Below are positions 1 through 64,000 of a DNA stretch of 64,000 bases, in pieces (position 1 is the stretch's first letter; every line of letters begins with the position of its first letter). The position numbers and the translations under genes are program-made. The notes beneath the pieces are model-generated. The model ran no database searches. It saw only the letters and a program-made list of their open reading frames with translations, and was not told the origin of the DNA. Source of the DNA: Phycisphaeraceae bacterium (GTDB lineage Bacteria > Planctomycetota > Phycisphaerae > Phycisphaerales > UBA1924). The stretch is taken from positions 124,001 through 188,000 of the forward strand of contig JAHBXL010000007.1 of assembly GCA_019636495.1 (NCBI GenBank), written 5' to 3'.

Positions 1-146
1 GACAGTCGCTCTCGCTGCTGCTGACGCTGCTGTTCACGCCGGTGGCGTACTCGATCTTTGATGATGCCGGCGTGGCGATGCGCCGGATGATGCGGCCGCG
101 CGGCAGCGCGGCGCTCGCGCCCGCGGCGGCTCATGTCCGGGATTGA
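1..146 (+). CDS. RND efflux transporter, C-terminal end (partial)
   Basis: The reading frame is open from the window edge to a TGA at 144-146 and encodes about 47 residues. It begins with a hydrophobic segment LLLTLLFTPVAYSIFDD and ends in a short basic tail. The TPVxYSxFDD pattern is typical of the last transmembrane helix and cytoplasmic tail of HAE1/AcrB-type RND permeases, which export drugs or metals with a periplasmic adaptor. Only the tail is visible, so substrate and full length are unknown. It is convergent with the methyltransferase gene that ends at 147. Family assignment rests on this short motif only. Confidence 0.6.
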   Translation, partial: QSLSLLLTLLFTPVAYSIFDDAGVAMRRMMRPRGSAALAPAAAHVRD

Positions 147-872
147 TCAGCGGTGCACGAACGCGGCGCGGAGGCGCCGGACCGGCGGGGTCTCGTCGTC
201 AAGGAAATCGTCGGCTTCGCGGACGGGGTGCATGCCCGCGCTCTCGAAGAGCGACACCAGTTCGCGCGCGCTCAGCGGCCACGGCGGGCCCTTGAACGAG
301 TCGAGCGGCTGGCCATCGTCGCGTCCGCGGGCGATGCACACGGCCGTGCCGCGGGGGCAGCACAGCGAGGCGATGGCGGCGGCGGCATCGGCGCGCAGGG
401 CGATCGGGAGCGACTGGATGGTGTAGGCATCGACGACGAGATCGAACCGTCGGCGCATGCGCGCCGGGGGCGCGAGCAGGTCGGCGACGACGAAGTTCTC
501 GGCGTGCTCCGGGAAGCGGCGGCGCGACCACTCGACGGCGGCGGGCGAGACATCGAAGCCCGTTGCGTCGTAGCCGCGGCCGAGCAGTTCGACGACATCA
601 TCGCCGAGGCCCGCGCCGACGACGACGGCGCGAGCGCCTGGACGGATCCGGCCTGGCGCTTCGGCGTTGAGCCAAGAAACCAGCGCGGGGTTGGCGCGTT
701 CATCCGCCCATGGGACTCGGGCCGAGTCGCCATCGGCGGCGCGGTAGACCTCGTCGAAGGACGCGGCGTAGCCCGCGACCGCGGGCGATGGTCGGGGTTC
801 GAGGACCGCCGCGGCAGTGCCGGAACGATCACGCTGAACAGGTTCTGCGGTTACGGAGTTCGAGATCATCAT
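147..872 (-). CDS. class I SAM-dependent methyltransferase
   Basis: This is a 241-residue protein with a Rossmann methyltransferase core. The glycine-rich SAM loop is AVVVGAGLGDDVVELLGRGY, followed by the acidic strand end TGFDVSPAAVEW and the motif FDLVVDAYTIQSLP. The arrangement resembles the thiopurine methyltransferase/Tellurite-resistance-like group of small cytosolic methyltransferases; the substrate cannot be told. The start ATG at 870-872 was chosen because AAGGAG lies about 8 bases upstream, while the open frame further upstream is low-complexity. It is divergent from the SpoIIE-type phosphatase gene. Confidence 0.8.
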   Translation of the reverse strand: MMISNSVTAEPVQRDRSGTAAAVLEPRPSPAVAGYAASFDEVYRAADGDSARVPWADERANPALVSWLNAEAPGRIRPGARAVVVGAGLGDDVVELLGRGYDATGFDVSPAAVEWSRRRFPEHAENFVVADLLAPPARMRRRFDLVVDAYTIQSLPIALRADAAAAIASLCCPRGTAVCIARGRDDGQPLDSFKGPPWPLSARELVSLFESAGMHPVREADDFLDDETPPVRRLRAAFVHR

Positions 873-1207
873 CGCCGACTCCTTCCCCCCCGACCCCCCG
901 CGGGGACGGCCCCGGGGCGCCCGCACACGTGTGCGGGCAGGAGCGTGACGAACGCAACGCGCCGACTTTCCAACGATCGTCCCGCGGCGGACTCGGGGTG
1001 AGCCCGAAGTTGCAACGCGTGGACGACCGGCCTCGACCACCAAGTGTAACCCAGAACGGACGTTATGGAAAGCAAGTTTGGCACGGTTTCGCGGCCGGCA
1101 TGGCCCATGGGCCGAGTTTGGGGGGCCGGCGGCGCGGGCGTTCGGCCCGCCGGGGCGTACCATGGCGAACCTTCCGCCACGGGATGCGACCGTGCGCGGT
1201 TGCCGGC
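873..1207. other. intergenic region between divergent genes
   Basis: About 335 bases lie between the methyltransferase start and the chosen phosphatase start. Near the methyltransferase it carries that gene's AAGGAG ribosome site. No RNA gene, repeat or convincing promoter was recognised. The right part may be coding if the phosphatase starts upstream of 1208. Confidence 0.4.
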
Positions 1208-3154
1208 ATGGACGCACACCCCACAACAACCCCCACGACAACCCCCGGCCCCTCGGCTTCGCCATCCCCCCCCGCCCCCCCCGCCCACGCCCACCCGGCC
1301 CACCCGGCCCCCCCGGCCCCCCCGGCTCCGGGGCCCGGAGGGACCATTGCCGAGGGGGCGACGGCCGGCTCCGCGGGCCTCGTGCCGACGCTGGAGAGGC
1401 CCGCAGAGGCGCCTGAGACACCGGACGGCCGGACGGGCGAGGGCGGCGGCGTGGTGGCGATGAGGGACTTTGTGACCGATGGGTCGGTCGCCGGGTTGTG
1501 CGACAACCTGGCGCGGCTAGTGCGAGCACCGATCTGGCTGCGGGACCAGAGCGGCGAGGTGATCGTTCCGGAGTGGAGCGAATCGGAGGATGGGGACGGC
1601 GCGGGGCACCCGTGGTCGATCATCAACGAGACGGCGGGCCGTGCGCGTGCGTTTGCGCTGGTCGGCCGCGGCGAGGAAGAGTGCGAAGAGCCGACGGCGA
1701 TTCCGCTGCGGATTCGCGCGGGTCTGCTGGGTTCGATCGTGATCTGCATGCCGCGGGACGTGGGCGATGCGCTGGCGGAGACGATCCGGCGTGCGCTGGG
1801 ACTGCTGGCATCGTCGGTGTGCGATGTGTGCGAGGCGCAGTGGGCGTTGCGTCAGCGGGTCAAGGAGTTGGATGCGCTGTACCGGCTGAGCGGGATGCTG
1901 TCGCTGGGGCAGGGCGGGAGCGCGGGCGCGCCCGGCGGCGAGGCCGACCGGATGCTGGAGGCCGCGCTGAACCTGGCGATCGAGGCGATCGGCGTGGACG
2001 CGGGCTCGATCGCGGTGATCGAGGAGGGGCGCGAGACTCCGGTGATTCGCGCCTCGCGCGGGTTGAGCCGGCAATGGGCCAGCGACACCGAGACATTGAG
2101 CCGCGGCGGGGTGCTGCGGCAGGCCGCGCTGCGCGGCGAGATCGTGCGTGTCGAGGACCTGCTGCGCGACCCGCGCATCGAGGCGCAGGAGCGCATCCGG
2201 GCCGAGGGCCTGGCGAGCCTGCTGTCGACTGGTCTGCGCGACCAGGGCGTGCCGATCGGGCTGATCCGGCTGTACACGCGGCGGCCGCGGCTGTTCACGC
2301 AGGCCGAGGGGGAGTTGCTACGGGCGATCGCGGAGCACGCCGCGGCGGCGGTGACGACGGCGCGGCTGCGTCGGCTGCGCGAGCAGGACGAGGCGATGAA
2401 GCGCCAGGTGCGGCTGGCGGCGAGCGTTCAGCGTCGGATGCTGCCGCGAACGACACCGCAGGTGGCGCCGTTCGACGTGGCAGCGCACTACGCGCCATCG
2501 TTCGAACTTGGCGGAGATTTCTACGACTTTCTGGAACTGGGCGGGCACCTGGGAATTCTCGTGGGCGACGTGGCGGGCAAGGGCGTGCCGGCGGCGTTGC
2601 TGATGTCGAGCGTGCGGGCGAGTCTGCGTGCGCACGCACAGGACATTTATCACATCGGCGACGTGCTGAAGCGTGTGAACCGCGCGCTGGTGCGGGACAC
2701 GCTGGACAACGAGTTCGTGACCATGTGGTACGGTGTTGCGGACCCTGTGACGCTGCGGCTGACGTACTGCGCGGCGGGGCACGACTGGCCGCTTCTGGCG
2801 CGGGTGCCGCGGGACCGGGCGATCACGGAGCGCGATTGCGAGCGGCTGACGGCTGACGGCATGGCGCTGGGGATCGACCCGAGCCAGGAGTACCCGCTGG
2901 GCGTGAGGCAACTCGCAGCGCGGGACGTGCTGGTGGCGTGGACGGACGGCCTGCACGATGCGACGGACTTTGAGGGGCGCAAGTTCGGCGGAACGCGTCT
3001 GCGGCGTGCGGTGGTGGATCTTCTTTCGCGCGAGCCGGAGGCGAGCGCGGCGCGCGTGGTGGACCACGTGCTGGCGGAGGTGCGTCAGTTCAGCGGGCTT
3101 TCGGGCCGGACGGACGACATCACGATCGTTGCGCTGCGCGTGAACGAGCGATAG
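1208..3154 (+). CDS. GAF-domain PP2C/SpoIIE-type serine phosphatase
   Basis: This 648-residue protein has a Pro/Ala-rich N-terminus (about 1-85), an uncharacterised region, a GAF-like domain (about 245-395) and a C-terminal SpoIIE/RsbU PP2C domain (about 410-648). The phosphatase metal-binding motifs GGDFYDF and GDVAGKGVPAALLM are intact, as is the late GRTDDITIVAL motif. Such proteins dephosphorylate anti-sigma-factor antagonists in partner-switching cascades, with the GAF domain as likely sensor. No partner gene adjoins it. The start is uncertain: ATG at 1208 lacks a clear ribosome site, ATG at 1184 and ATG at 1460 (after GAGGGCGG) are alternatives, and the Pro-rich stretch is encoded by long C runs. 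Confidence 0.85.
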   Translation: MDAHPTTTPTTTPGPSASPSPPAPPAHAHPAHPAPPAPPAPGPGGTIAEGATAGSAGLVPTLERPAEAPETPDGRTGEGGGVVAMRDFVTDGSVAGLCDNLARLVRAPIWLRDQSGEVIVPEWSESEDGDGAGHPWSIINETAGRARAFALVGRGEEECEEPTAIPLRIRAGLLGSIVICMPRDVGDALAETIRRALGLLASSVCDVCEAQWALRQRVKELDALYRLSGMLSLGQGGSAGAPGGEADRMLEAALNLAIEAIGVDAGSIAVIEEGRETPVIRASRGLSRQWASDTETLSRGGVLRQAALRGEIVRVEDLLRDPRIEAQERIRAEGLASLLSTGLRDQGVPIGLIRLYTRRPRLFTQAEGELLRAIAEHAAAAVTTARLRRLREQDEAMKRQVRLAASVQRRMLPRTTPQVAPFDVAAHYAPSFELGGDFYDFLELGGHLGILVGDVAGKGVPAALLMSSVRASLRAHAQDIYHIGDVLKRVNRALVRDTLDNEFVTMWYGVADPVTLRLTYCAAGHDWPLLARVPRDRAITERDCERLTADGMALGIDPSQEYPLGVRQLAARDVLVAWTDGLHDATDFEGRKFGGTRLRRAVVDLLSREPEASAARVVDHVLAEVRQFSGLSGRTDDITIVALRVNER

Positions 3155-3160
3155 CGTCGT

Positions 3161-3370
3161 CATGCACCGCTTGCCGGGCGGGACGGTGTGGGTGGTGCCG
3201 GTGCACAGCCGACACCGCGGCCGCGTCTTCCTGCCCTTTGCCGACAACGACCCGAAGCGGCGGAGGTGATCTGCCAGGCGCTGCTGCCGGCGAGGGACCG
3301 GGAGATCCGCGATTCATCGATCCCGGAGCGGGTGCGGGAGTCGGGACACGCGCATCGATCCGGTCACCGG
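3161..3370 (+). pseudogene. frameshifted remnant of a small gene
   Basis: An ATG at 3161 opens a 35-codon frame (ending 3268) whose protein ends in VFLPFADNDPK followed by nonsense basic residues. A one-base frame change near 3258 continues it as AAEVICQALLPARDREIRDSSIPERV. The two parts read like one continuous helical protein, so this looks like a decayed short gene. I do not recognise the family. It lies 6 bases after the phosphatase stop, so it may once have been cotranscribed. Confidence 0.35.
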
Positions 3371-3412
3371 CGCGCTGTGGTACGCATGACTCTCCGCCGG
3401 GCACGCGGCGGC

Positions 3413-3814
3413 TCAATACGGACGCCGCACTTTCAGACCCTTGAACACCTTGAAGTGCTTGTCGTTGAGCGTGACGATCGGCAGCCCAAGCCTGATCGCG
3501 GTCGCGGCGATCAGGCAGTCCGGCCAGCCGACGCCATGGGACAGGCTGAAGCGCCTCACGAGTGCGACGCAGTGGTCGAAGTCCTGGGGTTGGCACCGAA
3601 TGCGGTCGAATCGATCGAGGAGTTCATCCAAAGCCCGAAGTTCGGCACGGCTCTTGGAGCCTTTGAGCAACTCCGCGGCACTGACAGGATGCACGACAAA
3701 CCGACTCGGTGGGCCTGTCTCAATGCAGCAGACCGCAGCCTCGTGGCCCCGGGAAAAAACGATCAGTACAGAAGAATCGAGCACCGCACTATCTTGTCCC
3801 GCTGCGATGACCAA
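3413..3814 (-). CDS. PIN-domain toxin (VapC-like ribonuclease)
   Basis: The protein carries the PIN-domain signature of VapC toxins: an early acidic strand VLDSSVLI, a conserved Glu in VSAAELLKG, an Asp in GWPDCLIAATA and a late NDKHF. These acidic residues bind metal for RNA cleavage in the family. It follows, and partly overlaps, the presumed antitoxin gene ending at 3789. No ATG lies in the right place. A TTG at 3812-3814 sits just after GGGAGAAGG and gives 133 residues; a GTG at 3782-3784 gives 123. The target RNA is unknown. Confidence 0.75.
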   Translation of the reverse strand: MVIAAGQDSAVLDSSVLIVFSRGHEAAVCCIETGPPSRFVVHPVSAAELLKGSKSRAELRALDELLDRFDRIRCQPQDFDHCVALVRRFSLSHGVGWPDCLIAATAIRLGLPIVTLNDKHFKVFKGLKVRRPY

Positions 3815-4091
3815 GGGCCTTCTCCCGGAGTTCCCGTGCGATCTCGGCGCTGGACTTGCCCTTCCACTCCGGACGGTTCTTCCACATGCCGAAGGCGGCA
3901 AGTTCCCGCAGAGGCTTCCTCGCCGCGGAACGAGCCTTCTTCTTGGTCGTGGCCTGCTTCGCGGATTTGGCCTTTTTGCCGGTCCGCCGCGGCTTGTCAT
4001 CACGGAGGATCACCACTGGCGTTCCGTCGGGAATTTCGCCGTGAGTGTTGACGACAATGAGGCCATCGCGGACAACTGAGCGGAGGGTCAT
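3789..4091 (-). CDS. putative antitoxin partner of the PIN-domain toxin
   Basis: This 100-residue protein has an N-terminal strand-rich part (LRSVVRDGLIVVNTHGEIPDG) resembling the AbrB/VapB-type or DUF2281-like start of antitoxins. A very basic Lys/Arg/Ala linker and a C-terminal helical part (WKGKSSAEIARELREKAL) follow. Position directly upstream of, and overlapping, a PIN-domain toxin is the main evidence for antitoxin function. The ATG at 4089-4091 follows AGGTGA and overlaps the stop of the upstream membrane-protein gene as ATGA, which implies translational coupling. DNA binding and autorepression are inferred from the family. Confidence 0.6.
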   Translation of the reverse strand: MTLRSVVRDGLIVVNTHGEIPDGTPVVILRDDKPRRTGKKAKSAKQATTKKKARSAARKPLRELAAFGMWKNRPEWKGKSSAEIARELREKALGHRSGTR

Positions 4092-4771
4092 TGGTTCACC
4101 TGTACTGATTGTACAGCACGTCCGCACTCCGGGCACCGATTGCTACGGAGTCCTTGCAGGTCATACCCACAATCAAGGCAACTGCCGTGAACTGCCCGCC
4201 ACGCAGCGACCCCGCTTGGCCAACCATGTCGCGCAATGACCATCAGCAGCGCGAGGAGAGTGCCATTGAAGAGCAGCCCGGCCCACACAGGCTGCAGTAG
4301 CAGCGTGACATACCTGCTTCCGACAACAATGCTGATCGTCGGATCGCAATCAGAGGTGAACCAACCTCCCCAGGCCCGAGCGACTCCAACTCGGTGACCG
4401 ACCACACACTTCGCGGGCCACCCCGCCGCGGACGAGGTACCGAAGTTGAAGTGCTCAACCTGGGGCAGAGCGGGCGGCGTTCCTAGCCACCACGGCCCCT
4501 GCTCCCGGCGTCGCGCCTCGGGCCAGCCTGGAAACCAGAACCAAGACTCGTGCCCAGTCCGCCGCGACACCCACGCTGATGCTCCAGAACCGCCGGGACC
4601 ACTGTCGCACAATCGGTCGGTCCAAGACGGAGCGTACGGGTCCAATCCAATCGCTACTCCAAGCAGATACGCCAGCGCGGCGGCTACCACCAGACGGTAT
4701 GCGGCGCCGCGCACGCCGACCCTTCGGCTTATCTCGTCGAGCCAGTATCGAGTGCCGCGACACGCAGACAT
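4088..4771 (-). CDS. membrane protein with C-terminal zinc ribbon
   Basis: This 227-residue protein has a hydrophobic segment near residues 24-43 and a second near 150-178. The C-terminus carries two Cys pairs in CLDCGYDL and CPECGRAV, a zinc-ribbon pattern common at the tails of planctomycete membrane proteins. The zinc ribbon should be cytosolic. No enzymatic motif is visible. GGGAG lies 8 bases before the ATG. It sits 44 bases after prkA on the same strand and overlaps the antitoxin start by ATGA, so it is probably cotranscribed with the toxin-antitoxin pair. Function unknown. Confidence 0.7.
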   Translation of the reverse strand: MSACRGTRYWLDEISRRVGVRGAAYRLVVAAALAYLLGVAIGLDPYAPSWTDRLCDSGPGGSGASAWVSRRTGHESWFWFPGWPEARRREQGPWWLGTPPALPQVEHFNFGTSSAAGWPAKCVVGHRVGVARAWGGWFTSDCDPTISIVVGSRYVTLLLQPVWAGLLFNGTLLALLMVIARHGWPSGVAAWRAVHGSCLDCGYDLQGLRSNRCPECGRAVQSVQVNQ

Positions 4772-4815
4772 CTTTCGGCTCCCCGAGTCCCTGTCTCACA
4801 ACGTGCAGACCTCGC

Positions 4816-6945
<2,130 letters not shown>

Positions 6946-7327
6946 GCGCGGCCTCCTCGCACCGCGTCGCCGCGGCACGCAAGTCTCGGATCCAAGCGGC
7001 TCGCACTCCCACGAGGGGAGCATGGCCGCGATGGCCGGAGGTCGGCTGCGCAGGTTCCCCTGCCCGTGCCGTCGCCCGCGCCAAGGCCCATCGCCGTCAA
7101 CGCGTCAGTATCGGCGTTATCCGGCGCGCCCCGAAGCGTGTTTCGCGCGGCACTGATTGGTTATACGCGGCAGGGGTGGGTTTGGATCGCGCGGCGGCCG
7201 CAGGGGCAAGGGGACTCGGAGGCGGAGGGGCCGCGGATTGACACGGATGAACGCGGATTCGAGAGGGACACGGTTGGGGAGGAAGAAGGCAGCAAGGCAG
7301 GAGACATCGAGGCAGGGCGCGTGTGGC
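6946..7327. other. intergenic region with a degenerate A/G-rich repeat
   Basis: About 380 bases contain no supported gene. Around 7228-7262 there is a GGATTGACACGGATGAACG motif that resembles the ACGGAG-type repeats found elsewhere in the window. The part next to prkA presumably holds its promoter, but no consensus was identified. Confidence 0.4.
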
Positions 7328-7870
7328 TCACATCCCCCGGGTTGGGGCGGGCGGGTGTGGTGTCCTGCTTCGCCAGAAGTTCTTCTCGGCTCGGGCCTGC
7401 ACGAGCAGGTACAGCACGCTGAACGCGAGCAGGAAGATCGCCCGGGCATCCAGGCCGGTCATCAGCGACTGGCCGATGGCCACGAGCACCAGCGCGGTGT
7501 TGATCGGGTGGTCCATCCACCTGTACGGGCCGGTGCGGACGTACTCGGTGGTCGTGTCGCGCTCATCCTGCCCGATGCGCCAGTGCGGTCCGAGCGTCCA
7601 CACTGCCCAGATGCGCAGCAGGCACCCCGCAGCCCACGCCGCGAGGCCCGCGGGGAGCGAGATCGGTGCAGCCGGGTTCGTACCAAAGACGATCCACACC
7701 GAGTAGGTGATGAGGCACGCGGCCAGGGCGAAGTCCACCCAACCGTACAAGTTTCGCGGCGGGAACTGCTCGGCCACGGCGGACTTGCCGTATCGGACCT
7801 GAAAGACCGCCGCGTAGAGGAGGTAGGCCGGCACCGCGTACACCAGCCACGTGATTGCGGGGAGGGTCAT
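7328..7870 (-). CDS. isoprenylcysteine carboxyl methyltransferase-like membrane protein
   Basis: This 180-residue integral membrane protein has about five hydrophobic segments. The ICMT/PEMT C-terminal signature is present: LLRIWAVWTLGPHWR followed by TGPYRWMDHPINTALVL, the region that binds SAM and orients the methyl acceptor in that superfamily. Bacterial members methylate small or lipid acceptors, and the substrate here is unknown. The ATG at 7868-7870 has no strong ribosome site. The start is divergent from the Arg/Gly-rich secreted protein gene. Confidence 0.75.
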   Translation of the reverse strand: MTLPAITWLVYAVPAYLLYAAVFQVRYGKSAVAEQFPPRNLYGWVDFALAACLITYSVWIVFGTNPAAPISLPAGLAAWAAGCLLRIWAVWTLGPHWRIGQDERDTTTEYVRTGPYRWMDHPINTALVLVAIGQSLMTGLDARAIFLLAFSVLYLLVQARAEKNFWRSRTPHPPAPTRGM

Positions 7871-7962
7871 GTCGGGATTGTTCGCACGCGGGCGAGTTGG
7901 CGGCGTGCAATGCGGGGTCCCGATGGGCGTTTGGCGGTGTGAACACGTTCAAGGAGCACACG

Positions 7963-8958
7963 ATGACACGTTCGACCTGGATGGTGGTGGCGGCGGCGGC
8001 GGTGGGGCTTTCGTATGGCGCAGCGTTGGCGCAGCCCGAGCGGGGCCCGGGGCGGGAGCGGGACCGACAGGAATTGCAGCGCGGGCCGGAGCGCGGGGGG
8101 GAGCGCGGGCCGCGCGAGGACATGCGGCCGCGGCGCGAAGGTGACCGCGCGGAGCGTGCACCCCGCGATGATGCGCGGCCGCAGCGCGGGCCGCGAGATG
8201 AAGCGCGAGGGGATCGTCGGCCGGAGGGCGACCGCGCTGCGGAGTTGTTCAATGCTCTGCCGCCCGAAGCGCGCGAGCGGATCATGAACCACCTGCGCGA
8301 CATGCCCCCTGAGCAGCGCGCGGAGGCCAAGGAACGAATCCTGCGCCGCCTGCAGGAGGGCGCGCGCGATCAGCGCGAGGAAGAGCGCGGCCAGTTCCGC
8401 GGCGGGATGGAGCGCGACAGGCGCGGCGGTGGCGAGGGGCGCGGCGTGCCGCCGCGGGCGCGCGAGGATGACCGCCGCGGCGGGCCGATCCCGCCGGAGA
8501 TGCGCGAGCGGATTCGCGAGCGACTCCGCGAAGTGCCGCCCGAGCGGCGCGAGATGGCGCGCGAGCGCATCCGCGAACGCGTGCGCGAGCACATGAAGGA
8601 CCGGATGCACGAGCAGCGTGGGCGCGACTTCGGGCCGCCGCATCGCGGACCAATGCCGCCGGGCGCTCGCGGCGGACCGCAAGGGCCGCGCGGCGGCGAG
8701 CACTTCCGCGGCGGTCCGCAAGGCCCACGCGGCGGTGGTGAGTTCCGTGGTGGGCCGCAGGGCCCGCGGGGCGGTGGTGAGTTCTTCCGCGGCGGACCGC
8801 AAGGGCCGCGAGGCGGGGAGTTCTTCCGCGGCGGGCCGCAGGGACCGCGCGGCGGCGAGCACTTTCGCGGCGGACCGCAGGGCCCGCGCGGTGGCGAGCA
8901 CTTCCGCGGTGGGCCGCAGGGGCGGCCTCCGTTTGATGGACCTCGCCGCGGCGAGTGA
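7963..8958 (+). CDS. secreted Arg/Glu/Gly-rich repeat protein
   Basis: The 331-residue protein begins with a signal peptide (MTRSTWMVVAAAAVGLSYG, cleavage after ALA). An extremely charged Arg/Glu region follows, including two copies of a helix like PPExRERIxxxLRxxPPExR. The C-terminal third holds about seven near-perfect repeats of GGPQGPRGGEHFR. AAGGAG at 7951-7956 supports the ATG. The composition suggests an extended, polycationic, collagen-like surface or matrix polymer; no enzyme motif is present. Some helices resemble Spy/CpxP-like LPPEARERI patterns, so a periplasmic chaperone relative is possible. Function inferred only from composition. Confidence 0.75.
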   Translation: MTRSTWMVVAAAAVGLSYGAALAQPERGPGRERDRQELQRGPERGGERGPREDMRPRREGDRAERAPRDDARPQRGPRDEARGDRRPEGDRAAELFNALPPEARERIMNHLRDMPPEQRAEAKERILRRLQEGARDQREEERGQFRGGMERDRRGGGEGRGVPPRAREDDRRGGPIPPEMRERIRERLREVPPERREMARERIRERVREHMKDRMHEQRGRDFGPPHRGPMPPGARGGPQGPRGGEHFRGGPQGPRGGGEFRGGPQGPRGGGEFFRGGPQGPRGGEFFRGGPQGPRGGEHFRGGPQGPRGGEHFRGGPQGRPPFDGPRRGE

Positions 8959-8996
8959 GCCGATCGATCGGAGTCCGACAGATTGAAGATTGCACG

Positions 8997-9021
8997 ACGG
9001 CCGGGCGCGAAGCCCGGCCGT
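8997..9021. terminator. strong GC hairpin between convergent genes
   Basis: A perfect 10-bp stem (ACGGCCGGGC with GCCCGGCCGT) and five-base loop lie between the stop of the repeat protein and the stop of the DUF433 gene. The position suggests a bidirectional terminator, but there is only a weak T-rich tail. Confidence 0.55.
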
Positions 9022-9023
9022 TG

Positions 9024-9227
9024 TCAATTCGGGAAGTGAGAGGCGAGACAAGCGCGGATGTCGTCCTCCGTGATTGTCGGATAGTTTCGGATGATGTCGG
9101 CATCCTTCCACCCTTGGGCGAGCAGGCTGACAACCAACTCCACCGAGATGCGTGTGCCCTTGACGACGTACTTGCCAGTCAGGACCGCGGGGTCGAGCGT
9201 GATGCGGTCTTGCCAGCGCACAGTCAT
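9024..9227 (-). CDS. DUF433 domain protein (antitoxin-like, solitary)
   Basis: The 67-residue protein is a full DUF433 domain: ITLDPAVLTGKYVVKGTRIS, then LVVSLLAQGWKDADIIRNYP and the terminal DIRACLASH. DUF433 proteins contain a winged-helix DNA-binding fold and are usually antitoxins paired with a DUF5615 PIN-like toxin. No such toxin follows; the next sequence is the terminator hairpin. It is therefore an orphan copy or the toxin has been lost. The ATG at 9225-9227 was chosen; a GTG at 9237-9239 would add four residues. Confidence 0.85.
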   Translation of the reverse strand: MTVRWQDRITLDPAVLTGKYVVKGTRISVELVVSLLAQGWKDADIIRNYPTITEDDIRACLASHFPN

Positions 9228-9332
9228 TTTCCTGTTCACTTGGATTGTACACGCTTCGCGGGGAACGAGTCCGCATCACTCAGGCACCGCGACGATCAAC
9301 TCCCGTGATTTGCTCCGTCATTTCGGACAAGA

Positions 9333-10160
9333 TCAGCCCGGGTGCAACGTTCGGCCGCGGTGGCGTTGCGCGCTGAGAGCGGAGTCGTGCGGATCGGGAT
9401 GCAGTTTGACAAGACCGTGCAGACCGCACTCTGAGCAACAGTGCAGCGCGAGGCTTGAAGTGGTGTCGATCGGTTTGGGCGGAAGTGCGTAGCCGCATCG
9501 GATGCATGCGCGGGTGCACGCACGTTGCCGGACAATGCGGAGCAACCACTCGGCACGGGTCTGGACCAGCAGCCACACGATGATGATGAGGGGCCATGGT
9601 CCGCAGCCGATCAATAACGACGCCGCAGGGAGGATGGTCGAGCCGAGCGAGAGGAGGTACATCGTTACGGCACACATCACGAAAGCAGACACATCGACCC
9701 AGATGGCCGCGCCGTGGATGTACCGTATTCGCAAGACACGGGACTTGCCATGCTCGACTGCGTGCATGACACGGTCCCAGGAGACACCCGCGTCGCTCTC
9801 GTCCTCCGGAGGCGGCTGTTCGCGACGAATGGGCCCGCACCGAGTGAAGATGATGTGACACATACCCCGGACGCCGACCAATAGGAAGGGTGCAGCCGCG
9901 ATTGGGCCGAAGTGCGTCCAGAGAACTCGACCGATGGCGACAAGGACCGCGCAAATGACCGTCGCAGCGACCACTCTCCTGACCAACACCTGAGAGGCGA
10001 CACGCCCTGTGTTAGAGTTGCGCTGCGGATCCAAGCGTGATTGCCACGGACCGGACTCCGGGTTGAGCGCAAAGATGCGAGCGAGCATCGCCCAATCAAC
10101 GTTGATGATTCGTTGATTCGTCGGCACATCATCGGCGATATCGATGTTTGTCGCGGTCAA
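9333..10160 (-). CDS. membrane protein with C-terminal zinc ribbon
   Basis: About 275 residues include a hydrophobic pair near residues 60-100, a long hydrophobic double segment near 160-210, and a C-terminal Cys cluster (CIRCGYALP and CSECG) like that of the membrane protein at 4088-4771. The start is uncertain. A TTG at 10158-10160 overlaps the nitroreductase stop as TTGA; an ATG at 10086-10088 would remove 24 residues. The coding signal is clear but no function is recognisable. It is probably cotranscribed with the nitroreductase gene. Confidence 0.55.
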   Translation of the reverse strand: MTATNIDIADDVPTNQRIINVDWAMLARIFALNPESGPWQSRLDPQRNSNTGRVASQVLVRRVVAATVICAVLVAIGRVLWTHFGPIAAAPFLLVGVRGMCHIIFTRCGPIRREQPPPEDESDAGVSWDRVMHAVEHGKSRVLRIRYIHGAAIWVDVSAFVMCAVTMYLLSLGSTILPAASLLIGCGPWPLIIIVWLLVQTRAEWLLRIVRQRACTRACIRCGYALPPKPIDTTSSLALHCCSECGLHGLVKLHPDPHDSALSAQRHRGRTLHPG

Positions 10161-10840
10161 CCAAGAAACTCCACGATCTCCTCCAGCGGCTTTCGCGTGA
10201 TGTCGGGCACCACGCAGCCGGGCGCGGGGTAGCCGACGGGGATGAGCAGGAAGGGCCGCTCGTGCGCGGGGCGCTCGAGAATCTCTGCGAGAAACTTCAT
10301 CGGGCTGGGCGTGTGCGTGAGCGCGACCAGGCCGGCGTGGTGCACCGCACACAGCAGCATGCCCACGGCGATGCCGACGCTCTCGTTCACGTAGTAGGTC
10401 TGGCCGCCATCATCATCGTGCGCGAGTTTGAAGACCACGATCAGCCACGGCGCGACCTCAAGAAAGCCCTTGTCGGGCGTGGTGTCGAAGGGTTCGAGGT
10501 CCTTGAGCCACTGGGCGTTGGCCTTGCGCGAGTAGAACTCGCGCTCCTCGGCCTCGGCGCCCTCGCGAATCTTTTTCTTGAGCGCGGGGTCGCTGACGCA
10601 CACGAAGCGCCAGGGCTGCTTGTTGGCTCCGCTGGGCGCGGTGCCGGCGGCGCGGCAGGCCCACTCGATGGTCTCGCGCGAGACCGGGGTGTCCGCAAAG
10701 AACCGGACGCTGCGGCGCAGGTTCATCACCTCGTAAAACCTTCGCGCGGCCGCCGCGGCGGGCAAGCCCGGATCAAACGGCCGGTGCGGCACGTGCGGGC
10801 GGCGGGGCGAAGGCGGGGGTATGGGGTCGGGCGTGGTCAT
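10157..10840 (-). CDS. nitroreductase family flavoprotein (IYD/BluB-like)
   Basis: This 227-residue protein carries the FMN-binding nitroreductase pattern. Residues 41-75 contain NLRRSVRFFADTPVSRETIE and the signature APSGANKQPWRFV typical of the iodotyrosine-deiodinase-like branch. ESVGIAVGMLLCAVHHAGL and a late IPVGYPAPGC form the rest of the fold. Members are homodimeric FMN enzymes that reduce or dehalogenate aromatics with NAD(P)H; the substrate here is unknown. The first 30 residues are Pro-rich and may be disordered. The chosen ATG is at 10838-10840, with only a weak upstream GAGCGG. Confidence 0.85.
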   Translation of the reverse strand: MTTPDPIPPPSPRRPHVPHRPFDPGLPAAAAARRFYEVMNLRRSVRFFADTPVSRETIEWACRAAGTAPSGANKQPWRFVCVSDPALKKKIREGAEAEEREFYSRKANAQWLKDLEPFDTTPDKGFLEVAPWLIVVFKLAHDDDGGQTYYVNESVGIAVGMLLCAVHHAGLVALTHTPSPMKFLAEILERPAHERPFLLIPVGYPAPGCVVPDITRKPLEEIVEFLG

Positions 10841-10987
10841 GGTGTTTGGATGCCGCTCGGGCAGAGAAATGTGAACTGCGGGCACACGGGGCGGGGTCGG
10901 TGGTGTCGATCATGCATGGGCGGGGGGACTGGTTGCCCACATTCTCCGCCGCGGGCGTGCGGCGGCAGCGTATCAGGAGTTGCAGCG

Positions 10988-12097
10988 ATGGACACGACGA
11001 TCAGAGGTCTGCGGGTTGTCTGGAGCGCGGTTCTCGGGGCGGCGGTGGTTTCGGCTGTCGCCGCGGCGGCCAACGCGCAGCCCGCGGGGGCGGGGGCGGC
11101 CGCGCCGAAGGTCGCGCCGCGCGACCGCAACGCCGCGCTGGAATACATGACGCTGCACGAGCAGATGGACAAGGACATGAGCGCGCTGGTCTCGGAGGAG
11201 TGGCGGCCCAACGACGCGGACTGGGTCCCCAGCGAGAAACTGTCGCTGATGCTCGAGGACAACCAGCGTCTGGTCAGGCGGATCATGGAAGCCTCGCGCC
11301 TTCCGACCTACGACATGCAACTGCGATACGAGGAGGGCTTTTCGCTTGTGGTGCCGCATCTTGGGCACATCCGGCAGTTCACGCGGGTGCTCGTGACCGA
11401 TGCGCGCCGGCTGGCTCTGGCCGGTCGCGGCGAGGAAGCGGTCGAGCGGCTCACGGCGGTTCTGCGGATGTCGAGGCACGTGATCGACGACCGCATCCTG
11501 ATCTCATCGCTGGTCGCCGTGGCGGTTGTCTCTGCGTCGCACAAGCAGGCCGAGCACCTGGCGACCGAGGGCCTGCTGGGCGATCGCGGCCGGCGCGAGT
11601 ACATCCGCGCGGCGAAGGCGCTGCTGACCGATGACCCGTTCGGTGTTGCGCGGTGCCTGGCGGTGGAGCGCACCATGGCGAGGCAGACGATCCAGCCCTT
11701 TGTCGAGGGCAAGGGCAACCTGGCCGGCAGGGAACTGGCCGCGCAACTCCGCAGGCTGCAACTCTCCGGCGAGGGCGTGAAGGCGGTGTCGGGGATGACG
11801 GAGGAAGAAGCGCAGGCGCAGGTGGACCTGATGGACCGCTACTACGCCGCGCTTCTGGCAGCGTGGGGCAAGAGCGACACGCCGACCCGTCTGGCAGACC
11901 TGGACAAGCGTCTGCAGGCCGGGGACTTCGGCGTGCTGATGAAGGAGATCGGGCCCGCGCTGTCGCGGGCGCACGTGAGTGTTGAGAGGGCCATCAATGA
12001 GACGAGGGCGATCATCGCGCTGCTGGTGGCCGCGGGCGAGCCCGCGCCCGAGGAAGACGACGAGCACGCCGAACAGGACCACACCGGCGAGCAGTGA
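10988..12097 (+). CDS. secreted hypothetical protein
   Basis: The 369-residue protein has a signal peptide ending near ANAQP (about residue 31), then a predominantly alpha-helical body with Arg/Glu-rich helices such as DARRLALAGRGEEAVERL. It ends in an acidic tail rich in Glu and Asp. AGGAG lies eight bases before the ATG. The helix periodicity and the phrase GRGEEAVERLTAVLRMSRHV suggest a TPR-like scaffold, but I do not recognise a family. It is followed by a strong hairpin at 12137-12165 and then the sigma-factor gene. Confidence 0.7.
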   Translation: MDTTIRGLRVVWSAVLGAAVVSAVAAAANAQPAGAGAAAPKVAPRDRNAALEYMTLHEQMDKDMSALVSEEWRPNDADWVPSEKLSLMLEDNQRLVRRIMEASRLPTYDMQLRYEEGFSLVVPHLGHIRQFTRVLVTDARRLALAGRGEEAVERLTAVLRMSRHVIDDRILISSLVAVAVVSASHKQAEHLATEGLLGDRGRREYIRAAKALLTDDPFGVARCLAVERTMARQTIQPFVEGKGNLAGRELAAQLRRLQLSGEGVKAVSGMTEEEAQAQVDLMDRYYAALLAAWGKSDTPTRLADLDKRLQAGDFGVLMKEIGPALSRAHVSVERAINETRAIIALLVAAGEPAPEEDDEHAEQDHTGEQ

Positions 12098-12136
12098 CCG
12101 ACGATGAAGCGCACGTCCCCATGATCCACGCCACGG

Positions 12137-12165
12137 GGGTCGCGGCCGATGGTCGGCCGCGGCCC
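12137..12165 (+). terminator. putative hairpin terminator
   Basis: A 13-bp stem with one G-T pair and a TGG loop lies 40 bases after the stop of the secreted protein. There is no long T tract after it, so termination efficiency is uncertain. Confidence 0.5.
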
Positions 12166-12245
12166 TTCGTCAGTTGGCACAAACCGCCGCGACCGCGGCG
12201 ACGAACAGTCTTGTGCGGGAGCGAGCCCGCCCCCGGTTCCACGGC

Positions 12246-12887
12246 ATGAACGACGATGACCGCCAGTTGCTGATCCGGACCCGTCGCGGCGACCAGGCCG
12301 CGGCGAGGTCGCTCTGGCACCGGCACGCGCCGCGTCTGGTCGCGTATGCCGCGACGGTGATACGGGGCACGGGCAACCGCGACGACGCGGAGGACACGGT
12401 GCAGGCGGTGTTCTGCCGCGTCATGGCCCTCGACCCGCGTGAGATCGGCGCTGTGCTGGACCCCGGAGCGTGGCTGGCACAACTCACGCGGCGGTCCGCG
12501 CTGAACTGGGTTCGCAGCGCGCGGCGCGCGAGCGCGCGGGTGGCGCGAGTTGCCGATGGCATGCGCGGCGCGAGGGGCGCGGCGGGCGAACGCGGCGGTG
12601 CGAGCGAACATGCCGCGATGGGACAAGCGGTGGATTCGCTCCCTGCGCGGCTGCGCGAGGTGGTGGTGCTGCGGCACATCGCGGGGTTGACGTTTGACCA
12701 GATCGAGACGGCGACGGGCGTGAACCGCAACACCGCCGCAGCGCGGTACCGGGTGGCAGTTGAGCGGCTTCGCGCCGCGCTTTTGGCGGGGGGTGCGGCG
12801 GGGGGCGGGTTGGGGGGCGACGGTGCGGCCGCGGGCGCGGCGGGCGGTACGAGTTCGCATCGACAGAGGATGGTGCAGCATGTCTGA
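12246..12887 (+). CDS. ECF-type RNA polymerase sigma factor
   Basis: The 213-residue protein has sigma region 2 (ARSLWHRHAPRLVAYAATVI and DDAEDTVQAVFCRVM) and region 4 (LPARLREVVVLRHIAGLTFD, then IETATGVNRNTAAARYRVAVERL). The C-terminus is extended by a Gly-rich tail encoded by G runs (12785-12830). It should direct RNA polymerase to a small regulon. Its stop overlaps the start of the next gene by eight bases, the usual arrangement for a sigma/anti-sigma pair. The ATG at 12246 has a weak ribosome site. Confidence 0.9.
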   Translation: MNDDDRQLLIRTRRGDQAAARSLWHRHAPRLVAYAATVIRGTGNRDDAEDTVQAVFCRVMALDPREIGAVLDPGAWLAQLTRRSALNWVRSARRASARVARVADGMRGARGAAGERGGASEHAAMGQAVDSLPARLREVVVLRHIAGLTFDQIETATGVNRNTAAARYRVAVERLRAALLAGGAAGGGLGGDGAAAGAAGGTSSHRQRMVQHV

Positions 12888-13353
12888 GCGGAACACGGGA
12901 CGAACGGATGGCGGGGAAGACGTGATCTCGCGGCTGGAGTCCTGGGGCCAGCATGAGCGTGCGCGGCTGGTCGCGCCGCCCGATGCGTATGTGCGGAGCG
13001 TTCGCGCTGCGCGCGGGCCGCGTCAGATGCGGCGCGTGGTCGAGGGCCTTGCGCTCGCCGCGGCGGTCGCGCTGGTGGCGTATGTCGCGATGCGTCCAAG
13101 CCCGGCGCCGCCGCCGCGGCAGGAGCAGTTGGCGGATCGGCCCCGCCTGCCCGCGCCGCCGGACCATGGCGCGGTGGCCGTTGTTTCGCGCGAGGATGGT
13201 CCGCCGACGGTCGCGGGGCTGACGCGCCGGGCCATCGAGAGCGGCGCGCTGGACTGGCCGGAGGCAGCTCGCACGCGCATTGCGCCGGCGGAACCGGCCC
13301 GCGCGGCGGATGCCTATTGCGCGGGGTGCGTGGAGGAGTTGACGAGACTGTGA
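12880..13353 (+). CDS. putative membrane anti-sigma factor
   Basis: This 157-residue protein has a charged cytosolic N-terminus (about 55 residues), one transmembrane helix (GLALAAAVALVAYVAMRP, about 60-77), and a Pro-rich extracytoplasmic tail with a late CAGC. It overlaps the ECF sigma gene by eight bases and is preceded by GAGG. Topology and position are those of an anti-sigma factor that sequesters its sigma at the membrane. The classical HxxxCxxC zinc motif is missing, so the call rests on context. Confidence 0.6.
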   Translation: MSERNTGRTDGGEDVISRLESWGQHERARLVAPPDAYVRSVRAARGPRQMRRVVEGLALAAAVALVAYVAMRPSPAPPPRQEQLADRPRLPAPPDHGAVAVVSREDGPPTVAGLTRRAIESGALDWPEAARTRIAPAEPARAADAYCAGCVEELTRL

Positions 13354-13531
13354 AGGGGCGTGAGCGGGCCACGGAGAACGCGGAGGGCACGGAGGGGAAG
13401 CCGTGCAGCGGTGTGCGAGACCGGCCCATTTCGCGGGCGGGCTTGCCGTCATGAACGCCGCGTGATCTCCGTGCGCTCCGTTGTGAGAACTCCGTCTCAG
13501 TTTCGGGTCTCTGTGCGCCGCGAGAATCGCC
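13354..13531. repeat. degenerate ACGGAG palindromic repeat
   Basis: The left arm (13369-13395) reads CCACGGAGAACGCGGAGG and the right arm near 13462-13487 contains the opposite-strand version with CTCCGTGCGCTCCG. The pair is less perfect than the element around the GxxExxY gene but of the same type. No gene lies inside. Confidence 0.5.
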
Positions 13532-13960
13532 TCATACCGTCGCGATCACCTTGACCTCGAAGTTGATCGGCGCGTTGCCCGCCTGGGGGAGCGCGGTGAT
13601 GGCGATGGTCGTGCGCGTCGGCTGCGTCGGGCCCGGGGGGAAGTACTCGGCCCAGATGCGGTTGAACGTGGGGAAGTCGCGCTGCATGTCGGTCAGGAAT
13701 ACCTGCACATCGACGATGTTCTCCCACTTGGATCCCGACTCTTCGAGCACGACGCGGACGTTGTCGAAGCACGCTCGAACTTGTGCCTCGATGTCGTAGT
13801 CGATCACTTTCCCCGCGCTATCGAGCCGCACGCCGGGAATGTCTTTGCTGCCGCGGCGGCGCGGGCCGAGGCCTGAGAGAAACACCAAGTCGCCGACGCG
13901 GCGTGCGTGCGGATAGGCCCCGACTGGCTCGGCGGCTTTGTTGGAGCGGATGTCGGTCAT
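13532..13960 (-). CDS. 2-aminomuconate deaminase (RidA/YjgF family)
   Basis: The 142-residue protein is a RidA-fold member that closely follows the 2-aminomuconate deaminase branch (AmnD/NbaF type). Residues 13-35 read VGAYPHARRVGDLVFLSGLG. KDIPGVRLDSAGKVIDYDIE, VFLTDMQRDFPTFNRIWAEYF and the end INFEVKVIATV also match that branch, as does the length of 142. The enzyme converts 2-aminomuconate to 4-oxalocrotonate and ammonia in the lower kynurenine/2-aminophenol pathway. It lies downstream of the matching semialdehyde dehydrogenase on the same strand, 129 bases apart. Confidence 0.85.
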   Translation of the reverse strand: MTDIRSNKAAEPVGAYPHARRVGDLVFLSGLGPRRRGSKDIPGVRLDSAGKVIDYDIEAQVRACFDNVRVVLEESGSKWENIVDVQVFLTDMQRDFPTFNRIWAEYFPPGPTQPTRTTIAITALPQAGNAPINFEVKVIATV

Positions 13961-14040
13961 GTGGAGTTTCGGTGGAACTCAGAGGAGCAGAGTGAAGGAA
14001 AGCGGCAGTACAGAGAGGCAGCAAGTGAAGGCAGGAACAT

Positions 14041-14063
14041 GAACCACGGAGGACACGGAGTCA
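14041..14063. repeat. single ACGGAG repeat arm
   Basis: AACCACGGAGGACACGGAG lies between the deaminase start and the dehydrogenase stop. It matches the arms of the palindromic elements near 25.9-26.5 kb, but no opposing arm was found here. Confidence 0.5.
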
Positions 14064-14089
14064 GGAAGCGTGGAGAGGTGCTGTCGCGG

Positions 14090-15577
14090 CTAGATTCGGA
14101 TCGTGATGGCTTTGGGTTCGGTGAAGAAGCGCATCGCCTCCTGCCCGCCCTCGCGGCCGACGCCCGACTGCTTCATCCCGCCGAAGGGCGTGCGCAGGTC
14201 GCGGACCATCCAGCAGTTGGCCCACACAACGCCTGCGTTCACCGCTGCGGCGGTGCGGTGGAGGCGCGAGGCATCGCGCGTCCAGATGCTCGCGGCGAGA
14301 CCGTAGGGCGTTGAGTTCGCCAGCGCGATCGCCTGCTCATCGGTGTCGAAGGGCTGGAGCGTGACAACCGGCCCGAAGATCTCCTCCTGCTCGACGGGGC
14401 AGGCGGGGTCGAGGCCAGAGATCACCGTCGGCTGATGGAACAGCCCGCCGCGGCAGCGTTCGGGGAGAGCCGCCGGATCGACGCGTTCGCCGCCGCAGTG
14501 GATGGTGCCGCGCATGGTGCGGGCCTTGTCGATGTACGAGGCGACCTTGTCGAGATGCGGGGCGGAAGTGAGCGCGCCGAACTGCGTCGCCTCGTCGAGC
14601 GGGTCGCCGATCTTCAGCGACTTCGCGCGCTCGATGAGTCCCGTGAGAACCCGCTCGAACACGCCGCGCTGCACCAGGAGCCGCGACCCGCAGAGGCAGA
14701 TCTGGCCCTGGTTGGTGAAGGCGGCACGGGCGGCGGTCGCGATCGCGCCCTGCTCGCCGTTGAGTTCTGCATCATCGAAGATGATGAACGGGTTCTTGCC
14801 GCCGAGTTCGAGGGACAGGCGCTTGAACTTCGGCCCCGCGTGCTCGGCGATCCACTTCCCCACCGCCGTCGAGCCGGTGAAGGAGATGGCGGGCATATCG
14901 TCGTGCATCACCAGCGATGCGCCCGCGCCCGGCCCGCTCCCGTGCACGATGTTCACCACGCCCGCCGGCACGCCCGCCTCGTTGAGCAGGTCGCCCAGCA
15001 GATACGCCGTCATCGGCGTCACCTCGCTGGGCTTGCACACGCACGTGTTCCCGCTCGCGATCGCCGGCGCGATCTTCCACGTCAACAAGTACAGCGGCAG
15101 GTTCCACGGCGAGATCAGCCCCGCCACGCCCCGCGGCCGTCGCAGCGTGTAACTGAACACGCCCCCCGCCCCCCCCCCAACTCCCCCCCACCCCTCGGCA
15201 TCATGAAACTCGCTTGCGCTCTGCGTGCACGCCGCGGCGAAGAAGCGGAAGTTCGTCGCGCACCGCGGGATATCCACGCTGCGCGCCAGCGCGATCGGCT
15301 TGCCGGTGTCGATGCTCTCGGCGCGGGCGAGTCGATCCAGGTCGCGTTCGATCAGATCCGCCAGGCGGTGCATGATCCGCGCGCGCTCCGCCGCGGCGGT
15401 GCCCGCCCACGACGCGAAGGCCGCCCTTGCCGCGGCGACGGCATTGTTGATGTCGTCGGGGCCGGAATCGGGCACGCGCGAGGAGGTGCGTCCGGTCGCT
15501 GGTTCAATGTTGTCGAGATATGCGCCGGTGCGCGGCGGCACGCTTTGCCCGCCGATGAAGTTGGAGAGACTCTCCAT
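14090..15577 (-). CDS. 2-aminomuconic semialdehyde dehydrogenase-type aldehyde dehydrogenase
   Basis: The 495-residue enzyme has the complete ALDH core: PWNLPLYLLTWK, the Rossmann SFTGSTAVGKW, the general-base Glu in LELGGKNP, and the nucleophile Cys in NQGQICLCGSR. The opening NFIGG and YLDNIEPATG, and DIPRCATNFRFFA, match the 2-aminomuconate/2-hydroxymuconate semialdehyde branch (ALDH8A1/AmnC). It would oxidise 2-aminomuconate semialdehyde with NAD, and the deaminase gene downstream supports this. A Gly-rich insertion (GWGGVGGGAGG) encoded by a C-homopolymer at 15161-15196 is unusual and may be a hypermutable tract. Confidence 0.88.
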   Translation of the reverse strand: MESLSNFIGGQSVPPRTGAYLDNIEPATGRTSSRVPDSGPDDINNAVAAARAAFASWAGTAAAERARIMHRLADLIERDLDRLARAESIDTGKPIALARSVDIPRCATNFRFFAAACTQSASEFHDAEGWGGVGGGAGGVFSYTLRRPRGVAGLISPWNLPLYLLTWKIAPAIASGNTCVCKPSEVTPMTAYLLGDLLNEAGVPAGVVNIVHGSGPGAGASLVMHDDMPAISFTGSTAVGKWIAEHAGPKFKRLSLELGGKNPFIIFDDAELNGEQGAIATAARAAFTNQGQICLCGSRLLVQRGVFERVLTGLIERAKSLKIGDPLDEATQFGALTSAPHLDKVASYIDKARTMRGTIHCGGERVDPAALPERCRGGLFHQPTVISGLDPACPVEQEEIFGPVVTLQPFDTDEQAIALANSTPYGLAASIWTRDASRLHRTAAAVNAGVVWANCWMVRDLRTPFGGMKQSGVGREGGQEAMRFFTEPKAITIRI

Positions 15578-15616
15578 GCGGGCAGTCTATGCGGGGGCGG
15601 TCGGGGGGCGGTCCGC

Positions 15617-16915
15617 TCAAGTCGTCCCGGGCATGTGGAACTTCTCGCACAGCGCGCGGACCTCGGCCCGCACCTGCCTGGCCACTTCGTCGCTGCCGCT
15701 GCTGGTCAGCACGCGGTCGATCCACGCGGCGATCTGCGACATGTGACTGGTTTCGAGGCCGCGGGTGGTGATGGCGGGCGTGCCGAGACGCACGCCGCTG
15801 GTGAACTTGGGCGGGCGCGGGTCCTCGGGGATGCCGTTCTTGTTGCAGACCATGCCGGCGCGGCCCAGCCAGTCTTCGGCGTCCTGGCCGGTCAGGTCGG
15901 CGTTCCTGGGCCGCAGGTCGACCAGCATCAGGTGGTTGTCGGTGCCGCCGCTGGTGATGCGGTAGCCCCGCTCGGTCAACGCCGCGGCGAGCGCTTTGGC
16001 ATTGGCGACGACGCGGCGCGCATAGTCCTTGAACTCCGGGCGCAGGGCCTCGCCGAAGGCCACGGCCTTGGCGGCGATGATGTGCATCAGCGGCCCGCCC
16101 TGCACGCCGGGGAAGAGCGCCTTGTTGATCTTCTTGGCCAGGTCATCATCGTTGGTGAGGATCAGCCCGCCGCGCGGGCCGCGGAGCGTCTTGTGCGTGG
16201 TCGTCGTGACCACGTGCGCGTGCGGGAAGGGGCTGGGGTGCGCGCCGCCGGCGACGAGCCCGGCGATGTGCGCGATGTCGGCGACGAGCAGCGCGCCGCA
16301 CTTGTCGGCGATGGCGCGGAAGCGGGCGAAGTCGATCACGCGCGGGTACGCCGAGTAGCCGCACAGCAGCACCCTGGGCCTGTGCTCCATGCACACGCGC
16401 TCGGCCGCGTCGTAGTCGATGCGTTCGAACTCTGCGTGGTCCTTGGCATAATGGAGGGGGTAGTGCACGGGCTTGTAGAAGATGCCGGAGAAGTTGATCT
16501 TCATCCCGTGCGAGAGGTGCCCGCCATCTTTCAGCACCAGCGAGGCGAACGTGTCGCCCGGGGCCATCGTCGCCATGAACGCGCCCATGTTGGCCTGCGC
16601 GCCCGAGTGCGGCTGCACGTTGGCGAACCGGCAACCGAAGAGTTGCTTGGCCCGCTCGATGGCGATGGTCTCGATCTGATCGTGGAACTCGCACCCGCCG
16701 TAATACCGCGCGCCCGGATACCCCTCGGCGTACTTGTTCGTCAGGCACGAGCCCATGGCGTGCATCACCGCGGGCGAGACGTGGTTCTCGCTGGCGATCA
16801 GTTCGAGCGTGTGCTCCTGCCGGTCGGCCTCCCTGGCCATCAGCGCGGCGACATCGGGGTCCTGCCCGCGGAGGAAGTCGTTGATCTTCGCGGCGATCGG
16901 GTCGGCGTTGGACAT
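15617..16915 (-). CDS. glyA: serine hydroxymethyltransferase
   Basis: This 432-residue PLP enzyme interconverts serine and glycine with tetrahydrofolate. Diagnostic segments are [47 protein letters not shown], and the PLP-lysine region [14 protein letters not shown]. Length agrees with bacterial GlyA. The ATG at 16913-16915 has no strong ribosome site. It lies downstream of the outer-membrane-like protein gene on the same strand and upstream of the dehydrogenase. Confidence 0.97.
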
Positions 16916-16985
16916 GGCGGATGGTACGGAAGCGGGAAGTCCGAAGCGGGGCTTGGTGCGGGCTCGCTTCGAACCGACGGATTGT

Positions 16986-17927
16986 TCAGAACCTGATGGT
17001 GATTCCCGCGAACACGCCTGCGATGGCTCCGAAGTACTCGAACTCGCCTGCCCCATCCCCATCGCTCAGCGAGAACGCGATCTGCCTCCAGCCGAACTCC
17101 ACACCGATGCCCGGAGTCGGCATCCATCGCACGACGACGCAGAGGTCCAGCGAATACACCGACCGGTCGGACTCGATCCACGCGCCGCCGGTGGCCTGCA
17201 GTTCGATCGCGAACTGTTGCGTGAGCGCGAACTCGGCCCGGATGCCGCCGATCGGCTCGAGGAAGGTCTGGTCGGTGGATGCGGAGGAGCGATCGTCGCG
17301 CGAGCGCAGGTCGATGTCGACATCGTGCAGGCGCACGCCGCCGAGCGCGATCAGCCGCATGCCCGTGTCGGCGGCGTTGGCAGGCGATCTCGACGCCGAG
17401 TCAAAGTCCCACGAGTACACCTGGTACCCGGCGGTCGCCTCGAAGACGGAGTAATCAAACCGGACCGACATCTGCTCGCCCGGCGAGATCTCGACCGAGC
17501 CGGCGCGGAAGGCCGAGTCGGCGATGGTCGCCTCCCGGTCCAGCGAGAACGCACCGGCCGAGAACGCAAAGCGCCAGCGGCCCGCCGCGATGTGCAGTTC
17601 GCCCGCGGGCGAGAGCCGCGGCGTGTCGAGGTTGAGTTGCGAGATGTCGACGGAGTCGCCCGAATCGGTGAACGCGCCCGGGCCGGTGCCCGATGCCGCG
17701 GGCAGTTTGAGTTCGCCCGAGGGCGAGGTCCACCACAGCCGCGGCGACAGGCTGACTTTCCACTCCGGGGGCGGAAGTGGAAAGTCTCGCGGCGGCAACT
17801 GGACCGGATTGGCCTGCGCCGATTCGGAAGGCGGCTGGACATCGGGCTGGGTTGCGCCCTCCGCCGGAATCGGCAGGCACGCCGCCGCGACTGCCGCCAA
17901 CTGCCCGATGCTCAAACCGCTGGCCAT
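16986..17927 (-). CDS. exported beta-barrel-like protein
   Basis: The 313-residue protein has an N-terminal signal-like segment and a Pro-rich linker. A region of alternating beta strands with aromatic girdles follows ([38 protein letters not shown]), closing with [13 protein letters not shown]. The terminal Phe and strand pattern suggest an outer-membrane beta-barrel of about 8-12 strands. AAGGAG lies seven bases upstream of the ATG at 17925-17927. No specific family recognised. Confidence 0.7.
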
Positions 17928-17969
17928 CGCACGCTCCTTGCGCTTCAATGCGGCGGAGGATACCCGCGC

Positions 17970-18494
17970 TTGGCCCCCGCCCCCAAACCCGACCGAGATG
18001 CCCACAGGCAGGCCCGCGACGCCGCGATACCCGGCGGCGAACAGATCGCGCCCGGGGTGCGCGTGCCCGCGGCCGTGCTGCGGTTCAGTTTCGCGCGCTC
18101 GAGCGGGCCGGGCGGGCAGAACGTGAACAAGGTCTCGACGAAGGCGGAACTGCGCGTGAGTGTCGACGACCTGCCGCTGCCGGCGCGTGTTCGTGCGCGG
18201 CTGCGGCGGCTCGCGGCATCGCGGTATGTGGGCGGGGAGGTGGTCGCCGATGAGACCGGCCGCGAGCATCTGACCGGCGGCGAGGTGGTGCTGGTCTGCG
18301 ATGAGCACCGCTCGCAATCGCGCAACAAGAGCGAGTGCCTGGACCGCCTCCGCGAGTTGATCGTCGCGGCGATGGCCGAGCCGAAGATCCGCCGCGCCAC
18401 GCGCCCGACCCGCGGCAGCACCGAACGGCGCATCGCCGAGAAGAAGTCGCGGGGAGAGATCAAGCGCGGGCGCGCCCGCGGCGGCGAATCCTGA
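17970..18494 (+). CDS. RF-1 domain ribosome rescue factor (ArfB-like)
   Basis: The 174-residue protein contains the peptidyl-tRNA hydrolysis motif as SSGPGGQNVNKVSTKAELR and the basic tail IRRATRPTRGSTERRIAEKK. Together these define the ArfB/YaeJ/ICT1 rescue factors that enter stalled ribosomes lacking mRNA. It would complement trans-translation, whose RNA (ssrA) is also in this window. There is no ATG; a TTG at 17970-17972 gives a plausible N-terminus with AIPGGEQ, while GTG codons at 18057 or 18063 would cut into the conserved domain. The gene is divergent from the beta-barrel gene. Confidence 0.85.
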   Translation: MAPAPKPDRDAHRQARDAAIPGGEQIAPGVRVPAAVLRFSFARSSGPGGQNVNKVSTKAELRVSVDDLPLPARVRARLRRLAASRYVGGEVVADETGREHLTGGEVVLVCDEHRSQSRNKSECLDRLRELIVAAMAEPKIRRATRPTRGSTERRIAEKKSRGEIKRGRARGGES

Positions 18495-18609
18495 GCGCCA
18501 GACCGGGCCGCTTGTCCAACGCTCCCAGCGCATCGGCCGCGACGCTACACTCGCGCCCCGGCGCTGTCCGCGCCGAGCCGCACGACCCGACCATCGGAAC
18601 GGATTCCCG

Positions 18610-19359
18610 ATGCCGACACCCACCGCTTCGTCCCCACCCATGCAGGCCGCCGCGCCCGTGTCCAAGGCCATCAGCAAACCCGCCCGCGCCCCGCACGACG
18701 ACCTGTCGTGGCTGGCGCAGTACCGCGCGCGGTTCGTGGTCTTCGAGGGGCCCGACGGCTCGGGCAAGAGCACGCAGTTCCGCCGTCTGGCCGATACGGC
18801 CAAGGCCCGCGGCATCGCGCTGTGCGAGGTTCGCGAGCCCGGCGGCACGCCCGTGGGCGAGCGCATCCGCGACGTGCTGCTGGCGCGGGTGCAGCCGGGC
18901 ATGGACATGACCCTGCGCTGCGAGATGCTGCTGTACATGGCCAGCCGCGCCGAACTGGTCGAGCGGCGCATCCGACCCGCGCTCAAAGCGGGCGAACTGG
19001 TGCTGGCCGACCGGTTCGTCGCCAGCACGCTGGCCTATCAGGGCGCGGCGGGCGGTCTGACCGGCGCCGACATTTCCGCCGTCGCGCGCGTCGCCACCCA
19101 GAATCTGCAGCCCGACCTGGTGGTCATCTTCGACCTTGACGAGACCGCCGCGGCCAAGCGCCTGAGCCCGCTGCTCGATCGCATGGAAGCCAAGGGCGCG
19201 GCGTTCCACCGCAAGGTCCGGCAGGGGTACCTCGACCTGGCCAAGGGCGACCCTTCGCGCTACGCGACGGTTGATGCGAGCAAGGACGCCGAGACGGTGT
19301 GGCAGAGTCTGTGCGCCACCATGGCCGACCGCGCAGCGCATTTGGCTCCGAAGAGATAA
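18610..19359 (+). CDS. tmk: thymidylate kinase
   Basis: The 249-residue cytosolic kinase phosphorylates dTMP to dTDP. The P-loop is FEGPDGSGKSTQ (about residues 45-56), followed by REPGGTPVGERIRDVLL and the LADRFVASTLAYQG nucleoside-binding segment. Usual length is about 210; the additional 40 residues at the N-terminus are Ala/Pro-rich, and internal starts are possible. No strong ribosome site is seen at the ATG at 18610. Confidence 0.95.
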   Translation: MPTPTASSPPMQAAAPVSKAISKPARAPHDDLSWLAQYRARFVVFEGPDGSGKSTQFRRLADTAKARGIALCEVREPGGTPVGERIRDVLLARVQPGMDMTLRCEMLLYMASRAELVERRIRPALKAGELVLADRFVASTLAYQGAAGGLTGADISAVARVATQNLQPDLVVIFDLDETAAAKRLSPLLDRMEAKGAAFHRKVRQGYLDLAKGDPSRYATVDASKDAETVWQSLCATMADRAAHLAPKR

Positions 19360-19625
19360 CGGCCGCCCGAAGTCAGGTACACAGAGGACGCAGAGGTCTC
19401 GCAGAGGACCCAAAGAGCCGGAGATGCAAAGGCCGGCGCGACCGCGTGCTGAAGATCTATGTGGAGATCCGGCCGCGGACCGGGTCAAGTTGCGAGTCCT
19501 CAGTTCTTCATGCGACCCCGCCAGATGATCCAGCGACTGATCGGCAAGGATGTCAGAGCCTCGTTCTTCTCCGTGCACTCCGCGTCCCTCTCTGCGACCT
19601 CTGCGTACCTGCCTTGTCCGAGCGC
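19360..19625. repeat. palindromic CAGAG-type repeat between tmk and plsY
   Basis: The left arm near 19375-19409 (AGGTACACAGAGGACGCAGAGG) faces a right arm at 19586-19610 that encodes the opposite strand of AGGTACGCAGAGGTCGCAGAG. About 175 bases of non-coding sequence lie between. It is the same general type as the element near 26 kb but with a CAGAG core in place of ACGGAG. Confidence 0.6.
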
Positions 19626-20309
19626 ATGACTGCAGCATTCCTCATCCTCGCCGCGTACCTCATCGGGTCGGTCCCGTTCGGGTTGATCCTCGCGCATCTG
19701 CGCGGCGTGGATATCCGGGCGCACGGCTCGGGCAATATCGGCGCGACCAATGTCGGGCGGGTACTGGGACGCAAGTGGGGCGCGCTGTGCTTTGCGCTCG
19801 ACCTGCTGAAGGGCCTGCTGCCGACGCTCGCGGCGGGCTGGTTCCTGGGGCTGGTGCGCTTTGACGGCGCCGAGCCGGCTGCGACTTCGGTCTCCGCCGG
19901 TGCGTTGCTCGTCTGGCTGGGCGCGATGAGCGCGACCGTCGTCGGGCACATGTTCCCGGTGTGGCTGAGATTCAAGGGGGGCAAGGGCGTGGCGACGGGA
20001 TTCGGCGCGCTGCTGGGCGTATGGCCGGTGCTGACGGCCGCCGCGCTGGGCGCGCTGCTGGTCTGGCTCGTGTGCGTGAAACTGACGCGGATGGTGGGGA
20101 TTTCGTCGGTTCTCGCCGCGCTGAGCCTGCCGGTGTTCGTGCTTGTGCAGGCGCCGATCGCCCGGGCGCTGGGCCGGGTCGATCCCCCGCCGGTCTGGCC
20201 GTTCGCGCTGGTGGCGTGCGCACTGGCGGCGGTGGTGGTGATCAAGCACCGGACCAACATCGCGCGGACCCTCGCCGGGACGGAGCACCGGGTGGGCAGG
20301 CGGGCCTGA
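19626..20309 (+). CDS. plsY: glycerol-3-phosphate acyltransferase PlsY
   Basis: The 227-residue membrane protein matches PlsY, which acylates glycerol-3-phosphate from acyl-phosphate at the start of phospholipid synthesis. Signatures are AYLIGSVPFGLILA, the catalytic loop HGSGNIGATNVGRVLG, the second loop VVGHMFPVWLRFKGGKGVATG, and late IKHRTNIARTLAGTE. Several transmembrane helices separate them. The ATG at 19626 follows a weak GAGCG. Confidence 0.96.
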   Translation: MTAAFLILAAYLIGSVPFGLILAHLRGVDIRAHGSGNIGATNVGRVLGRKWGALCFALDLLKGLLPTLAAGWFLGLVRFDGAEPAATSVSAGALLVWLGAMSATVVGHMFPVWLRFKGGKGVATGFGALLGVWPVLTAAALGALLVWLVCVKLTRMVGISSVLAALSLPVFVLVQAPIARALGRVDPPPVWPFALVACALAAVVVIKHRTNIARTLAGTEHRVGRRA

Positions 20310-20491
20310 GCGCGGTTATCGGGGGTGTGAACGGGTGCGGGTTGTGCGGGCTGCGCGAGGCGGGGCGACTGTCCCGGCGCACCGTCAAGGCCCCGCAGGG
20401 TCGCCCATGGACTACAGACCGCCGTGGGACGATGGAACGACGCGACCGCGCGGCGAAGGACCGCCGCGCTCCGGCGGCATCGGAGGCGCAT

Positions 20492-21274
20492 GTGGACAAG
20501 GCCAGTGTCATCGGCAGTTTGATGGGTGTGTTCTGCTGCGTGCTGGTGGGCTACATGGCCTCGCACGGGCACTGGGCCATGTTCTACTCCGAGAAGGGGA
20601 TGATCATGGTGTTCGGCGGCACCATCTCGGTCATCTTCATGGCGATGCCGATGGAGCGCATCAAGCAGGTGCCGGGCTACTTCAAGCGGTTCTTCTTCGA
20701 CAAGGGTGTGAAGCCCGCGACGGTGATCACGCTGATCGGCCAACTGGCCGAGAAGGCGCGGCGCGACGGCATCCTGTCGCTGGAGGCCGACATCGCCAAG
20801 ATCGACGACGCGTTCCTCTCCAGCGGGTTGAAGATGGCGGTCGACGGCAATGCGCCCGAGACCATCGAGAGCACGCTGCGGATGGAAGTGATGGCGATGC
20901 AGGACCGGCACAAGGCCGGCAAGAAGTTTTTCGACCTGATCAAGTTGTACGCCCCCGGCTACGGCCTGGTGGCGACGCTGATCGGTCAGGTCGGCATGTT
21001 CGGCGGCCTGGCCAACGCCGAGATCGGCCACCTCGGGCACATGCTGGCGGTCGCCGTCGTGGCGACGATGTACGGGACGATTCTCGCCAACGCCGTCGCC
21101 GGACCCATCGGGGACAAACTCTCGCTGCGATCGGGCGAGGAGATCCTCGGGCGCGAGATGATGCTGCAGGGCATCCTGTCCATCCAGGCCGGCGACAACC
21201 CGCGGGCCACGACCGACAAGATGCTGGCGTTCATCCCGCAGCCGAGCCGCGCGGCGTTGAAGATCGCGGCGTAA
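20492..21274 (+). CDS. motA: flagellar motor stator protein MotA
   Basis: The 260-residue protein matches MotA in length and layout, with four transmembrane segments (about 3-20, 32-50, 150-172, 182-202) and a cytosolic loop with charged residues. The conserved prolines are seen in LYAPGYGLVATLIGQ and NAVAGPIGDKLSLRS. MotA and MotB form the proton or sodium channel that drives flagellar rotation. The GTG at 20492-20494 with CGGAGG just upstream gives the family start; an ATG at 20432 would add 20 non-conserved residues. motB follows 39 bases later. Confidence 0.93.
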   Translation: MDKASVIGSLMGVFCCVLVGYMASHGHWAMFYSEKGMIMVFGGTISVIFMAMPMERIKQVPGYFKRFFFDKGVKPATVITLIGQLAEKARRDGILSLEADIAKIDDAFLSSGLKMAVDGNAPETIESTLRMEVMAMQDRHKAGKKFFDLIKLYAPGYGLVATLIGQVGMFGGLANAEIGHLGHMLAVAVVATMYGTILANAVAGPIGDKLSLRSGEEILGREMMLQGILSIQAGDNPRATTDKMLAFIPQPSRAALKIAA

Positions 21275-21313
21275 CCGCGGCCCAGACGCACCGACCGACA
21301 CCGGGGCAGACCC

Positions 21314-22150
21314 ATGGCCGACAAGCACGACAAGGCGGCGCACGGCGACGATGGCCACGACAAGGGCCACGGCGGCGGCGGGCACGGCCACGGCGGCGGG
21401 CACGGCCACGGCGGCGGCGGGCACGAAGAGGGGCACGAGGGCGCGCCCGAGTGGCTCATTTCGTTTGCCGACATGGTCATGCTCATCATGGGCTTCTTCG
21501 TCATCCTGCTGGCGATGAACATGCAGAAGCCGAGCATGGGCGGCATCGGCGGCGAGGGCGCGAACCTGACCGACGACAAAATGCTCGAACTGGCCCTGTC
21601 GCTGCGGGCCGCGTTCAACAACCCGGTGGACATGGACTCCAACGACCCGCGCGATGCCGCGCTCATCCGCCGCATGAAGGCGATGCGCGAGCGCGGCGAG
21701 ACCACGCTGCCCGGCCCCGACGGCGACAAGCACAACGTGCAGGCCGTCCGCCCGAGCGACTTTGTCAACGACGGCGCGGTCGTGGCCTTTGCCGAGGGCG
21801 GCACGGCTCTTTCGGCCGAGGGCGCGCGGACGATCTCGCAGGCCGCGGAGCGCATGCGGGGCACGAAGTGGATCATCGAAGTCCGCGGCCACGCCAGCGC
21901 GGCCGAGACCATGCGCGACAAAGAGAAGAGCATGCGCCTGGCCTTTGACCGCGCGCTGGTCGTCGCGCACGAACTGGTCCGCAACGGCGTGCCCTGGGAG
22001 CGTCTCCGCGTCTCGGGCGCGGGCGACAACGAACGCGTGGTCCCGGTTGCCCGCGGGGCGGCCCACCGCTCCAACCAGCGCGTCGAGATCGTCACCACCA
22101 ACGAGAGCATGGCTCCCGACCCGTACGCGGCGGGCGCAGAACAACGCTGA
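21314..22150 (+). CDS. motB: flagellar motor protein MotB with His-rich N-terminus
   Basis: This 278-residue protein has the MotB transmembrane segment WLISFADMVMLIMGFFVILL with the channel Asp at residue 53. A C-terminal OmpA/MotB peptidoglycan-binding domain includes VRGHASAAETMR and NQRVEIV. Residues 10-41, before the helix, contain repeated GGGGHGHGGGH with about ten His, which is unusual for MotB and could bind metal in the cytosol. It follows motA. Confidence 0.93.
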   Translation: MADKHDKAAHGDDGHDKGHGGGGHGHGGGHGHGGGGHEEGHEGAPEWLISFADMVMLIMGFFVILLAMNMQKPSMGGIGGEGANLTDDKMLELALSLRAAFNNPVDMDSNDPRDAALIRRMKAMRERGETTLPGPDGDKHNVQAVRPSDFVNDGAVVAFAEGGTALSAEGARTISQAAERMRGTKWIIEVRGHASAAETMRDKEKSMRLAFDRALVVAHELVRNGVPWERLRVSGAGDNERVVPVARGAAHRSNQRVEIVTTNESMAPDPYAAGAEQR

Positions 22151-22272
22151 CCGCCGGCCCGCCGGCGCGATCGCCCCCGAATCTCCAGCGTTTCCGCCCC
22201 ACGGGCCGAACTCAGTTTCCCCGGGCGCGGATTCCCCCCCTCCCGCCGCCGCGGAGCAAACGGAGCGCGACC

Positions 22273-23457
22273 ATGAACCCGAGTTATCGGTCCTTGCACG
22301 ACGAGCCCGCGCTCGATCATCTCGAGCCGCGCACGCTGCTGGACACCACCCTCCCGTTGGTCACGATGCAGATCATCGACAGCGAGGTCGCCGAGGAAGG
22401 CCCCGACACCGGCGCCATCCGCCTGCACCGCACCGGCGTGCTCGACGAGCCGCTGTTCGTGTACTTCGACATCCAGCAGCCCAACCCGCCCACGCAGCGC
22501 GGCATCGCCACCAACGGCATCGATTACATCGGGCTGTCCAACATCGTCCGCATCCCCGCGGGCAAGCGCACCGTCACCATCCCGATCATCCCGATCGATG
22601 ACCTCGAAGTCGAAGGGCCGGAGGAAGTGCGCTTCTCCATCATGCCCAGCGAGACGTACCGCCTCGACGAGACCAACCCGCTGCGCCGCGCGGGCGTCAT
22701 TGTCATCCGCGAGGACGATGCGCTCCCGCTGGTCACCATCCGGGCGGCCGATGCATCGGCCGCGGAGATCGGCGGGGCCAGCGCGGGCGCCGTCGACACC
22801 GCGCGGTTCATCATCACGCGCACAGGCGACCGCGCGCTGCCGCTGTCGGTGAACTTCCGCATCCGCGGCAGCGCGACGCACGGCGTGGATTACGAGCGCA
22901 TCATCCCGCAGGGGCAGCCCACCAAGGTCACCATCCCCGCCGGCCGCAAGCAGGTCGCCATCACCATCCGCCCCATCAACGACAACCTGTTCGAAGGCGA
23001 CGAGACGGTTCGCATCATCCTGCAGCCCAGCACCGGCCAGACCTACGCCCTCAACGCCGACAACCCCGCGGATGTCTCGGCGTTCATCACGCTGCTCGAC
23101 AAGCCGCTGGTCTCGCTGATCGTGACCGACCCGTTCGGCACGCAGTTCCCGCAGGACACCGCGAGTTTCACGCTGCTGCGCACCGGTCCCATCGACCGGC
23201 CGCTGCAGGTGCTGTACACACTGGGCGGCACGGGCATCGCCGGGCAGGATTACCGCCGATTGCCGCAGGCACTGACCATCCCCGCGGGGCAAGCCACGCT
23301 GCTGGTGCCGATCCGCGGGCTGGGGAACGACCAGGGCGGCGGATCGAAGGTCGTCCGCCTGACGCTCCGCGCCAACAACGCGTACAACATCAATGCCGCG
23401 CAGCCCATCCTCGTCAGCAACTTCGTGACGCTGCTGGATGAGCCCATCGGGCAGTGA
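22273..23457 (+). CDS. LEPR-XLL surface protein with Calx-beta-like domains
   Basis: The 394-residue protein begins with a LEPR-XLL motif (LDHLEPRTLLDT, about residues 14-25), a planctomycete marker near the N-terminus of surface proteins. Three Calx-beta-type repeats follow, each with a GxDYxxL/I site and an IPAGxxxxxIPI strand (GIDYIGLSN, GVDYERIIPQ, GQDYRRLPQ). It is likely extracellular and calcium-binding. There is no canonical signal peptide, as usual for such proteins. No further domains. Confidence 0.85.
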   Translation: MNPSYRSLHDEPALDHLEPRTLLDTTLPLVTMQIIDSEVAEEGPDTGAIRLHRTGVLDEPLFVYFDIQQPNPPTQRGIATNGIDYIGLSNIVRIPAGKRTVTIPIIPIDDLEVEGPEEVRFSIMPSETYRLDETNPLRRAGVIVIREDDALPLVTIRAADASAAEIGGASAGAVDTARFIITRTGDRALPLSVNFRIRGSATHGVDYERIIPQGQPTKVTIPAGRKQVAITIRPINDNLFEGDETVRIILQPSTGQTYALNADNPADVSAFITLLDKPLVSLIVTDPFGTQFPQDTASFTLLRTGPIDRPLQVLYTLGGTGIAGQDYRRLPQALTIPAGQATLLVPIRGLGNDQGGGSKVVRLTLRANNAYNINAAQPILVSNFVTLLDEPIGQ

Positions 23458-23643
23458 GGAGATTCGGGGTCCGGGGCCCGGGGCTCGGGGTCCGTGGCGA
23501 GCACATTCGACCTCGGTGCGGCCGCATGCCCGCTGTCGGTTGTGGCAGGGCCAGCCTTCAAAACCCGGAACCCGGAACCCCAACCCCTGACCCGCGGGGC
23601 GTATCATTCGCCCCACTTCCTTCCTGCCCGGAGTTCCGCCTCA

Positions 23644-23910
23644 ATGCCCCACGTCATCGCCGAGCCCTGCATCGGGACCAAGGACACATCCTGCGTCGAG
23701 GTCTGCCCGGTCGACTGCATCCACCCGACCAAGAACGAGGCCGACTTCGGCAAGTTCGACCAGTTGTACATCGATCCGGACACGTGCATCGACTGCGGCC
23801 TGTGCGTCGATGAGTGCCCGGTGAAGGCCATCTTCCCGCAGGACGACCTGCCCGAAGAATGGAACCGGTACGTCCAGATCAACCTGGACTACTACAAGGC
23901 CAAGGGCTGA
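23644..23910 (+). CDS. fdxA: 7Fe ferredoxin (3Fe-4S/4Fe-4S)
   Basis: The 88-residue protein is a seven-iron ferredoxin with clusters bound by CIGTKDTSCVEVCPVDC and CIDCGLCVDECPVKA. The end EWNRYVQINLDYY is typical of the FdxA type. It is a soluble one-electron carrier. The ATG at 23644 starts exactly at the family's MPHVIxEPCIG. It lies between the Calx-beta gene and a C-rich stretch. Confidence 0.95.
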   Translation: MPHVIAEPCIGTKDTSCVEVCPVDCIHPTKNEADFGKFDQLYIDPDTCIDCGLCVDECPVKAIFPQDDLPEEWNRYVQINLDYYKAKG

Positions 23911-24002
23911 CCCCCCCCCGCCGCGCCCCCCACCCCCCACCGCTCCCGCCCACCGACGCCCCCCCGCTCCCGCCCCCCCCCGCGCCCCCCCGCGCAGACC
24001 CC
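23911..24002. other. long C-homopolymer-rich spacer
   Basis: About 90 bases between the ferredoxin stop and the transferase gene are almost only C on this strand, with runs of up to nine. The opposite strand would be G-rich and could fold as a G-quadruplex. No coding signal. Confidence 0.6.
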
Positions 24003-24056
24003 CGGCGCGCCCCTTCTCGCATGCCCTGCCCCGCGGCATCCGGATACGCTGCGCGG

Positions 24057-25904
24057 ATGCGGCCCAGACAACTCGTACCGTTCTCCTGTTCCGCGGCGCT
24101 CCAGCGCGGCATGGTCCGCTTTCTCGCCGCGACCGTGCTCACCACCCTCGGCGCTTGTGCATCAAAGCCCACATCGCTCGCGGCCGGAGCCGGCCCGGCG
24201 CGCGGCGCGGAGCGGGCCATCATCGCCTCGTCGCACGCGGGCCGCTTTGCCCGCGGCGCGGTCGCGGCGGACCACGAACTGGCGAGCGCGGCCGGGGCCG
24301 AGATGCTCGCGCTCGGGGGCAACGCCGTTGATGCCGCGGTCGCCGCGTCGTTCGCGCTGTCGGTGGTGCGGCCCTACTCCTGCGGCATCGGCGGGGGCGG
24401 GTTCATGGTGGTGCATCTTCCGGCAGATCCCACGCGCGGCAGCGTCAGCACGGCCATCAACTATCGCGAGGTCGCGCCCGCGGCGATTGATGCCGCGTTC
24501 TACGAGCACGAGGCCGACAAGCGCGCGAGCATCGAGGGCGGCAAGGCCGTCGGCGTGCCGGGGACCGTCGCGGGCCTGCTGCACGCGCTGGAGCGATACG
24601 GCACGATGGACCGCGCCATCGTCCTCGCGCCGGCCATCCGCCTTGCGCGGCAGGGCTTCGTCGCCGATGCCGACTACGCGCGGAACGCGCGGGAGTTGAT
24701 CGAGAAGTTCGAGAACAACCCCGCGCTCAAGACCCGCTTCGCGTTTGTGTGGGAGCGGTTCCTCGAGCGCGGCGCGGCCGATGTCGGCAGCCTGATCCGC
24801 CTGCCCGAGCAGGCCGAAGCGCTGGAACGCATCGCCGCGGAGGGCGCGCGCGGCTTCTACGAGGGCCCCATCGCCGAGGCGATCGTTCGTGCCGCGGCGC
24901 GCGATGGCGGCGTGCTATCGCTCGCCGACCTGCGCGGCTACCGCGTGCGCGAGGCCGAGCCGCTGCGCTTCAACTTCGCGGTGTGGACGGTGCTGGGCAT
25001 GCCCCCGCCGAGTTCGGGCGGGCTCGCCATGGCGCAGGCCCTGAGCATCTTCGAACTCTGCGGCGGCGCGTACGAACAGCGGGCCGAGGAACGCTGGACC
25101 CCGCGCACTGCGCACCTGTTCATCGAATCGCTCCGGCACGCCTTCGCGGACCGCGCGCGATATCTCGGAGACCCGGCGTTCGTGGATGTGCCGGCGGCGC
25201 GGCTGCTGCACGTCGAGAACCTGGCGCGGATGGCGGGCCTGATCGAGCCCGGCGCACGACTCGCCCCGACCGATTGCGGCACGCCCGATGCCGCGGCGGG
25301 CGCAGCGCCCATCGATGATGGCGGCACCAGCCACGTGAGCGCGGTCGACCAGTGGGGCGGGGCCGTCGCCTGCACCGAGACCATCAACCTCGAGTTCGGC
25401 TCGCTGCTGGCCGTGCCCGAGTTCGGATTCTGCCTGAACAACGAGATGGACGATTTTCTGAGTGTTCGCGGCGCGGCCAACGCCTTCGGCCTCATGCAGA
25501 GCGAGCGCAACCTGCCCGCGCCGGGCAAGCGGCCGCTGAGCAGCATGAGCCCGACGATCGTGCTCGACGAGGCGGGGCAGGTGGTCGCGGTGGCGGGCGC
25601 ATCGGGTGGGCCGCGGATCATCACCGGCACCACGCAGGCTCTGCTGGGCGTGCTGGTGCTGCGGCGCAGCGCGGGCGAGGCCGTCGCCGCGCCGCGGTTG
25701 CACCATCAGTGGTCGCCCGATGCGGTCTCGATCGAGCGCGCATGGGTCGATGCCGACGCCTTCCGCGCGGGCCTTGCGGCGCGCGGCCACACGGTGCGCG
25801 AGGTTGACAACGTCGGCGTGGTTCAACTCATCGCCCGCGACCGCGCCGGCGGCTGGCACGCCGCGAGCGACCCACGCAAGGGCGGCAAGCCGGCGGGGCA
25901 TTGA
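24057..25904 (+). CDS. ggt: gamma-glutamyltransferase lipoprotein
   Basis: The 615-residue protein is a gamma-glutamyltransferase precursor that processes glutathione and related peptides outside the cytosol. The lipobox LGAC puts the lipid-modified Cys at residue 34. The large subunit has NAVDAAVAASFALSVVRPYSCGIGGGGFMV. The autocatalytic Thr is residue 424 in DGGTSHVSAVD, followed by the small subunit with SSMSPTIVLDEAGQVV and GASGGPRIITGT. The start is ATG at 24057; a second ATG at 24111 is possible with a short signal. Confidence 0.93.
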   Translation: MRPRQLVPFSCSAALQRGMVRFLAATVLTTLGACASKPTSLAAGAGPARGAERAIIASSHAGRFARGAVAADHELASAAGAEMLALGGNAVDAAVAASFALSVVRPYSCGIGGGGFMVVHLPADPTRGSVSTAINYREVAPAAIDAAFYEHEADKRASIEGGKAVGVPGTVAGLLHALERYGTMDRAIVLAPAIRLARQGFVADADYARNARELIEKFENNPALKTRFAFVWERFLERGAADVGSLIRLPEQAEALERIAAEGARGFYEGPIAEAIVRAAARDGGVLSLADLRGYRVREAEPLRFNFAVWTVLGMPPPSSGGLAMAQALSIFELCGGAYEQRAEERWTPRTAHLFIESLRHAFADRARYLGDPAFVDVPAARLLHVENLARMAGLIEPGARLAPTDCGTPDAAAGAAPIDDGGTSHVSAVDQWGGAVACTETINLEFGSLLAVPEFGFCLNNEMDDFLSVRGAANAFGLMQSERNLPAPGKRPLSSMSPTIVLDEAGQVVAVAGASGGPRIITGTTQALLGVLVLRRSAGEAVAAPRLHHQWSPDAVSIERAWVDADAFRAGLAARGHTVREVDNVGVVQLIARDRAGGWHAASDPRKGGKPAGH

Positions 25905-25909
25905 GTGAT

Positions 25910-26058
25910 TGATTGAACCACGGAGTACACGAAGGACACGGAGAGCCGCTGGGGTCAGAGCACGCGCTCGCCGCGCGGGTGGTTTGTTCGATCAGATCTT
26001 GGTCGGGCAGCAGTTTGCTCTCCTTTCTGTGGTCGCCGTGTACTCCGTGGTTCAATCA
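25910..26058. mobile_element. internally deleted copy of the GxxExxY palindromic element
   Basis: A perfect 21-bp inverted repeat (25910-25930 with 26038-26058) containing ACCACGGAG encloses about 107 bases. The left interior (25936-25967) matches 26105-26136 in 31 of 32 bases, and the right interior resembles the 5' part of the nearby GxxExxY gene. It looks like a miniature derivative with the middle of the gene deleted. On the minus strand it still reads LLPDQDLIEQ, resembling the gene's N-terminus MLLDEELTEQ. Confidence 0.65.
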
Positions 26059-26094
26059 GTCTTCGTGTTGCAAGAGGTCTTGAGGGAAGAGTGC

Positions 26095-26536
26095 ACCACG
26101 GAGCACACGGAGAGCCGCCGGGGTCAGAGCACGCGCCGCAGGATTCCGTCTTTCAGAACCCGAACATTGAAGTTGATGACAAGCCCGACGCGCTTGCCGG
26201 AGAGCTTGAGGTAAGTAATCAACTGGGCTTCATGGATGGGGAGGAGCTTCTCCACATGCTTGAGCTCGATGACCACCTGATCTTCAACGACGAGATCCAG
26301 ACGGTAACCCGCGTCGAGGTGGGCCTTCTTGTACACGATTGGGAGCGGGAGTTGTCGAGCGATGCGGAGCCCTCTCAGCTCCATCTCATGCGCAAGACAT
26401 GCCTCGTATGAGGACTCGAGCAAGCCCGGCCCGAGCGTGCGGTGCACTTCGATCGCCGCACCGATGACCTGTTCGGTCAACTCCTCGTCCAGCAGCATCC
26501 CACTCTCCTCTCCGTGTCCTCCGTGTGCTCCGTGGT
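26095..26536. mobile_element. palindromic element carrying a GxxExxY gene
   Basis: An exact 18-bp inverted repeat (26095-26112 with 26519-26536) flanks a single gene. The arms consist of ACCACGGAGCACACGGAG and its complement. Related arms occur at several other sites in the window. The gene fills nearly the whole interval. A transposase is absent, so movement would need help or a different mechanism. Confidence 0.65.
26124..26498 (-). CDS. GxxExxY protein
   Basis: The 124-residue protein matches the GxxExxY family: EQVIGAAIEVHRTLGPGLLE followed by SYEACLAHEMELRG. A PD-(D/E)xK-like core has DLVVEDQVVIELKHVE, and QLITYLKLSGKRVGLVINF closes the fold. The family looks like a small nuclease-fold protein of unknown role. 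The gene is enclosed by an 18-bp inverted repeat, and its 3' end enters the left arm's neighbour sequence. The start is the ATG at 26496-26498. Confidence 0.9.
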   Translation of the reverse strand: MLLDEELTEQVIGAAIEVHRTLGPGLLESSYEACLAHEMELRGLRIARQLPLPIVYKKAHLDAGYRLDLVVEDQVVIELKHVEKLLPIHEAQLITYLKLSGKRVGLVINFNVRVLKDGILRRVL

Positions 26537-26552
26537 TCGATCCGCGATCCGC

Positions 26553-28322
26553 TCAATACCACCCAAACTCCGGCATCTCCGACACCTTCGCCCACGACTT
26601 CTCAAACCGCCGCCGCGCATCCTCCGCGCCCTTCGCATCGCCCGCGCCACGCAACGCCGCGGCGAGGCCGAACAGCGACCACCCGCCCTCGGGCGTCCGC
26701 GCCAGGTCCTCACGAAAGACCCGCGCCGCCTCCTCGTGCCGCTTGGCGCCAAGCAGCACCGCGCCCATCGACTGCCGCACCGGCGCGTGCCAGTCGGCCG
26801 GTTCCATGTAGGTCAGCGCATCCTCGAGCGAGACCGCCTCGGTCAGAAGCGCGACCGCACGATCAACATCGCCGCCCGCCGCGGCGATGCGCCCTTCCAG
26901 CACGCGCTCGGCGATGGCGAACACCTCGTGCGCGGTGTTCACCATGCCGAAACTCAGCATGTCCGCGGGCGTCTTCTTCGACTCCTCGCGCAGCGCGGCG
27001 AGTTCATCGCGGGCATCATCCAGCGCGCCCTTACCCACAAACGACAGGCCCCGGGCAAAGTGCCGCATGGCGCGGCCGTAGGTCCACTCGGCGCCGATCT
27101 CCGGCGCAGCCAGCACCGCATCCCACCGGCCGAATCGTGCATCCATCATCGACGGCCACGCCAGCACCATCGACATCTGCGGCATCTGGGCGAGCATCGA
27201 CGGGTCGCCGCGGCGGAGCAGTTCGGCGCCGGCGCTGCGCGCGGTGTCGGCATCGCCTGAGAGCATCGCCGCCCAACTCAGAAAGTGCACGTTGTGCGGC
27301 GCGTACATGCCGGCGTACATCCCCCCCACTCCCGTCGCGGCGAGGAACGCGTCATCCGCCTCGATGGCGCGGCGGTTGGCCTCGAGCGCATCGGCCCAGC
27401 GTCCCGTGCGCACGTAGGCGTGCGAGGGCATGTGCACGAGGTGGCCCGAGCGCGGCGCAAGCCCGCCCAGCCGATCGGCGTACCGCAGCGACCGGGCCGG
27501 ATCGGGCGACGACTCGGTCGCATGAATGTACAGGTGGATCGCGCCGATGTGGTCGGCGTTCCGCGACAGCACGCGCTCCAGCGTGGCGACGATCGTCTCG
27601 GTGCCGGGGTGCGGGCTCCCGTCTCTGGCCCACAGGTCCCACGGGCGGAGGTTCATCATCGATTCGGCGTGGAACGTGAGCGCATCATCGTGATCCGGGA
27701 ATCGCTCGGCGATGCGTTTCATCGCGGCGGCATACGCCGCGTCCACCGCCGCCTGCGACTCGACGCTGTCGGGCGCTGTCGCCGGGAATCGTTCGGCGGT
27801 CGCGGCGATGAGTGCCTGCTCGAACTCGCCTGCGCGCGGCGCGAGCGACCGCGCGATGGCGATGGCCGATGCGCCGGCCTGGTTGCGCTCCTTCGCGCCC
27901 GGCTGGTTGTAGTTGGCGCCCAGCGTGTGCGCGATGCCCCAGTAGGCCATCGCGAACTCGGGGTCGAGCCGCGCTGCCTCGCGGAACGACCGCCGCGCCT
28001 CGTCGTGGTTGAATCCGTAGACGAGCGCGAGCCCCTGCTCGAAGTACGCCCGCGCCTGTCGAGAGGAAGTCGTCAGGGGTTCGAATCGGCGGGCACCGAT
28101 GCCATCCCAGATCCGTGCGGGGATGCTGTCATCAAGCAGGATCGCCGCGCCGCACGGCGCGGCGGGCGGCGAAACTCGGACCGCCGCCGCCACCTCCGCC
28201 GCGGGCGGCGTTGGCCTTGGAGTTGCCGCCGCGGCGAGGGCCAGCGCGACCGCCGCCGCCCCCGTGCATGCGAGCACAAGCGCCCCGCCCCGCCGCTGGT
28301 TCGTCCGATGTTTGCTGTTCAT
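26553..28322 (-). CDS. exported TPR-like protein
   Basis: This 589-residue protein has a signal or anchor segment (GALVLACTGAAAVALALAAAA, about residues 13-33). Tetratricopeptide helices follow, such as ARAYFEQGLALVYGFNHDEA with AAR LDPEFAMAYWGIAH, and HLVHMPSHAYVRTGRWADAL. The motif MPSHxYVRxGRW is shared with a widespread TPR-protein family of unknown function. GGAGGA lies six bases before the ATG at 28320-28322, whereas the alternative ATG at 28328 abuts it. Likely periplasmic scaffold. Confidence 0.8.
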   Translation of the reverse strand: MNSKHRTNQRRGGALVLACTGAAAVALALAAAATPRPTPPAAEVAAAVRVSPPAAPCGAAILLDDSIPARIWDGIGARRFEPLTTSSRQARAYFEQGLALVYGFNHDEARRSFREAARLDPEFAMAYWGIAHTLGANYNQPGAKERNQAGASAIAIARSLAPRAGEFEQALIAATAERFPATAPDSVESQAAVDAAYAAAMKRIAERFPDHDDALTFHAESMMNLRPWDLWARDGSPHPGTETIVATLERVLSRNADHIGAIHLYIHATESSPDPARSLRYADRLGGLAPRSGHLVHMPSHAYVRTGRWADALEANRRAIEADDAFLAATGVGGMYAGMYAPHNVHFLSWAAMLSGDADTARSAGAELLRRGDPSMLAQMPQMSMVLAWPSMMDARFGRWDAVLAAPEIGAEWTYGRAMRHFARGLSFVGKGALDDARDELAALREESKKTPADMLSFGMVNTAHEVFAIAERVLEGRIAAAGGDVDRAVALLTEAVSLEDALTYMEPADWHAPVRQSMGAVLLGAKRHEEAARVFREDLARTPEGGWSLFGLAAALRGAGDAKGAEDARRRFEKSWAKVSEMPEFGWY

Positions 28323-28476
28323 GGCCATTCCTCCGTATGCGGATCGTCGCGGCATGTGCCGCGGCGAGTAGCAGGACACTACACCCGCGCCGGGCCGGAG
28401 TCGGTTGACTTGGGGTCAACCCCTCGCGGCGGGGGGTGGTGCAGGAACCGCGCGGAAGAGGCGAGAACGAATAAAA

Positions 28477-28502
28477 TGGAGCCGGGGGGAGTTGAACCCC
28501 CG
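28477..28502. repeat. attachment-site copy of the tmRNA 3' end (distal att)
   Basis: These 26 bases are identical to 33243-33268, the T-arm and acceptor end of the tmRNA gene. They mark the far boundary of the genomic island. No tmRNA body lies next to this copy. Confidence 0.85.
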
Positions 28503-28505
28503 AGC

Positions 28506-28746
28506 ACTCGCGGAATCTTCGGGAGAATACGCCGATCCCGAACAGCGCGCAGCGCCAGGCGCAGCGCGGGCCGCACCGGGGCCAAAGGCGGGCCCAGTCC
28601 CGCCCACGTCGCGGCCCGGTGCCGGGGGCGACACACTCCCGCCCGACGCCGACCTGGCCCGCCTCGTGGCAGCGTGGGCCAACCTGCCGCCCAACGTGCG
28701 TGCCGGGATCGTCGCGGCGCTCGGCACGGCCGCACCCGCCCGCTGA
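28506..28746 (+). pseudogene. possible tyrosine-recombinase C-terminal remnant
   Basis: Directly inside the distal repeat, a + strand frame ends in DADLARLVAAWANLPPNVRAG and IVAAL before TGA at 28744-28746. An AW-x-LPPxxRAGIVA tail, preceded by an Ala/Pro linker, occurs at the C-terminus of many planctomycete integrases. No catalytic Arg-His-Tyr region is present, so this can only be a remnant. The similarity is from memory of the family and needs testing. Confidence 0.35.
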
Positions 28747-29026
28747 CCCCGCCCGACGCCCGACAGAACCGACGAAACCCGCGACGCCGCGACGCGGTAG
28801 GCCATCGCCGCCCGTTCCGTCGGCGGCAACGTCGGCATGGTTCCTTCCCGCCGGGCTCGCCGATGTGACGCCCGCGGGAACAGCCGCGGGGATAGACCGA
28901 CTTTGTTTCGGATGTCCGAGCGGAGGGCAGCCCTGGCATCCGGCCGCAACCACAGGCTGGGTGGCGGTGACTGGGCGACGCATGTTCCCATAGTCAGACC
29001 TATCTTTGACTTCAGGGAGGTCTTCG
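28747..29026. other. non-coding stretch upstream of the HEPN-TPR gene
   Basis: About 280 bases without a supported gene. It presumably contains the promoter of the HEPN-TPR gene; its ribosome site GGGAGG is at the right end. No repeat or RNA recognised. Confidence 0.4.
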
Positions 29027-30745
29027 ATGCCCGACCAATGCCTCACGCCAGAAGCCCTGCAGATGTGCCCCTCATGCCTGAGGTCCATCGCTACGGACTC
29101 GGATCAACTCGACGACTCTGTCCATCGGTTCGTTCGACTCATGGCGTGCTTTGAGGTGGTAATCAAGCTCCTCGGCAACGCGGCGCACGCAGTTCACATC
29201 GAGCGCCATCTGAGCCAGACCTACTGCGTGTCGTTTGAGCAGGCCTTCATCCAAAAACGACCGAGCCTTGGAAGCTGGCTGACCCTAGTCGGACAGCACA
29301 GCGCATACCTCGCCCGAAGCGGCCCTTCGTGGCTCGCAGGATCGATGAAGTGGCTGCGTGAGGCGGGACGAAAAGACAGCGTTCTCTCGCGGCTCAGCAA
29401 GTACGTAGGTGCAGTTCGACAAACGCTTCCGTCGGATGGCCTGATCCAGGCCTACTCGGGTCTTGACTGCTTAGGGCAGATTGTTTACCTGCGAAACGCG
29501 TTCTCGCACGGCGCGTTGACGCCCCGCTTCGCTGAGCGGTACAACGACCTGCTGACCGCGGCGCTCGAAGAGTTCGTATGCGGGCTCAAGATCGGCTCAA
29601 ACTGGATGTTCGCGGTCCCTCTTCGTTACGACCCATCCGATCCAACGCGTGCCTTCGTGATGAACCCGGAGGCACCCGACAGCGCCCCCAAGTCGATTCC
29701 TCTTGGCGATAGATCGACAAAGCCACGCTGGAACTCGCTTTACGTCGGCGAGTCGCTCGAGTCATTCGAAGATTGCGTTCGTCTTGGGCCGATGATGAGA
29801 TACGAGCGCACGCTGCGTGACTACGTGTTTTTGAATTCCTACGGCGATGGAGAAGCAGAGTTTCTCTCCTATCGCAGTGGCGATTTCGACGTTCGGCCCG
29901 CATCCCAGGATTGGCGTGAGTTCTTCGGACTTGTCCTCGCGGTACCGCCAGAGGTTGCGCCCGCGACCGTAGTCCCGAGTCCGGAACCGACCCCAACGCC
30001 GACCCAAACTGCCGCGACGCTGGACGCCAAGATCGATGCTCAGCCCATTGGTCCTGCGCCCACTCCGGTCGTACCAACCTCGCCGCCTGTCGGGAGTGCG
30101 CCGCAGAGCGCGCCGTCGGTCGCATCAGGACCAAGTGTTCGGGACATCTTGGCCGCCTTCGTTGATCTCGGCACGCGCCACCACACGCCAGACTGGGGTC
30201 GCACACTTGACGAATGGGAGCGCATGCTCTCTCCGCTTAGCGATGAGGTCCTTGTTCAGTTGTTTAGCGAGATGGAGACGCAATCCCAGGCATCGTCGGC
30301 GGCAGATTCTCTGCTGCTTTTCTTGGGCAATCTGCAGCAACGGCTGGGGTTTCACGAAGAGGCAGCTGCACGGTTCAAGGAGTTGGCAGACAAGGAGCCG
30401 GGCAACAACGACCGCCGGTCAAGGTACGGCTGTGCCTTGTTGCTGTGGGGCAACCAACTGAAAGCTGAGGGGAAGGCAAAGCACAACAACACCCTCGTGA
30501 GCAAGGGCAAAGACGTTCTGGGCGAAGCGAAGGCAACTCTGTCTGGATCGCTGTACGCCCAGCCTGAGACACGATCCGAGGTTTGGCACAATGTGCGGGC
30601 CTTGTCGATGCTGGTTGATGCGTGCTGCCGTCGCGGCGAGTTCCAGGAAGCAGCCGTCTACTGCGACGAGGGGTTGAAACTAGAGCCAGAGAACCAGCGG
30701 CTGAATAGCCAACGGCTCTTTATCCACGAAACGCTGGCCAAGTAG
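29027..30745 (+). CDS. HEPN-motif protein with C-terminal TPR-like repeats
   Basis: The 572-residue protein has a helical N-terminal domain with RNAFSH at residues 156-161, the RNxxxH signature of HEPN ribonucleases. A middle region of mixed strands follows (about 190-310), then a Pro/Thr-rich linker (about 310-365) and C-terminal helices resembling TPRs (FHEEAAARFKELADKEPGN and GEFQEAAVYCDEGLKLEPEN). It lacks a signal peptide. GGGAGG is seven bases before the ATG. It is convergent with the island methyltransferase, 20 bases apart. HEPN proteins are often RNA-targeting defence effectors; that role here is inferred. Confidence 0.72.
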   Translation: MPDQCLTPEALQMCPSCLRSIATDSDQLDDSVHRFVRLMACFEVVIKLLGNAAHAVHIERHLSQTYCVSFEQAFIQKRPSLGSWLTLVGQHSAYLARSGPSWLAGSMKWLREAGRKDSVLSRLSKYVGAVRQTLPSDGLIQAYSGLDCLGQIVYLRNAFSHGALTPRFAERYNDLLTAALEEFVCGLKIGSNWMFAVPLRYDPSDPTRAFVMNPEAPDSAPKSIPLGDRSTKPRWNSLYVGESLESFEDCVRLGPMMRYERTLRDYVFLNSYGDGEAEFLSYRSGDFDVRPASQDWREFFGLVLAVPPEVAPATVVPSPEPTPTPTQTAATLDAKIDAQPIGPAPTPVVPTSPPVGSAPQSAPSVASGPSVRDILAAFVDLGTRHHTPDWGRTLDEWERMLSPLSDEVLVQLFSEMETQSQASSAADSLLLFLGNLQQRLGFHEEAAARFKELADKEPGNNDRRSRYGCALLLWGNQLKAEGKAKHNNTLVSKGKDVLGEAKATLSGSLYAQPETRSEVWHNVRALSMLVDACCRRGEFQEAAVYCDEGLKLEPENQRLNSQRLFIHETLAK

Positions 30746-30765
30746 GTGTACCAAGGCAAACAATA

Positions 30766-31854
30766 TCAGCGAAACAAACCCATTTGTTCGGCTGGTTGTG
30801 CTTGCATGGGTGCGAGGCGTTCGACTAGGCACTCGCGCGAGACGACGTACACGTATTCCTTGTTGTTGAGGTGGCTGACCTTGCCGACCTTCTGCCCCTG
30901 TGGGTTGTAGATGCCGATCTGCGCGCCGACGTACCGCTTGAAGTCGTTCTCGATGGTCGTGACCTTGCCCTGGCCGTCCCAGAGCGCCGCGAGCATGGAT
31001 TCCATTTCCTCGCGTGCCAAGTACCCCTCGTTGTTGAACGAGACCACCAGCACGGGCGCGCGGACGGCGGCGAGAAGCCGCCGCATGACGCCCGCGAACT
31101 GCGGGCGGGAGTTGAAGATGCTCTGCCGCTGCCGGACATCCACACGCTTGCACGCGATGCCGTAGACCTCCGGCTTGTCCCAGCGCACCAGCGATTCCCA
31201 GGCGTGGTAGTTGCCCAGGTACGAGTGCTGGTTGTACGGCGGGTCGATGTACGCAACGTCGGCTTCGAGCAGTTTCGCGGCTTCGATCGCATCGAGGCAG
31301 GTCGCTTGTCCCTTGCCGTGCTTGGCGCGCGGCAGCACTTCGGGAACGCGCAACTCCAGGTCGTTGTGCGCTCTCGGCGCCCACGCTTTCAGATACGCCA
31401 TCTGCAGGCCCGTAGTCGAATCCACGCGATCGGCCGCCTCCATGAGCGAGACGAGCATCACCGCTTCAAGTTCCGGCTCCAAGCCCTTGGCCACGATGGC
31501 TTCGCGGATGGCGTCGATCCTCGCACCGTTTTTGGGCTGGAAGAAGCGGGACTTGACGCAGAACGTCTCGGTGAAGTACCCCGGCTCGCCTTTCATCGCG
31601 TTGAACTCGCGGACGAGTTTCGTCGCATGGTCGATCACGTCCTCGGCGTCGGCCTGCACATAGCAGCGTGCAAGCGTCGCGGCGTATGCGTTGTGGTCGT
31701 TCGAGACGACGCGATACCCGGCGGCTTTCAACGCGTGGCCGACCCGCGAGGTGCCGGAAAACAGGTCGATAACCGAGTGCGCGTTGGATGCCCGCCGCAC
31801 CGCTTCAAGGATGACCGGAATGAGCGTTCGCTTGGAACCGATGTACTTGATCAA
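30766..31854 (-). CDS. DNA adenine methylase, island R-M system
   Basis: The 362-residue protein has the D12-class N6-adenine methylase order. SAM motif I is DLFSGTSRVGHAL (residues 30-42) and catalytic motif IV is IDPPYNQHSY (203-212), so it is alpha class. The opening MIKYIGSKR is typical. The start is a TTG at 31852-31854 that overlaps the endonuclease stop as TTGA, with no ATG available; this implies translational coupling. It would protect host DNA from the upstream endonuclease. Recognition site unknown. Confidence 0.88.
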   Translation of the reverse strand: MIKYIGSKRTLIPVILEAVRRASNAHSVIDLFSGTSRVGHALKAAGYRVVSNDHNAYAATLARCYVQADAEDVIDHATKLVREFNAMKGEPGYFTETFCVKSRFFQPKNGARIDAIREAIVAKGLEPELEAVMLVSLMEAADRVDSTTGLQMAYLKAWAPRAHNDLELRVPEVLPRAKHGKGQATCLDAIEAAKLLEADVAYIDPPYNQHSYLGNYHAWESLVRWDKPEVYGIACKRVDVRQRQSIFNSRPQFAGVMRRLLAAVRAPVLVVSFNNEGYLAREEMESMLAALWDGQGKVTTIENDFKRYVGAQIGIYNPQGQKVGKVSHLNNKEYVYVVSRECLVERLAPMQAQPAEQMGLFR

Positions 31855-32678
31855 CGATGTATCCCCGTGGTGCGCGGTGTGCCCTCAAACAACCAGGACA
31901 GCAGGCCCGAGAGGAAGCGGGTGTACTCTGTGGCGGTACAGGCGTGCTCCATCGAGAACCACGCGAAGTTGGTCAGCCGATCTGCTTGGACGTGAAAGTT
32001 GACGTGGTACTTGTTGCGGTACCGAATGAACGCCCCGTTTGCCATCACCATGAGGCTGCACTTGGTATAGCGGGTCGCAACCTCCAGATACTGCATGATC
32101 TGGAAGGACAACCGCTCGTGGGCATTGCCGTCGATCTGCCTCCCGGCGCTCGACTTGGCCGTCTTGTACTCCATCATGATCTTCTCGCGGAGGACACCCC
32201 CGTCTACGAGAACAACCGTGTCGTCAAACTTCGTCGAAAGCCCGCTGTAGATCGTCGGGTACTGCGCTCCGGCGTACGGACCGGATTCCGGCGCATACTT
32301 GCGGATGACCTCGGCCTCGGTCGGAAAGGCGGCAATCAGATCGTTGACGCCGAACACGACTTCAAGCCAGCGTGATTGCTCAGCGTTTGGGTGCGTGACG
32401 CCGTCCGATGCGGACATAGGCACGAACATGGACCGCGTGCCGACGGTCAGCTTGGCGTATCGGCGCGTACCCACGCCCGCCACGACCGACACCTGTGCAC
32501 CCCCGGCCTCGGCGACTCGACGGAAGCACTGCCAAAGCCGTGCAATCAAGCGCTCGAAGTCCTCACCCTCCCGCCGCGCGCCAGTGCCGGTGTTGGCGAC
32601 GCTTTCGGAGGCTTCAAAGGCCTCCATGCTCGCCGCGAGTGCTCTGATTTCGGGATTCAGGGGCGGAGGGGTCGGCAT
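31851..32678 (-). CDS. restriction endonuclease partner of the island methylase
   Basis: The 275-residue protein contains a PD-(D/E)xK-like active-site pattern: STKFDDTVVLVDG (Asp 152/153), then MMEYKTAKSS with Glu170 and Lys172. It lies directly upstream of, and is coupled to, an adenine methylase gene, the usual place of a type II restriction enzyme. C-terminal residues LVVM-like NGAFIRYRN and HVQADRLTNFAWF are not diagnostic. The ATG at 32676-32678 has a weak ribosome site. The sequence is not one I recognise as a named enzyme. Confidence 0.75.
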   Translation of the reverse strand: MPTPPPLNPEIRALAASMEAFEASESVANTGTGARREGEDFERLIARLWQCFRRVAEAGGAQVSVVAGVGTRRYAKLTVGTRSMFVPMSASDGVTHPNAEQSRWLEVVFGVNDLIAAFPTEAEVIRKYAPESGPYAGAQYPTIYSGLSTKFDDTVVLVDGGVLREKIMMEYKTAKSSAGRQIDGNAHERLSFQIMQYLEVATRYTKCSLMVMANGAFIRYRNKYHVNFHVQADRLTNFAWFSMEHACTATEYTRFLSGLLSWLFEGTPRTTGIHR

Positions 32679-32925
32679 TCCAACCAGTGTACGGCGATCA
32701 TCGACCTGTTGGGCGGATTCACAGCCGCCTACAACCCGTAGGGGCGACGAAGGTGACCTCGCAGTCTTGAATGGCGATCTGACGATGCCGACGCGAGGGG
32801 TTTGGGAGCCTGACATACCGACAGCACCAAATTCTACAGATCGCGCTGCGAATCGGCCTCCGCGCCGGAAATAAGGGTTTGGGGGGTGGGCCTGTCGCCC
32901 GACGCCCCCCGGCAAGGAGACCACC
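32679..32925. other. promoter-side intergenic region of the island
   Basis: About 250 bases between the endonuclease start and the small divergent ORF. It should contain both promoters. No clear -35/-10 pair was chosen. It ends with AAGGAG before the GTG at 32926. Confidence 0.4.
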
Positions 32926-33261
32926 GTGACCCGAATCGGACTGACCATCGACGAGCATTTCGACCTCCGCGTGAAGCCCCGAACCGGCGCGGACCCTGCA
33001 TTCCATGAGGCGGCCCAGGATGAACGGGACCAGATGTTCCCGATGGCGACCGCCGCGGCATCGCAGCACCTGCGGTCTCGTGGATATGACTGCCGCCCGG
33101 CGATGCTCGAAGCGCTGGCTCGGTACACCGGCGAAGGCGGAGCGACCCAGTGCATGACGGAGAGAGTCGGTTCCTGTGTTTGCTCGCCGCAAAAACACAA
33201 ACGCCGCTGGCCCCGTGGGAGCCAGCGGCGCTGGTTGGAAAGTGGAGCCGGGGGGAGTTGA
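32926..33261 (+). CDS. small island ORF running into the att site
   Basis: A GTG at 32926 preceded by AAGGAG starts a 111-residue frame: MTRIGLTIDEHFDLRVKPRT and further charged residues. Its last 20 or so codons cross the terminator hairpin and the 26-bp att repeat, ending inside the tmRNA gene. The first 80 residues look coding; the tail depends on which att flank is present. It could be a control or excision protein, judged only by its position divergent from the endonuclease. Confidence 0.5.
   Translation: MTRIGLTIDEHFDLRVKPRTGADPAFHEAAQDERDQMFPMATAAASQHLRSRGYDCRPAMLEALARYTGEGGATQCMTERVGSCVCSPQKHKRRWPRGSQRRWLESGAGGS
33191..33230 (-). terminator. intrinsic terminator downstream of ssrA
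   Basis: On the minus strand a perfect 10-bp stem (33230-33221 with 33211-33202) and nine-base loop is followed by TTTGTGTTTTT. It lies 13 bases beyond the tmRNA 3' end. Because the att repeat lies between it and the tmRNA body, this terminator belongs to the island side of the junction. Confidence 0.82.
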
Positions 33262-33268
33262 ACCCCCG
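33243..33268. repeat. attachment site within the tmRNA 3' end (proximal att)
   Basis: This 26-bp copy is the T-arm 3' half and acceptor end of the tmRNA. It is identical to 28477-28502 and marks the right boundary of the island. Confidence 0.85.
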
Positions 33269-33469
33269 TGCCGGGTCAGTCAACATGGCACGTCTACGCG
33301 TGTGTCTGATCGTTTGCTTTCGCCCGCGGCGTCGAAGGTCAGCATCCTCCGCCGCGGCCAATCACCCAGATGGATCCTCGCCCACGCGCCCGGGTGCGCC
33401 ACTTGTGAGCCAGCCCGAAGTCTTCGTTCCGCGCCCTATCGGGCGTCAGTCGCGGAACGCGCAGCCAAA

Positions 33470-33499
33470 TTAGGCCGCGAGAGCGTAGTTGCTGTTGCC
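33470..33499 (-). other. tmRNA proteolysis-tag reading frame
   Basis: GGC-AAC-AGC-AAC-TAC-GCT-CTC and two Ala codons precede TAA. It encodes GNSNYALAA, to be joined to the Ala carried by tmRNA. The end YALAA is the usual protease-recognition sequence. Confidence 0.8.
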
Positions 33500-33663
33500 A
33501 GCTAATTTTGTTGCGTGCTTTTTACCAGGCCATCACGCCCCTGGACGCGCAATACCAAGTCTTCCCTGCCCGGTCGATTGCCGGTTCGGCCCCAGTTGTC
33601 AAAGAACCCGGTATTCTACGCGGCGCACAGCGCAGAATCCGGTGAATCGGGGAGACACGAGGC

Positions 33664-33691
33664 TTGACACGTATCGTCTTTTTGCTATAAT
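33664..33691 (+). promoter_or_regulatory. consensus sigma70-type promoter of the toxin-antitoxin operon
   Basis: TTGACA at 33664-33669 and TATAAT at 33686-33691 are both perfect, with 16 bases between. The toxin GTG begins 11 bases after the -10 box, so the transcript would have almost no leader. Confidence 0.85.
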
Positions 33692-33702
33692 GGAAGGGTG
33701 AC

Positions 33703-34083
33703 GTGCCCGCAACGACGGTGGTTTTCTTCCGCGAGGCCGAGGGCGCTGTGCCGGTGCTGGACTGGCTTGCATCTCTTCGGCGGACCCAGCCGCGGGCGTT
33801 TGCCAAGTGCCTCGTGCGGATCGAGCGCCTCGCCCAGCTCGGTCACGAACTCCGACGCCCCGAGGCCGATCTGCTCCGAGACGGCATCTACGAACTTCGA
33901 GCGCGGATGGGCAGCGTGAACTACCGGATCCTCTACTTCTTTCACGGAAGGTCGGCGTGTGTCCTGGCCCACAGCCTGACCAAAGAGTCCGCGGTTCCCG
34001 CGGCGGAGATTGATGTCGCTGTCCGACGCAAGGCCGTTTACACCAGGAACCCTGGAGCGCACACGCACCGCGAGGGAGTATGA
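33703..34083 (+). CDS. RelE/HigB-type toxin (phage Gp49-like family)
   Basis: The 126-residue protein has the fold pattern of Gp49-like/RelE-superfamily toxins: VLDWLASLRRTQPRAFAKC, a strand pair IYELRARMGSVNYRILYFF, and ACVLAHSLTKES. Such toxins cleave mRNA on ribosomes. It starts at a GTG close behind a perfect promoter. The antitoxin gene overlaps its end by ATGA. Toxin-first order is usual for the HigBA arrangement. Confidence 0.88.
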   Translation: MPATTVVFFREAEGAVPVLDWLASLRRTQPRAFAKCLVRIERLAQLGHELRRPEADLLRDGIYELRARMGSVNYRILYFFHGRSACVLAHSLTKESAVPAAEIDVAVRRKAVYTRNPGAHTHREGV

Positions 34084-34421
34084 AGACCACCCGCTCGACA
34101 AAGCACGTATCGGGGCGTCGATCGACCTCTTCGGCAGTGGAGATCGTCAGCCGGCTCGCCTCGCGCTCGCCCGCGGTGAAGAAAATGGTGGAGCAGGAAC
34201 GCGACAATCTCGCCGTCGCCCTGCAGGTGCATGCCGCGCGGACCTCGCGCAACCTGACGCAAGCCCAACTGGCCAGGCTCGTCGGCACGACCCAGTCGGT
34301 CATCGCGCGGCTGGAGGACGCGGACTACACCGGCCACTCGCTGACGATGCTCCGCCGGATCGGCGCAGCGCTCGACTACGACCTCGAAATCCGCTTTGTC
34401 GATTCCCGCCGCGCGGCATAG
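34080..34421 (+). CDS. Xre-family HTH antitoxin
   Basis: The 113-residue protein carries a helix-turn-helix of the Xre type in its second half (LTQAQLARLVGTTQSVIARLE, then LTMLRRIGAALDYDLEIRF). The N-terminus is basic and Ser/Thr-rich. It overlaps the toxin gene as ATGA, so the two are translationally coupled. It should neutralise the toxin and repress the promoter upstream. Confidence 0.9.
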   Translation: MKTTRSTKHVSGRRSTSSAVEIVSRLASRSPAVKKMVEQERDNLAVALQVHAARTSRNLTQAQLARLVGTTQSVIARLEDADYTGHSLTMLRRIGAALDYDLEIRFVDSRRAA

Positions 34422-34443
34422 TCACGCACCGCAGAGCGCCCCC

Positions 34444-35910
34444 TCACTCGCACCCCGCGAACCACAGCGACAGGAAGGCGAAGATGTCCGCGACTTGCAC
34501 GCCGCCGACGCCGTCGATGTCCGCCGAGGAATCTCCGGCGAACCACGCCGCGAGGAAGGCGAAGATGTCGCTCACTTCTCGCTCGCCGTTGCCATCAAAG
34601 TCGGCGGGGCAGGGGCAGATGGCCAGTTGGGACTTCAGTTCGCCGCCGGTGAAGGTCGGGCCGAACGATCGCGTGTTCACGATTACGTCGACCAGGCCGT
34701 CGTTGTTCAGGTCGGCAAGGGCCGCGAGGCGGGCGTTGGGGCTGGCCTGGCAGGTGTGCGTGGAGGCGGGCCCGAAGTCGCCGCCGCCGCGGCCGGGGAG
34801 GAGCACGACGTCTCCGTGACCGAATCCGCCGGCGCGGAAGCCGACCAGGTCGAGGAACCCATCGCCGTTCTGGTCGATGGCGAAGCAGGCTGTGTCTCCC
34901 GGGAACGGGAAGGTGGTCGGGGGGGCGAAGACTCCGCCACCGGTGTTGCGGTAGATCGCGGCGATCCCGGAGTGGCAGACAATGAGGTCCAGGTCGCCGT
35001 CGGCGTCGAGATCGGCGTACGCCGAACTGCTCCCGGGAGTGACGATCGGAGTGCCGGGCGAAAACTGCCCGGTCCCATCGTTGAGCCAGGATTCATGCCG
35101 GATGGTTCCTTCGACGATCCGCTGGCAGGCGAGGTCGAGCGCCCCATCGCCGTTGATGTCGATGGCGATCAGGTTGAAGGCCGCGTAGGGCACGAGATCG
35201 TGTGCCGCGGCGAAGAGGCCGGAGCCATCGTCGGAGAAGTAGCGCACGTTGTCCTCGACGGCGTCGTAGAAGATGATCTCCGGTCGTCCATCGCCGGTGA
35301 GGTCGTGGAGCAGGATCGGCTGCTCGTTGAGGTAGAGATCGGTTGTGATCTCCGGTCCGAGCACGCCGCCTCCCATGTTCATCCGGACGCGGAGCGTGTC
35401 GAACAAGGGCTCGTACAGGACGTCGGTGAGGCCGTCGTTGTTGATGTCGGCGGCGTACACGGCGATCAGCCAGTCCCACGGCCCGGTGTATTCGGCGGGT
35501 TCTGCGAACTGGCCCGCGCCGGCATTGAGGCGGACGGTGATGCGGGAACCCTGCGCGTTCTCGAGCATCACCAGGTCGGGGAGTTCGTCGCCGTTCATGT
35601 CGGTGAGGAGGCCATCGAAGACCGACTCGCCTGCGCCGAATGCGAGCGACTCGTCGAAGAGGCCGTCGCCGCGGCCGATGAGCAGGTGCAGTGAGTCGGA
35701 GCCGATCGAGCCCCCTGTTCTGGACACAAGCAGGTCGGGGAAGCCGTCGTTGTTGACGTCGGCGATGGCGCGGATGGTCGGGCGCTGCCCGAAAGGCAGC
35801 ACGACCTGGGCCGCTTCGAACGTGGGCTCAGAGCACTGGCACAGGGCCGGGGCGGGGATGCTCCCAAGGAGAGTAATGGTCAAGGTCGCGGTCAGCATGT
35901 GCGTGCGCAT
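34444..35910 (-). CDS. secreted FG-GAP/VCBS repeat protein with GC-type dockerin
   Basis: The 488-residue protein has a signal peptide (about 24 residues) and repeated FG-GAP/VCBS units, seen as DVNNDGFPDLLV, DMNGDELPDLVM, DINNDGLTDVLY and further copies, which form an integrin-like beta-propeller binding calcium. The C-terminus is a GC-type dockerin: CPADFDGNGEREVSDIFAFL then a second Ca loop and DIFAFLSLWFAGCE. The last Cys is one residue from the end. It is the last gene of an operon running from 39412 leftwards, 41 bases after the preceding gene. Confidence 0.88.
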   Translation of the reverse strand: MRTHMLTATLTITLLGSIPAPALCQCSEPTFEAAQVVLPFGQRPTIRAIADVNNDGFPDLLVSRTGGSIGSDSLHLLIGRGDGLFDESLAFGAGESVFDGLLTDMNGDELPDLVMLENAQGSRITVRLNAGAGQFAEPAEYTGPWDWLIAVYAADINNDGLTDVLYEPLFDTLRVRMNMGGGVLGPEITTDLYLNEQPILLHDLTGDGRPEIIFYDAVEDNVRYFSDDGSGLFAAAHDLVPYAAFNLIAIDINGDGALDLACQRIVEGTIRHESWLNDGTGQFSPGTPIVTPGSSSAYADLDADGDLDLIVCHSGIAAIYRNTGGGVFAPPTTFPFPGDTACFAIDQNGDGFLDLVGFRAGGFGHGDVVLLPGRGGGDFGPASTHTCQASPNARLAALADLNNDGLVDVIVNTRSFGPTFTGGELKSQLAICPCPADFDGNGEREVSDIFAFLAAWFAGDSSADIDGVGGVQVADIFAFLSLWFAGCE

Positions 35911-35951
35911 GGAACTGTCCTGTGAAAGTGCCGCGGAGCGCTGGCGGGTGC

Positions 35952-37478
35952 TCAGCAGCCCGCGAACCAGGCGCTGAGGAAGGCGAAGATCGCCGGCACT
36001 CCCGGCGTACCTCCGAAGTTCTGTGCGGCATCTTCGCCCGCAAACCACGCGCTCAGGAACGCGAAGATGTCCGCGACCTCGCGCGTGCCGTTGCCGTCGA
36101 AGTCGGCCGGGCAGGGGCAGAAGTCCGTCATGGCGTAGAGCGCGCCCAGGCCGTCGCCCGCGCCGCCGCCGAAGAAGTACGCCGTCATCAGCGCATCGGG
36201 GGCCTGGTCGCCGGTGACATCAACAAGATGCAGTCGGTTGAAGAAGTACGCCTCTTCCGCCTGCGCCAGGTGCACGTGCACCGGATCGAAGTCCCCATCG
36301 CCGCGGCCGAGCATGACGGCCAGGCCACCCCGTGGCAGGCCGTCAACAAGCGTGTAAATGATGTGCCACGCGAGATCGGCGATGCCGTCGCCGTTGACAT
36401 CGGCGGACTGCACCAGCCACGGCGACTGGGCAGGCACATCGGCGAGCCGCTCGAACGCGCCATTGCCCACGTTGCGGTAGCGGATGATGCGCGCGCTGTC
36501 GTCGGGAACTCCGACGACCATGTCAAGGTCGCCATCGCCGTCGATGTCGACATACACGCGCTGGTCGTAGAAGTCGCCCAGCGCGGCGGACAGGACCGGC
36601 GCGGCGGAGAAGGTCCCGGCGCCGTCATTGAGGTACGTGTAGTAGCGGCCGCCGCCGTTGGGCCACAGGTACTCGACGGCGGTGAGGTCCATGTCGCCGT
36701 CGCCGTCGATATCCACGACCATGATCTGGTGACTCGGATTCCAGGAAACGTGGTGGAAGGTGTAATAGTCGCCCAAACCCACATCGTCTGTTCGGTATCC
36801 GAGGCCCGACTCGCCGGTTGGCAGTTCCGGGATGCCGTCGCCGGTCAGATCGACGAGGATGGAGCCGTACCCGAATCCGACGGCGCCCCAGCGCTCCTCG
36901 CCCAGCACGCCGCCGCCGAGATTCAGCCGACTGCGCATCATGCCCTGAACGGAATAGACAAGGTCAAGGAGGCCATCGCCGTTGAGGTCGATGCAGGTTG
37001 GAAACTCGACGATCTCCAGACTCCACTGGGTGTAGGGGTTGTAAGTCGTCGGGGAGCCAAAGTGGCCCGTGCCATCGTTGAAGCGGACTTCGATGGTCGG
37101 ATGCGCGGGCCAGACGCCTTCGAGGCAGACGACAAGGTCGGGGAAGGAATCGCCGTTCAGGTCGCCCAGGCACGGGAAGCGCCGGCGGTTCGCCTCATCA
37201 AAGTATGACTGCGTGAACGAACCATCGCCGGCGCTGAGCAGCACGTGGTTGGTCCAGTAGCCGTTGATCTCGCTGAGGCGGGCAGCGAGGACATCGGCGA
37301 GGCCGTCGCCGTTGACATCGCGCGTGTCGAGCACGTACACGGGCGTGAAGTCCCACGGGAGGATGAACTGCCCCGGTGTGAAGCGCGGGTCGGGGCACTG
37401 CGCCACCGCGGCGGACGCCGCAAGCGCGAAGCCGATGGCCGAGGCGGTGGCGGAAGACGAGCGGTGTGTGGTGTGCAT
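35952..37478 (-). CDS. secreted FG-GAP/VCBS repeat protein with GC-type dockerin (degenerate half)
   Basis: The 508-residue paralogue of the next gene has a signal peptide and at least seven VCBS units with DxDGDxDMD-type loops (DVNGDGLADVLA, DIDGDGDMDLTA). In its terminal dockerin the first half is intact (CPADFDGNGTREVADIFAFL). In the second half the calcium loop is replaced by AQNFGGTPGVPAIFAFL. The protein ends in WFAGC. It lies 31 bases after the PEP-CTERM-like gene and is probably cotranscribed with it. Confidence 0.88.
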   Translation of the reverse strand: MHTTHRSSSATASAIGFALAASAAVAQCPDPRFTPGQFILPWDFTPVYVLDTRDVNGDGLADVLAARLSEINGYWTNHVLLSAGDGSFTQSYFDEANRRRFPCLGDLNGDSFPDLVVCLEGVWPAHPTIEVRFNDGTGHFGSPTTYNPYTQWSLEIVEFPTCIDLNGDGLLDLVYSVQGMMRSRLNLGGGVLGEERWGAVGFGYGSILVDLTGDGIPELPTGESGLGYRTDDVGLGDYYTFHHVSWNPSHQIMVVDIDGDGDMDLTAVEYLWPNGGGRYYTYLNDGAGTFSAAPVLSAALGDFYDQRVYVDIDGDGDLDMVVGVPDDSARIIRYRNVGNGAFERLADVPAQSPWLVQSADVNGDGIADLAWHIIYTLVDGLPRGGLAVMLGRGDGDFDPVHVHLAQAEEAYFFNRLHLVDVTGDQAPDALMTAYFFGGGAGDGLGALYAMTDFCPCPADFDGNGTREVADIFAFLSAWFAGEDAAQNFGGTPGVPAIFAFLSAWFAGC

Positions 37479-37509
37479 GATCGGCTCTCTTTGATGAAAA
37501 TGACGCGTG

Positions 37510-38160
37510 CTACCGTGGAGAGGCCGCATTGCCCGACGCGGCACGTTTCCTGCGGCAGGTCCGTAGCGCGGCCGCAACACCCAGCAATGCCGCCGCGCCG
37601 GGCGCGGGGACCTGGCCCGCCAGGATCGGAACGCCGGGCTGCGTCTCGTAGGCCCAGGCAAGGGCGGTGAGGTTCATCTCGGTCCGCTCGACCTCGATCC
37701 AGCCGAAGCGTCCATCGCCGGTCAACACGCCGATGTAAACTTGTTCACCCTCGGGGATCAGCGAGAACGCGCCGAACGGCTCGTGCAGGCTGAAGAAGAA
37801 CGCGTGGTACGCGCCCTCGCTGAAGGCGGTCGCGGCGAACATCTCACCCTGTGCGAGGGGCCGGGTCATCTCGTCGCCGAACGGGCTGACGTCGATGGCG
37901 ACCGCCGCGCCCGCTGATGTGTAGTTCTCGACAAACGGCTGGATCCCGGCATCGCGTTGCCCGACGCTGGAACTGCCGGGCGTGTTCGCTTGCGCCGTTG
38001 CGGGCTGCGTGATATCAAGCCAACTCTGCATGCCCAGCGCCCAGTGCCAGTCGTAGTGCCCGGGCTCGCCCGGCGCGGGATTCACAAAGTGAACGATCTC
38101 GGCGTGCGCGGCGGGGGCGCAGAAGGCGGTGCATAGGACCGAGGCGACGATGGCTTTCAT
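37510..38160 (-). CDS. exported protein with PEP-CTERM-like tail
   Basis: The 216-residue protein has a signal peptide (cleavage after AHA). Its central region resembles the paralogue at 38804-39412: EIVHFVNPAPGEPGHYDWHW, and IGVLTGDGRFGWIEVE. The tail VPAPGAAALLGVAAAL plus basic RKR is a PEP-CTERM variant in which PEP is replaced by PAP. Such tails are sorted by exosortase-type enzymes. AAGGAA supports the start. The ATG overlaps the previous stop as ATGA. Function unknown. Confidence 0.8.
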   Translation of the reverse strand: MKAIVASVLCTAFCAPAAHAEIVHFVNPAPGEPGHYDWHWALGMQSWLDITQPATAQANTPGSSSVGQRDAGIQPFVENYTSAGAAVAIDVSPFGDEMTRPLAQGEMFAATAFSEGAYHAFFFSLHEPFGAFSLIPEGEQVYIGVLTGDGRFGWIEVERTEMNLTALAWAYETQPGVPILAGQVPAPGAAALLGVAAALRTCRRKRAASGNAASPR

Positions 38161-38807
38161 GATCGTTTCCTTCTGAGAGCGATTGCCCCGAGCCCGAGCA
38201 GCGCGGCGGCACCGGGCGCGGGGACCTGGCCGGCAAGAATGGGGACGCCGGGCTCGGTCTGGTAGGCGTAGTCGAGAACGCTCACGCCGAACGCGGTCGG
38301 CGATGGGGGGTCATTGAACAGGAGCTGCGCACGTGCCCAGCCGTAGTGGGACTGGCCGTCGATGTCGATCACGAAGCCGAGGAAGGAGGGGGCATCGGTC
38401 TGCCATGGGGCCCAACCACCAAGGCCGACCTCCCACCAGAACTCCAGACCATCTGTCAGGAAGGAGTCCGCATTGCTGATGAGCGTGCCCTCAGGCAAGG
38501 GTGCAAAGCCCTCATCTGGCAAGATGCGGATTCCTGCGCCGGGTCGTTCCGCCTGGATGTATGTCCCCATCATGCTGAACGGCGGGGAATGCTGGTGGTG
38601 CGCGTGGATGGTGAACTCGGGCACACCGTCGTTGTTGATATCGATTGGCGCGGAAGCGTGCGTGTCGGGCAACTGGATCGCCGCGGTGATCGGCTGCGGG
38701 GGAAGCGTATAGACAATCTCTGCGTGCGCAGCGCTCGCCGCAAGTCCAGCGGCGAAGTGCGCTGCGATGGTGGACCGAGTCAGGATGACTTTCCTGGCGC
38801 GATTCAT
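38157..38807 (-). CDS. exported protein with PEP-CTERM-like tail
   Basis: The 216-residue protein has a signal peptide and a beta-rich body containing APIDINNDGVPEFTIH, a VCBS-like calcium loop, and FVIDIDGQSHYGWARAQL. It ends with the tail VPAPGAAALLGLGAIALRRKRS. It is the second of three consecutive genes overlapping by ATGA. The family is unclear, but the body-plus-tail design is that of exported PEP-CTERM proteins. Confidence 0.8.
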   Translation of the reverse strand: MNRARKVILTRSTIAAHFAAGLAASAAHAEIVYTLPPQPITAAIQLPDTHASAPIDINNDGVPEFTIHAHHQHSPPFSMMGTYIQAERPGAGIRILPDEGFAPLPEGTLISNADSFLTDGLEFWWEVGLGGWAPWQTDAPSFLGFVIDIDGQSHYGWARAQLLFNDPPSPTAFGVSVLDYAYQTEPGVPILAGQVPAPGAAALLGLGAIALRRKRS

Positions 38808-39412
38808 GGCCGCCTCCTGATGGTGGCGCCCAGCAGGCCGAAGCCGAGCAGCGCCGCCGCGCCGGGCGCGGGGATTTGGCCTGTGGTGATGGGGACGCCG
38901 GGCTGTGTCTCATAGGCCCACGAGTGCGCCGTCAGGCTGCCGTAGGCGAACGACACTTCGATCCAGCCGTAGTGGTCGGCCCCGGTGAGCACGCCGATGT
39001 ACTGCCGGATGCCCGGCGTGAAGTTCGTCCATTCACCGCCGTTCCCGGCGACCCAGTGGATCGACTCGTTGAAGGTGGTCAGACCCTCAAACGACGCGCC
39101 CAGCGAGAGCGCGAGCGTCATGTTGTCGCCATCCTGGGCGATGAAGGCACCGAGTTGGTGCATGTTGATCATGTTGAACGGATCGCCGCACTGCAGGATG
39201 GCGTTCCCGTGCGCGGTGTTCGGCTGATCGGTGGGTGCACGCGTGATGTCGAGCCAACTCTCCCACGAGATGCCCGCGACCCATCGCCAGTCGTAGTGGC
39301 CGGGTTCTCCCGGGGCGGGGTTGGCGAAGTGGATGATGTCGCCCTTGGCCGCACCCGCCAACGCGACGATGCTGCATCCCGCAATCGCTGTGTGCATGAA
39401 CCTGGAACGCAT
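38804..39412 (-). CDS. exported protein with PEP-CTERM-like tail
   Basis: The 202-residue protein begins with a signal peptide (cleavage near AAKGD). The body repeats the NPAPGEPGHYDWRW and IGVLTGADHYGWIEVSFAYG segments seen in the 37510 protein, showing that these two are paralogues. The tail IPAPGAAALLGFGLLG plus RRRP is a PEP-CTERM-like sorting signal. AAGGAG lies eight bases before the ATG. It is the first gene of the five-gene exported-protein operon. Confidence 0.82.
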   Translation of the reverse strand: MRSRFMHTAIAGCSIVALAGAAKGDIIHFANPAPGEPGHYDWRWVAGISWESWLDITRAPTDQPNTAHGNAILQCGDPFNMINMHQLGAFIAQDGDNMTLALSLGASFEGLTTFNESIHWVAGNGGEWTNFTPGIRQYIGVLTGADHYGWIEVSFAYGSLTAHSWAYETQPGVPITTGQIPAPGAAALLGFGLLGATIRRRP

Positions 39413-39772
39413 CGCAAAAACTCCTTCCGCACGTGTGTCGCCACGCCCCCGCGCGGCCCGGGACCGGCGGCCAAAGGCGAACCGCCCCCCACGGAGGCGA
39501 CAGAACCGCCGGGGCAACGTCACGAATTGCGCGCGTTGGGTGATCACCTCGCCGCGGCAAGCCGGGACGCAACAGGCGCGCACGAGAACGCCGGACGCAC
39601 CGGCCCCTCCTGCGCCGGCGTGCGACCCGCCGATGTCGAGGTGCCTGCCGAATAACCGCCAAACACCCAGTAAACTGGGAAACTGCCGCGTACCTGTGCG
39701 CCCAAACTCATCACGAGTGGAGGCGCGGTCACGCGCGCCGGGCGCGGTTCCGTGCTCTTCCGCTGCCGCGGC

Positions 39773-40858
39773 TCAACTGCAGCCCGCGAACCACAGCGAC
39801 AGGAAGGCGAAGATGTCCGCGACCTGCACGCCGCCGACGCCGTCGATGTCCGACGAGGAATCTCCGGCGAACCACGCCGCGAGGAAGGCGAAGATGTCCG
39901 TCACCTGAACTCCGCCGACGCCGTCGAAGTTGGCGCGGCAGCAGGCGACGAAGTTGTTCGCCCCATCCACGGTGCACGCCGCGCTGCCCTCGAACACGTG
40001 GCCATCGGCCTCGCACAGGGCGCGCGTCGTGATGGTGCAGACCTGGCCGTTGCAGCACGCGCCGACCTGGCCGCCGGCCTCGCACACGCCCGGGGCGCAC
40101 GCCGCGGCTTCGGTCCACGTGCCGCCCGCGAGCGTGCAATCGGCAAGCGTCAGCACCTGGCAGTTCTCATCGGGGGTGCAGCAGCGGCCGGTGGCGGGCG
40201 CGCTGTTGACGGTGAACATGGTGCCGGCGTTGTTGAAGAACACCGCGGGTCCGGCCGTCGGCAGGTAGTCCACATCGTTGCTGGTGCTGAACGCCGTGAA
40301 CGGACCCTGGAACTGCAGCGCGGCCGCGCCGCCGGTCGTCAGCGGGTGCAGCGGGAACGGGTACGGCGGGCCGTAGTTGCCGTTCATGTCGTTGGTCGTT
40401 CCGTTGTTCGGCCCAACGTAGTTGGCCCCGCCCCACGCCAGCGACCAGTAGATGGTGCCGAAGGAGTCCTCGAACGTCAGCCTTCCCGCGGCGAGATACG
40501 AAGCGGGGATGGGCGTGCTCATGATGCCATCGGGCACGCACGCGGGCGTGGTCTGCGCGATGAACGCGCTGGTGCACACCAGGATGCGCGAGCCGGCCGC
40601 GGGATTGGCGACATTGCCCACGAACGTGTGCACAGTCACCGGGTTCAGGCCGTTGGCATCCCACGCGCGAATGCGCGTGCCGCTGACGATGTTCTGGCCG
40701 AAAGAGCGCTGGCGGAGCATGATCGCCTGCGCTGTGACATCGCCGTTCACACCCGCGATCACCTGCTCGATCTGCATGAGGTGGAACGCGGCATCGGCCC
40801 GCGCCTGCACCAGCACCAGCACGGCACACCCAAGACACCAGGCAAACATCGAGCGCAT
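39773..40858 (-). CDS. secreted Cys-rich protein with GC-type dockerin
   Basis: The 361-residue protein has a signal peptide, a region of about 200 residues without known motif, and two GACC-type Cys modules (GRCCTPDENCQVLTLADC and VGACCNGQVCTITTRALC). A GC-type dockerin closes it: CCRANFDGVGGVQVTDIFAF then DIFAFLSLWFAGCS. The last 116 bases of dockerin sequence are nearly identical to those of the 34444 gene. GGAGG lies seven bases before the ATG. Confidence 0.87.
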   Translation of the reverse strand: MRSMFAWCLGCAVLVLVQARADAAFHLMQIEQVIAGVNGDVTAQAIMLRQRSFGQNIVSGTRIRAWDANGLNPVTVHTFVGNVANPAAGSRILVCTSAFIAQTTPACVPDGIMSTPIPASYLAAGRLTFEDSFGTIYWSLAWGGANYVGPNNGTTNDMNGNYGPPYPFPLHPLTTGGAAALQFQGPFTAFSTSNDVDYLPTAGPAVFFNNAGTMFTVNSAPATGRCCTPDENCQVLTLADCTLAGGTWTEAAACAPGVCEAGGQVGACCNGQVCTITTRALCEADGHVFEGSAACTVDGANNFVACCRANFDGVGGVQVTDIFAFLAAWFAGDSSSDIDGVGGVQVADIFAFLSLWFAGCS

Positions 40859-41075
40859 CGAACAACCTCCGGGCCGCGAACGGGGCGGCCGCGCCGCCGG
40901 CACGCGAACGCGGGCCGCGCGGCACTCTCCAATGTCGCGCTGCCGGCACGCCTTTGCCGCAGGGCCGCGACAAGAGAAGTAGACCACAGCAATTGGCCTG
41001 CGCCAAGAGGATTCTGAGCAAAGGTCCGAGAAGAAGGCACAGAACCGGCGCGGGACCGCTCGCTCGTACGCAACC

Positions 41076-41393
41076 TCATGATTTGCCGAGCCTTATGGCT
41101 GCTTCGCCGGCCAAGACGCCCTGCAACCGGATGGTCTTCTCCGGATTGGTCTGCCCTTGGCGGACGCTCGCCGCGGAAGCCCGCGCGCCGACCGCCGCGG
41201 CGATGAGTGCGCAGATGGCCTTGTTGGCGCGGCCGCCCTCGGGCGGCGCGCTGGTGCGCACCTTCAGTCGGTCGCCGAGGGGTCCCGCGATCTCGTCGCG
41301 CCGCGCGCCCGGCACGGCCTTGATGAACAGCAGGCACGAGTTGGCGTCATCGGGGTCGGGCCGGAGGTATGGCGGGAGGGGCGCGGCGGTCAT
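41076..41393 (-). CDS. DUF167/YggU family protein
   Basis: The 105-residue protein has the DUF167 fold: LFIKAVPGARRDEIAGPLGD, then LKVRTSAPPEGGRANKAICA and late RQGQTNPEKTIRLQG. The family is small, cytosolic and of unknown function. The ATG overlaps the upstream phosphatase stop as ATGA. Confidence 0.9.
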   Translation of the reverse strand: MTAAPLPPYLRPDPDDANSCLLFIKAVPGARRDEIAGPLGDRLKVRTSAPPEGGRANKAICALIAAAVGARASAASVRQGQTNPEKTIRLQGVLAGEAAIRLGKS

Positions 41394-42115
41394 GCCGCGG
41401 CCTCTTCGAGCAGGGCGATGAACGCGTGCGGGTCGCGGTAGTGTTGCACGATGCGCTGTGCGCCCTCGGCGCGGAGGCGCGATTCGTCGGCATCGTGGCG
41501 GACACCGACAAATCCGATGCCCAGTTGTCTCGCCGCGCGGAGGTCCCACAGGCCATCGCCGACATAGACCGCGCGCGGGGCCGCGCTCTCGGGCTCGCCG
41601 TCGCGGGGGTTCAACTTCCGGCGCGTCGCCGCGATGATCTCCGCGCGCGAGGCGGGCGCGTGCGTGCGCGGGCAGCGGTGCGAGAAGGTCGCGGGCAGGC
41701 CGTCGAGGGGCAGGCCCGCCGCGGCGAGTTTGATGCGGGCGGCTTCCTCCGACGTGCCGCTGGAGATTCCGATGCGCCAATCCGCCCTTGCGCGGAGGGT
41801 ATCGAGCATGGCCGCGACGCCATCGATCTGGGTGCAGGGGCTGGTCGGCCCGCCCGCGGCCGGCGCGAGGGCGCAGCGCAACTCGGCGAAGAACTCCTGC
41901 TTCGCATCGTCGATCTGGCGCGGCGTGGGGGTGAAGCCGGCGTAGCGCTGCGCGATCTCGAGGATCAGGCCGTCATCGGTCGAGTGCTGGTAGTTGGCCC
42001 AGTTGGTGTCGAAGTTCCGCAGGCCCAGCACGCGGCCCATCGCGATGGCGAAGCACTCGTCATCGACGTGCGTGCTGCGGATGAGCGTGCCATCGATGTC
42101 GAAGATCACGTGCAT
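41390..42115 (-). CDS. HAD-superfamily phosphatase
   Basis: The 241-residue protein has the HAD motifs: FDIDGTLIRS with nucleophile Asp, IGISSGTSEEAARIKL (motif II), and VYVGDGLWDLRAARQLGIGF (motif IV). A helical cap lies between motifs I and II. It resembles phosphoglycolate-phosphatase-type members, with the substrate unknown. It is cotranscribed with the DUF167 gene. Confidence 0.9.
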   Translation of the reverse strand: MHVIFDIDGTLIRSTHVDDECFAIAMGRVLGLRNFDTNWANYQHSTDDGLILEIAQRYAGFTPTPRQIDDAKQEFFAELRCALAPAAGGPTSPCTQIDGVAAMLDTLRARADWRIGISSGTSEEAARIKLAAAGLPLDGLPATFSHRCPRTHAPASRAEIIAATRRKLNPRDGEPESAAPRAVYVGDGLWDLRAARQLGIGFVGVRHDADESRLRAEGAQRIVQHYRDPHAFIALLEEAAA

Positions 42116-42216
42116 GGGGGTTGGACACTCACCGCAGAGGCGCGGAGGACGCGGAGTTGCATTCGTGGATCCTCTTCTCGATCTCGCTCTGCGATTTCTG
42201 CATCTCCCGCGGCGCC
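42116..42216. repeat. degenerate GCGGAG repeat
   Basis: Between the HAD gene start and the methyltransferase stop lies CACCGCAGAGGCGCGGAGGA, a worn copy of the ACGGAG/CAGAG repeat type. The opposing part near 42187-42208 (CTCTGCGATTTCTGC) is weak. Confidence 0.4.
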
Positions 42217-43359
42217 TCAACCGTTCCCCGCCTTGGCCTTCTCGATCCGCTTCCGCTTCTTCTCCCCCAGTGTCCGCTTCCCGAAGATCGCACTCGACGC
42301 ATCCTTCAGCGCATTCAGCCGGATCGGCCCCTTCTTCATCCGCTCCACCGCGCGCTGGGCATTCTCTTTGCTGAACTCGGTCCCGATGAAGTGCCGCCCC
42401 AGCGCGTGCGCGATCACGCCGGTCGTGCCGCTGCCCAGGAACGGGTCCAGCACCACATCGCCCTCGTTCGAGCACGCCCGCACCACGCGCTCCAGGTACA
42501 CCTCCGGCAACTGGTTGTCGTGCCCGTGCCGGCGCTCCTTGTTGTTCCCCTGGATGCGCCCCCAGTACTGCCCGTACCACACATCCATCGGCACGCGCTT
42601 GCCCGCCGGCATTCCGTCGTTCTTTTCGTACGTCCGCGGGTCGTTGTAGATGCTCGCGCGGTCCGAGAGTTCGAGGATCTCGCCCGGGTTCCACCTGCGC
42701 CCGCCCGGGCCGGTGATCGCGCGGCCCGTGCCGCGCCCGGCGGGGCCCTCGCGCGGCGGCGCGGCGTGGTTCTGCTTCGAGAAATACAGCGCATGCACCT
42801 TCGAGTTGATGAACCGCTCGGTGCAGTTCTGCCCGAAGCGGTAGTGCCACACGCACCAGTTCACCATGTGCAGGCCGCGGCGTTTCAGGTGCACCACGAT
42901 CTCCGCCGCCCAGTCATCGGGGATGTTCACCCAGATCGACCCGTGCGGGCGCAGCGCGCCGATGCACAGGTCCAGCCACGCGTAGGTGAAGTCGAGGTAC
43001 TCCTGCTCCGGCATCGCGTCGTCCCACTTGTCGTACGCGCGATTCCAGTTGAACGGCGGATCGGCGAACACCAGATCAACCTCGCCGCGCGCCACCTCCG
43101 GCACCCGCGGCAGCACTTCGCGGCAATCGCCCACGTGCACCCGCGCCCACGCGCCGCTCTCTGCGTGCGTCCAGTCGAAGTCGGGCTTCCGCCACGCGGG
43201 CGGCTTGCCGTTCATCTCGTCGCGCACCGCCGCGGCGACCGCGCCGGCAGGCGACCCGCGCTTCGGCTTCCGCTCGACAACATCCGCCGCGGCGTGGGTG
43301 CGGCCGGGCTTGGCGCGTGGGGTCGCGCTGGAAGACTGAGTGCCGTTGCGTTGACTCAT
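42217..43359 (-). CDS. site-specific DNA methyltransferase (beta class)
   Basis: The 380-residue protein has catalytic motif IV first (DLVFADPPFNWNRAYDKWDD, DPPF at 100-103) and the SAM motif late (LDPFLGSGTTGVIAHALG, 305-322). This order defines the beta class of N4-cytosine/N6-adenine methyltransferases. HGHDNQLPE and the basic tail KRKRIEKAKAG complete it. No restriction gene adjoins it, so it may be a solitary methyltransferase or a partner of the fusion gene divergent from it. The ATG at 43357-43359 has a weak ribosome site. Confidence 0.88.
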   Translation of the reverse strand: MSQRNGTQSSSATPRAKPGRTHAAADVVERKPKRGSPAGAVAAAVRDEMNGKPPAWRKPDFDWTHAESGAWARVHVGDCREVLPRVPEVARGEVDLVFADPPFNWNRAYDKWDDAMPEQEYLDFTYAWLDLCIGALRPHGSIWVNIPDDWAAEIVVHLKRRGLHMVNWCVWHYRFGQNCTERFINSKVHALYFSKQNHAAPPREGPAGRGTGRAITGPGGRRWNPGEILELSDRASIYNDPRTYEKNDGMPAGKRVPMDVWYGQYWGRIQGNNKERRHGHDNQLPEVYLERVVRACSNEGDVVLDPFLGSGTTGVIAHALGRHFIGTEFSKENAQRAVERMKKGPIRLNALKDASSAIFGKRTLGEKKRKRIEKAKAGNG

Positions 43360-43575
43360 GGGGGCGGGCTCAAAGGGAACCGGAGCGTGGCCGGTTGAGG
43401 GGGAGGCGGTGCGGATGCCGGGGGGCCGAAGGAGGGCCCAAGGGGAGGGCGGGGGCGCGATTGTACCAAGCGATCTGTGGAAACGGCCGCGGCACGAAAG
43501 ACCTGCCGAACAGCGTGCAGCGGGCGAGGGCGATCGCTTGTGCGGACTCCGGTCGGGTGGTGTATAGTGGGCACC

Positions 43576-45129
43576 GTGAGTAAGAAGACACGCAAGAAAA
43601 CCGCGGAGCCAAAGACCGCCACCCTGCCGAAGGCAGAGCCCGAAGCCGCCCCTGCGCCCGCGGCGGGAAGGCCCTCCGCGCTGGTCGATACCCGCGTCAT
43701 CTACTGCGGCGACAACATCGAGCAGTTGAAGAAACTCCCCGATGCCTGCATCGACCTGATCTACATCGATCCACCCTTCAACTCCAACCGCAACTACGAG
43801 GTCTTCTGGGGCGAGACCAAGGAGAAGCGGTCGTTCGAGGACCGCCACGCCAGCACCCAGGCCTACATCGACTACATGCGCCCGCGATGCGTGGAACTCG
43901 CCCGCGTGCTCAAGAAGTCCGGCAGTTTCTACTACCACTGCGACTGGCACGCCAGCCACTACGTCAAGGTCATGCTCGACCAGATCTTTGGGGAGAACAA
44001 CTTTCAGAACGAGATTGTGTGGCGACGAACGAAGGCCCACAACGACTCGAAGCGCTATGGGGCGAACCACGACACCATCTTCTTTTACTCGAACGGCGGG
44101 AAGTGGACTTGGAACGTTCAGTACGCTCCTTACTCAAAAGAGTATGTACAGGAGAATTATCGCTACACCGACGAGAAGGGCCGCGTGTTTCGCGTATCTG
44201 ATATGACGGCCAACAAACCAGGCGGCGACGTGTCCTACGAGTGGACCGCCCCTGATGGAAGAAAGGTCCTGCCGTACAGGGGCCGCTACTGGGCATACTC
44301 AAAGGAGAACATGCTCAAGATGCAGGCCGCGGGCCAGATCTACCACCGAACAACCGGCATGCCGATGTTGAAGCACTATCTGGACGAAATGCCTGGAACA
44401 CCGCTGCAGACCTTTTGGGATGATGTCGATCCCGTCATCTCGGGCAGCGAGGAGCGCCTCGGCTACCCGACCCAAAAGCCCCTCGTCCTTCTCGACCGCA
44501 TCATCAAGTCAAGCAGCAACCCCAACGACATCGTCCTCGACGCCTTTTGCGGCTGCGGCACCGCGCTCGTCGCGGCACAGAATCTCGGCCGCCAATGGAT
44601 CGGCATCGATGTCTCCCCCACCGCCTGCCGCGTCATGGCCAAGCGCCTGCGCGATGTCTGCAAGATGCGGGAAAGCGAGCCCCACTGGCGCGCCCACCGC
44701 ACCGATGCCTTCGTCGTGCGGGACCTGCCCTGGACGATCGAGAAACTCAAGGCCATCCCGCCGTTTGAGTTTGAGAACTGGGCGGTCATCGCGCTGGGCG
44801 GCATTCCCAACAAGGTGCAGGTCGGCGACATGGGCATCGATGGACGAATCTACCCCGTCGGCACCAAACCCAGCGACCAGAACAGCATGTTCGCGGGTGA
44901 CTGGTTCCCGGTGCAAGTGAAGCAGACCGACCGCGTTGGCCGACCGGATATCGACGGCTTCGAGGCCGTCATGGAACGCGAGGACCGCCAACGCGGCTTC
45001 TTCGTGGCGTTTGGCTACTCATCCGATGCCATCTCCGAATGCGCGGCGTTCCACAAGCGAACCGGCAGACTCATCAAACTCCTGACCGTGCAGGAGATTC
45101 TCGATGAGGAGCATGTGCAGAAGATGTAG
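43576..45129 (+). CDS. DNA methyltransferase fused to Mrr-like nuclease domain
   Basis: The 517-residue protein has motif IV at 61-70 (LIYIDPPFNS) and the SAM motif at 319-332 (IVLDAFCGCGTALV), a beta-class methyltransferase. Residues about 400-500 add a Mrr-type PD-(D/E)xK domain: GDMGIDGRIYP (Asp422), FPVQVKQ (Gln447, Lys449) and GFFVAFGYSSDAISEC. One chain could both modify and cut DNA. The start is a GTG at 43576-43578 with TATAGT 7 bases upstream, suggesting a leaderless message. Its last 51 bases are repeated at 45525-45575. Confidence 0.85.
   Translation: MSKKTRKKTAEPKTATLPKAEPEAAPAPAAGRPSALVDTRVIYCGDNIEQLKKLPDACIDLIYIDPPFNSNRNYEVFWGETKEKRSFEDRHASTQAYIDYMRPRCVELARVLKKSGSFYYHCDWHASHYVKVMLDQIFGENNFQNEIVWRRTKAHNDSKRYGANHDTIFFYSNGGKWTWNVQYAPYSKEYVQENYRYTDEKGRVFRVSDMTANKPGGDVSYEWTAPDGRKVLPYRGRYWAYSKENMLKMQAAGQIYHRTTGMPMLKHYLDEMPGTPLQTFWDDVDPVISGSEERLGYPTQKPLVLLDRIIKSSSNPNDIVLDAFCGCGTALVAAQNLGRQWIGIDVSPTACRVMAKRLRDVCKMRESEPHWRAHRTDAFVVRDLPWTIEKLKAIPPFEFENWAVIALGGIPNKVQVGDMGIDGRIYPVGTKPSDQNSMFAGDWFPVQVKQTDRVGRPDIDGFEAVMEREDRQRGFFVAFGYSSDAISECAAFHKRTGRLIKLLTVQEILDEEHVQKM
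45079..45129. repeat. 51-bp repeat, copy 1 (3' end of methyltransferase-Mrr gene)
   Basis: It encodes LLTVQEILDEEHVQKM and the stop of the fusion protein. It matches 45525-45575 in 50 of 51 bases. Confidence 0.85.
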
Positions 45130-45145
45130 TCACTGAAGGGCATGT

Positions 45146-45487
45146 ATGGACCTCAAATCATTTGTGTCGGCGACCCTCTGCCAAATCGTGGAAGGTGCAG
45201 TCGCCGCCCAATCAAGTGTTGGCCCCTTGGGGGCAATAGTTGTTCCGTCTGGTGACTACGGTCGGGCAAAGGAAGGCGGACTAGGTCTGCGATCAAATCA
45301 GAGGGTGGAGCCTACTCGGGTAGAGTTTGATGTCGCAGTCACGGTGACAGAAGCGAGCGAGGCACAGGGGAAGGGAGGGATTACAGTTGCCGGCACGGGT
45401 ATCGGCGGAAGTCTCACAGGAACGAAGGGCATGGAAGTCGTAAATCGAATACGCTTCGCCATCGACATCGTTTTGCCACCGGGGTGA
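45146..45487 (+). CDS. small protein of unknown function behind the methyltransferase-Mrr gene
   Basis: The 113-residue protein begins MDLKSFVSATLCQIVEGAVA, a short helix, and ends with a predicted beta sheet (VEFDVAVTVTEASEAQGKGG and RIRFAIDIVLPP). No signal peptide or catalytic motif. It starts 16 bases after the fusion-gene stop and lies between the two copies of the 51-bp repeat. It may be an accessory of the system or a later insertion. I do not recognise a characterised family. Confidence 0.55.
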   Translation: MDLKSFVSATLCQIVEGAVAAQSSVGPLGAIVVPSGDYGRAKEGGLGLRSNQRVEPTRVEFDVAVTVTEASEAQGKGGITVAGTGIGGSLTGTKGMEVVNRIRFAIDIVLPPG

Positions 45488-45524
45488 GTCGGGGGCGGCA
45501 CGGCCCTCATCGCTTCACAGAGGG

Positions 45525-45575
45525 CTCCTGACCGTGCAGGAGATTCTCGATGAGGAGCACGTGCAGAAGATGTAG
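45525..45575 (+). pseudogene. duplicated 3' end of the methyltransferase-Mrr gene
   Basis: A 51-bp copy with one mismatch to 45079-45129 still encodes LTVQEILDEEHVQKM-stop but has no gene body in front. It shows that about 395 bases including the small gene at 45146 lie between two versions of the same gene end. Confidence 0.8.
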
Positions 45576-45585
45576 GAGACGGCCG

Positions 45586-45891
45586 ATGACCGATCAACTG
45601 GACCCTGGGGGCTGCAAGGAACGAGTTTATCTCGCAGTCAAAGTACTTGTTGGTCATGGAGATCTTCGGGCACGACTGCTCGAGGCGAGTGAGCACCTGA
45701 ACGCGCTACAAATTGACGAGTTCCGCGAATCATTGCAGAATCAGTTCTTGAGTGTCAGGGCAGCGCTTTCGGGCTACCTGAACAGTTCAGCCCAAGGAAC
45801 TCATCCGGTAATGAAACTGGATGATGAACAGGCGGTGCAGGTTTCGGAAGAAATCGTCGATCTCTTCTTCGCCCTCACCGAGCCCGACTGA
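45586..45891 (+). CDS. small acidic protein of unknown function
   Basis: The 101-residue protein is largely helical (VYLAVKVLVGHGDLRARLLE and AVQVSEEIVDLFFALTEPD) with no cysteine cluster or membrane segment. AGGAG lies seven bases before the ATG. It starts 11 bases after the duplicated end of the methyltransferase-Mrr gene, so it was probably the original gene next to that stop. Function unknown. Confidence 0.55.
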   Translation: MTDQLDPGGCKERVYLAVKVLVGHGDLRARLLEASEHLNALQIDEFRESLQNQFLSVRAALSGYLNSSAQGTHPVMKLDDEQAVQVSEEIVDLFFALTEPD

Positions 45892-46069
45892 ACTGGAGAG
45901 ACAATGAGCAAGGGCAACGACTCGCAACATCCCTCCGGTGCCACCTCCCAACATGCCGAAGGGGTAGGACTGTTACTGACGGTCCCCTCTGCTGCCCTCT
46001 GCTTACTCTGCCCACTCTGTGTTCCTCTTCCGGTTCCTCTTCACGGGCGCGTGCCGATAATCACCCGGC

Positions 46070-46639
46070 ATGCCTCACCCTCCCCCTCCCACCCCCATCT
46101 CAACCAGCCCGCACTCCCTGGCCAACCGCCTTGGCCGCGTCGCGTGGGGCATCGTGCAGGCCACGGTCTTTCGTTTCTCGCCGCGGCCGCTGCACGCGTG
46201 GCGGCGGTTTCTGCTGCGCCTGTTCGGCGCGCGTGTCCACCGCACCGCGCACGTCTACCCCACCGCGCGCATCTGGGCCCCGTGGAATCTCACGCTCTGC
46301 GAGCACGCCTGCGCCGGCGACCTGACCGATCTCTACTGCGTCGCCCCCATCACCATCGGCCCGCGCTCGACGGTCTCGCACTACTCGTTCTTGTGTGCCG
46401 CATCGCACGACTTCGAGCACCCCGACCATCCGCTCACGACCGCGCCCATCACGCTGGGCGCCAACGTCTGGCTCGCGGCGGATGTTTTCGTCGCCCCCGG
46501 CGTCTCGATCGCCGATGGCATCGTCGTCGGCGCACGATCGAGCGTGTTCGCGAGCCTCGAAGAACCCTGGACGCTCTACGCCGGCAACCCCGCCCGCGCG
46601 CTGCGCAAACGCACTATGCCCGCCGCCGCGCATCCTTGA
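46070..46639 (+). CDS. hexapeptide-repeat acetyltransferase (WcaF-like)
   Basis: The 189-residue protein has left-handed beta-helix repeats with Ile/Val every sixth residue: VHRTAHVYPTARIWAPWNLT, ITIGPRSTVSHYSFLC, and LGANVWLAADVFVAPGVSIA with IVVGARSSV. HDFEHPDHP contains the likely catalytic His. WcaF-type enzymes O-acetylate polysaccharide precursors. No operon partners are visible. Its 3' end overlaps the 3' end of tadA by 26 bases on the other strand. Confidence 0.87.
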   Translation: MPHPPPPTPISTSPHSLANRLGRVAWGIVQATVFRFSPRPLHAWRRFLLRLFGARVHRTAHVYPTARIWAPWNLTLCEHACAGDLTDLYCVAPITIGPRSTVSHYSFLCAASHDFEHPDHPLTTAPITLGANVWLAADVFVAPGVSIADGIVVGARSSVFASLEEPWTLYAGNPARALRKRTMPAAAHP

Positions 46640-47102
46640 AGAACTCGCGCAGCAGCGCGCTGGATTCCTCCGCGAGGACGCCGCGAATCGGCGCAACGCG
46701 GTGGTTCAGCCGGGCATCCTCCGTGAGTTGCATGAGCGACCCGCACGCTCCGGCCTTGGGGTCTTCGCAGCCATAGACCAGTCGCCCGATGCGCGCGTTG
46801 ACGATCAGCCCCGCGCACATCGCGCACGGCTCGAGCGTCACCACCAGCGTGCAGTGGTTCAATCGCCAATCGCCGGTCGCCCCTGCCGCGGCACGAATCG
46901 CCAGCAACTCCGCGTGCGCTGTCGGGTCCTTGTCGAGGTGCCGCCGGTTGTGGGCCTCGCCGAGGACTCGGCCGGTGGCGGTTTCGTAGACGACCGCGCC
47001 GACGGGGACTTCGTCCTGTTTCGCGGCGAGTCTGGCAAGATCCAGCGCTCGGCGCATCATCGTGGTGTCGAGGTCGGTTGGCTGGTCGGGCTGCGCGTTC
47101 AT
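46614..47102 (-). CDS. tadA: tRNA adenosine(34) deaminase
   Basis: The 162-residue protein has the cytidine-deaminase-type zinc site: PTAHAELLAI with His and catalytic Glu, and LEPCAMCAGLIVNARIGRLV with two Cys. The adjacent VYGCEDPKAGACGSL is typical of TadA, which makes inosine at the wobble base of tRNA-Arg. The ATG overlaps the tatC stop as ATGA. Confidence 0.92.
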   Translation of the reverse strand: MNAQPDQPTDLDTTMMRRALDLARLAAKQDEVPVGAVVYETATGRVLGEAHNRRHLDKDPTAHAELLAIRAAAGATGDWRLNHCTLVVTLEPCAMCAGLIVNARIGRLVYGCEDPKAGACGSLMQLTEDARLNHRVAPIRGVLAEESSALLREFFKDARRRA

Positions 47103-48094
47103 TGGTCATCCGGCCGGGCGTAGACATCGCCGCTGCTCGACTCCTCGCCGGCGACGCGCGAGGCGGGCAGCACGCGCAGCAACACCATGCCGAACTCGTA
47201 GAGGATGTAGAGCGGCCCGGCGAGGAGCAGCATCGAGATCGGGTCGGCGGGCGTCAGCACCGCGCCCAGCACCGCGCACACCAGCGCGGCGTGGCGGCGG
47301 TACTTTCCAAGAAACCCGGGCGTCACCAGCCCCGCCCATCCCAGCAGCAGCACGACGACGGGCATCTGAAACGCGACCGCCAGCGCGAGCGCAAAGCCGA
47401 GGATGATTCCCACGCAGTCGGCCACGCGGTACTGCTGCGCGACCAGCGCGTGGCCGATCATGGCGGTGCCCTTGACGATCGGCGTGCCATCGGCCGCGGC
47501 GACGCACGCGCGGAGTTGGCCGAGTGTCGAGTTGTACCACACCGCGCCGACCGCCGGCGACTCCGGGTCCGCCGCGAGGATGGGCAACGCCGGAAGGGTG
47601 ACGCCCTCGGGCAGGGGCGCGGCGGCGACAGGCGAAACGGGCAACGAGGCGTTGAAGAACACGAAGAACGCGAGGATCATCGGGAGCATGACGTAGTAGA
47701 GGAACAGACCGCTGATGATGGTGAGCACGCTGCTGAGCGGGGCAAGCAGGTAGGCGAATCGCCGCTCGTGCCTGTAGAGACCGGGCGCGACGAACTTCCA
47801 GAGTTGGTAGATGATCCACGGCGCGCCGATCAGGATCGTCATGACGATCGAGACCTTGAGGTAGGCGCCGAACATCTCGAACACGCCGGTGACCTGCAAC
47901 GCTGCGGGCTGGCCGCCGCGGCTGAGCGCCGCCTCGATCGGCCCGAGCAGGAAGGCCAGGACGCGTTTTCCAACGACCAGCGAGGCGACGAGGATGGGCG
48001 CGATGCCGAGCAGCGCGAGGATCAACCGCCTGCGCAACTCCTCGAGGTGGTCGCCAAAGGGCATGACGGCGATTTCGTGTTCCTGCCGCGGCAT
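47099..48094 (-). CDS. tatC: twin-arginine translocase subunit TatC
   Basis: The 331-residue membrane protein has the TatC start MPFGDHLEELRRRLILALLG and the conserved loop FEMFGAYLKVSIVM, and PWIIYQLWKFVAPGLYRHER. LGWAGLVTPGFLGKYRRHA and LTPADPISMLLLAGPLYILYE complete the six-helix fold. A long periplasmic insertion (about 155-215) is larger than in E. coli TatC. It recognises twin-arginine signals. It is translationally coupled to tadA downstream. Confidence 0.95.
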   Translation of the reverse strand: MPRQEHEIAVMPFGDHLEELRRRLILALLGIAPILVASLVVGKRVLAFLLGPIEAALSRGGQPAALQVTGVFEMFGAYLKVSIVMTILIGAPWIIYQLWKFVAPGLYRHERRFAYLLAPLSSVLTIISGLFLYYVMLPMILAFFVFFNASLPVSPVAAAPLPEGVTLPALPILAADPESPAVGAVWYNSTLGQLRACVAAADGTPIVKGTAMIGHALVAQQYRVADCVGIILGFALALAVAFQMPVVVLLLGWAGLVTPGFLGKYRRHAALVCAVLGAVLTPADPISMLLLAGPLYILYEFGMVLLRVLPASRVAGEESSSGDVYARPDDQ

Positions 48095-48276
48095 CGGGCA
48101 AGGGTACACGGGGTGCGGAGTGTGGCGGTCGGGGTTTGGTCAGTTGAGTTTGTGGGCGGGTGCTCGGGTGCTGTTTGGTTGGGAGGTGGTTGAAAATCGA
48201 CCACTTGATGGTTGAAATTAAACCACGCGGCGGTGGATCTTCAACCAAGATCGCGGGCCGTGTTGGGGGGTAGAGA
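48095..48276. promoter_or_regulatory. intergenic region with repeated TGGTTGAAA motif
   Basis: Between tatC and the divergent sigma gene, TGGTTGAAAATCGACCA and TGGTTGAAATTAAACCA follow each other at about 48187-48223. An opposite-strand copy TTCAACCA lies near 48240. These could be operator or autoregulatory sites for the sigma gene; no regulator is identified. Confidence 0.4.
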
Positions 48277-48954
48277 GTGCATCGCGGCACCGAGTTGGAG
48301 TCGCGTGACGGACGGGTTGCGCAAGGGCGTCTGTGTGAGTACGGAGTCCGTGGCTTGGGACAACACGACCCTTCCAGCGGCGAGGCCTTGGTGCAGCGAG
48401 CGGTCGAGGGAGACCAGGAGGCGATGCGCGCGCTGTGGTCGCGGCATCGGCGCTGGGTCGCGGCGATTGTGCTGGCGCACATGCCGCGGGAGGCCGAACT
48501 CGACGACCTCCTGCAGGACGTCGCGACATTGGTGGTGTCGAAGATCGGCGGTTTGCGCGGCGGGGAAGCATCGCTGCGTCCGTGGCTTCGGGCGATCGCG
48601 CTGAGCGTCGCGCGGACGCGGGGCCGGCGCACGCAGGTGCGCAAGGCGGGCTGGCTGCGGCTGGTGCACTGGGCGGCGGGCGCGGGGGCGGATGAGGACC
48701 GGCACAGCGCGAGGTCGCACTCGCCGCTGATCGAGGAGGGACGGCGACTGATGGACCTGGCGGCCGAACTGCCGGACGGGTACCGCGAGCCGCTGCTGCT
48801 CAAGTGCGTGCAGGGGATGAGTTACAAGGAGATCGGCGAAGCGATGGGATTGCCCGACACGACGATCGAAACACGCATCGCCCGCGCCCGGCGCATGCTC
48901 CGCGAAAGAGCGGAGGCCGCGGGCATCGGCGCGGCGGAGACGGCGGGCGCCTGA
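48277..48954 (+). CDS. ECF-type RNA polymerase sigma factor
   Basis: The 225-residue protein has sigma region 2 (ALWSRHRRWVAAIVLAHMPR and DDLLQDVATLVVSKI) and region 4 (ELPDGYREPLLLKCVQGMSY, KEIGEAMGLPDTTIETRIAR). It starts at a GTG at 48277 after a G-rich stretch; the first 30 residues are not conserved and a later start is possible. The next genes encode a likely anti-sigma factor and a PDZ protein. Confidence 0.9.
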   Translation: MHRGTELESRDGRVAQGRLCEYGVRGLGQHDPSSGEALVQRAVEGDQEAMRALWSRHRRWVAAIVLAHMPREAELDDLLQDVATLVVSKIGGLRGGEASLRPWLRAIALSVARTRGRRTQVRKAGWLRLVHWAAGAGADEDRHSARSHSPLIEEGRRLMDLAAELPDGYREPLLLKCVQGMSYKEIGEAMGLPDTTIETRIARARRMLRERAEAAGIGAAETAGA

Positions 48955-48992
48955 TCGCCCGGATCGGAACGCGGATTGTTGAAGGATGAACG

Positions 48993-49646
48993 ATGAACAA
49001 CGCACCGGACAACCTGGACATCGCGACACGTGACCGCGTGGACCTGCTGGTCAGCCGCATCGCCGACAGCGAAGCCACCCCGGAGGATTGGGGCGTGTTC
49101 AACGACCTGGCCGAGCGGCACCCGTGGGCGTGGCGAGACCTGGCGCGGGCGCAGCGCGACCACGCGGCGATGTGCGCCGCCGTGAGCGCGGCGGTCGAGC
49201 CCGCGGACTTTGTCACGCTGCCGGTTCGCGCTGGCGGACGCGGCGCGGGCGCATCGCCGTCGCGCATGCCGATGATCGGCTGGGGCGGGTGGGCGGTCGC
49301 GGCGTGCCTGGCGCTGGTGTTCTTCGGCGGGGTTCGGCCCGCCGCACCGGTCTCGCCGGTGGGCCACGCCGCGGGCGTGAACCTGGCCTCGTGGACTCCC
49401 GACGACTTCGTGAAGGGGTATGTCGACGCGGGCCAGCGCTCGGGCCTGGTGATGGGCGAAGTCCCTCAGCGCGTGCTGATCGAGTCGCGCGCGCTCGGGC
49501 CGAACAAGGGGTTCGAGGTGGTGTATGTGCGGCAGTTTGTCGAGCGGGCGCGGGTGCGCGACCTGGTGCGATTCGCGGCCGACGAAGCCGGCCGGCCGAT
49601 GCCTGTGCGTGCGGAGATGCCCGCCGCGGCGGGCAGGCCCGAGTGA
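48993..49646 (+). CDS. putative anti-sigma factor (single-pass membrane protein)
   Basis: The 217-residue protein has a soluble N-terminus with RVDLLVSRIADSEATPEDWG, a single transmembrane helix (GWGGWAVAACLALVFFGG, about 96-113) and an extracytoplasmic part ending FEVVYVRQFVERARVRDLVR. Position directly after an ECF sigma gene and single-pass topology suggest an anti-sigma factor. No zinc motif is present. Confidence 0.65.
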   Translation: MNNAPDNLDIATRDRVDLLVSRIADSEATPEDWGVFNDLAERHPWAWRDLARAQRDHAAMCAAVSAAVEPADFVTLPVRAGGRGAGASPSRMPMIGWGGWAVAACLALVFFGGVRPAAPVSPVGHAAGVNLASWTPDDFVKGYVDAGQRSGLVMGEVPQRVLIESRALGPNKGFEVVYVRQFVERARVRDLVRFAADEAGRPMPVRAEMPAAAGRPE

Positions 49647-49780
49647 GTTGTGCGCAGCGCGACGGACGGAGCACGTCGGCGCATCTTTGTGAGCGGACGT
49701 TTGAATGTCGGAGTTTCAATGGTTGGTGGAAGGTCCATCCCGTCCCCAGGACGAGCACGGTGTGGAAAGGAGTTTTGAAC

Positions 49781-51085
49781 ATGAACTTGCTGCTTGAGAC
49801 CAACGGATCCCGCGCATCGCAGCGTCGAATGCTGGTGGGGCTTGCCGCTTCGATGGGGCTGGCGTGCGGTTGCGGACTGGCGGGCGCGCAACAGACGACC
49901 ACGGTGCGGCCCGCCGCTCCGGCGGCACCTGCTCCGCCCGCCGCCTCGCCCGCGGATCCGCCCGCGCCATCGGCGCTGGCGCCGCTTGTGTATCTGTCCG
50001 GCAACCCGGGCTCGACGCACGTGTTCCGCTCGGTGGAAGACGGTCGCACGATCGAACTGCGGCTCGTGAACAACCGCGTGGACCTCGCCACTGTGAACGG
50101 CGTGGAGGTCCCCGAGGACCGCATCATCCGCGAGGGGCGGAGCATCGTGCTCAAGGGCGCCGATGGAACCTCGCTCTTCACCTACACGATCCCTGAGGAC
50201 AGAGCGATCGCCCGTGCGCGGATCGGCCAGGGGCTGTCGGGACAGTTCGGCAGTTGGTCCGGGAGCGCGCCGGCCCGCGATAAGTTCGCGCTCGAGGCCG
50301 CCATCATCGCCGAGCCCCTGCCCGTGATGCTCGGCGTCTCGATGATCGAGCCCGATGCGACGCTGCGCGGGCACCTGGGAATCGAGCCCGGCACGGCGAC
50401 GCTCGTGAGCGCGGTGTACGACGAAATGCCCGCCGCGGCGGCCGGCATCGAGCCCTACGACGTCATCGTCAGCATCGACGGCCGGTCGCCCGCTTCGCCC
50501 GACGACGTGCGGCGCGTGCTGCGGGAGAAGAAGCCGGGCGACGAGATGAACGTCGGCGTGATCCACCGCGGCCAGAAGCGCGAAGTGGTGCTCAAACTCG
50601 AGAAGTATGACGCGGAGCGCTTCAAGGCGGTCAAGGTCCGAGCGATCGCCGCGGCGGAGGGGCAGGACTCGGTGCCCGGCATCGGCCGCTTTCTCGGCCA
50701 CAGGGCCGACGACGAGCAGTGGCCGTTCCGCGGCACGATGCTGGGACGGGCTGGCGGGTCCGACGACGTGACGATTTTTCTCGACCCGGCAACGCTGGCC
50801 GATCAGCAGGCGCGGATCGCGGAACTGCAGCGGCGCGCTGACGAGCAGGCCGCGCGGGCGCGCGAACTGACCGAGCGGCTGGTGTACCGAGCGACCGGCG
50901 ACGCCGCGGCGGGCGGGCGCGCCGCCGAAGACGTCGGCCGGGCGCTGGAAGACCGGCTCCGCAAGTTGGAGGAGATGATGCTCCGCCTGCTCGAGGAGCG
51001 CGGGGCGGGGAACAGGGGCGGTGCGCCGACTGGCGGCGGGAATCCGACTCCACCGCCCTTTGTGTCCCGAAACCCAGACGCCTGA
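49781..51085 (+). CDS. exported PDZ-domain protein
   Basis: The 434-residue protein has a signal or lipoprotein-like N-terminus (GLACGCGLAGAQ), a Pro/Ala linker, and a PDZ domain at about residues 185-280 (LGIEPGTATLVSAVYDEMPA and YDVIVSIDGRSPASPDDVRR). A C-terminal coiled coil rich in Arg/Glu/Ala (about 340-410) follows. It has no protease domain. It may serve as a periplasmic sensor for the neighbouring sigma/anti-sigma pair. AAAGGAG lies eight bases before the ATG. Confidence 0.8.
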   Translation: MNLLLETNGSRASQRRMLVGLAASMGLACGCGLAGAQQTTTVRPAAPAAPAPPAASPADPPAPSALAPLVYLSGNPGSTHVFRSVEDGRTIELRLVNNRVDLATVNGVEVPEDRIIREGRSIVLKGADGTSLFTYTIPEDRAIARARIGQGLSGQFGSWSGSAPARDKFALEAAIIAEPLPVMLGVSMIEPDATLRGHLGIEPGTATLVSAVYDEMPAAAAGIEPYDVIVSIDGRSPASPDDVRRVLREKKPGDEMNVGVIHRGQKREVVLKLEKYDAERFKAVKVRAIAAAEGQDSVPGIGRFLGHRADDEQWPFRGTMLGRAGGSDDVTIFLDPATLADQQARIAELQRRADEQAARARELTERLVYRATGDAAAGGRAAEDVGRALEDRLRKLEEMMLRLLEERGAGNRGGAPTGGGNPTPPPFVSRNPDA

Positions 51086-51120
51086 TTCACGGAAGAAGGA
51101 TCAACCAAGGCCACGCCACA

Positions 51121-51164
51121 GGGGCCGGCTCCGCGCTCACCCGCGAGCCGGCCCCGCTCTTTTT
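51121..51164 (+). terminator. intrinsic terminator after the PDZ gene
   Basis: A perfect 10-bp stem (GGGGCCGGCT with AGCCGGCCCC) around a 15-base loop is followed by GCTCTTTTTG. It lies 36 bases after the PDZ stop. Confidence 0.85.
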
Positions 51165-51392
51165 GGCCGGAGAGGCGGCGGCGGGCGCGCCCACGGGGCC
51201 GATAACCGCCCGAACCGTCCGTCACAGGCGTTCGTTCGCGGCAGATTCCACGGTCGCGGCGCGTGCATCGGCCCGGATCGGGCGCATACTCGTGGTATGC
51301 CGCACGGGTGCGTGCGCCGGCCGGGGTCCGTCGGTCGGCGCGCGGCCGTGCGCAGCCGGGCGGGGCCGCACGGCGAACAGAACGGGAGTGCG

Positions 51393-53360
51393 ATGAAGAA
51401 CCGTGCATCCATCGGCGTGTTGGTCGTTCTCGGCGCAGCGGCGCTAGGCTGGTCGGCGAGCGCGGCGGGCGCATTTCAGGACGCCGCGCAGCCGAGCGGC
51501 CGCGTGCTGATCGCGCCGATGCACGACGGGGTGCGCGTGCTGCGCGCGGCCGACCCGGATGCGCTGACCAGTGATGCCACGCCGGAGGACTCGGGCCAGG
51601 CGGTGGTCGGGCTGCACGCGCGGGTGATCGTTCGCGCGGCGGATGTTGTGCCGCTGGCGCTTGCGCTCTCGGCGCGGCCGGGGCCGCCGCTCAAGGCCGA
51701 GCCGGCCGACCCGACCGGCGCTGCGCTGCGCGGGTTCTGGATTGTCGAGTGCGCGAGCGTGGCGGACGCGTGCGCGCTGGCCGCGGCGATGCGCGAAGTG
51801 CCCGGCGTGGACGAGGCGTACATCGACGCGACGCGCCCGTTGCACACGAGATCGAACCTGCCGACCGATCCGGGCTTTGCGCAGCAGTGGCACCTGCACA
51901 ACCTGACGAACTTCCTGTTCGATGCGAACCTTGCGCCGGCGTGGAAGGCGGGCTACACGGGCGCGGGCATCACCGTCGGCGTGGTGGAGTTCGGCTGGAA
52001 CACCGCGCACCCCGACCTTGCCGACAAGTACCACGCCGATGCGAGCCAGACGCCTGCGGGAACGCAGGAACACGGCACGTCGGTCGCCGGCGTGATCGGC
52101 ATGATCGCCAACAATGGGATCGGCGGGGCGGGCGCGGCGTTTGATGCGATGCTGTCGCGGATGTACATCGGCAGCGACGCGGCGACGGCCGCCGCGCTGG
52201 CGTTCCGCAACGACCTGAACGACGTCAAGAACAACTCGTGGGGCCCGGCGGACAACGCCCGCATCTCGACCATGCCGAGCATCACGGCACAGGCGATCGC
52301 CGACGGCGCGACGATGGGGCGCGACGGGCGCGGAACGGTGTTCGTGTGGGCGGGCGGCAACGGCGGGCAGGCCAACGACCGCGTGGACTACGACCCGTAC
52401 GCCTCGAACCGTCACGTGATCGCGGTCGGCGCGATCGACTCGCTGGACCGGCGGAGTCTGTATTCGGAGCCGGGGTCCGCGCTGATGCTGGTGACGCAGA
52501 GCGACTACGACATCAACACGTCGGGCGATGTGGGCATCTACACGACCTCGGGCGCAAGCGGGTACACCGCCAACTTCGGCGGCTCCAGTTCCGCCGCGCC
52601 CCTGGCCTCGGGCGTGGTCGCGGTGCTGCTGCACGCCCGACCTGAGTTGACCGCGCGCGATGTGCAGCACGTGCTGATCCGCTCGGCGCGCAGGTGCCGA
52701 CCGGCGGATGAGAGTTGGATGACCAACGGCTCGGGACGATGGATCAGCGAGGTGTTCGGCTTCGGCGCGATCGACGCGGGCGCGGCGGTTTCGCAGGCTC
52801 TCGCGTGGCAGCCCATTGGCCCGGAGGTCACCCACGACACGGGGCTGGTCGCGGTGAACGCCACGATCCCCGACAACAACCCCACAGGGCTCACGTCGAC
52901 GGTCGAGGTGGGCCCGAACATCCGCATCGAGCGCGTGCAACTGGTGCTCAACGCGCCGCACGCATCGCTCGGGCAGTTGCGGGTGTCGATCGTCTCGCCC
53001 CTGGGGACCGAGTCCCTCTTTGCCAACACCCGGACCGACACCACGTCGGGGTACACCAACTACGTGTTCACGAGCGTCCGGCACTGGGACGAGGCCGCGG
53101 CGGGCACATGGACGCTGCGCATCGCCGACAACGTCGCCGGGACCACCGGAACGTTGCAGTCGTGGGGTCTGCGGATCTACGGTTCGGAGTTCGACTGCCC
53201 GTGCGACTGGGACACCAACGGCAGCCGAACGGTGGCCGACATCTTCGCGTTCCTGAACTCCTGGTTCGCGGGTGATGCAGACTTCGATGGGAACGGGTCC
53301 ACCGAGGTCGCGGACATCTTTGCCTTCTTGTCTTGCTGGTTTTCCCCAGTTTGCCCCTGA
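51393..53360 (+). CDS. secreted S8-family protease-like protein with P domain and GC-type dockerin
   Basis: The 655-residue protein has a signal peptide (about 28), a propeptide-like region to about 170, and a subtilase domain (about 175-460). Next come a proprotein-convertase P domain (about 490-600; ADNVAGTTGTLQSWGLRIYG) and a dockerin. Catalytic His228 (HGTSVAG), oxyanion Asn323 and Ser399 (GGSSSAAP) are present. The usual Asp position reads VVEFGW, so Glu199 replaces Asp. The dockerin ends DIFAFLSCWFSPVCP. GGGAG precedes the ATG. Confidence 0.87.
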   Translation: MKNRASIGVLVVLGAAALGWSASAAGAFQDAAQPSGRVLIAPMHDGVRVLRAADPDALTSDATPEDSGQAVVGLHARVIVRAADVVPLALALSARPGPPLKAEPADPTGAALRGFWIVECASVADACALAAAMREVPGVDEAYIDATRPLHTRSNLPTDPGFAQQWHLHNLTNFLFDANLAPAWKAGYTGAGITVGVVEFGWNTAHPDLADKYHADASQTPAGTQEHGTSVAGVIGMIANNGIGGAGAAFDAMLSRMYIGSDAATAAALAFRNDLNDVKNNSWGPADNARISTMPSITAQAIADGATMGRDGRGTVFVWAGGNGGQANDRVDYDPYASNRHVIAVGAIDSLDRRSLYSEPGSALMLVTQSDYDINTSGDVGIYTTSGASGYTANFGGSSSAAPLASGVVAVLLHARPELTARDVQHVLIRSARRCRPADESWMTNGSGRWISEVFGFGAIDAGAAVSQALAWQPIGPEVTHDTGLVAVNATIPDNNPTGLTSTVEVGPNIRIERVQLVLNAPHASLGQLRVSIVSPLGTESLFANTRTDTTSGYTNYVFTSVRHWDEAAAGTWTLRIADNVAGTTGTLQSWGLRIYGSEFDCPCDWDTNGSRTVADIFAFLNSWFAGDADFDGNGSTEVADIFAFLSCWFSPVCP

Positions 53361-53673
53361 TACTGGGCATAGCCTGATTCGATGTTTCGCAGTTCTCCCT
53401 GCCACAGGCGGCTCCGCCAGAGGCAGGGGGGTGGTTGCGCGGGGTCAACCCTCGGGGTGTCAATCTGGGGGCGTTGTTGCGGCTGCGGCGGAGATGGGCG
53501 AGTTTTTGTTGCGACTTGGCAAACCCTCGGGTATGTTAGAGTTTGCGTATGGTCCGCGCGGAATCCTCGCGTGGTCCGAACGCGTATGGCGTGCGTGTTG
53601 ACCCGGATGATCCGGGTATGACAGAGTTTCCAGTGTTCTCTCGTCCGCGTTCTTTCAGACAAGGAGAGGTTTC
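53361..53673. promoter_or_regulatory. leader region of the exported dockerin protein gene
   Basis: About 310 bases. A cruciform (CCCTGCC with GGCAGGG, 53398-53428) lies near the left end and may terminate the protease gene. Further right is the promoter at 53509-53537. About 135 bases of 5' untranslated sequence would follow. Confidence 0.45.
53509..53537 (+). promoter_or_regulatory. sigma70-like promoter
   Basis: TTGCGA at 53509-53514 and TATGTT at 53532-53537 are separated by 17 bases, upstream of the dockerin protein at 53674. Confidence 0.5.
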
Positions 53674-55317
53674 ATGAAGGTGAAGTGTTTGTCTCTGGCG
53701 CTCGCTGCGGGCCTGGTGTGCGGCTCGACGGCGATGGCGGATCCTGTCGGCAAAGCCGGCGGCGCGGGTGTCGTGGCGCGTCCCATCCACGGGAATGGCG
53801 TTGCTCCGATTCAGCAAGTCCCCAAGGACATGCCGGTCGGCCGCGCGACGTACCACGTGGCAACGGGCGAAGTCACGATCACGCAGCCGTTGACCGCCCC
53901 CGAGGGCGCATCGGACGTGAACGTTCGCGGCCCCGGTCCCACGATCATCTGGGACGCCGGCGTTTCGTCCGGGTTCTTCTTCAACCACCTCAGTCCGGCC
54001 AATCCGGGCGGCGCGAACACGCATCTGTCTGAGCTCTTTGATTGGGGCGTGCTTTGCGGCGAAGTCGGCGTGGACGTTCACACCGTCAACCAGTTCGTCG
54101 TGTACTACGTGACCGATACGCTGGACGCCCCGGGTATGGGATTCTCGCTGACTCTCTACTGGGACTTTGATCCCACCTGCCCGGCCGATCCGGACGGCAC
54201 AGTTGCTGGCTTTGCCTGCCTGGCCAATCAGGGCGTCATCTTTGATCTGGTTGGTCTGCCGGGCTCGGCCACGCAGGGCACGCTGGCGGGCTGGATCGTG
54301 ACCATCGACCTGACCGGTGGCGGCGAGGAACTCATTCCGGCTGGCGAGTTCGCGTACAGCATGTCGGAGTACGTCGGCTTCCAGACTCGGACCGGACCGT
54401 TCTTGGCTGTCGAGGACCAGATCGCGGCCCCCGGCACGGACAACTTCTTCGACTGGTACGCGGCCCTTCCCCAGACAGGCAGTTTCGCGCCCCCCGGCCA
54501 GGCCTACTGGTTCGGTGGTTCGCCCTACGCGCAGTTCCGCTTCCAACTCTACGCCGAAGCGTCTTGCCCGAACCCCACGGTCGGCGCCTGCTGCGACACC
54601 GACACCCAGACCTGCACGCTGACTCTGCCCGAGAACTGCACCGGCGCGAACCAGAACTTCCTGGGCTTGGGCATCGCCTGCTCGCCGGTCATCTGCCTGC
54701 CCGTTCCGGCCAACGATCTGTGCGCCAACGCCCAGACGATCACCGGTTTCGGCCAGTTCGCCTATGACAACCGCAACGCGGGCGAGGACGGCCCGGCCGA
54801 CTGCACCGCGCAGTATCCGGCGGACACCGCTCGCGTCTCCCGCGATGTGTGGTTCCGCTGGACCGCGCCGTGCACCGGCACCATGCAGGTCACGACCTGC
54901 GGCTTCAACCTGACCGACGACAAGGCCGTGATCTACGTCGGCAACAACTGCAACGACCTCAGCAACATCGCCGCGTGCGACGATGACGGCTGCGGCATCG
55001 TCGGCGGCGCGGTCGACATGACCTTCTCCGCCACCGCGGGCCAGGTCTACCTGATCCGCATGGGCCTCTACCCGGCCCCGAACGTCGGCGGCGAGAACTT
55101 CTTTGAGATCATCAACGTCGACAACTGCACGCCGGTCGCATCCTGCCCGGCCGATTGGGACGGCAACACCCAGGTCGAGGTCGCGGACATCTTCGCGTTC
55201 CTCGGCTCTTGGTTCGCCGGCGATCCCGCCGCGCAGAACTTCGGCGGCACCCCCGGCGTCCCGGCGATCTTCGCCTTCCTGGGCGCCTGGTTCGCCCACG
55301 GTGTCGGCCCCTGCTGA
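53674..55317 (+). CDS. abundant-type secreted protein with GC-type dockerin
   Basis: The 547-residue protein has a signal peptide (cleavage after TAMA, about 22). The first part (to about 300) is beta-rich with no known motif. A GACC module (CDTDTQTCTLTLPENC) follows, then a domain with PANDLCANAQTITGFGQFAY and VSRDVWFRWTAPCTGTMQVT. The dockerin has its first half intact and a second half reading AQNFGGTPGVPAIFAFL, ending VGPC. Codon use is more C-ending than the neighbours and AAGGAGAGG precedes the ATG, both signs of high expression. Confidence 0.88.
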   Translation: MKVKCLSLALAAGLVCGSTAMADPVGKAGGAGVVARPIHGNGVAPIQQVPKDMPVGRATYHVATGEVTITQPLTAPEGASDVNVRGPGPTIIWDAGVSSGFFFNHLSPANPGGANTHLSELFDWGVLCGEVGVDVHTVNQFVVYYVTDTLDAPGMGFSLTLYWDFDPTCPADPDGTVAGFACLANQGVIFDLVGLPGSATQGTLAGWIVTIDLTGGGEELIPAGEFAYSMSEYVGFQTRTGPFLAVEDQIAAPGTDNFFDWYAALPQTGSFAPPGQAYWFGGSPYAQFRFQLYAEASCPNPTVGACCDTDTQTCTLTLPENCTGANQNFLGLGIACSPVICLPVPANDLCANAQTITGFGQFAYDNRNAGEDGPADCTAQYPADTARVSRDVWFRWTAPCTGTMQVTTCGFNLTDDKAVIYVGNNCNDLSNIAACDDDGCGIVGGAVDMTFSATAGQVYLIRMGLYPAPNVGGENFFEIINVDNCTPVASCPADWDGNTQVEVADIFAFLGSWFAGDPAAQNFGGTPGVPAIFAFLGAWFAHGVGPC

Positions 55318-55375
55318 TCACCGCACCCGCCTTCCTGCCCCGGGGCTGACCCCGCGGCACTGAAAGCACCAACGC

Positions 55376-55414
55376 AAGGCCCTCGTCATGGCGACGGGGG
55401 CCTTGTCTTTTTTG
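55376..55414 (+). terminator. intrinsic terminator after the dockerin protein gene
   Basis: A 12-bp stem (AAGGCCCTCGTC with GACGGGGGCCTT, one T-G pair) around a five-base loop is followed by GTCTTTTTTG. It is among the clearest terminators in the window. Confidence 0.9.
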
Positions 55415-55499
55415 TCGAGGTTGGGGCGCGCAGATCGGTTGGGGCGCGGTACGCTGTGGTCGGGCCCGGCTGCGGGCCGGCCCAGACTGAAAGTCGCGC

Positions 55500-57248
55500 G
55501 TGCGAGCACAGCACCAGAAACCCCGTGTCGTGGCATTGGCCGCGCTTCTCGCCGCGGGAGGCGTTGCCGGCGCGCAGCCGACCAACAACACCTGCGCCGC
55601 CGCGCCGACGATCGCGCCCGGGCAGAGCGTGCAGGGCACGCTGGCGGGCGCGACCACGACGGGCGCGTGTTCGTGCGCCGCGCCCGGCGGGCGGGATGTG
55701 TACTACCGCCTCGTCGCCGCGGCAGAAGGCGTCCACTCCATCCGGCTGTGCGATGGCCAGCGGTGGGACTCGGCGCTCTCGGTGCACGCCGGGTGTGCGG
55801 CGACGATCGTGAACGAGTGGGCGTGCGACGACGAGGGCTGCCGCGCGGCGGGTGCGCCGGGATTCGGATTCCATGGCCGGACCGCCGTGTTCCTCCGCTC
55901 ATTTGAGACCTGCATCATCCGTGTCGCGGCGTACGACCCATCGGTGCCGCCCGCGGCGTTCACGCTCGCGGTCGATGCGCCGCCGCCGCTGCTCGGCGCG
56001 TGCTGCGTGGGGGGCGAGTGCCTCGTCGTCACGGCGGAGCAGTGCGCCGCGGCGATTCCGGGCGGCGGCGTGTTCCTGGGCGCGGCATCATCGTGCATCG
56101 GCGCGGGCGCGGTCATCGCACAGCCATCGGTGCACTATGGCACAGGGCAACCGATCCCCGATGGCGACCCGGCGGGATTCAGTTCTTCGCTCGCGGTCAG
56201 CGCGCAGGGAGAGGTCGGCGGAGTCGAAGTGTGGCTGGCGATGGACCATCCCTACATCGGCGACCTGCGTGTCACGCTGTCGCACGGCGGCGCAACAATG
56301 CCCTTGCTGGCGCGGGTCGGCGGGGGCGAACTCGGCGACCAGAGCCCGGCGTCGGGGGAGTACCGCTTCCGCGATGCCGATGGAGCGCCGTTGTGGTTCG
56401 CAGCGCGCACCGCCACGGGCGGCGCCGCCGTTGAGCCGGGTGTGTACCGCGCGACCGATGAGCACGGCGCGGTGCAGCGGCTGTCGGGCGCGTTTGCGGG
56501 CCTGGCCGCGGCGGGCGACTGGACGCTCACCGTGGCCGATGAGATCCCGCTGGGCGCGGGGATCTTGCGCGGCTGGGGACTGGTGATCCGCGGCTCGACG
56601 GGCCCGCGGTGCGGCGAAGGCGTCGGGGCGTGCTGCATCGGCATTGGCGTGTGCATCCCCTACACGCGCGGCGAGTGCGAGTTGGCGGGCGGCGTGTTCG
56701 AGGGCGCGGACATCCCGTGTCAGGACGTGCCGGGCAACTCGCTGGGGTGCTGCGTGGCGAACTTCGACGGCGTGGACGGGGTGACACCGGCCGATATCTT
56801 CGCGTTTCTCTCGGCGTGGTTCGCGGCCGATTCGCGCGCGGACATCGACGGCGACGGGCAGGTACTCACCGCCGACATCGGCCTGTTCCTTTCGTTGTGG
56901 TTCAATGGATGCAACGTGCGTTCACCGGGCGGCGTCGGCGCGTGCTGCCTGCCGCCGGTCCTGGCCGGGCTGGGCATCACGTGCGCGCAGCGCGGTCAGG
57001 CGTCGTGCCTGCTGGCGGGGGGCACGTGGCGCGGCGAGGCCGTGCCCTGCGAGCAGAGCGCGGGGAACCCGGTCGCCTGCTGCCGCGCCAACTTCGACGC
57101 CATGAACGGCGTCGGTCCGCCCGATCTGTTTGCATATCTGAGCGCGTGGTTCGCTGGCCTGCCGGCGGCCGATGTCACGGGAAACGGGGCGGTTGAGATC
57201 GCCGACCTGTTCGCGTTTCTCGCGGCGTACTTCGTCGGCTGCCCGTGA
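55500..57248 (+). CDS. secreted protein with P domain and two GC-type dockerins
   Basis: The 582-residue protein has a signal peptide (cleavage near AGAQP), a beta-rich first domain, and a GACC module (GACCVGGECLVVTAEQC). A proprotein-convertase P-type domain follows (about 215-365; GLAAAGDWTLTVADEIPLGA). Two complete Cys-linked dockerin modules come after it: CCVANFDGVDGVTPADIFAF and, about 115 residues later, CCRANFDAMNGVGPPDLFAY, each preceded by a GACC unit. Two dockerins in one chain could cross-link partners. The start is a GTG at 55500. Confidence 0.85.
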   Translation: MRAQHQKPRVVALAALLAAGGVAGAQPTNNTCAAAPTIAPGQSVQGTLAGATTTGACSCAAPGGRDVYYRLVAAAEGVHSIRLCDGQRWDSALSVHAGCAATIVNEWACDDEGCRAAGAPGFGFHGRTAVFLRSFETCIIRVAAYDPSVPPAAFTLAVDAPPPLLGACCVGGECLVVTAEQCAAAIPGGGVFLGAASSCIGAGAVIAQPSVHYGTGQPIPDGDPAGFSSSLAVSAQGEVGGVEVWLAMDHPYIGDLRVTLSHGGATMPLLARVGGGELGDQSPASGEYRFRDADGAPLWFAARTATGGAAVEPGVYRATDEHGAVQRLSGAFAGLAAAGDWTLTVADEIPLGAGILRGWGLVIRGSTGPRCGEGVGACCIGIGVCIPYTRGECELAGGVFEGADIPCQDVPGNSLGCCVANFDGVDGVTPADIFAFLSAWFAADSRADIDGDGQVLTADIGLFLSLWFNGCNVRSPGGVGACCLPPVLAGLGITCAQRGQASCLLAGGTWRGEAVPCEQSAGNPVACCRANFDAMNGVGPPDLFAYLSAWFAGLPAADVTGNGAVEIADLFAFLAAYFVGCP

Positions 57249-57276
57249 GCCCGCGGCACGGCGCGTACAGTGTGCG

Positions 57277-58569
57277 ATGCTCACGATGCCGCCAGCCAGC
57301 GACCACGCCGACACCGCGCGCCTCGGGACGTTGCTGGACCTCACGGTCGTCCCGACCGTCGCGGGGCGCGAGGGCCGCGTGATCGAGTGGGTCCGCCGGT
57401 GGGCCGAGCAGCGCGAGAACGTGGTGCTGACGACCGATGCGGCGGGCAACCTGGTGCTGCAGCCGCGTGTGCCGTTTGTGCCGCGAAAGGGCTCGACGGG
57501 CGCGCCGCTGTACATCACGGCGCACCTCGATCACCCGGCGTTTGTCGTCGAGCGTGTCCTTGGGCCGACCACGGTGGAGGTGGCCTTCCGCGGCGGCGTG
57601 ATGGACCCGTACTTCGAGCGGGCCCGCGTGCGGGCCCACACGGCGGCCGGCGCAACGATCGGCGCGACCCTTACGGGAGAGACGGGCGGGGCGGGGCGCG
57701 CGGGGGCGGGCGGCGGAGGGGCGGCCGGCGGGCAGCCGATGTTCAAGACCTATGCCGCGGAACTCGACACGGGCGCGGCGGCCGATGCGCTGCGTCCCGG
57801 GGACGTGGTGACGTGGGAACTCCCGGCGGCGGAGGTGGACGCCGAGGGCGTGGTTCACACCCACGCGTGCGACGACTTGGCCGCGGCGGCGGCCGCGCTG
57901 GACGCGTTCGACCGATTGCTTGCGCTCTCGGCCGCGGGGGAAGGGCTTGAGGATGTACGGCTGTTGTTCACGCGGGCCGAGGAGATCGGGTTCGTGGGAG
58001 CGATCGCGGCGTGCCGTCTAGGGACGATCGCGCGCGGCGCACGGGTGATCGCGCTGGAGAACTCGAGATTCTCGGCCGAGGCGCCGATCGGCGGCGGACC
58101 GATCGTTCGCGTGGGGGACCGGATGAGCGTGTTCACCCCGTCGCTGACCAACGCGTGCGCGAAGCGCGCCGAGCAGGCCTCGGCACGTCCAGCGCAGCCG
58201 CTGGCGACACAGACGCGCGCAGGGGCCGAGAGCGCGGCGAAGTTCCGCTGGCAACGTAAACTCATGTCCGGCGGCGCGTGCGAGGCGACGGTGTTCTGCG
58301 CCTCCGGGTACGATGCGACGTGCATCTGCCTCCCGCTGGGAAACTATCACAACATGTCACACCTGGATCTGGTGCAGGAGGGCAAGTGGGACCCCGCGGC
58401 CAGCGGCCCGCCCCGTGTAGCGCGGGAGTTCATCGGCGCATCGGACTACGCGGGGCTGGTGGAGTTGTTGACGGCCATCGGCCGCGAGTTGCCCGAGGCC
58501 GACAACATCATGCCGCGGATCGAGTCGCTGTACGCGACGCGCGGGTTTGTTCTGAACGAGAGACCCTGA
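57277..58569 (+). CDS. M42/M28-like zinc aminopeptidase
   Basis: The 430-residue protein has the co-catalytic metallopeptidase pattern: ITAHLDHPAF (metal His/Asp), HTHACDDLAAAAA (bridging Asp), LFTRAEEIGFVGA (catalytic Glu pair), VIALENSRFS, and a late NYHNMSHLD. The arrangement is that of the M42 (glutamyl aminopeptidase/cellulase-M-like) group. A Gly/Ala-rich insertion around residues 128-148 is encoded by G runs. The ATG at 57277 lies 28 bases after the dockerin gene. Confidence 0.85.
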   Translation: MLTMPPASDHADTARLGTLLDLTVVPTVAGREGRVIEWVRRWAEQRENVVLTTDAAGNLVLQPRVPFVPRKGSTGAPLYITAHLDHPAFVVERVLGPTTVEVAFRGGVMDPYFERARVRAHTAAGATIGATLTGETGGAGRAGAGGGGAAGGQPMFKTYAAELDTGAAADALRPGDVVTWELPAAEVDAEGVVHTHACDDLAAAAAALDAFDRLLALSAAGEGLEDVRLLFTRAEEIGFVGAIAACRLGTIARGARVIALENSRFSAEAPIGGGPIVRVGDRMSVFTPSLTNACAKRAEQASARPAQPLATQTRAGAESAAKFRWQRKLMSGGACEATVFCASGYDATCICLPLGNYHNMSHLDLVQEGKWDPAASGPPRVAREFIGASDYAGLVELLTAIGRELPEADNIMPRIESLYATRGFVLNERP

Positions 58570-58580
58570 CGGGGCGCGGC

Positions 58581-59381
58581 ATGGCGAGCAAGGGGCCGGT
58601 GCGCGTGGTACGGGCGGTGCGCGGCGAGGATGCCGCGGCGTGGGCCGTCGCGCTGGGCGAGGGCGCCTGGCTCGACTCCGCACGGACACTCAAGGCCGAG
58701 GGCGGCGTGCGCGTTCTGGGGGCATCGATGCTGGGCCGCGAGGTGGTGGTGAAGGTGCGCGAGGTGCGCGGCGCGTGGGAGCGGCTCAAGTGCGCGGTGG
58801 GGCGCGGCAAGGGTGACCGGCACTGGCGCGGAGCCGCGCTGCTGGCCGGAAAGGGTGTCGCGACGGCAAGGGTGTTCGTGCTGGCCCGCGCGATGATCGG
58901 CGGGTGTGAGTGCGAGTTGCTCGCCATGGAGTTCGTTCACGGGCCGACGCTGTTGCAACGAATGGCGGCGGCCCACCGCGGCGAGGCGGGCGCACCCGGC
59001 ACGCGCGAGCAGCACGCGCTGGCCCGCGCCGCGGGCGCGCAGATCGCCCACATGGGCGAGTTGTTCAACCGCGATCACAAACCGTCGAACCTGATCGTGC
59101 GCGGCGGCGAGATCGTGGTCATCGATTGCGAGGGGGTCCGGCGGGCGGTGATTCCCGGCGCAGCGAGGATGTTCGCTTCGCTGCTGATCGAGCCGACCGG
59201 CTGCGGCGTTCCGCCGCGACGGTCGCTGCGGATGCGCGCGCTGCTGGCGTGGGCCCGGGCGGGAGACCCGCGCGGCGATCGGGCATCGCACCGTGCCGCG
59301 GCCAGGGAAGTGTGGGCGGAGGCTGCGAGGGTGGTGCGCCACCACGGCGACCCGACGCCGCGGGTCGATCCGCTGGGCTGA
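58581..59381 (+). CDS. lipopolysaccharide-kinase-like protein (WaaP/InaA type)
   Basis: The 266-residue protein has a small kinase-like fold: VVVKVREVRGAWERLK with the likely ATP-binding Lys, MEFVHGPTL as hinge, and the catalytic loop NRDHKPSNLIV followed by VIDCEGVRR (metal Asp). This is the eukaryotic-kinase-like fold of WaaP/KdkA and InaA enzymes that phosphorylate sugars in lipopolysaccharide. It starts 11 bases after the peptidase stop. Confidence 0.8.
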   Translation: MASKGPVRVVRAVRGEDAAAWAVALGEGAWLDSARTLKAEGGVRVLGASMLGREVVVKVREVRGAWERLKCAVGRGKGDRHWRGAALLAGKGVATARVFVLARAMIGGCECELLAMEFVHGPTLLQRMAAAHRGEAGAPGTREQHALARAAGAQIAHMGELFNRDHKPSNLIVRGGEIVVIDCEGVRRAVIPGAARMFASLLIEPTGCGVPPRRSLRMRALLAWARAGDPRGDRASHRAAAREVWAEAARVVRHHGDPTPRVDPLG

Positions 59382-59432
59382 TGCAACAGAGATCGGTCGC
59401 GCCATGCCGCAAACCGGCCCAGCGCCGCGCGG

Positions 59433-60986
59433 TCAATAGGCCTTGCGCAGCCGGGCGGAAGGAACACCGAGTTGATCGCGGTACTTGGCGACGGTGCGGC
59501 GGGCGATCTCGATGCCGCGCTTCTTGAGTTCCTCGGCGAGGGCGTCGTCGGAGAGCGGGTTGGTCTTCTCCTCGGCGTCGATGATCTCCTTGAGCGCGGC
59601 CTTGATGGCGTCCCAACTCATCTCCTCGCCCGATTGGGTCTGCGTTCCACCGGAGAAGAACGATCGCAGAGGAACGATGCCGCGGGGCGTGAGGAGGTAC
59701 TTCTCGGCCACTGCGCGGCTGACGGTCGCGACGTGGACACCCAGTTGCTCGGCGACCAGGGTCATGGGCAGCGGCCGGAGCGCCTGCGGGCCGTAGTCGA
59801 AGTACTCGCGCTGGGCCTGCACGACCACCTGGATGACGCGGAGGAGCGTTCGCCGGCGCTGCTCGACGGCGTCGATGAGCCACGCGGCGTTGGAGAGGGA
59901 CTTCTTGAGAAACTCGCGCGTGGGCTTGGGGGCGGCGCGGTCCTTGGCAAGCAGCGCGTACTCGCGGTTGATGCGCAGGCCGGGCATGCGCGAGTCGTTG
60001 AGGTAGGCGACGTAGCGGTCGGCGTCTGCGTCGTACTCGACGATCGCATCGGGCACGATGGCGCTGGGCGGCTCCTGCACCAGTTGCCGCGCCGGCGCGA
60101 GGCTCAGCAGGTGCATGCGCTCCATGGCGCGCTTGAGGTCGTCCATCGAGAGACCGGTCTTCTCGACGATCCGCGGGAGGCGGTTCTGGGCCAGGTCCTC
60201 CAGGTGGTCGTTGATGAGTTGCCCGACAACGGCCCATTGCGCGGCGGGCTCGCCCGGGCGTTCGGCCAGCGCGTCGACCTGCAGGAGCAGGCACTCGCGA
60301 ACATCGCGCGCCGCGACACCGGGCGGTTCAAGGAGGAGTTGGACCGCGCTGAGGGCGCGTTGCAGGTCCTCGGATGCAGGCCGGGGGCGATCGGCCGGCC
60401 AGCGATCGAGGATCGCGTCGAACGGCGTGCGCAGATATCCGTCGTCATCAATATAACTTATGATCGCCTCGCCGAGCGGCCGGAGCGCCTCGTCCACGTC
60501 GGCCATGCGCCACTGGTCTTGCAACTGTTCGATGAGCGAAGCGGATCGCGAGGCGGTGTTGGCCATGGCCTCGCTCTTGGCGTCGGGCTCGCCCTCGAGC
60601 CGGGCGCGGGAGTAGGCCCCGAGTTCCTCGATGCGCGGGGCCTCGGCGCGCTGCGGCTCTTCGTCGAAGGAGTTGGCCGCGGCCTCGGGGTTGGACTCCT
60701 CGAACGATTCGAGCCGGGCGAAGTCGTCGCGGGCATCCGCCTCGTCGACGCGCATGGGGCGATCTTCGGAGTCGGCGCTCGCGCCGGTCTCGGGCGCAGG
60801 GCCGCTCTCGCCCGCTTCGGCCGATTCCTCGGCCAGTTCGAGCGTCGCGTTGCTCTCCAGTTCCTGGGCGATGCGCTCCTCCAGTTGCTGGAGGGGCATC
60901 TGCAGGATCTCCATCGACTGGATCATCCGCGGAGCCAGTTTCATCTGCTGGCTCATCCGCATGTGTTGTGAGGCGTCGAATCTCAC
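59433..60986 (-). CDS. rpoN: RNA polymerase sigma-54 factor
   Basis: The 517-residue protein has the sigma-54 regions in order. Region I is Gln/Leu-rich (QQMKLAPRMIQSMEILQMPL), an acidic region II spans about 45-130, the core-binding region follows, and region III holds an HTH and the RpoN box ARRTVAKYRDQLGVPSARLR near the C-terminus. It directs RNA polymerase at -24/-12 promoters with AAA activators. The start is a GTG at 60984-60986 with AGGAG upstream; an internal ATG at 60962 is possible. Confidence 0.95.
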   Translation of the reverse strand: MRFDASQHMRMSQQMKLAPRMIQSMEILQMPLQQLEERIAQELESNATLELAEESAEAGESGPAPETGASADSEDRPMRVDEADARDDFARLESFEESNPEAAANSFDEEPQRAEAPRIEELGAYSRARLEGEPDAKSEAMANTASRSASLIEQLQDQWRMADVDEALRPLGEAIISYIDDDGYLRTPFDAILDRWPADRPRPASEDLQRALSAVQLLLEPPGVAARDVRECLLLQVDALAERPGEPAAQWAVVGQLINDHLEDLAQNRLPRIVEKTGLSMDDLKRAMERMHLLSLAPARQLVQEPPSAIVPDAIVEYDADADRYVAYLNDSRMPGLRINREYALLAKDRAAPKPTREFLKKSLSNAAWLIDAVEQRRRTLLRVIQVVVQAQREYFDYGPQALRPLPMTLVAEQLGVHVATVSRAVAEKYLLTPRGIVPLRSFFSGGTQTQSGEEMSWDAIKAALKEIIDAEEKTNPLSDDALAEELKKRGIEIARRTVAKYRDQLGVPSARLRKAY

Positions 60987-61073
60987 TCTCTTGGACTCTC
61001 CTGCGCAGGCTGGTGTTGTTTCATAGGACCCATGACATCTGGAGGTCCTTCAGGTCGAATGACAGGACAGCAC

Positions 61074-61805
61074 TTATATCGGTCGTCGCCCCTCGATGGC
61101 GTCGGCAAGCACGGCTTTGTTGGCGTACTCGAGTTGCGAGCCGGCGGGCAGGCCGCGGGCCAGCCGCGTGAGTTTCACGCCGCGGCGGGCCAGTTCGGCC
61201 GCGAGGAACAGCGCGGTCCCATCGCCCTCGAGCGTGGGGTTCAGCGCGAGAACCACTTCCTTCACGGCCGTGCCGAGATTCGCGCCGGGATCGTCGATGC
61301 GCGCCAGCAGTTCGGCGGTGGTGAGATCGGCGGGGCCGACGCCCTCCAGCGGGCTGACGCGCCCCATCAGCACGTGGTAGACGCCGCGGAACATGCCCGT
61401 CTGCTCCAGCGCGATCAGGTCGCGCGGCTGCTCGACGACCATGATGGTGGCACGGTCGCGGCGCGCATCGGCGCACACCGCGCATAGGGTGTGCTCGGCA
61501 TCGGGCCCGATGTCGGCGAGGTTCGAGCACACGCGGCACGGCCGCACCTTCTGGCGGGCATCGGCGATCGCCGACGACAGCGACAGGGCATCCTCGGGCG
61601 GGACTTTGAGCAGGTGGAAGGCCAGTCGCTCGGCGCTGCGGCGGCCGATGCCCGGCAGACGGGCCAGTTCATCGATCAGCCGCACGACGACGGCGGGGTA
61701 GGCGGCCTGGCGCTGGGCGCGCGCAGCCGCGGCGGGCATCCTGGGCGCTGTGGGTGCCTCAGACGGGGCGGGCTTTGGGCCGGGTTGTTCGCCGCGAGCG
61801 GCCAT
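61074..61805 (-). CDS. recR: recombination protein RecR
   Basis: The 243-residue protein has the RecR helix-hairpin-helix (LARLPGIGRRSAERLAFHLL), a zinc finger (CRVCSNLADIG with CAVC), a Toprim domain (IMVVEQPRDLIALEQTG, YHVLMGRVSPLEGVGP) and the end RLARGLPAGSQLEYAN. It acts with RecF/RecO to load RecA. Usual length is about 200; the additional residues are a Pro/Ala-rich N-terminus. The ATG at 61803-61805 follows a short AT-poor leader; a later start is possible. Confidence 0.95.
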   Translation of the reverse strand: MAARGEQPGPKPAPSEAPTAPRMPAAAARAQRQAAYPAVVVRLIDELARLPGIGRRSAERLAFHLLKVPPEDALSLSSAIADARQKVRPCRVCSNLADIGPDAEHTLCAVCADARRDRATIMVVEQPRDLIALEQTGMFRGVYHVLMGRVSPLEGVGPADLTTAELLARIDDPGANLGTAVKEVVLALNPTLEGDGTALFLAAELARRGVKLTRLARGLPAGSQLEYANKAVLADAIEGRRPI

Positions 61806-61880
61806 GCGGCGATGGTAGGTGGGCGCTGCGGAGTTGCCGGTTGGACTGAAGCGCAACGGCATGTGCTGCGAGAGACCAGT

Positions 61881-61975
61881 GCCCGGCACGGAGTGCCGGG
61901 CCACCAATAGAACATGCCCGGCACGGAGTGCCAGGCCACCAGTTGAACATGCCCGGCACGGAGTGCCGGGCCACC
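61881..61975. repeat. three tandem palindromic repeats
   Basis: Three copies of a unit containing CCCGGCACGGAGTGCCGGG followed by CCACC begin at 61881, 61916 and 61951, with a period of 35 bases. The second copy has one change. Each unit is a perfect or near-perfect palindrome. They lie between recR and the next dockerin gene. Confidence 0.85.
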
Positions 61976-61997
61976 GGGAAGGCCGGGCCACCACGAT

Positions 61998-63059
61998 TCA
62001 GCATGGGGCGGGACGCGAGAACCAGCAGTTCAGGAACGCGAAGATGTCGGCCACCTGCGTGCCGTTCACACCATCGAAGTCGCCGTTGCCCGCGAACCAC
62101 GATGTCAGAAACGCGAAGATGTCCGGGACGCCGACTTCGCCGTTGCCGTCCCAGTCGCACGGACACGCGGGCGCGGCCTGCTTGTCGCCCGCCGCGAGCA
62201 ACTGGCCCGAGACGCTGCTGCTGCTCGAGAGCGACTGCAACTGCAGGTTGAAGATCAGGCTCCCGCCGCAGAGGGGCTCGGCAAAGGGCACGCTGAACGG
62301 GTCCCCGATCGGCCCCTCCTGCTGCTGCTGGGTGTCGAACCCTTCGAGTTCGATGCTGATGGTCGCGCTGCTCCCGCTGACCATCACCTCCGCCGCGAAG
62401 ACGAGGGGGACGTCCTGCGGCGTGGGCGGGACCTCGGTGCCGAGAAACACCGCGCCCAGAGCGACGCTGAGCGTAACCGGGATCGTCACAACATATGTTC
62501 CCGGGACCGACTCGACGAGCGTGCCGATGGCCTCTCCCGCGCCCTGCTGGGCCGTGAGCGTCGAGACGACGGCCTGCCCGAGCGGCACGGGGATGGTGAA
62601 CCCGCCGAAGACCGTGCACGTGGGGTTGCGCGTGCGGAAGGTGTTCCAGAGCATGTTCGCGGTAAGGTTGACGGCGATATCGTCGCCGCCGAGCAGGTCG
62701 AGCGAAAGGCCCGAGAGTCCCGCTTCGCCAGTGTCTGGATCGAGCCGCAGAACAAACGCGCCGGAGGGGTTGGTCGTGTTGTTCCCGTTGACGACCACGG
62801 TCACCGTCAATGGCACGGGCACGTTCTCGGTGTCGCCGAACGTGCCGAGGAAGCCGGGCTTGGTGCGCGTGCCGGTGGGGTTGGTCTCGGCGTCGTAGTT
62901 CCCGATGAGCGAGCCGGTGCTCGGCGCGGTGATGTTGATGGCGGTGGTGAGTTCGCTCTGCTGCGAGTTGAGCGTGAACTGGTATGTGCCATCCGCCGCG
63001 GCCATCGCCGCGCACAACGCCACCGTCAAGGGGAGCACGAAGGAACGCATCCGGGACAT
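61998..63059 (-). CDS. secreted beta-rich protein with GC-type dockerin
   Basis: The 353-residue protein has a signal peptide (cleavage after MAAA, about 23). A Ser/Thr/Val-rich beta body follows with TYQFTLNSQQSELTTAINIT and repeated Gly-rich turns, then a GC-type dockerin: CPCDWDGNGEVGVPDIFAFL, a second intact loop, and DIFAFLNCWFSRPAPC with Cys as the last residue. AAAGG lies seven bases before the ATG. Cargo function unknown. Confidence 0.87.
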   Translation of the reverse strand: MSRMRSFVLPLTVALCAAMAAADGTYQFTLNSQQSELTTAINITAPSTGSLIGNYDAETNPTGTRTKPGFLGTFGDTENVPVPLTVTVVVNGNNTTNPSGAFVLRLDPDTGEAGLSGLSLDLLGGDDIAVNLTANMLWNTFRTRNPTCTVFGGFTIPVPLGQAVVSTLTAQQGAGEAIGTLVESVPGTYVVTIPVTLSVALGAVFLGTEVPPTPQDVPLVFAAEVMVSGSSATISIELEGFDTQQQQEGPIGDPFSVPFAEPLCGGSLIFNLQLQSLSSSSSVSGQLLAAGDKQAAPACPCDWDGNGEVGVPDIFAFLTSWFAGNGDFDGVNGTQVADIFAFLNCWFSRPAPC

Positions 63060-63337
63060 GAACAGCCTTTCTGATGCGCGTCGGCGAGATGGGGCACGAT
63101 CCGCGGGCACTGCCGACCAAATCTACACCCGCCTGCTGTCTGGACCACTCTCCAGTACGCGATCCCTCTGGAATCCGTGACACCAAGGGTCTTTCTTCCC
63201 CATTCCCACGGGGCTGAGTACCTAACAAAATAAGAACATACATTGCTTGCAATAGGTGGTAATCTCGTGCATTCTTGCTGTTGAGCGGACGCTCTGTCCG
63301 CGCGCAAGGGGAGGGGCCTGTACCGAGGGCTCGCACC
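63060..63337. other. intergenic region with an AT-rich segment
   Basis: About 280 bases between divergent genes. The part from 63205 to 63280 is clearly richer in A/T than its surroundings and probably holds the promoter of the Cys-repeat protein. A reliable -35/-10 pair could not be fixed. Confidence 0.4.
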
Positions 63338-64000
63338 ATGCTGAGACGAACCTTGTCCCGCACCGTGGCTGTGTGTCTGGGAGCGTTGTGCCTCGTTGCG
63401 CCGGGCGGCGCGGCGTGGGGGCAGACCACCAACCCGGGCGCGTGCTGCATCACCTCCCCGAACGGGACGTTCTGCATCGTGACCAGTCAGGCACAGTGCG
63501 CCAGCCAGAACGGCCAATGGCAGGGCGCAGGGACGCAATGCGCCGCGACGACGTGCACACCGCCCCAGACCGGCGCGTGCTGCATCGCCTCGGCGGGCGC
63601 GATCACCTGCCATGTCCTGACGCAGTCGCAGTGCGCTGCGCAGAGCGGGCAATGGCAGGGTCCGAACACCGTCTGCACTTCGACGACGTGCGCCCCGCCG
63701 CCGACCGGCGCGTGCTGCATCGCGACGCCGCAGGGAGGGATCGTGTGCGCCCTGCGCACGCAGGCGAACTGTGCCGCGGAGGGCGGAACGTGGCACGGGG
63801 CGGGCACGCCGTGCACGAGCACGACCTGCCAGCCTTCGGCGCCGGGCGGCGCATGCTGCCTGACGACGCCCAACGGAACATTCTGCGTGATTCGCACGGA
63901 GGCGCACTGCATCGCGGATGGGGGGCAGTGGCAGGGCGCCAACACGGTGTGCACATCCGTCGCGTGCGCGCCGCGCGGCGCGTGCTGTCTCCCGACGGCG
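63338..64000 (+). CDS. secreted Cys-repeat protein (GACC modules), partial
   Basis: An ATG at 63338 opens a frame that runs to the window end (221 residues). After a signal peptide (cleavage near AWGQ), it has four complete modules of about 45 residues and the start of a fifth. Each begins GACC and shows spaced Cys, such as GACCITSPNGTFCIVTSQAQ, then a WQG site and terminal Cys pair. The same module occurs singly in three dockerin proteins here (39773, 53674, 55500). A dockerin further downstream is therefore likely but not visible. Confidence 0.8.
   Translation, partial: MLRRTLSRTVAVCLGALCLVAPGGAAWGQTTNPGACCITSPNGTFCIVTSQAQCASQNGQWQGAGTQCAATTCTPPQTGACCIASAGAITCHVLTQSQCAAQSGQWQGPNTVCTSTTCAPPPTGACCIATPQGGIVCALRTQANCAAEGGTWHGAGTPCTSTTCQPSAPGGACCLTTPNGTFCVIRTEAHCIADGGQWQGANTVCTSVACAPRGACCLPTA

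Follow-up and report, generated by a model that had tools for sequence, protein, structure and literature searches.

Organisation of the locus

The window is the whole stretch of DNA that was analysed, 64,000 nucleotides from a Phycisphaeraceae bacterium; its own fusion locus is labelled WIN. On the plus strand lies a gene with a GTG start (43576–45129), the 517 amino acid product of which contains an N6_N4_Mtase domain (166.7 bits; cut-off 26.7) and, at its C-terminus, an Mrr_cat domain (Pfam; 24.0 bits, cut-off 21). The order of motifs is that of a beta-class methyltransferase, DPPF being N-terminal and followed near residue 322 by the FxGxG-like DAFCGCGT, and the D ... QxK residues of Mrr_cat are present as GID...QVK. 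The protein is a fusion of a beta-class DNA methyltransferase with an Mrr nuclease and, judged from its sequence, a putative single-chain restriction-modification-like enzyme. Seven nucleotides before the GTG stands the -10-like element TATAGT (43563–43568, plus strand) of a leaderless-type promoter. The 5' block of the gene, codons 1 to about 128 (43576–43960), matches the start fragments (N-arms) of the bracket loci described below, as defined by the breakpoints in 11 of them. The middle (44022–44458), a putative target-recognition region, is where homology ends both between the window and locus L048 and between loci L083 and L089; it cannot be aligned at the DNA level even among relatives from the same locus or the same genus. 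The 3' block (44459–45129) is conserved in DNA alignments, and its last part matches the end fragments (C-arms) of the brackets as given by their breakpoints.

According to the initial annotation the last 51 bases of this gene recur 446 bases downstream with one mismatch, and the repeat search agrees: positions 45079–45129 and 45525–45575, both on the plus strand, form a direct repeat of 51 nt (98% identity, one mismatch, spacing 446). Copy 1 is the exact end of the fusion gene, including its stop codon, while copy 2 is a displaced gene end at which the rest of the gene is absent. Among the other direct repeats of the 6-kb region none exceeds 33 nt, with identities of 70–88%, and no further copy of the repeat region was found in the 4.08-Mb assembly. 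A chance origin is ruled out by the lengths of these other repeats and by gene-end copies behind homologous genes elsewhere, and a multi-copy repeat family by the lack of another copy in the genome's own assembly.

The same annotation had placed one small gene between the copies and a second after them, and both were recovered on the plus strand. Small gene 1 (45146–45487; 113 amino acids) stops 37 nt before copy 2 and has weak relatives in genomes G192 and G254. Its match to Pfam Trypco2 (PF19631; E = 0.015, 16.0 bits) falls below the gathering score of 24.2 and all three homologues match that family weakly, so the product is labelled only "Trypco2-like" and not assigned to Trypco2. Small gene 2 probably occupies 45586–45891 (101 amino acids, no recognised family), its start being placed by an AGGAG that overlaps the stop codon of copy 2; this start is likelier than that of the alternative listed reading frame (45550–45891), which would begin within copy 2. 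The product is predicted, with low confidence, to be helical, and the predicted structures of the two small proteins have pLDDT values of 54 and 56. The G+C content is 60% in the fusion gene, 57% in small gene 1 and 53% in small gene 2, with 68% for the window. Upstream of the fusion gene, and divergent from it, lies a second N6/N4 methyltransferase gene (P0004; 42217–43359, minus strand); with a homologue in 236 of the 301 genomes of the order, it has the appearance of an orphan methyltransferase that is nearly core.

Gene-end repeats around small genes resemble att sites or cassette arrays, and could be taken to mean that cassettes are mobilised by a site-specific recombinase of the integron or phage-integrase type, with the gene end as attachment site. 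A search for the integron integrase (TIGR02249), however, gave only general tyrosine recombinases under the cut-off in this genome and none on the contig (C33), the 51-bp repeat shows no folding advantage over its shuffles (z-scores -0.2 to -1.0), and repeat lengths and breakpoints vary (33 to about 450 bp) with no fixed core. Integron- or att-like folding was rejected on the absence of a TIGR02249 match over the cut-off together with the shuffle-level folding, and a site-specific recombinase of any of these kinds is highly improbable.

Relatives of the fusion gene and the genes behind them

Whole-genome searches of the window's order and family, together with one GTDB contig scan, yielded 94 distinct homologous loci, mostly in Planctomycetota and also in Acidobacteriota, Verrucomicrobiota, Sumerlaeota and others. 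At E <= 1e-60, 23 of the 301 genomes of the order carry the gene in whole or in part, which makes the fusion a sporadic, accessory gene. A phage or plasmid origin of the arrangement was discarded: the relatives found in plasmid and phage collections were all under 60% identity, and 17 virus-like contigs carried neither gene-end remnants nor recognisable defence cargo. Of 72 intact loci, 53 have a -10-like hexamer (TANNNT) at a distance of 5–16 nt upstream of an in-frame start, versus 5% at random positions, an enrichment which indicates that the N-arm brings a start codon and a leaderless-type promoter with it. In locus L188 (G300:C28, 2181–2997) an internal deletion joins fusion codons ~1–135 to ~347–517, so that the variable middle and one methyltransferase motif are lost.

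The first gene behind the fusion often begins within about 60 nt, and across the 94 loci its family usually differs from one locus to the next and is often an antiphage or toxin family. The first genes include RelA_SpoT (L003, L018), an OLD-like AAA protein (AAA_15/AAA_21; L012), DUF4062 (L037), FRG (L044, L067), DUF2513 (L049), AbiTii (L061), DUF559 (L071), a TumE toxin (L078), HNH (L081), PIN_4 (L102), ApeA with HEPN (L106), Schlafen AlbA_2 (L110) and AbiJ_NTD4 (L112), the others being unrecognised. Codon-usage gene calling overlooks this cargo, probably owing to its atypical composition. Cargo proteins of 209–480 amino acids with no Pfam match, some of them with no PADLOC match either, occur at L040, L082, L084, L085, L087, L099, L185, L187 and L190 and are candidates for new defence genes. 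Many homologues, mostly in Acidobacteria and on the virus-like contigs, either lack cargo or are followed by nothing more than an ordinary neighbour, and exchange is therefore not universal. In the same-genus genome G192 a different gene of 117 amino acids comes first behind the fusion and a Trypco2-like gene second. Rather than being conserved in all homologues, the window's two small genes and both repeat copies occur together at WIN only, among about 94 loci.

Displaced gene ends and probable exchange at one site

Fragments of the 3' part of the gene lie downstream of it in 9 of 91 close homologues. A systematic test at the DNA level gave eight loci with displaced gene ends, all downstream and in direct orientation, L040 being visible at the protein level only; the same search, run upstream and on the minus strand, found no upstream or inverted gene-end copies among the close homologues. 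The displaced end measures 51 bp at WIN, 257 bp at L083, 193 bp at L091, 47 bp at L087 and 33 bp at L110; L078 has fragments of ~420 bp and 90 bp, L082 two ends of ~45 bp, each after the same ~40-bp repeated sequence, L084 three pieces and L040 two fragments. Direct repeats of tens to hundreds of base pairs flank the insert at WIN, L078, L082, L083 and L091.

Some of these loci show further detail. Behind the stop codon of L084 (0 to +1634) three separate fusion fragments (end, motif region and Mrr part) are interspersed with two other genes, a series that suggests repeated exchange. Both displaced ends of L082 (+100 to +184 and +1310 to +1394) are preceded by a short repeat (GATTTCTC.GCT.CG.TCGAAATGAC), possibly a dispersed repeat with a role in the junctions. 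Copies of the gene start, 48–51 bp long and 85–92% identical, stand outside the gene in the upstream flank of L087 and at +342 to +391 in L079, and are possibly mirror-image remnants.

Exchange at a fixed site is most directly supported by L083 and L089, which belong to near relatives and occupy the same chromosomal site between flanks that are 95–97% identical. Their fusion genes are 95% identical at the start, cannot be aligned in the middle and are 90% identical at the end, and nearly all of the sequence behind the gene differs for ~2 kb. Behind the fusion, L083 has a 92 amino acid gene and a gene-end remnant which is absent from L089, where a different gene of ~600 amino acids lies on the other strand. 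The original suggestion that a downstream accessory gene is inserted or exchanged at the gene end is supported by this pair, by the varied cargo and by the displaced ends in 9 of 91 homologues; we infer that recombination at the gene end is the agent of that exchange.

Bracket loci

The genomes bearing the loci, and the window's order, were also searched with the two ends of the gene separately. The start and the end of this same gene also bracket unrelated defence modules, a feature that the initial annotation had missed. At about 18 bracket loci only the fusion start (promoter plus codons 1 to ~93–128), its end (the last ~46–150 codons) or both are kept. The N-arm ends at fusion codons 93–128 in 11 loci and most C-arms begin at codons 372–463, the arms being short, about 140–450 bp. 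Both arms enclose a HEC-01A-like ATPase with DUF4276 (L128), a C5 methyltransferase with a GIY-YIG nuclease (L129), an AAA_21 ATPase with a protein of 229 amino acids (L130), another N6 methyltransferase with one of 346 amino acids (L134), an HSDR_N protein (L182), HNH (L183) and, with a decayed C-arm, a protein of 321 amino acids (L185). One or partial arms accompany HNH (L131), DUF1828/1829 (L132), NADAR (L186), a 465 amino acid protein with no Pfam match (L187), a BglII nuclease with an MT-A70 methyltransferase (L189) and a DUF559-like fragment (L192), and are also found at L184, L190, L191 and L194. Most loci come from MAGs; misassembly is disfavoured, though not everywhere excluded, because some contigs are long (1.6 Mb for L186, 310 kb for L187, 241 kb for L192 and 145 kb for L190). 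Comparison of bracket with intact loci revealed only scattered shared neighbours.

In eight of ten brackets the N-arm reading frame continues across the junction without a stop codon and ends no more than 7 nt from a cargo start, as against 2 of 20 other frames (Fisher p = 0.0003), a count in which TTG or a gap of 6 nt has to be allowed for the starts at L129, L183 and L185. The C-arm usually begins a few tens of base pairs from the cargo stop. The sequence of these junctions suggests that they are under selection for translational coupling.

Genome G707 holds three brackets with N-arms 95–96% identical, three unrelated modules and no shared outer flanks, although ~170 bp behind the stop are common to two of them; in their arms the three are not independent of one another. 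Dispersed palindromic repeats (of the TTCCAATnATTGGAA type) were seen in G707 beside the fusion gene and the brackets, in the flanks of L040, L128 and L134. The arms of one bracket can have different lineage origins, as is seen in L130, the N-arm of which is 91% identical to the intact gene of its own genome, while the C-arm is 86% identical to the window's lineage and 74% to its own.

It might be argued that the fusion is simply an accessory gene that is often inactivated, its fragments being ordinary pseudogene debris in defence islands. Defence genes cluster anyway, and degraded fragments do exist, in the form of frameshifts (L083, L183, L185), several pieces (L084) and an internal deletion (L188). 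Such decay does not readily account for fragments that are limited to the start and end of the gene, with clustered breakpoints and one orientation, nor for N-arms that retain the -10 element and an open frame ending at the cargo start, with C-arms close behind the cargo stop. Moreover, order-wide searches gave 6 orphan-arm loci against ~20 intact fusion genes, whereas P0004 had no orphan ends among the matches listed in the same 301 genomes, P0004 being an imperfect control as a near-core gene and an accessory gene a stronger one. Decay is accordingly rated as quite improbable.

Ancestry of the copies

The displaced copy in the window is 98% identical to its own gene, the next best match being 94% (G192), and in the window itself it may thus stem from a recent local duplication. 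(In G192 the fusion gene is on another contig; the P0004 orthologue there has no adjacent fusion, and its far flank is inverted, that is, rearranged.) The two copies are likewise mutually closest at L078, L082 and L091, but not at L083, L040 and L110.

The main rival explanation builds on this likeness. The small gene, elsewhere a larger restriction or toxin unit, would have inserted itself by end-joining or replication and duplicated ~50–450 bp of its target. Long, variable duplications (of the order of 100 bp) on insertion are stated for some restriction-modification systems (PMC3874152), the window's copies are nearest each other, and unit lengths differ between loci. Yet target duplication predicts that a copy is most like the gene beside it. 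In L083 the remnant has its own gene only in seventh place, genes of three other genomes being closer; for the fragments of L040, L110, L084 and L087 other genomes provide matches that are equally good or better, the shortest of these fragments being weak tests. It also leaves unexplained the brackets, from which the middle is gone and the arms of which are of different lineages. Fitting the window alone, and neither the brackets nor the mosaic arms, insertion with long target duplication is unlikely.

Proposed mechanism

The best explanation, and a fairly probable one, is that defence genes are exchanged by allelic recombination at the conserved ends of a restriction-modification-like anchor gene; that homologous recombination is the agent, that events in the window took a particular order and that the cargo has an antiphage role is what we infer. 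An incoming allele with the same ends and different content would recombine with the copy already in place, within either the 5' or the 3' conserved block, and the crossover positions would decide what is replaced, be it the variable middle, the gene behind the stop codon or nearly the whole gene. One crossover at the gene end, combined with an imprecise or tandem-copy junction, could leave the old end displaced ahead of the old cargo. On the order seen in the window (fusion, Trypco2-like gene, 51-bp end, small gene 2), small gene 2 would be the earlier cargo and the Trypco2-like gene the more recent one, and the 51-base copy looks like the leftover of a cargo swap. RecA-type recombination across the 51-bp direct repeat could then remove or swap the newer cargo. 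Counting against allelic recombination, the bracket arms are near or under the lengths preferred by efficient RecA recombination, and the loci revealed neither a donor molecule nor a circular intermediate nor an actual exchange event.

A broader proposal is put forward more tentatively, as possible but short of probable: the start of the widespread methyltransferase–Mrr gene (leaderless promoter plus ~93–128 codons) and its end may serve as a portable docking frame across Planctomycetota, Verrucomicrobiota, Sumerlaeota and others. Defence modules would be inserted such that translation of the truncated start runs on as far as the start codon of the cargo, and the shared arms would let modules pass from site to site and from lineage to lineage, with no dedicated recombinase. 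The proposal bears on the question of how a single defence gene can reach another genome where no integrase or transposase takes part. Were the ends of this common restriction gene a generic docking frame, turnover of defence genes would have a simple, testable route in homologous exchange at ~140–450-bp arms, searches for orphaned gene ends would lead to new defence genes, many cargo genes having no recognised family, and the kept promoter and in-frame coupling would suggest immediate expression of a newly arrived defence gene.

Comparison with known systems

In minimal mobile elements the flanks are neighbouring core genes, whereas here both belong to a single accessory defence gene, being its two ends, and that gene is the content present by default. 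Exchange between conserved flanks is described for these elements in Neisseria (Saunders & Snyder; Snyder et al. 2007, as cited in PMC3388099), where the cassettes move by homologous recombination; the features shared with the present loci are different cassettes between conserved flanks, the lack of mobility genes and, putatively, homologous recombination. Alternative cassettes at one site, by which such elements are recognised, are found in L083 versus L089, and the mosaic arms give support to a putative integration by homologous recombination.

Insertion with long target duplication has been proposed for Helicobacter restriction-modification genes. That restriction-modification genes insert in this way is known from earlier work (Nobusato et al. 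2000; PMC3031569, PMC3874152). The common feature is a restriction-related unit beside a direct repeat of ~50–100 bp or more; the present loci differ in that the copies may be of different lineages, the duplicated stretch invariably comes from the end of one gene family, and the greater part of that gene may be replaced. Domain movement, or exchange of target-recognition domains, in type I/III restriction genes (PMC3077401, PMC3874152) similarly has conserved blocks flanking a variable block that is exchanged by recombination. Unlike in domain movement, the exchanged block here can be a whole unrelated defence operon. CdiA/Rhs polymorphic toxin loci carry orphan tip cassettes, with displaced old 3' ends ahead of old cargo; the present loci have a conserved gene end, with the cargo encoded by a gene of its own behind it.

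Effector genes are also embedded in restriction-modification operons, for example PrrC in PrrI, and in the sections of the HEPN survey (PMC3710099) that concern them abortive-infection genes adjoin a restriction-modification gene as they do here, with overlapping families (ApeA, AbiJ, HEPN); those sections treat functional linkage and mention neither remnants of gene ends nor brackets. The open-access literature searched yielded no account of gene-end brackets. Relative to the known systems in that literature, the apparently new elements are a frame made from the two ends of a single restriction-like gene and the coupling of its truncated start to the cargo.
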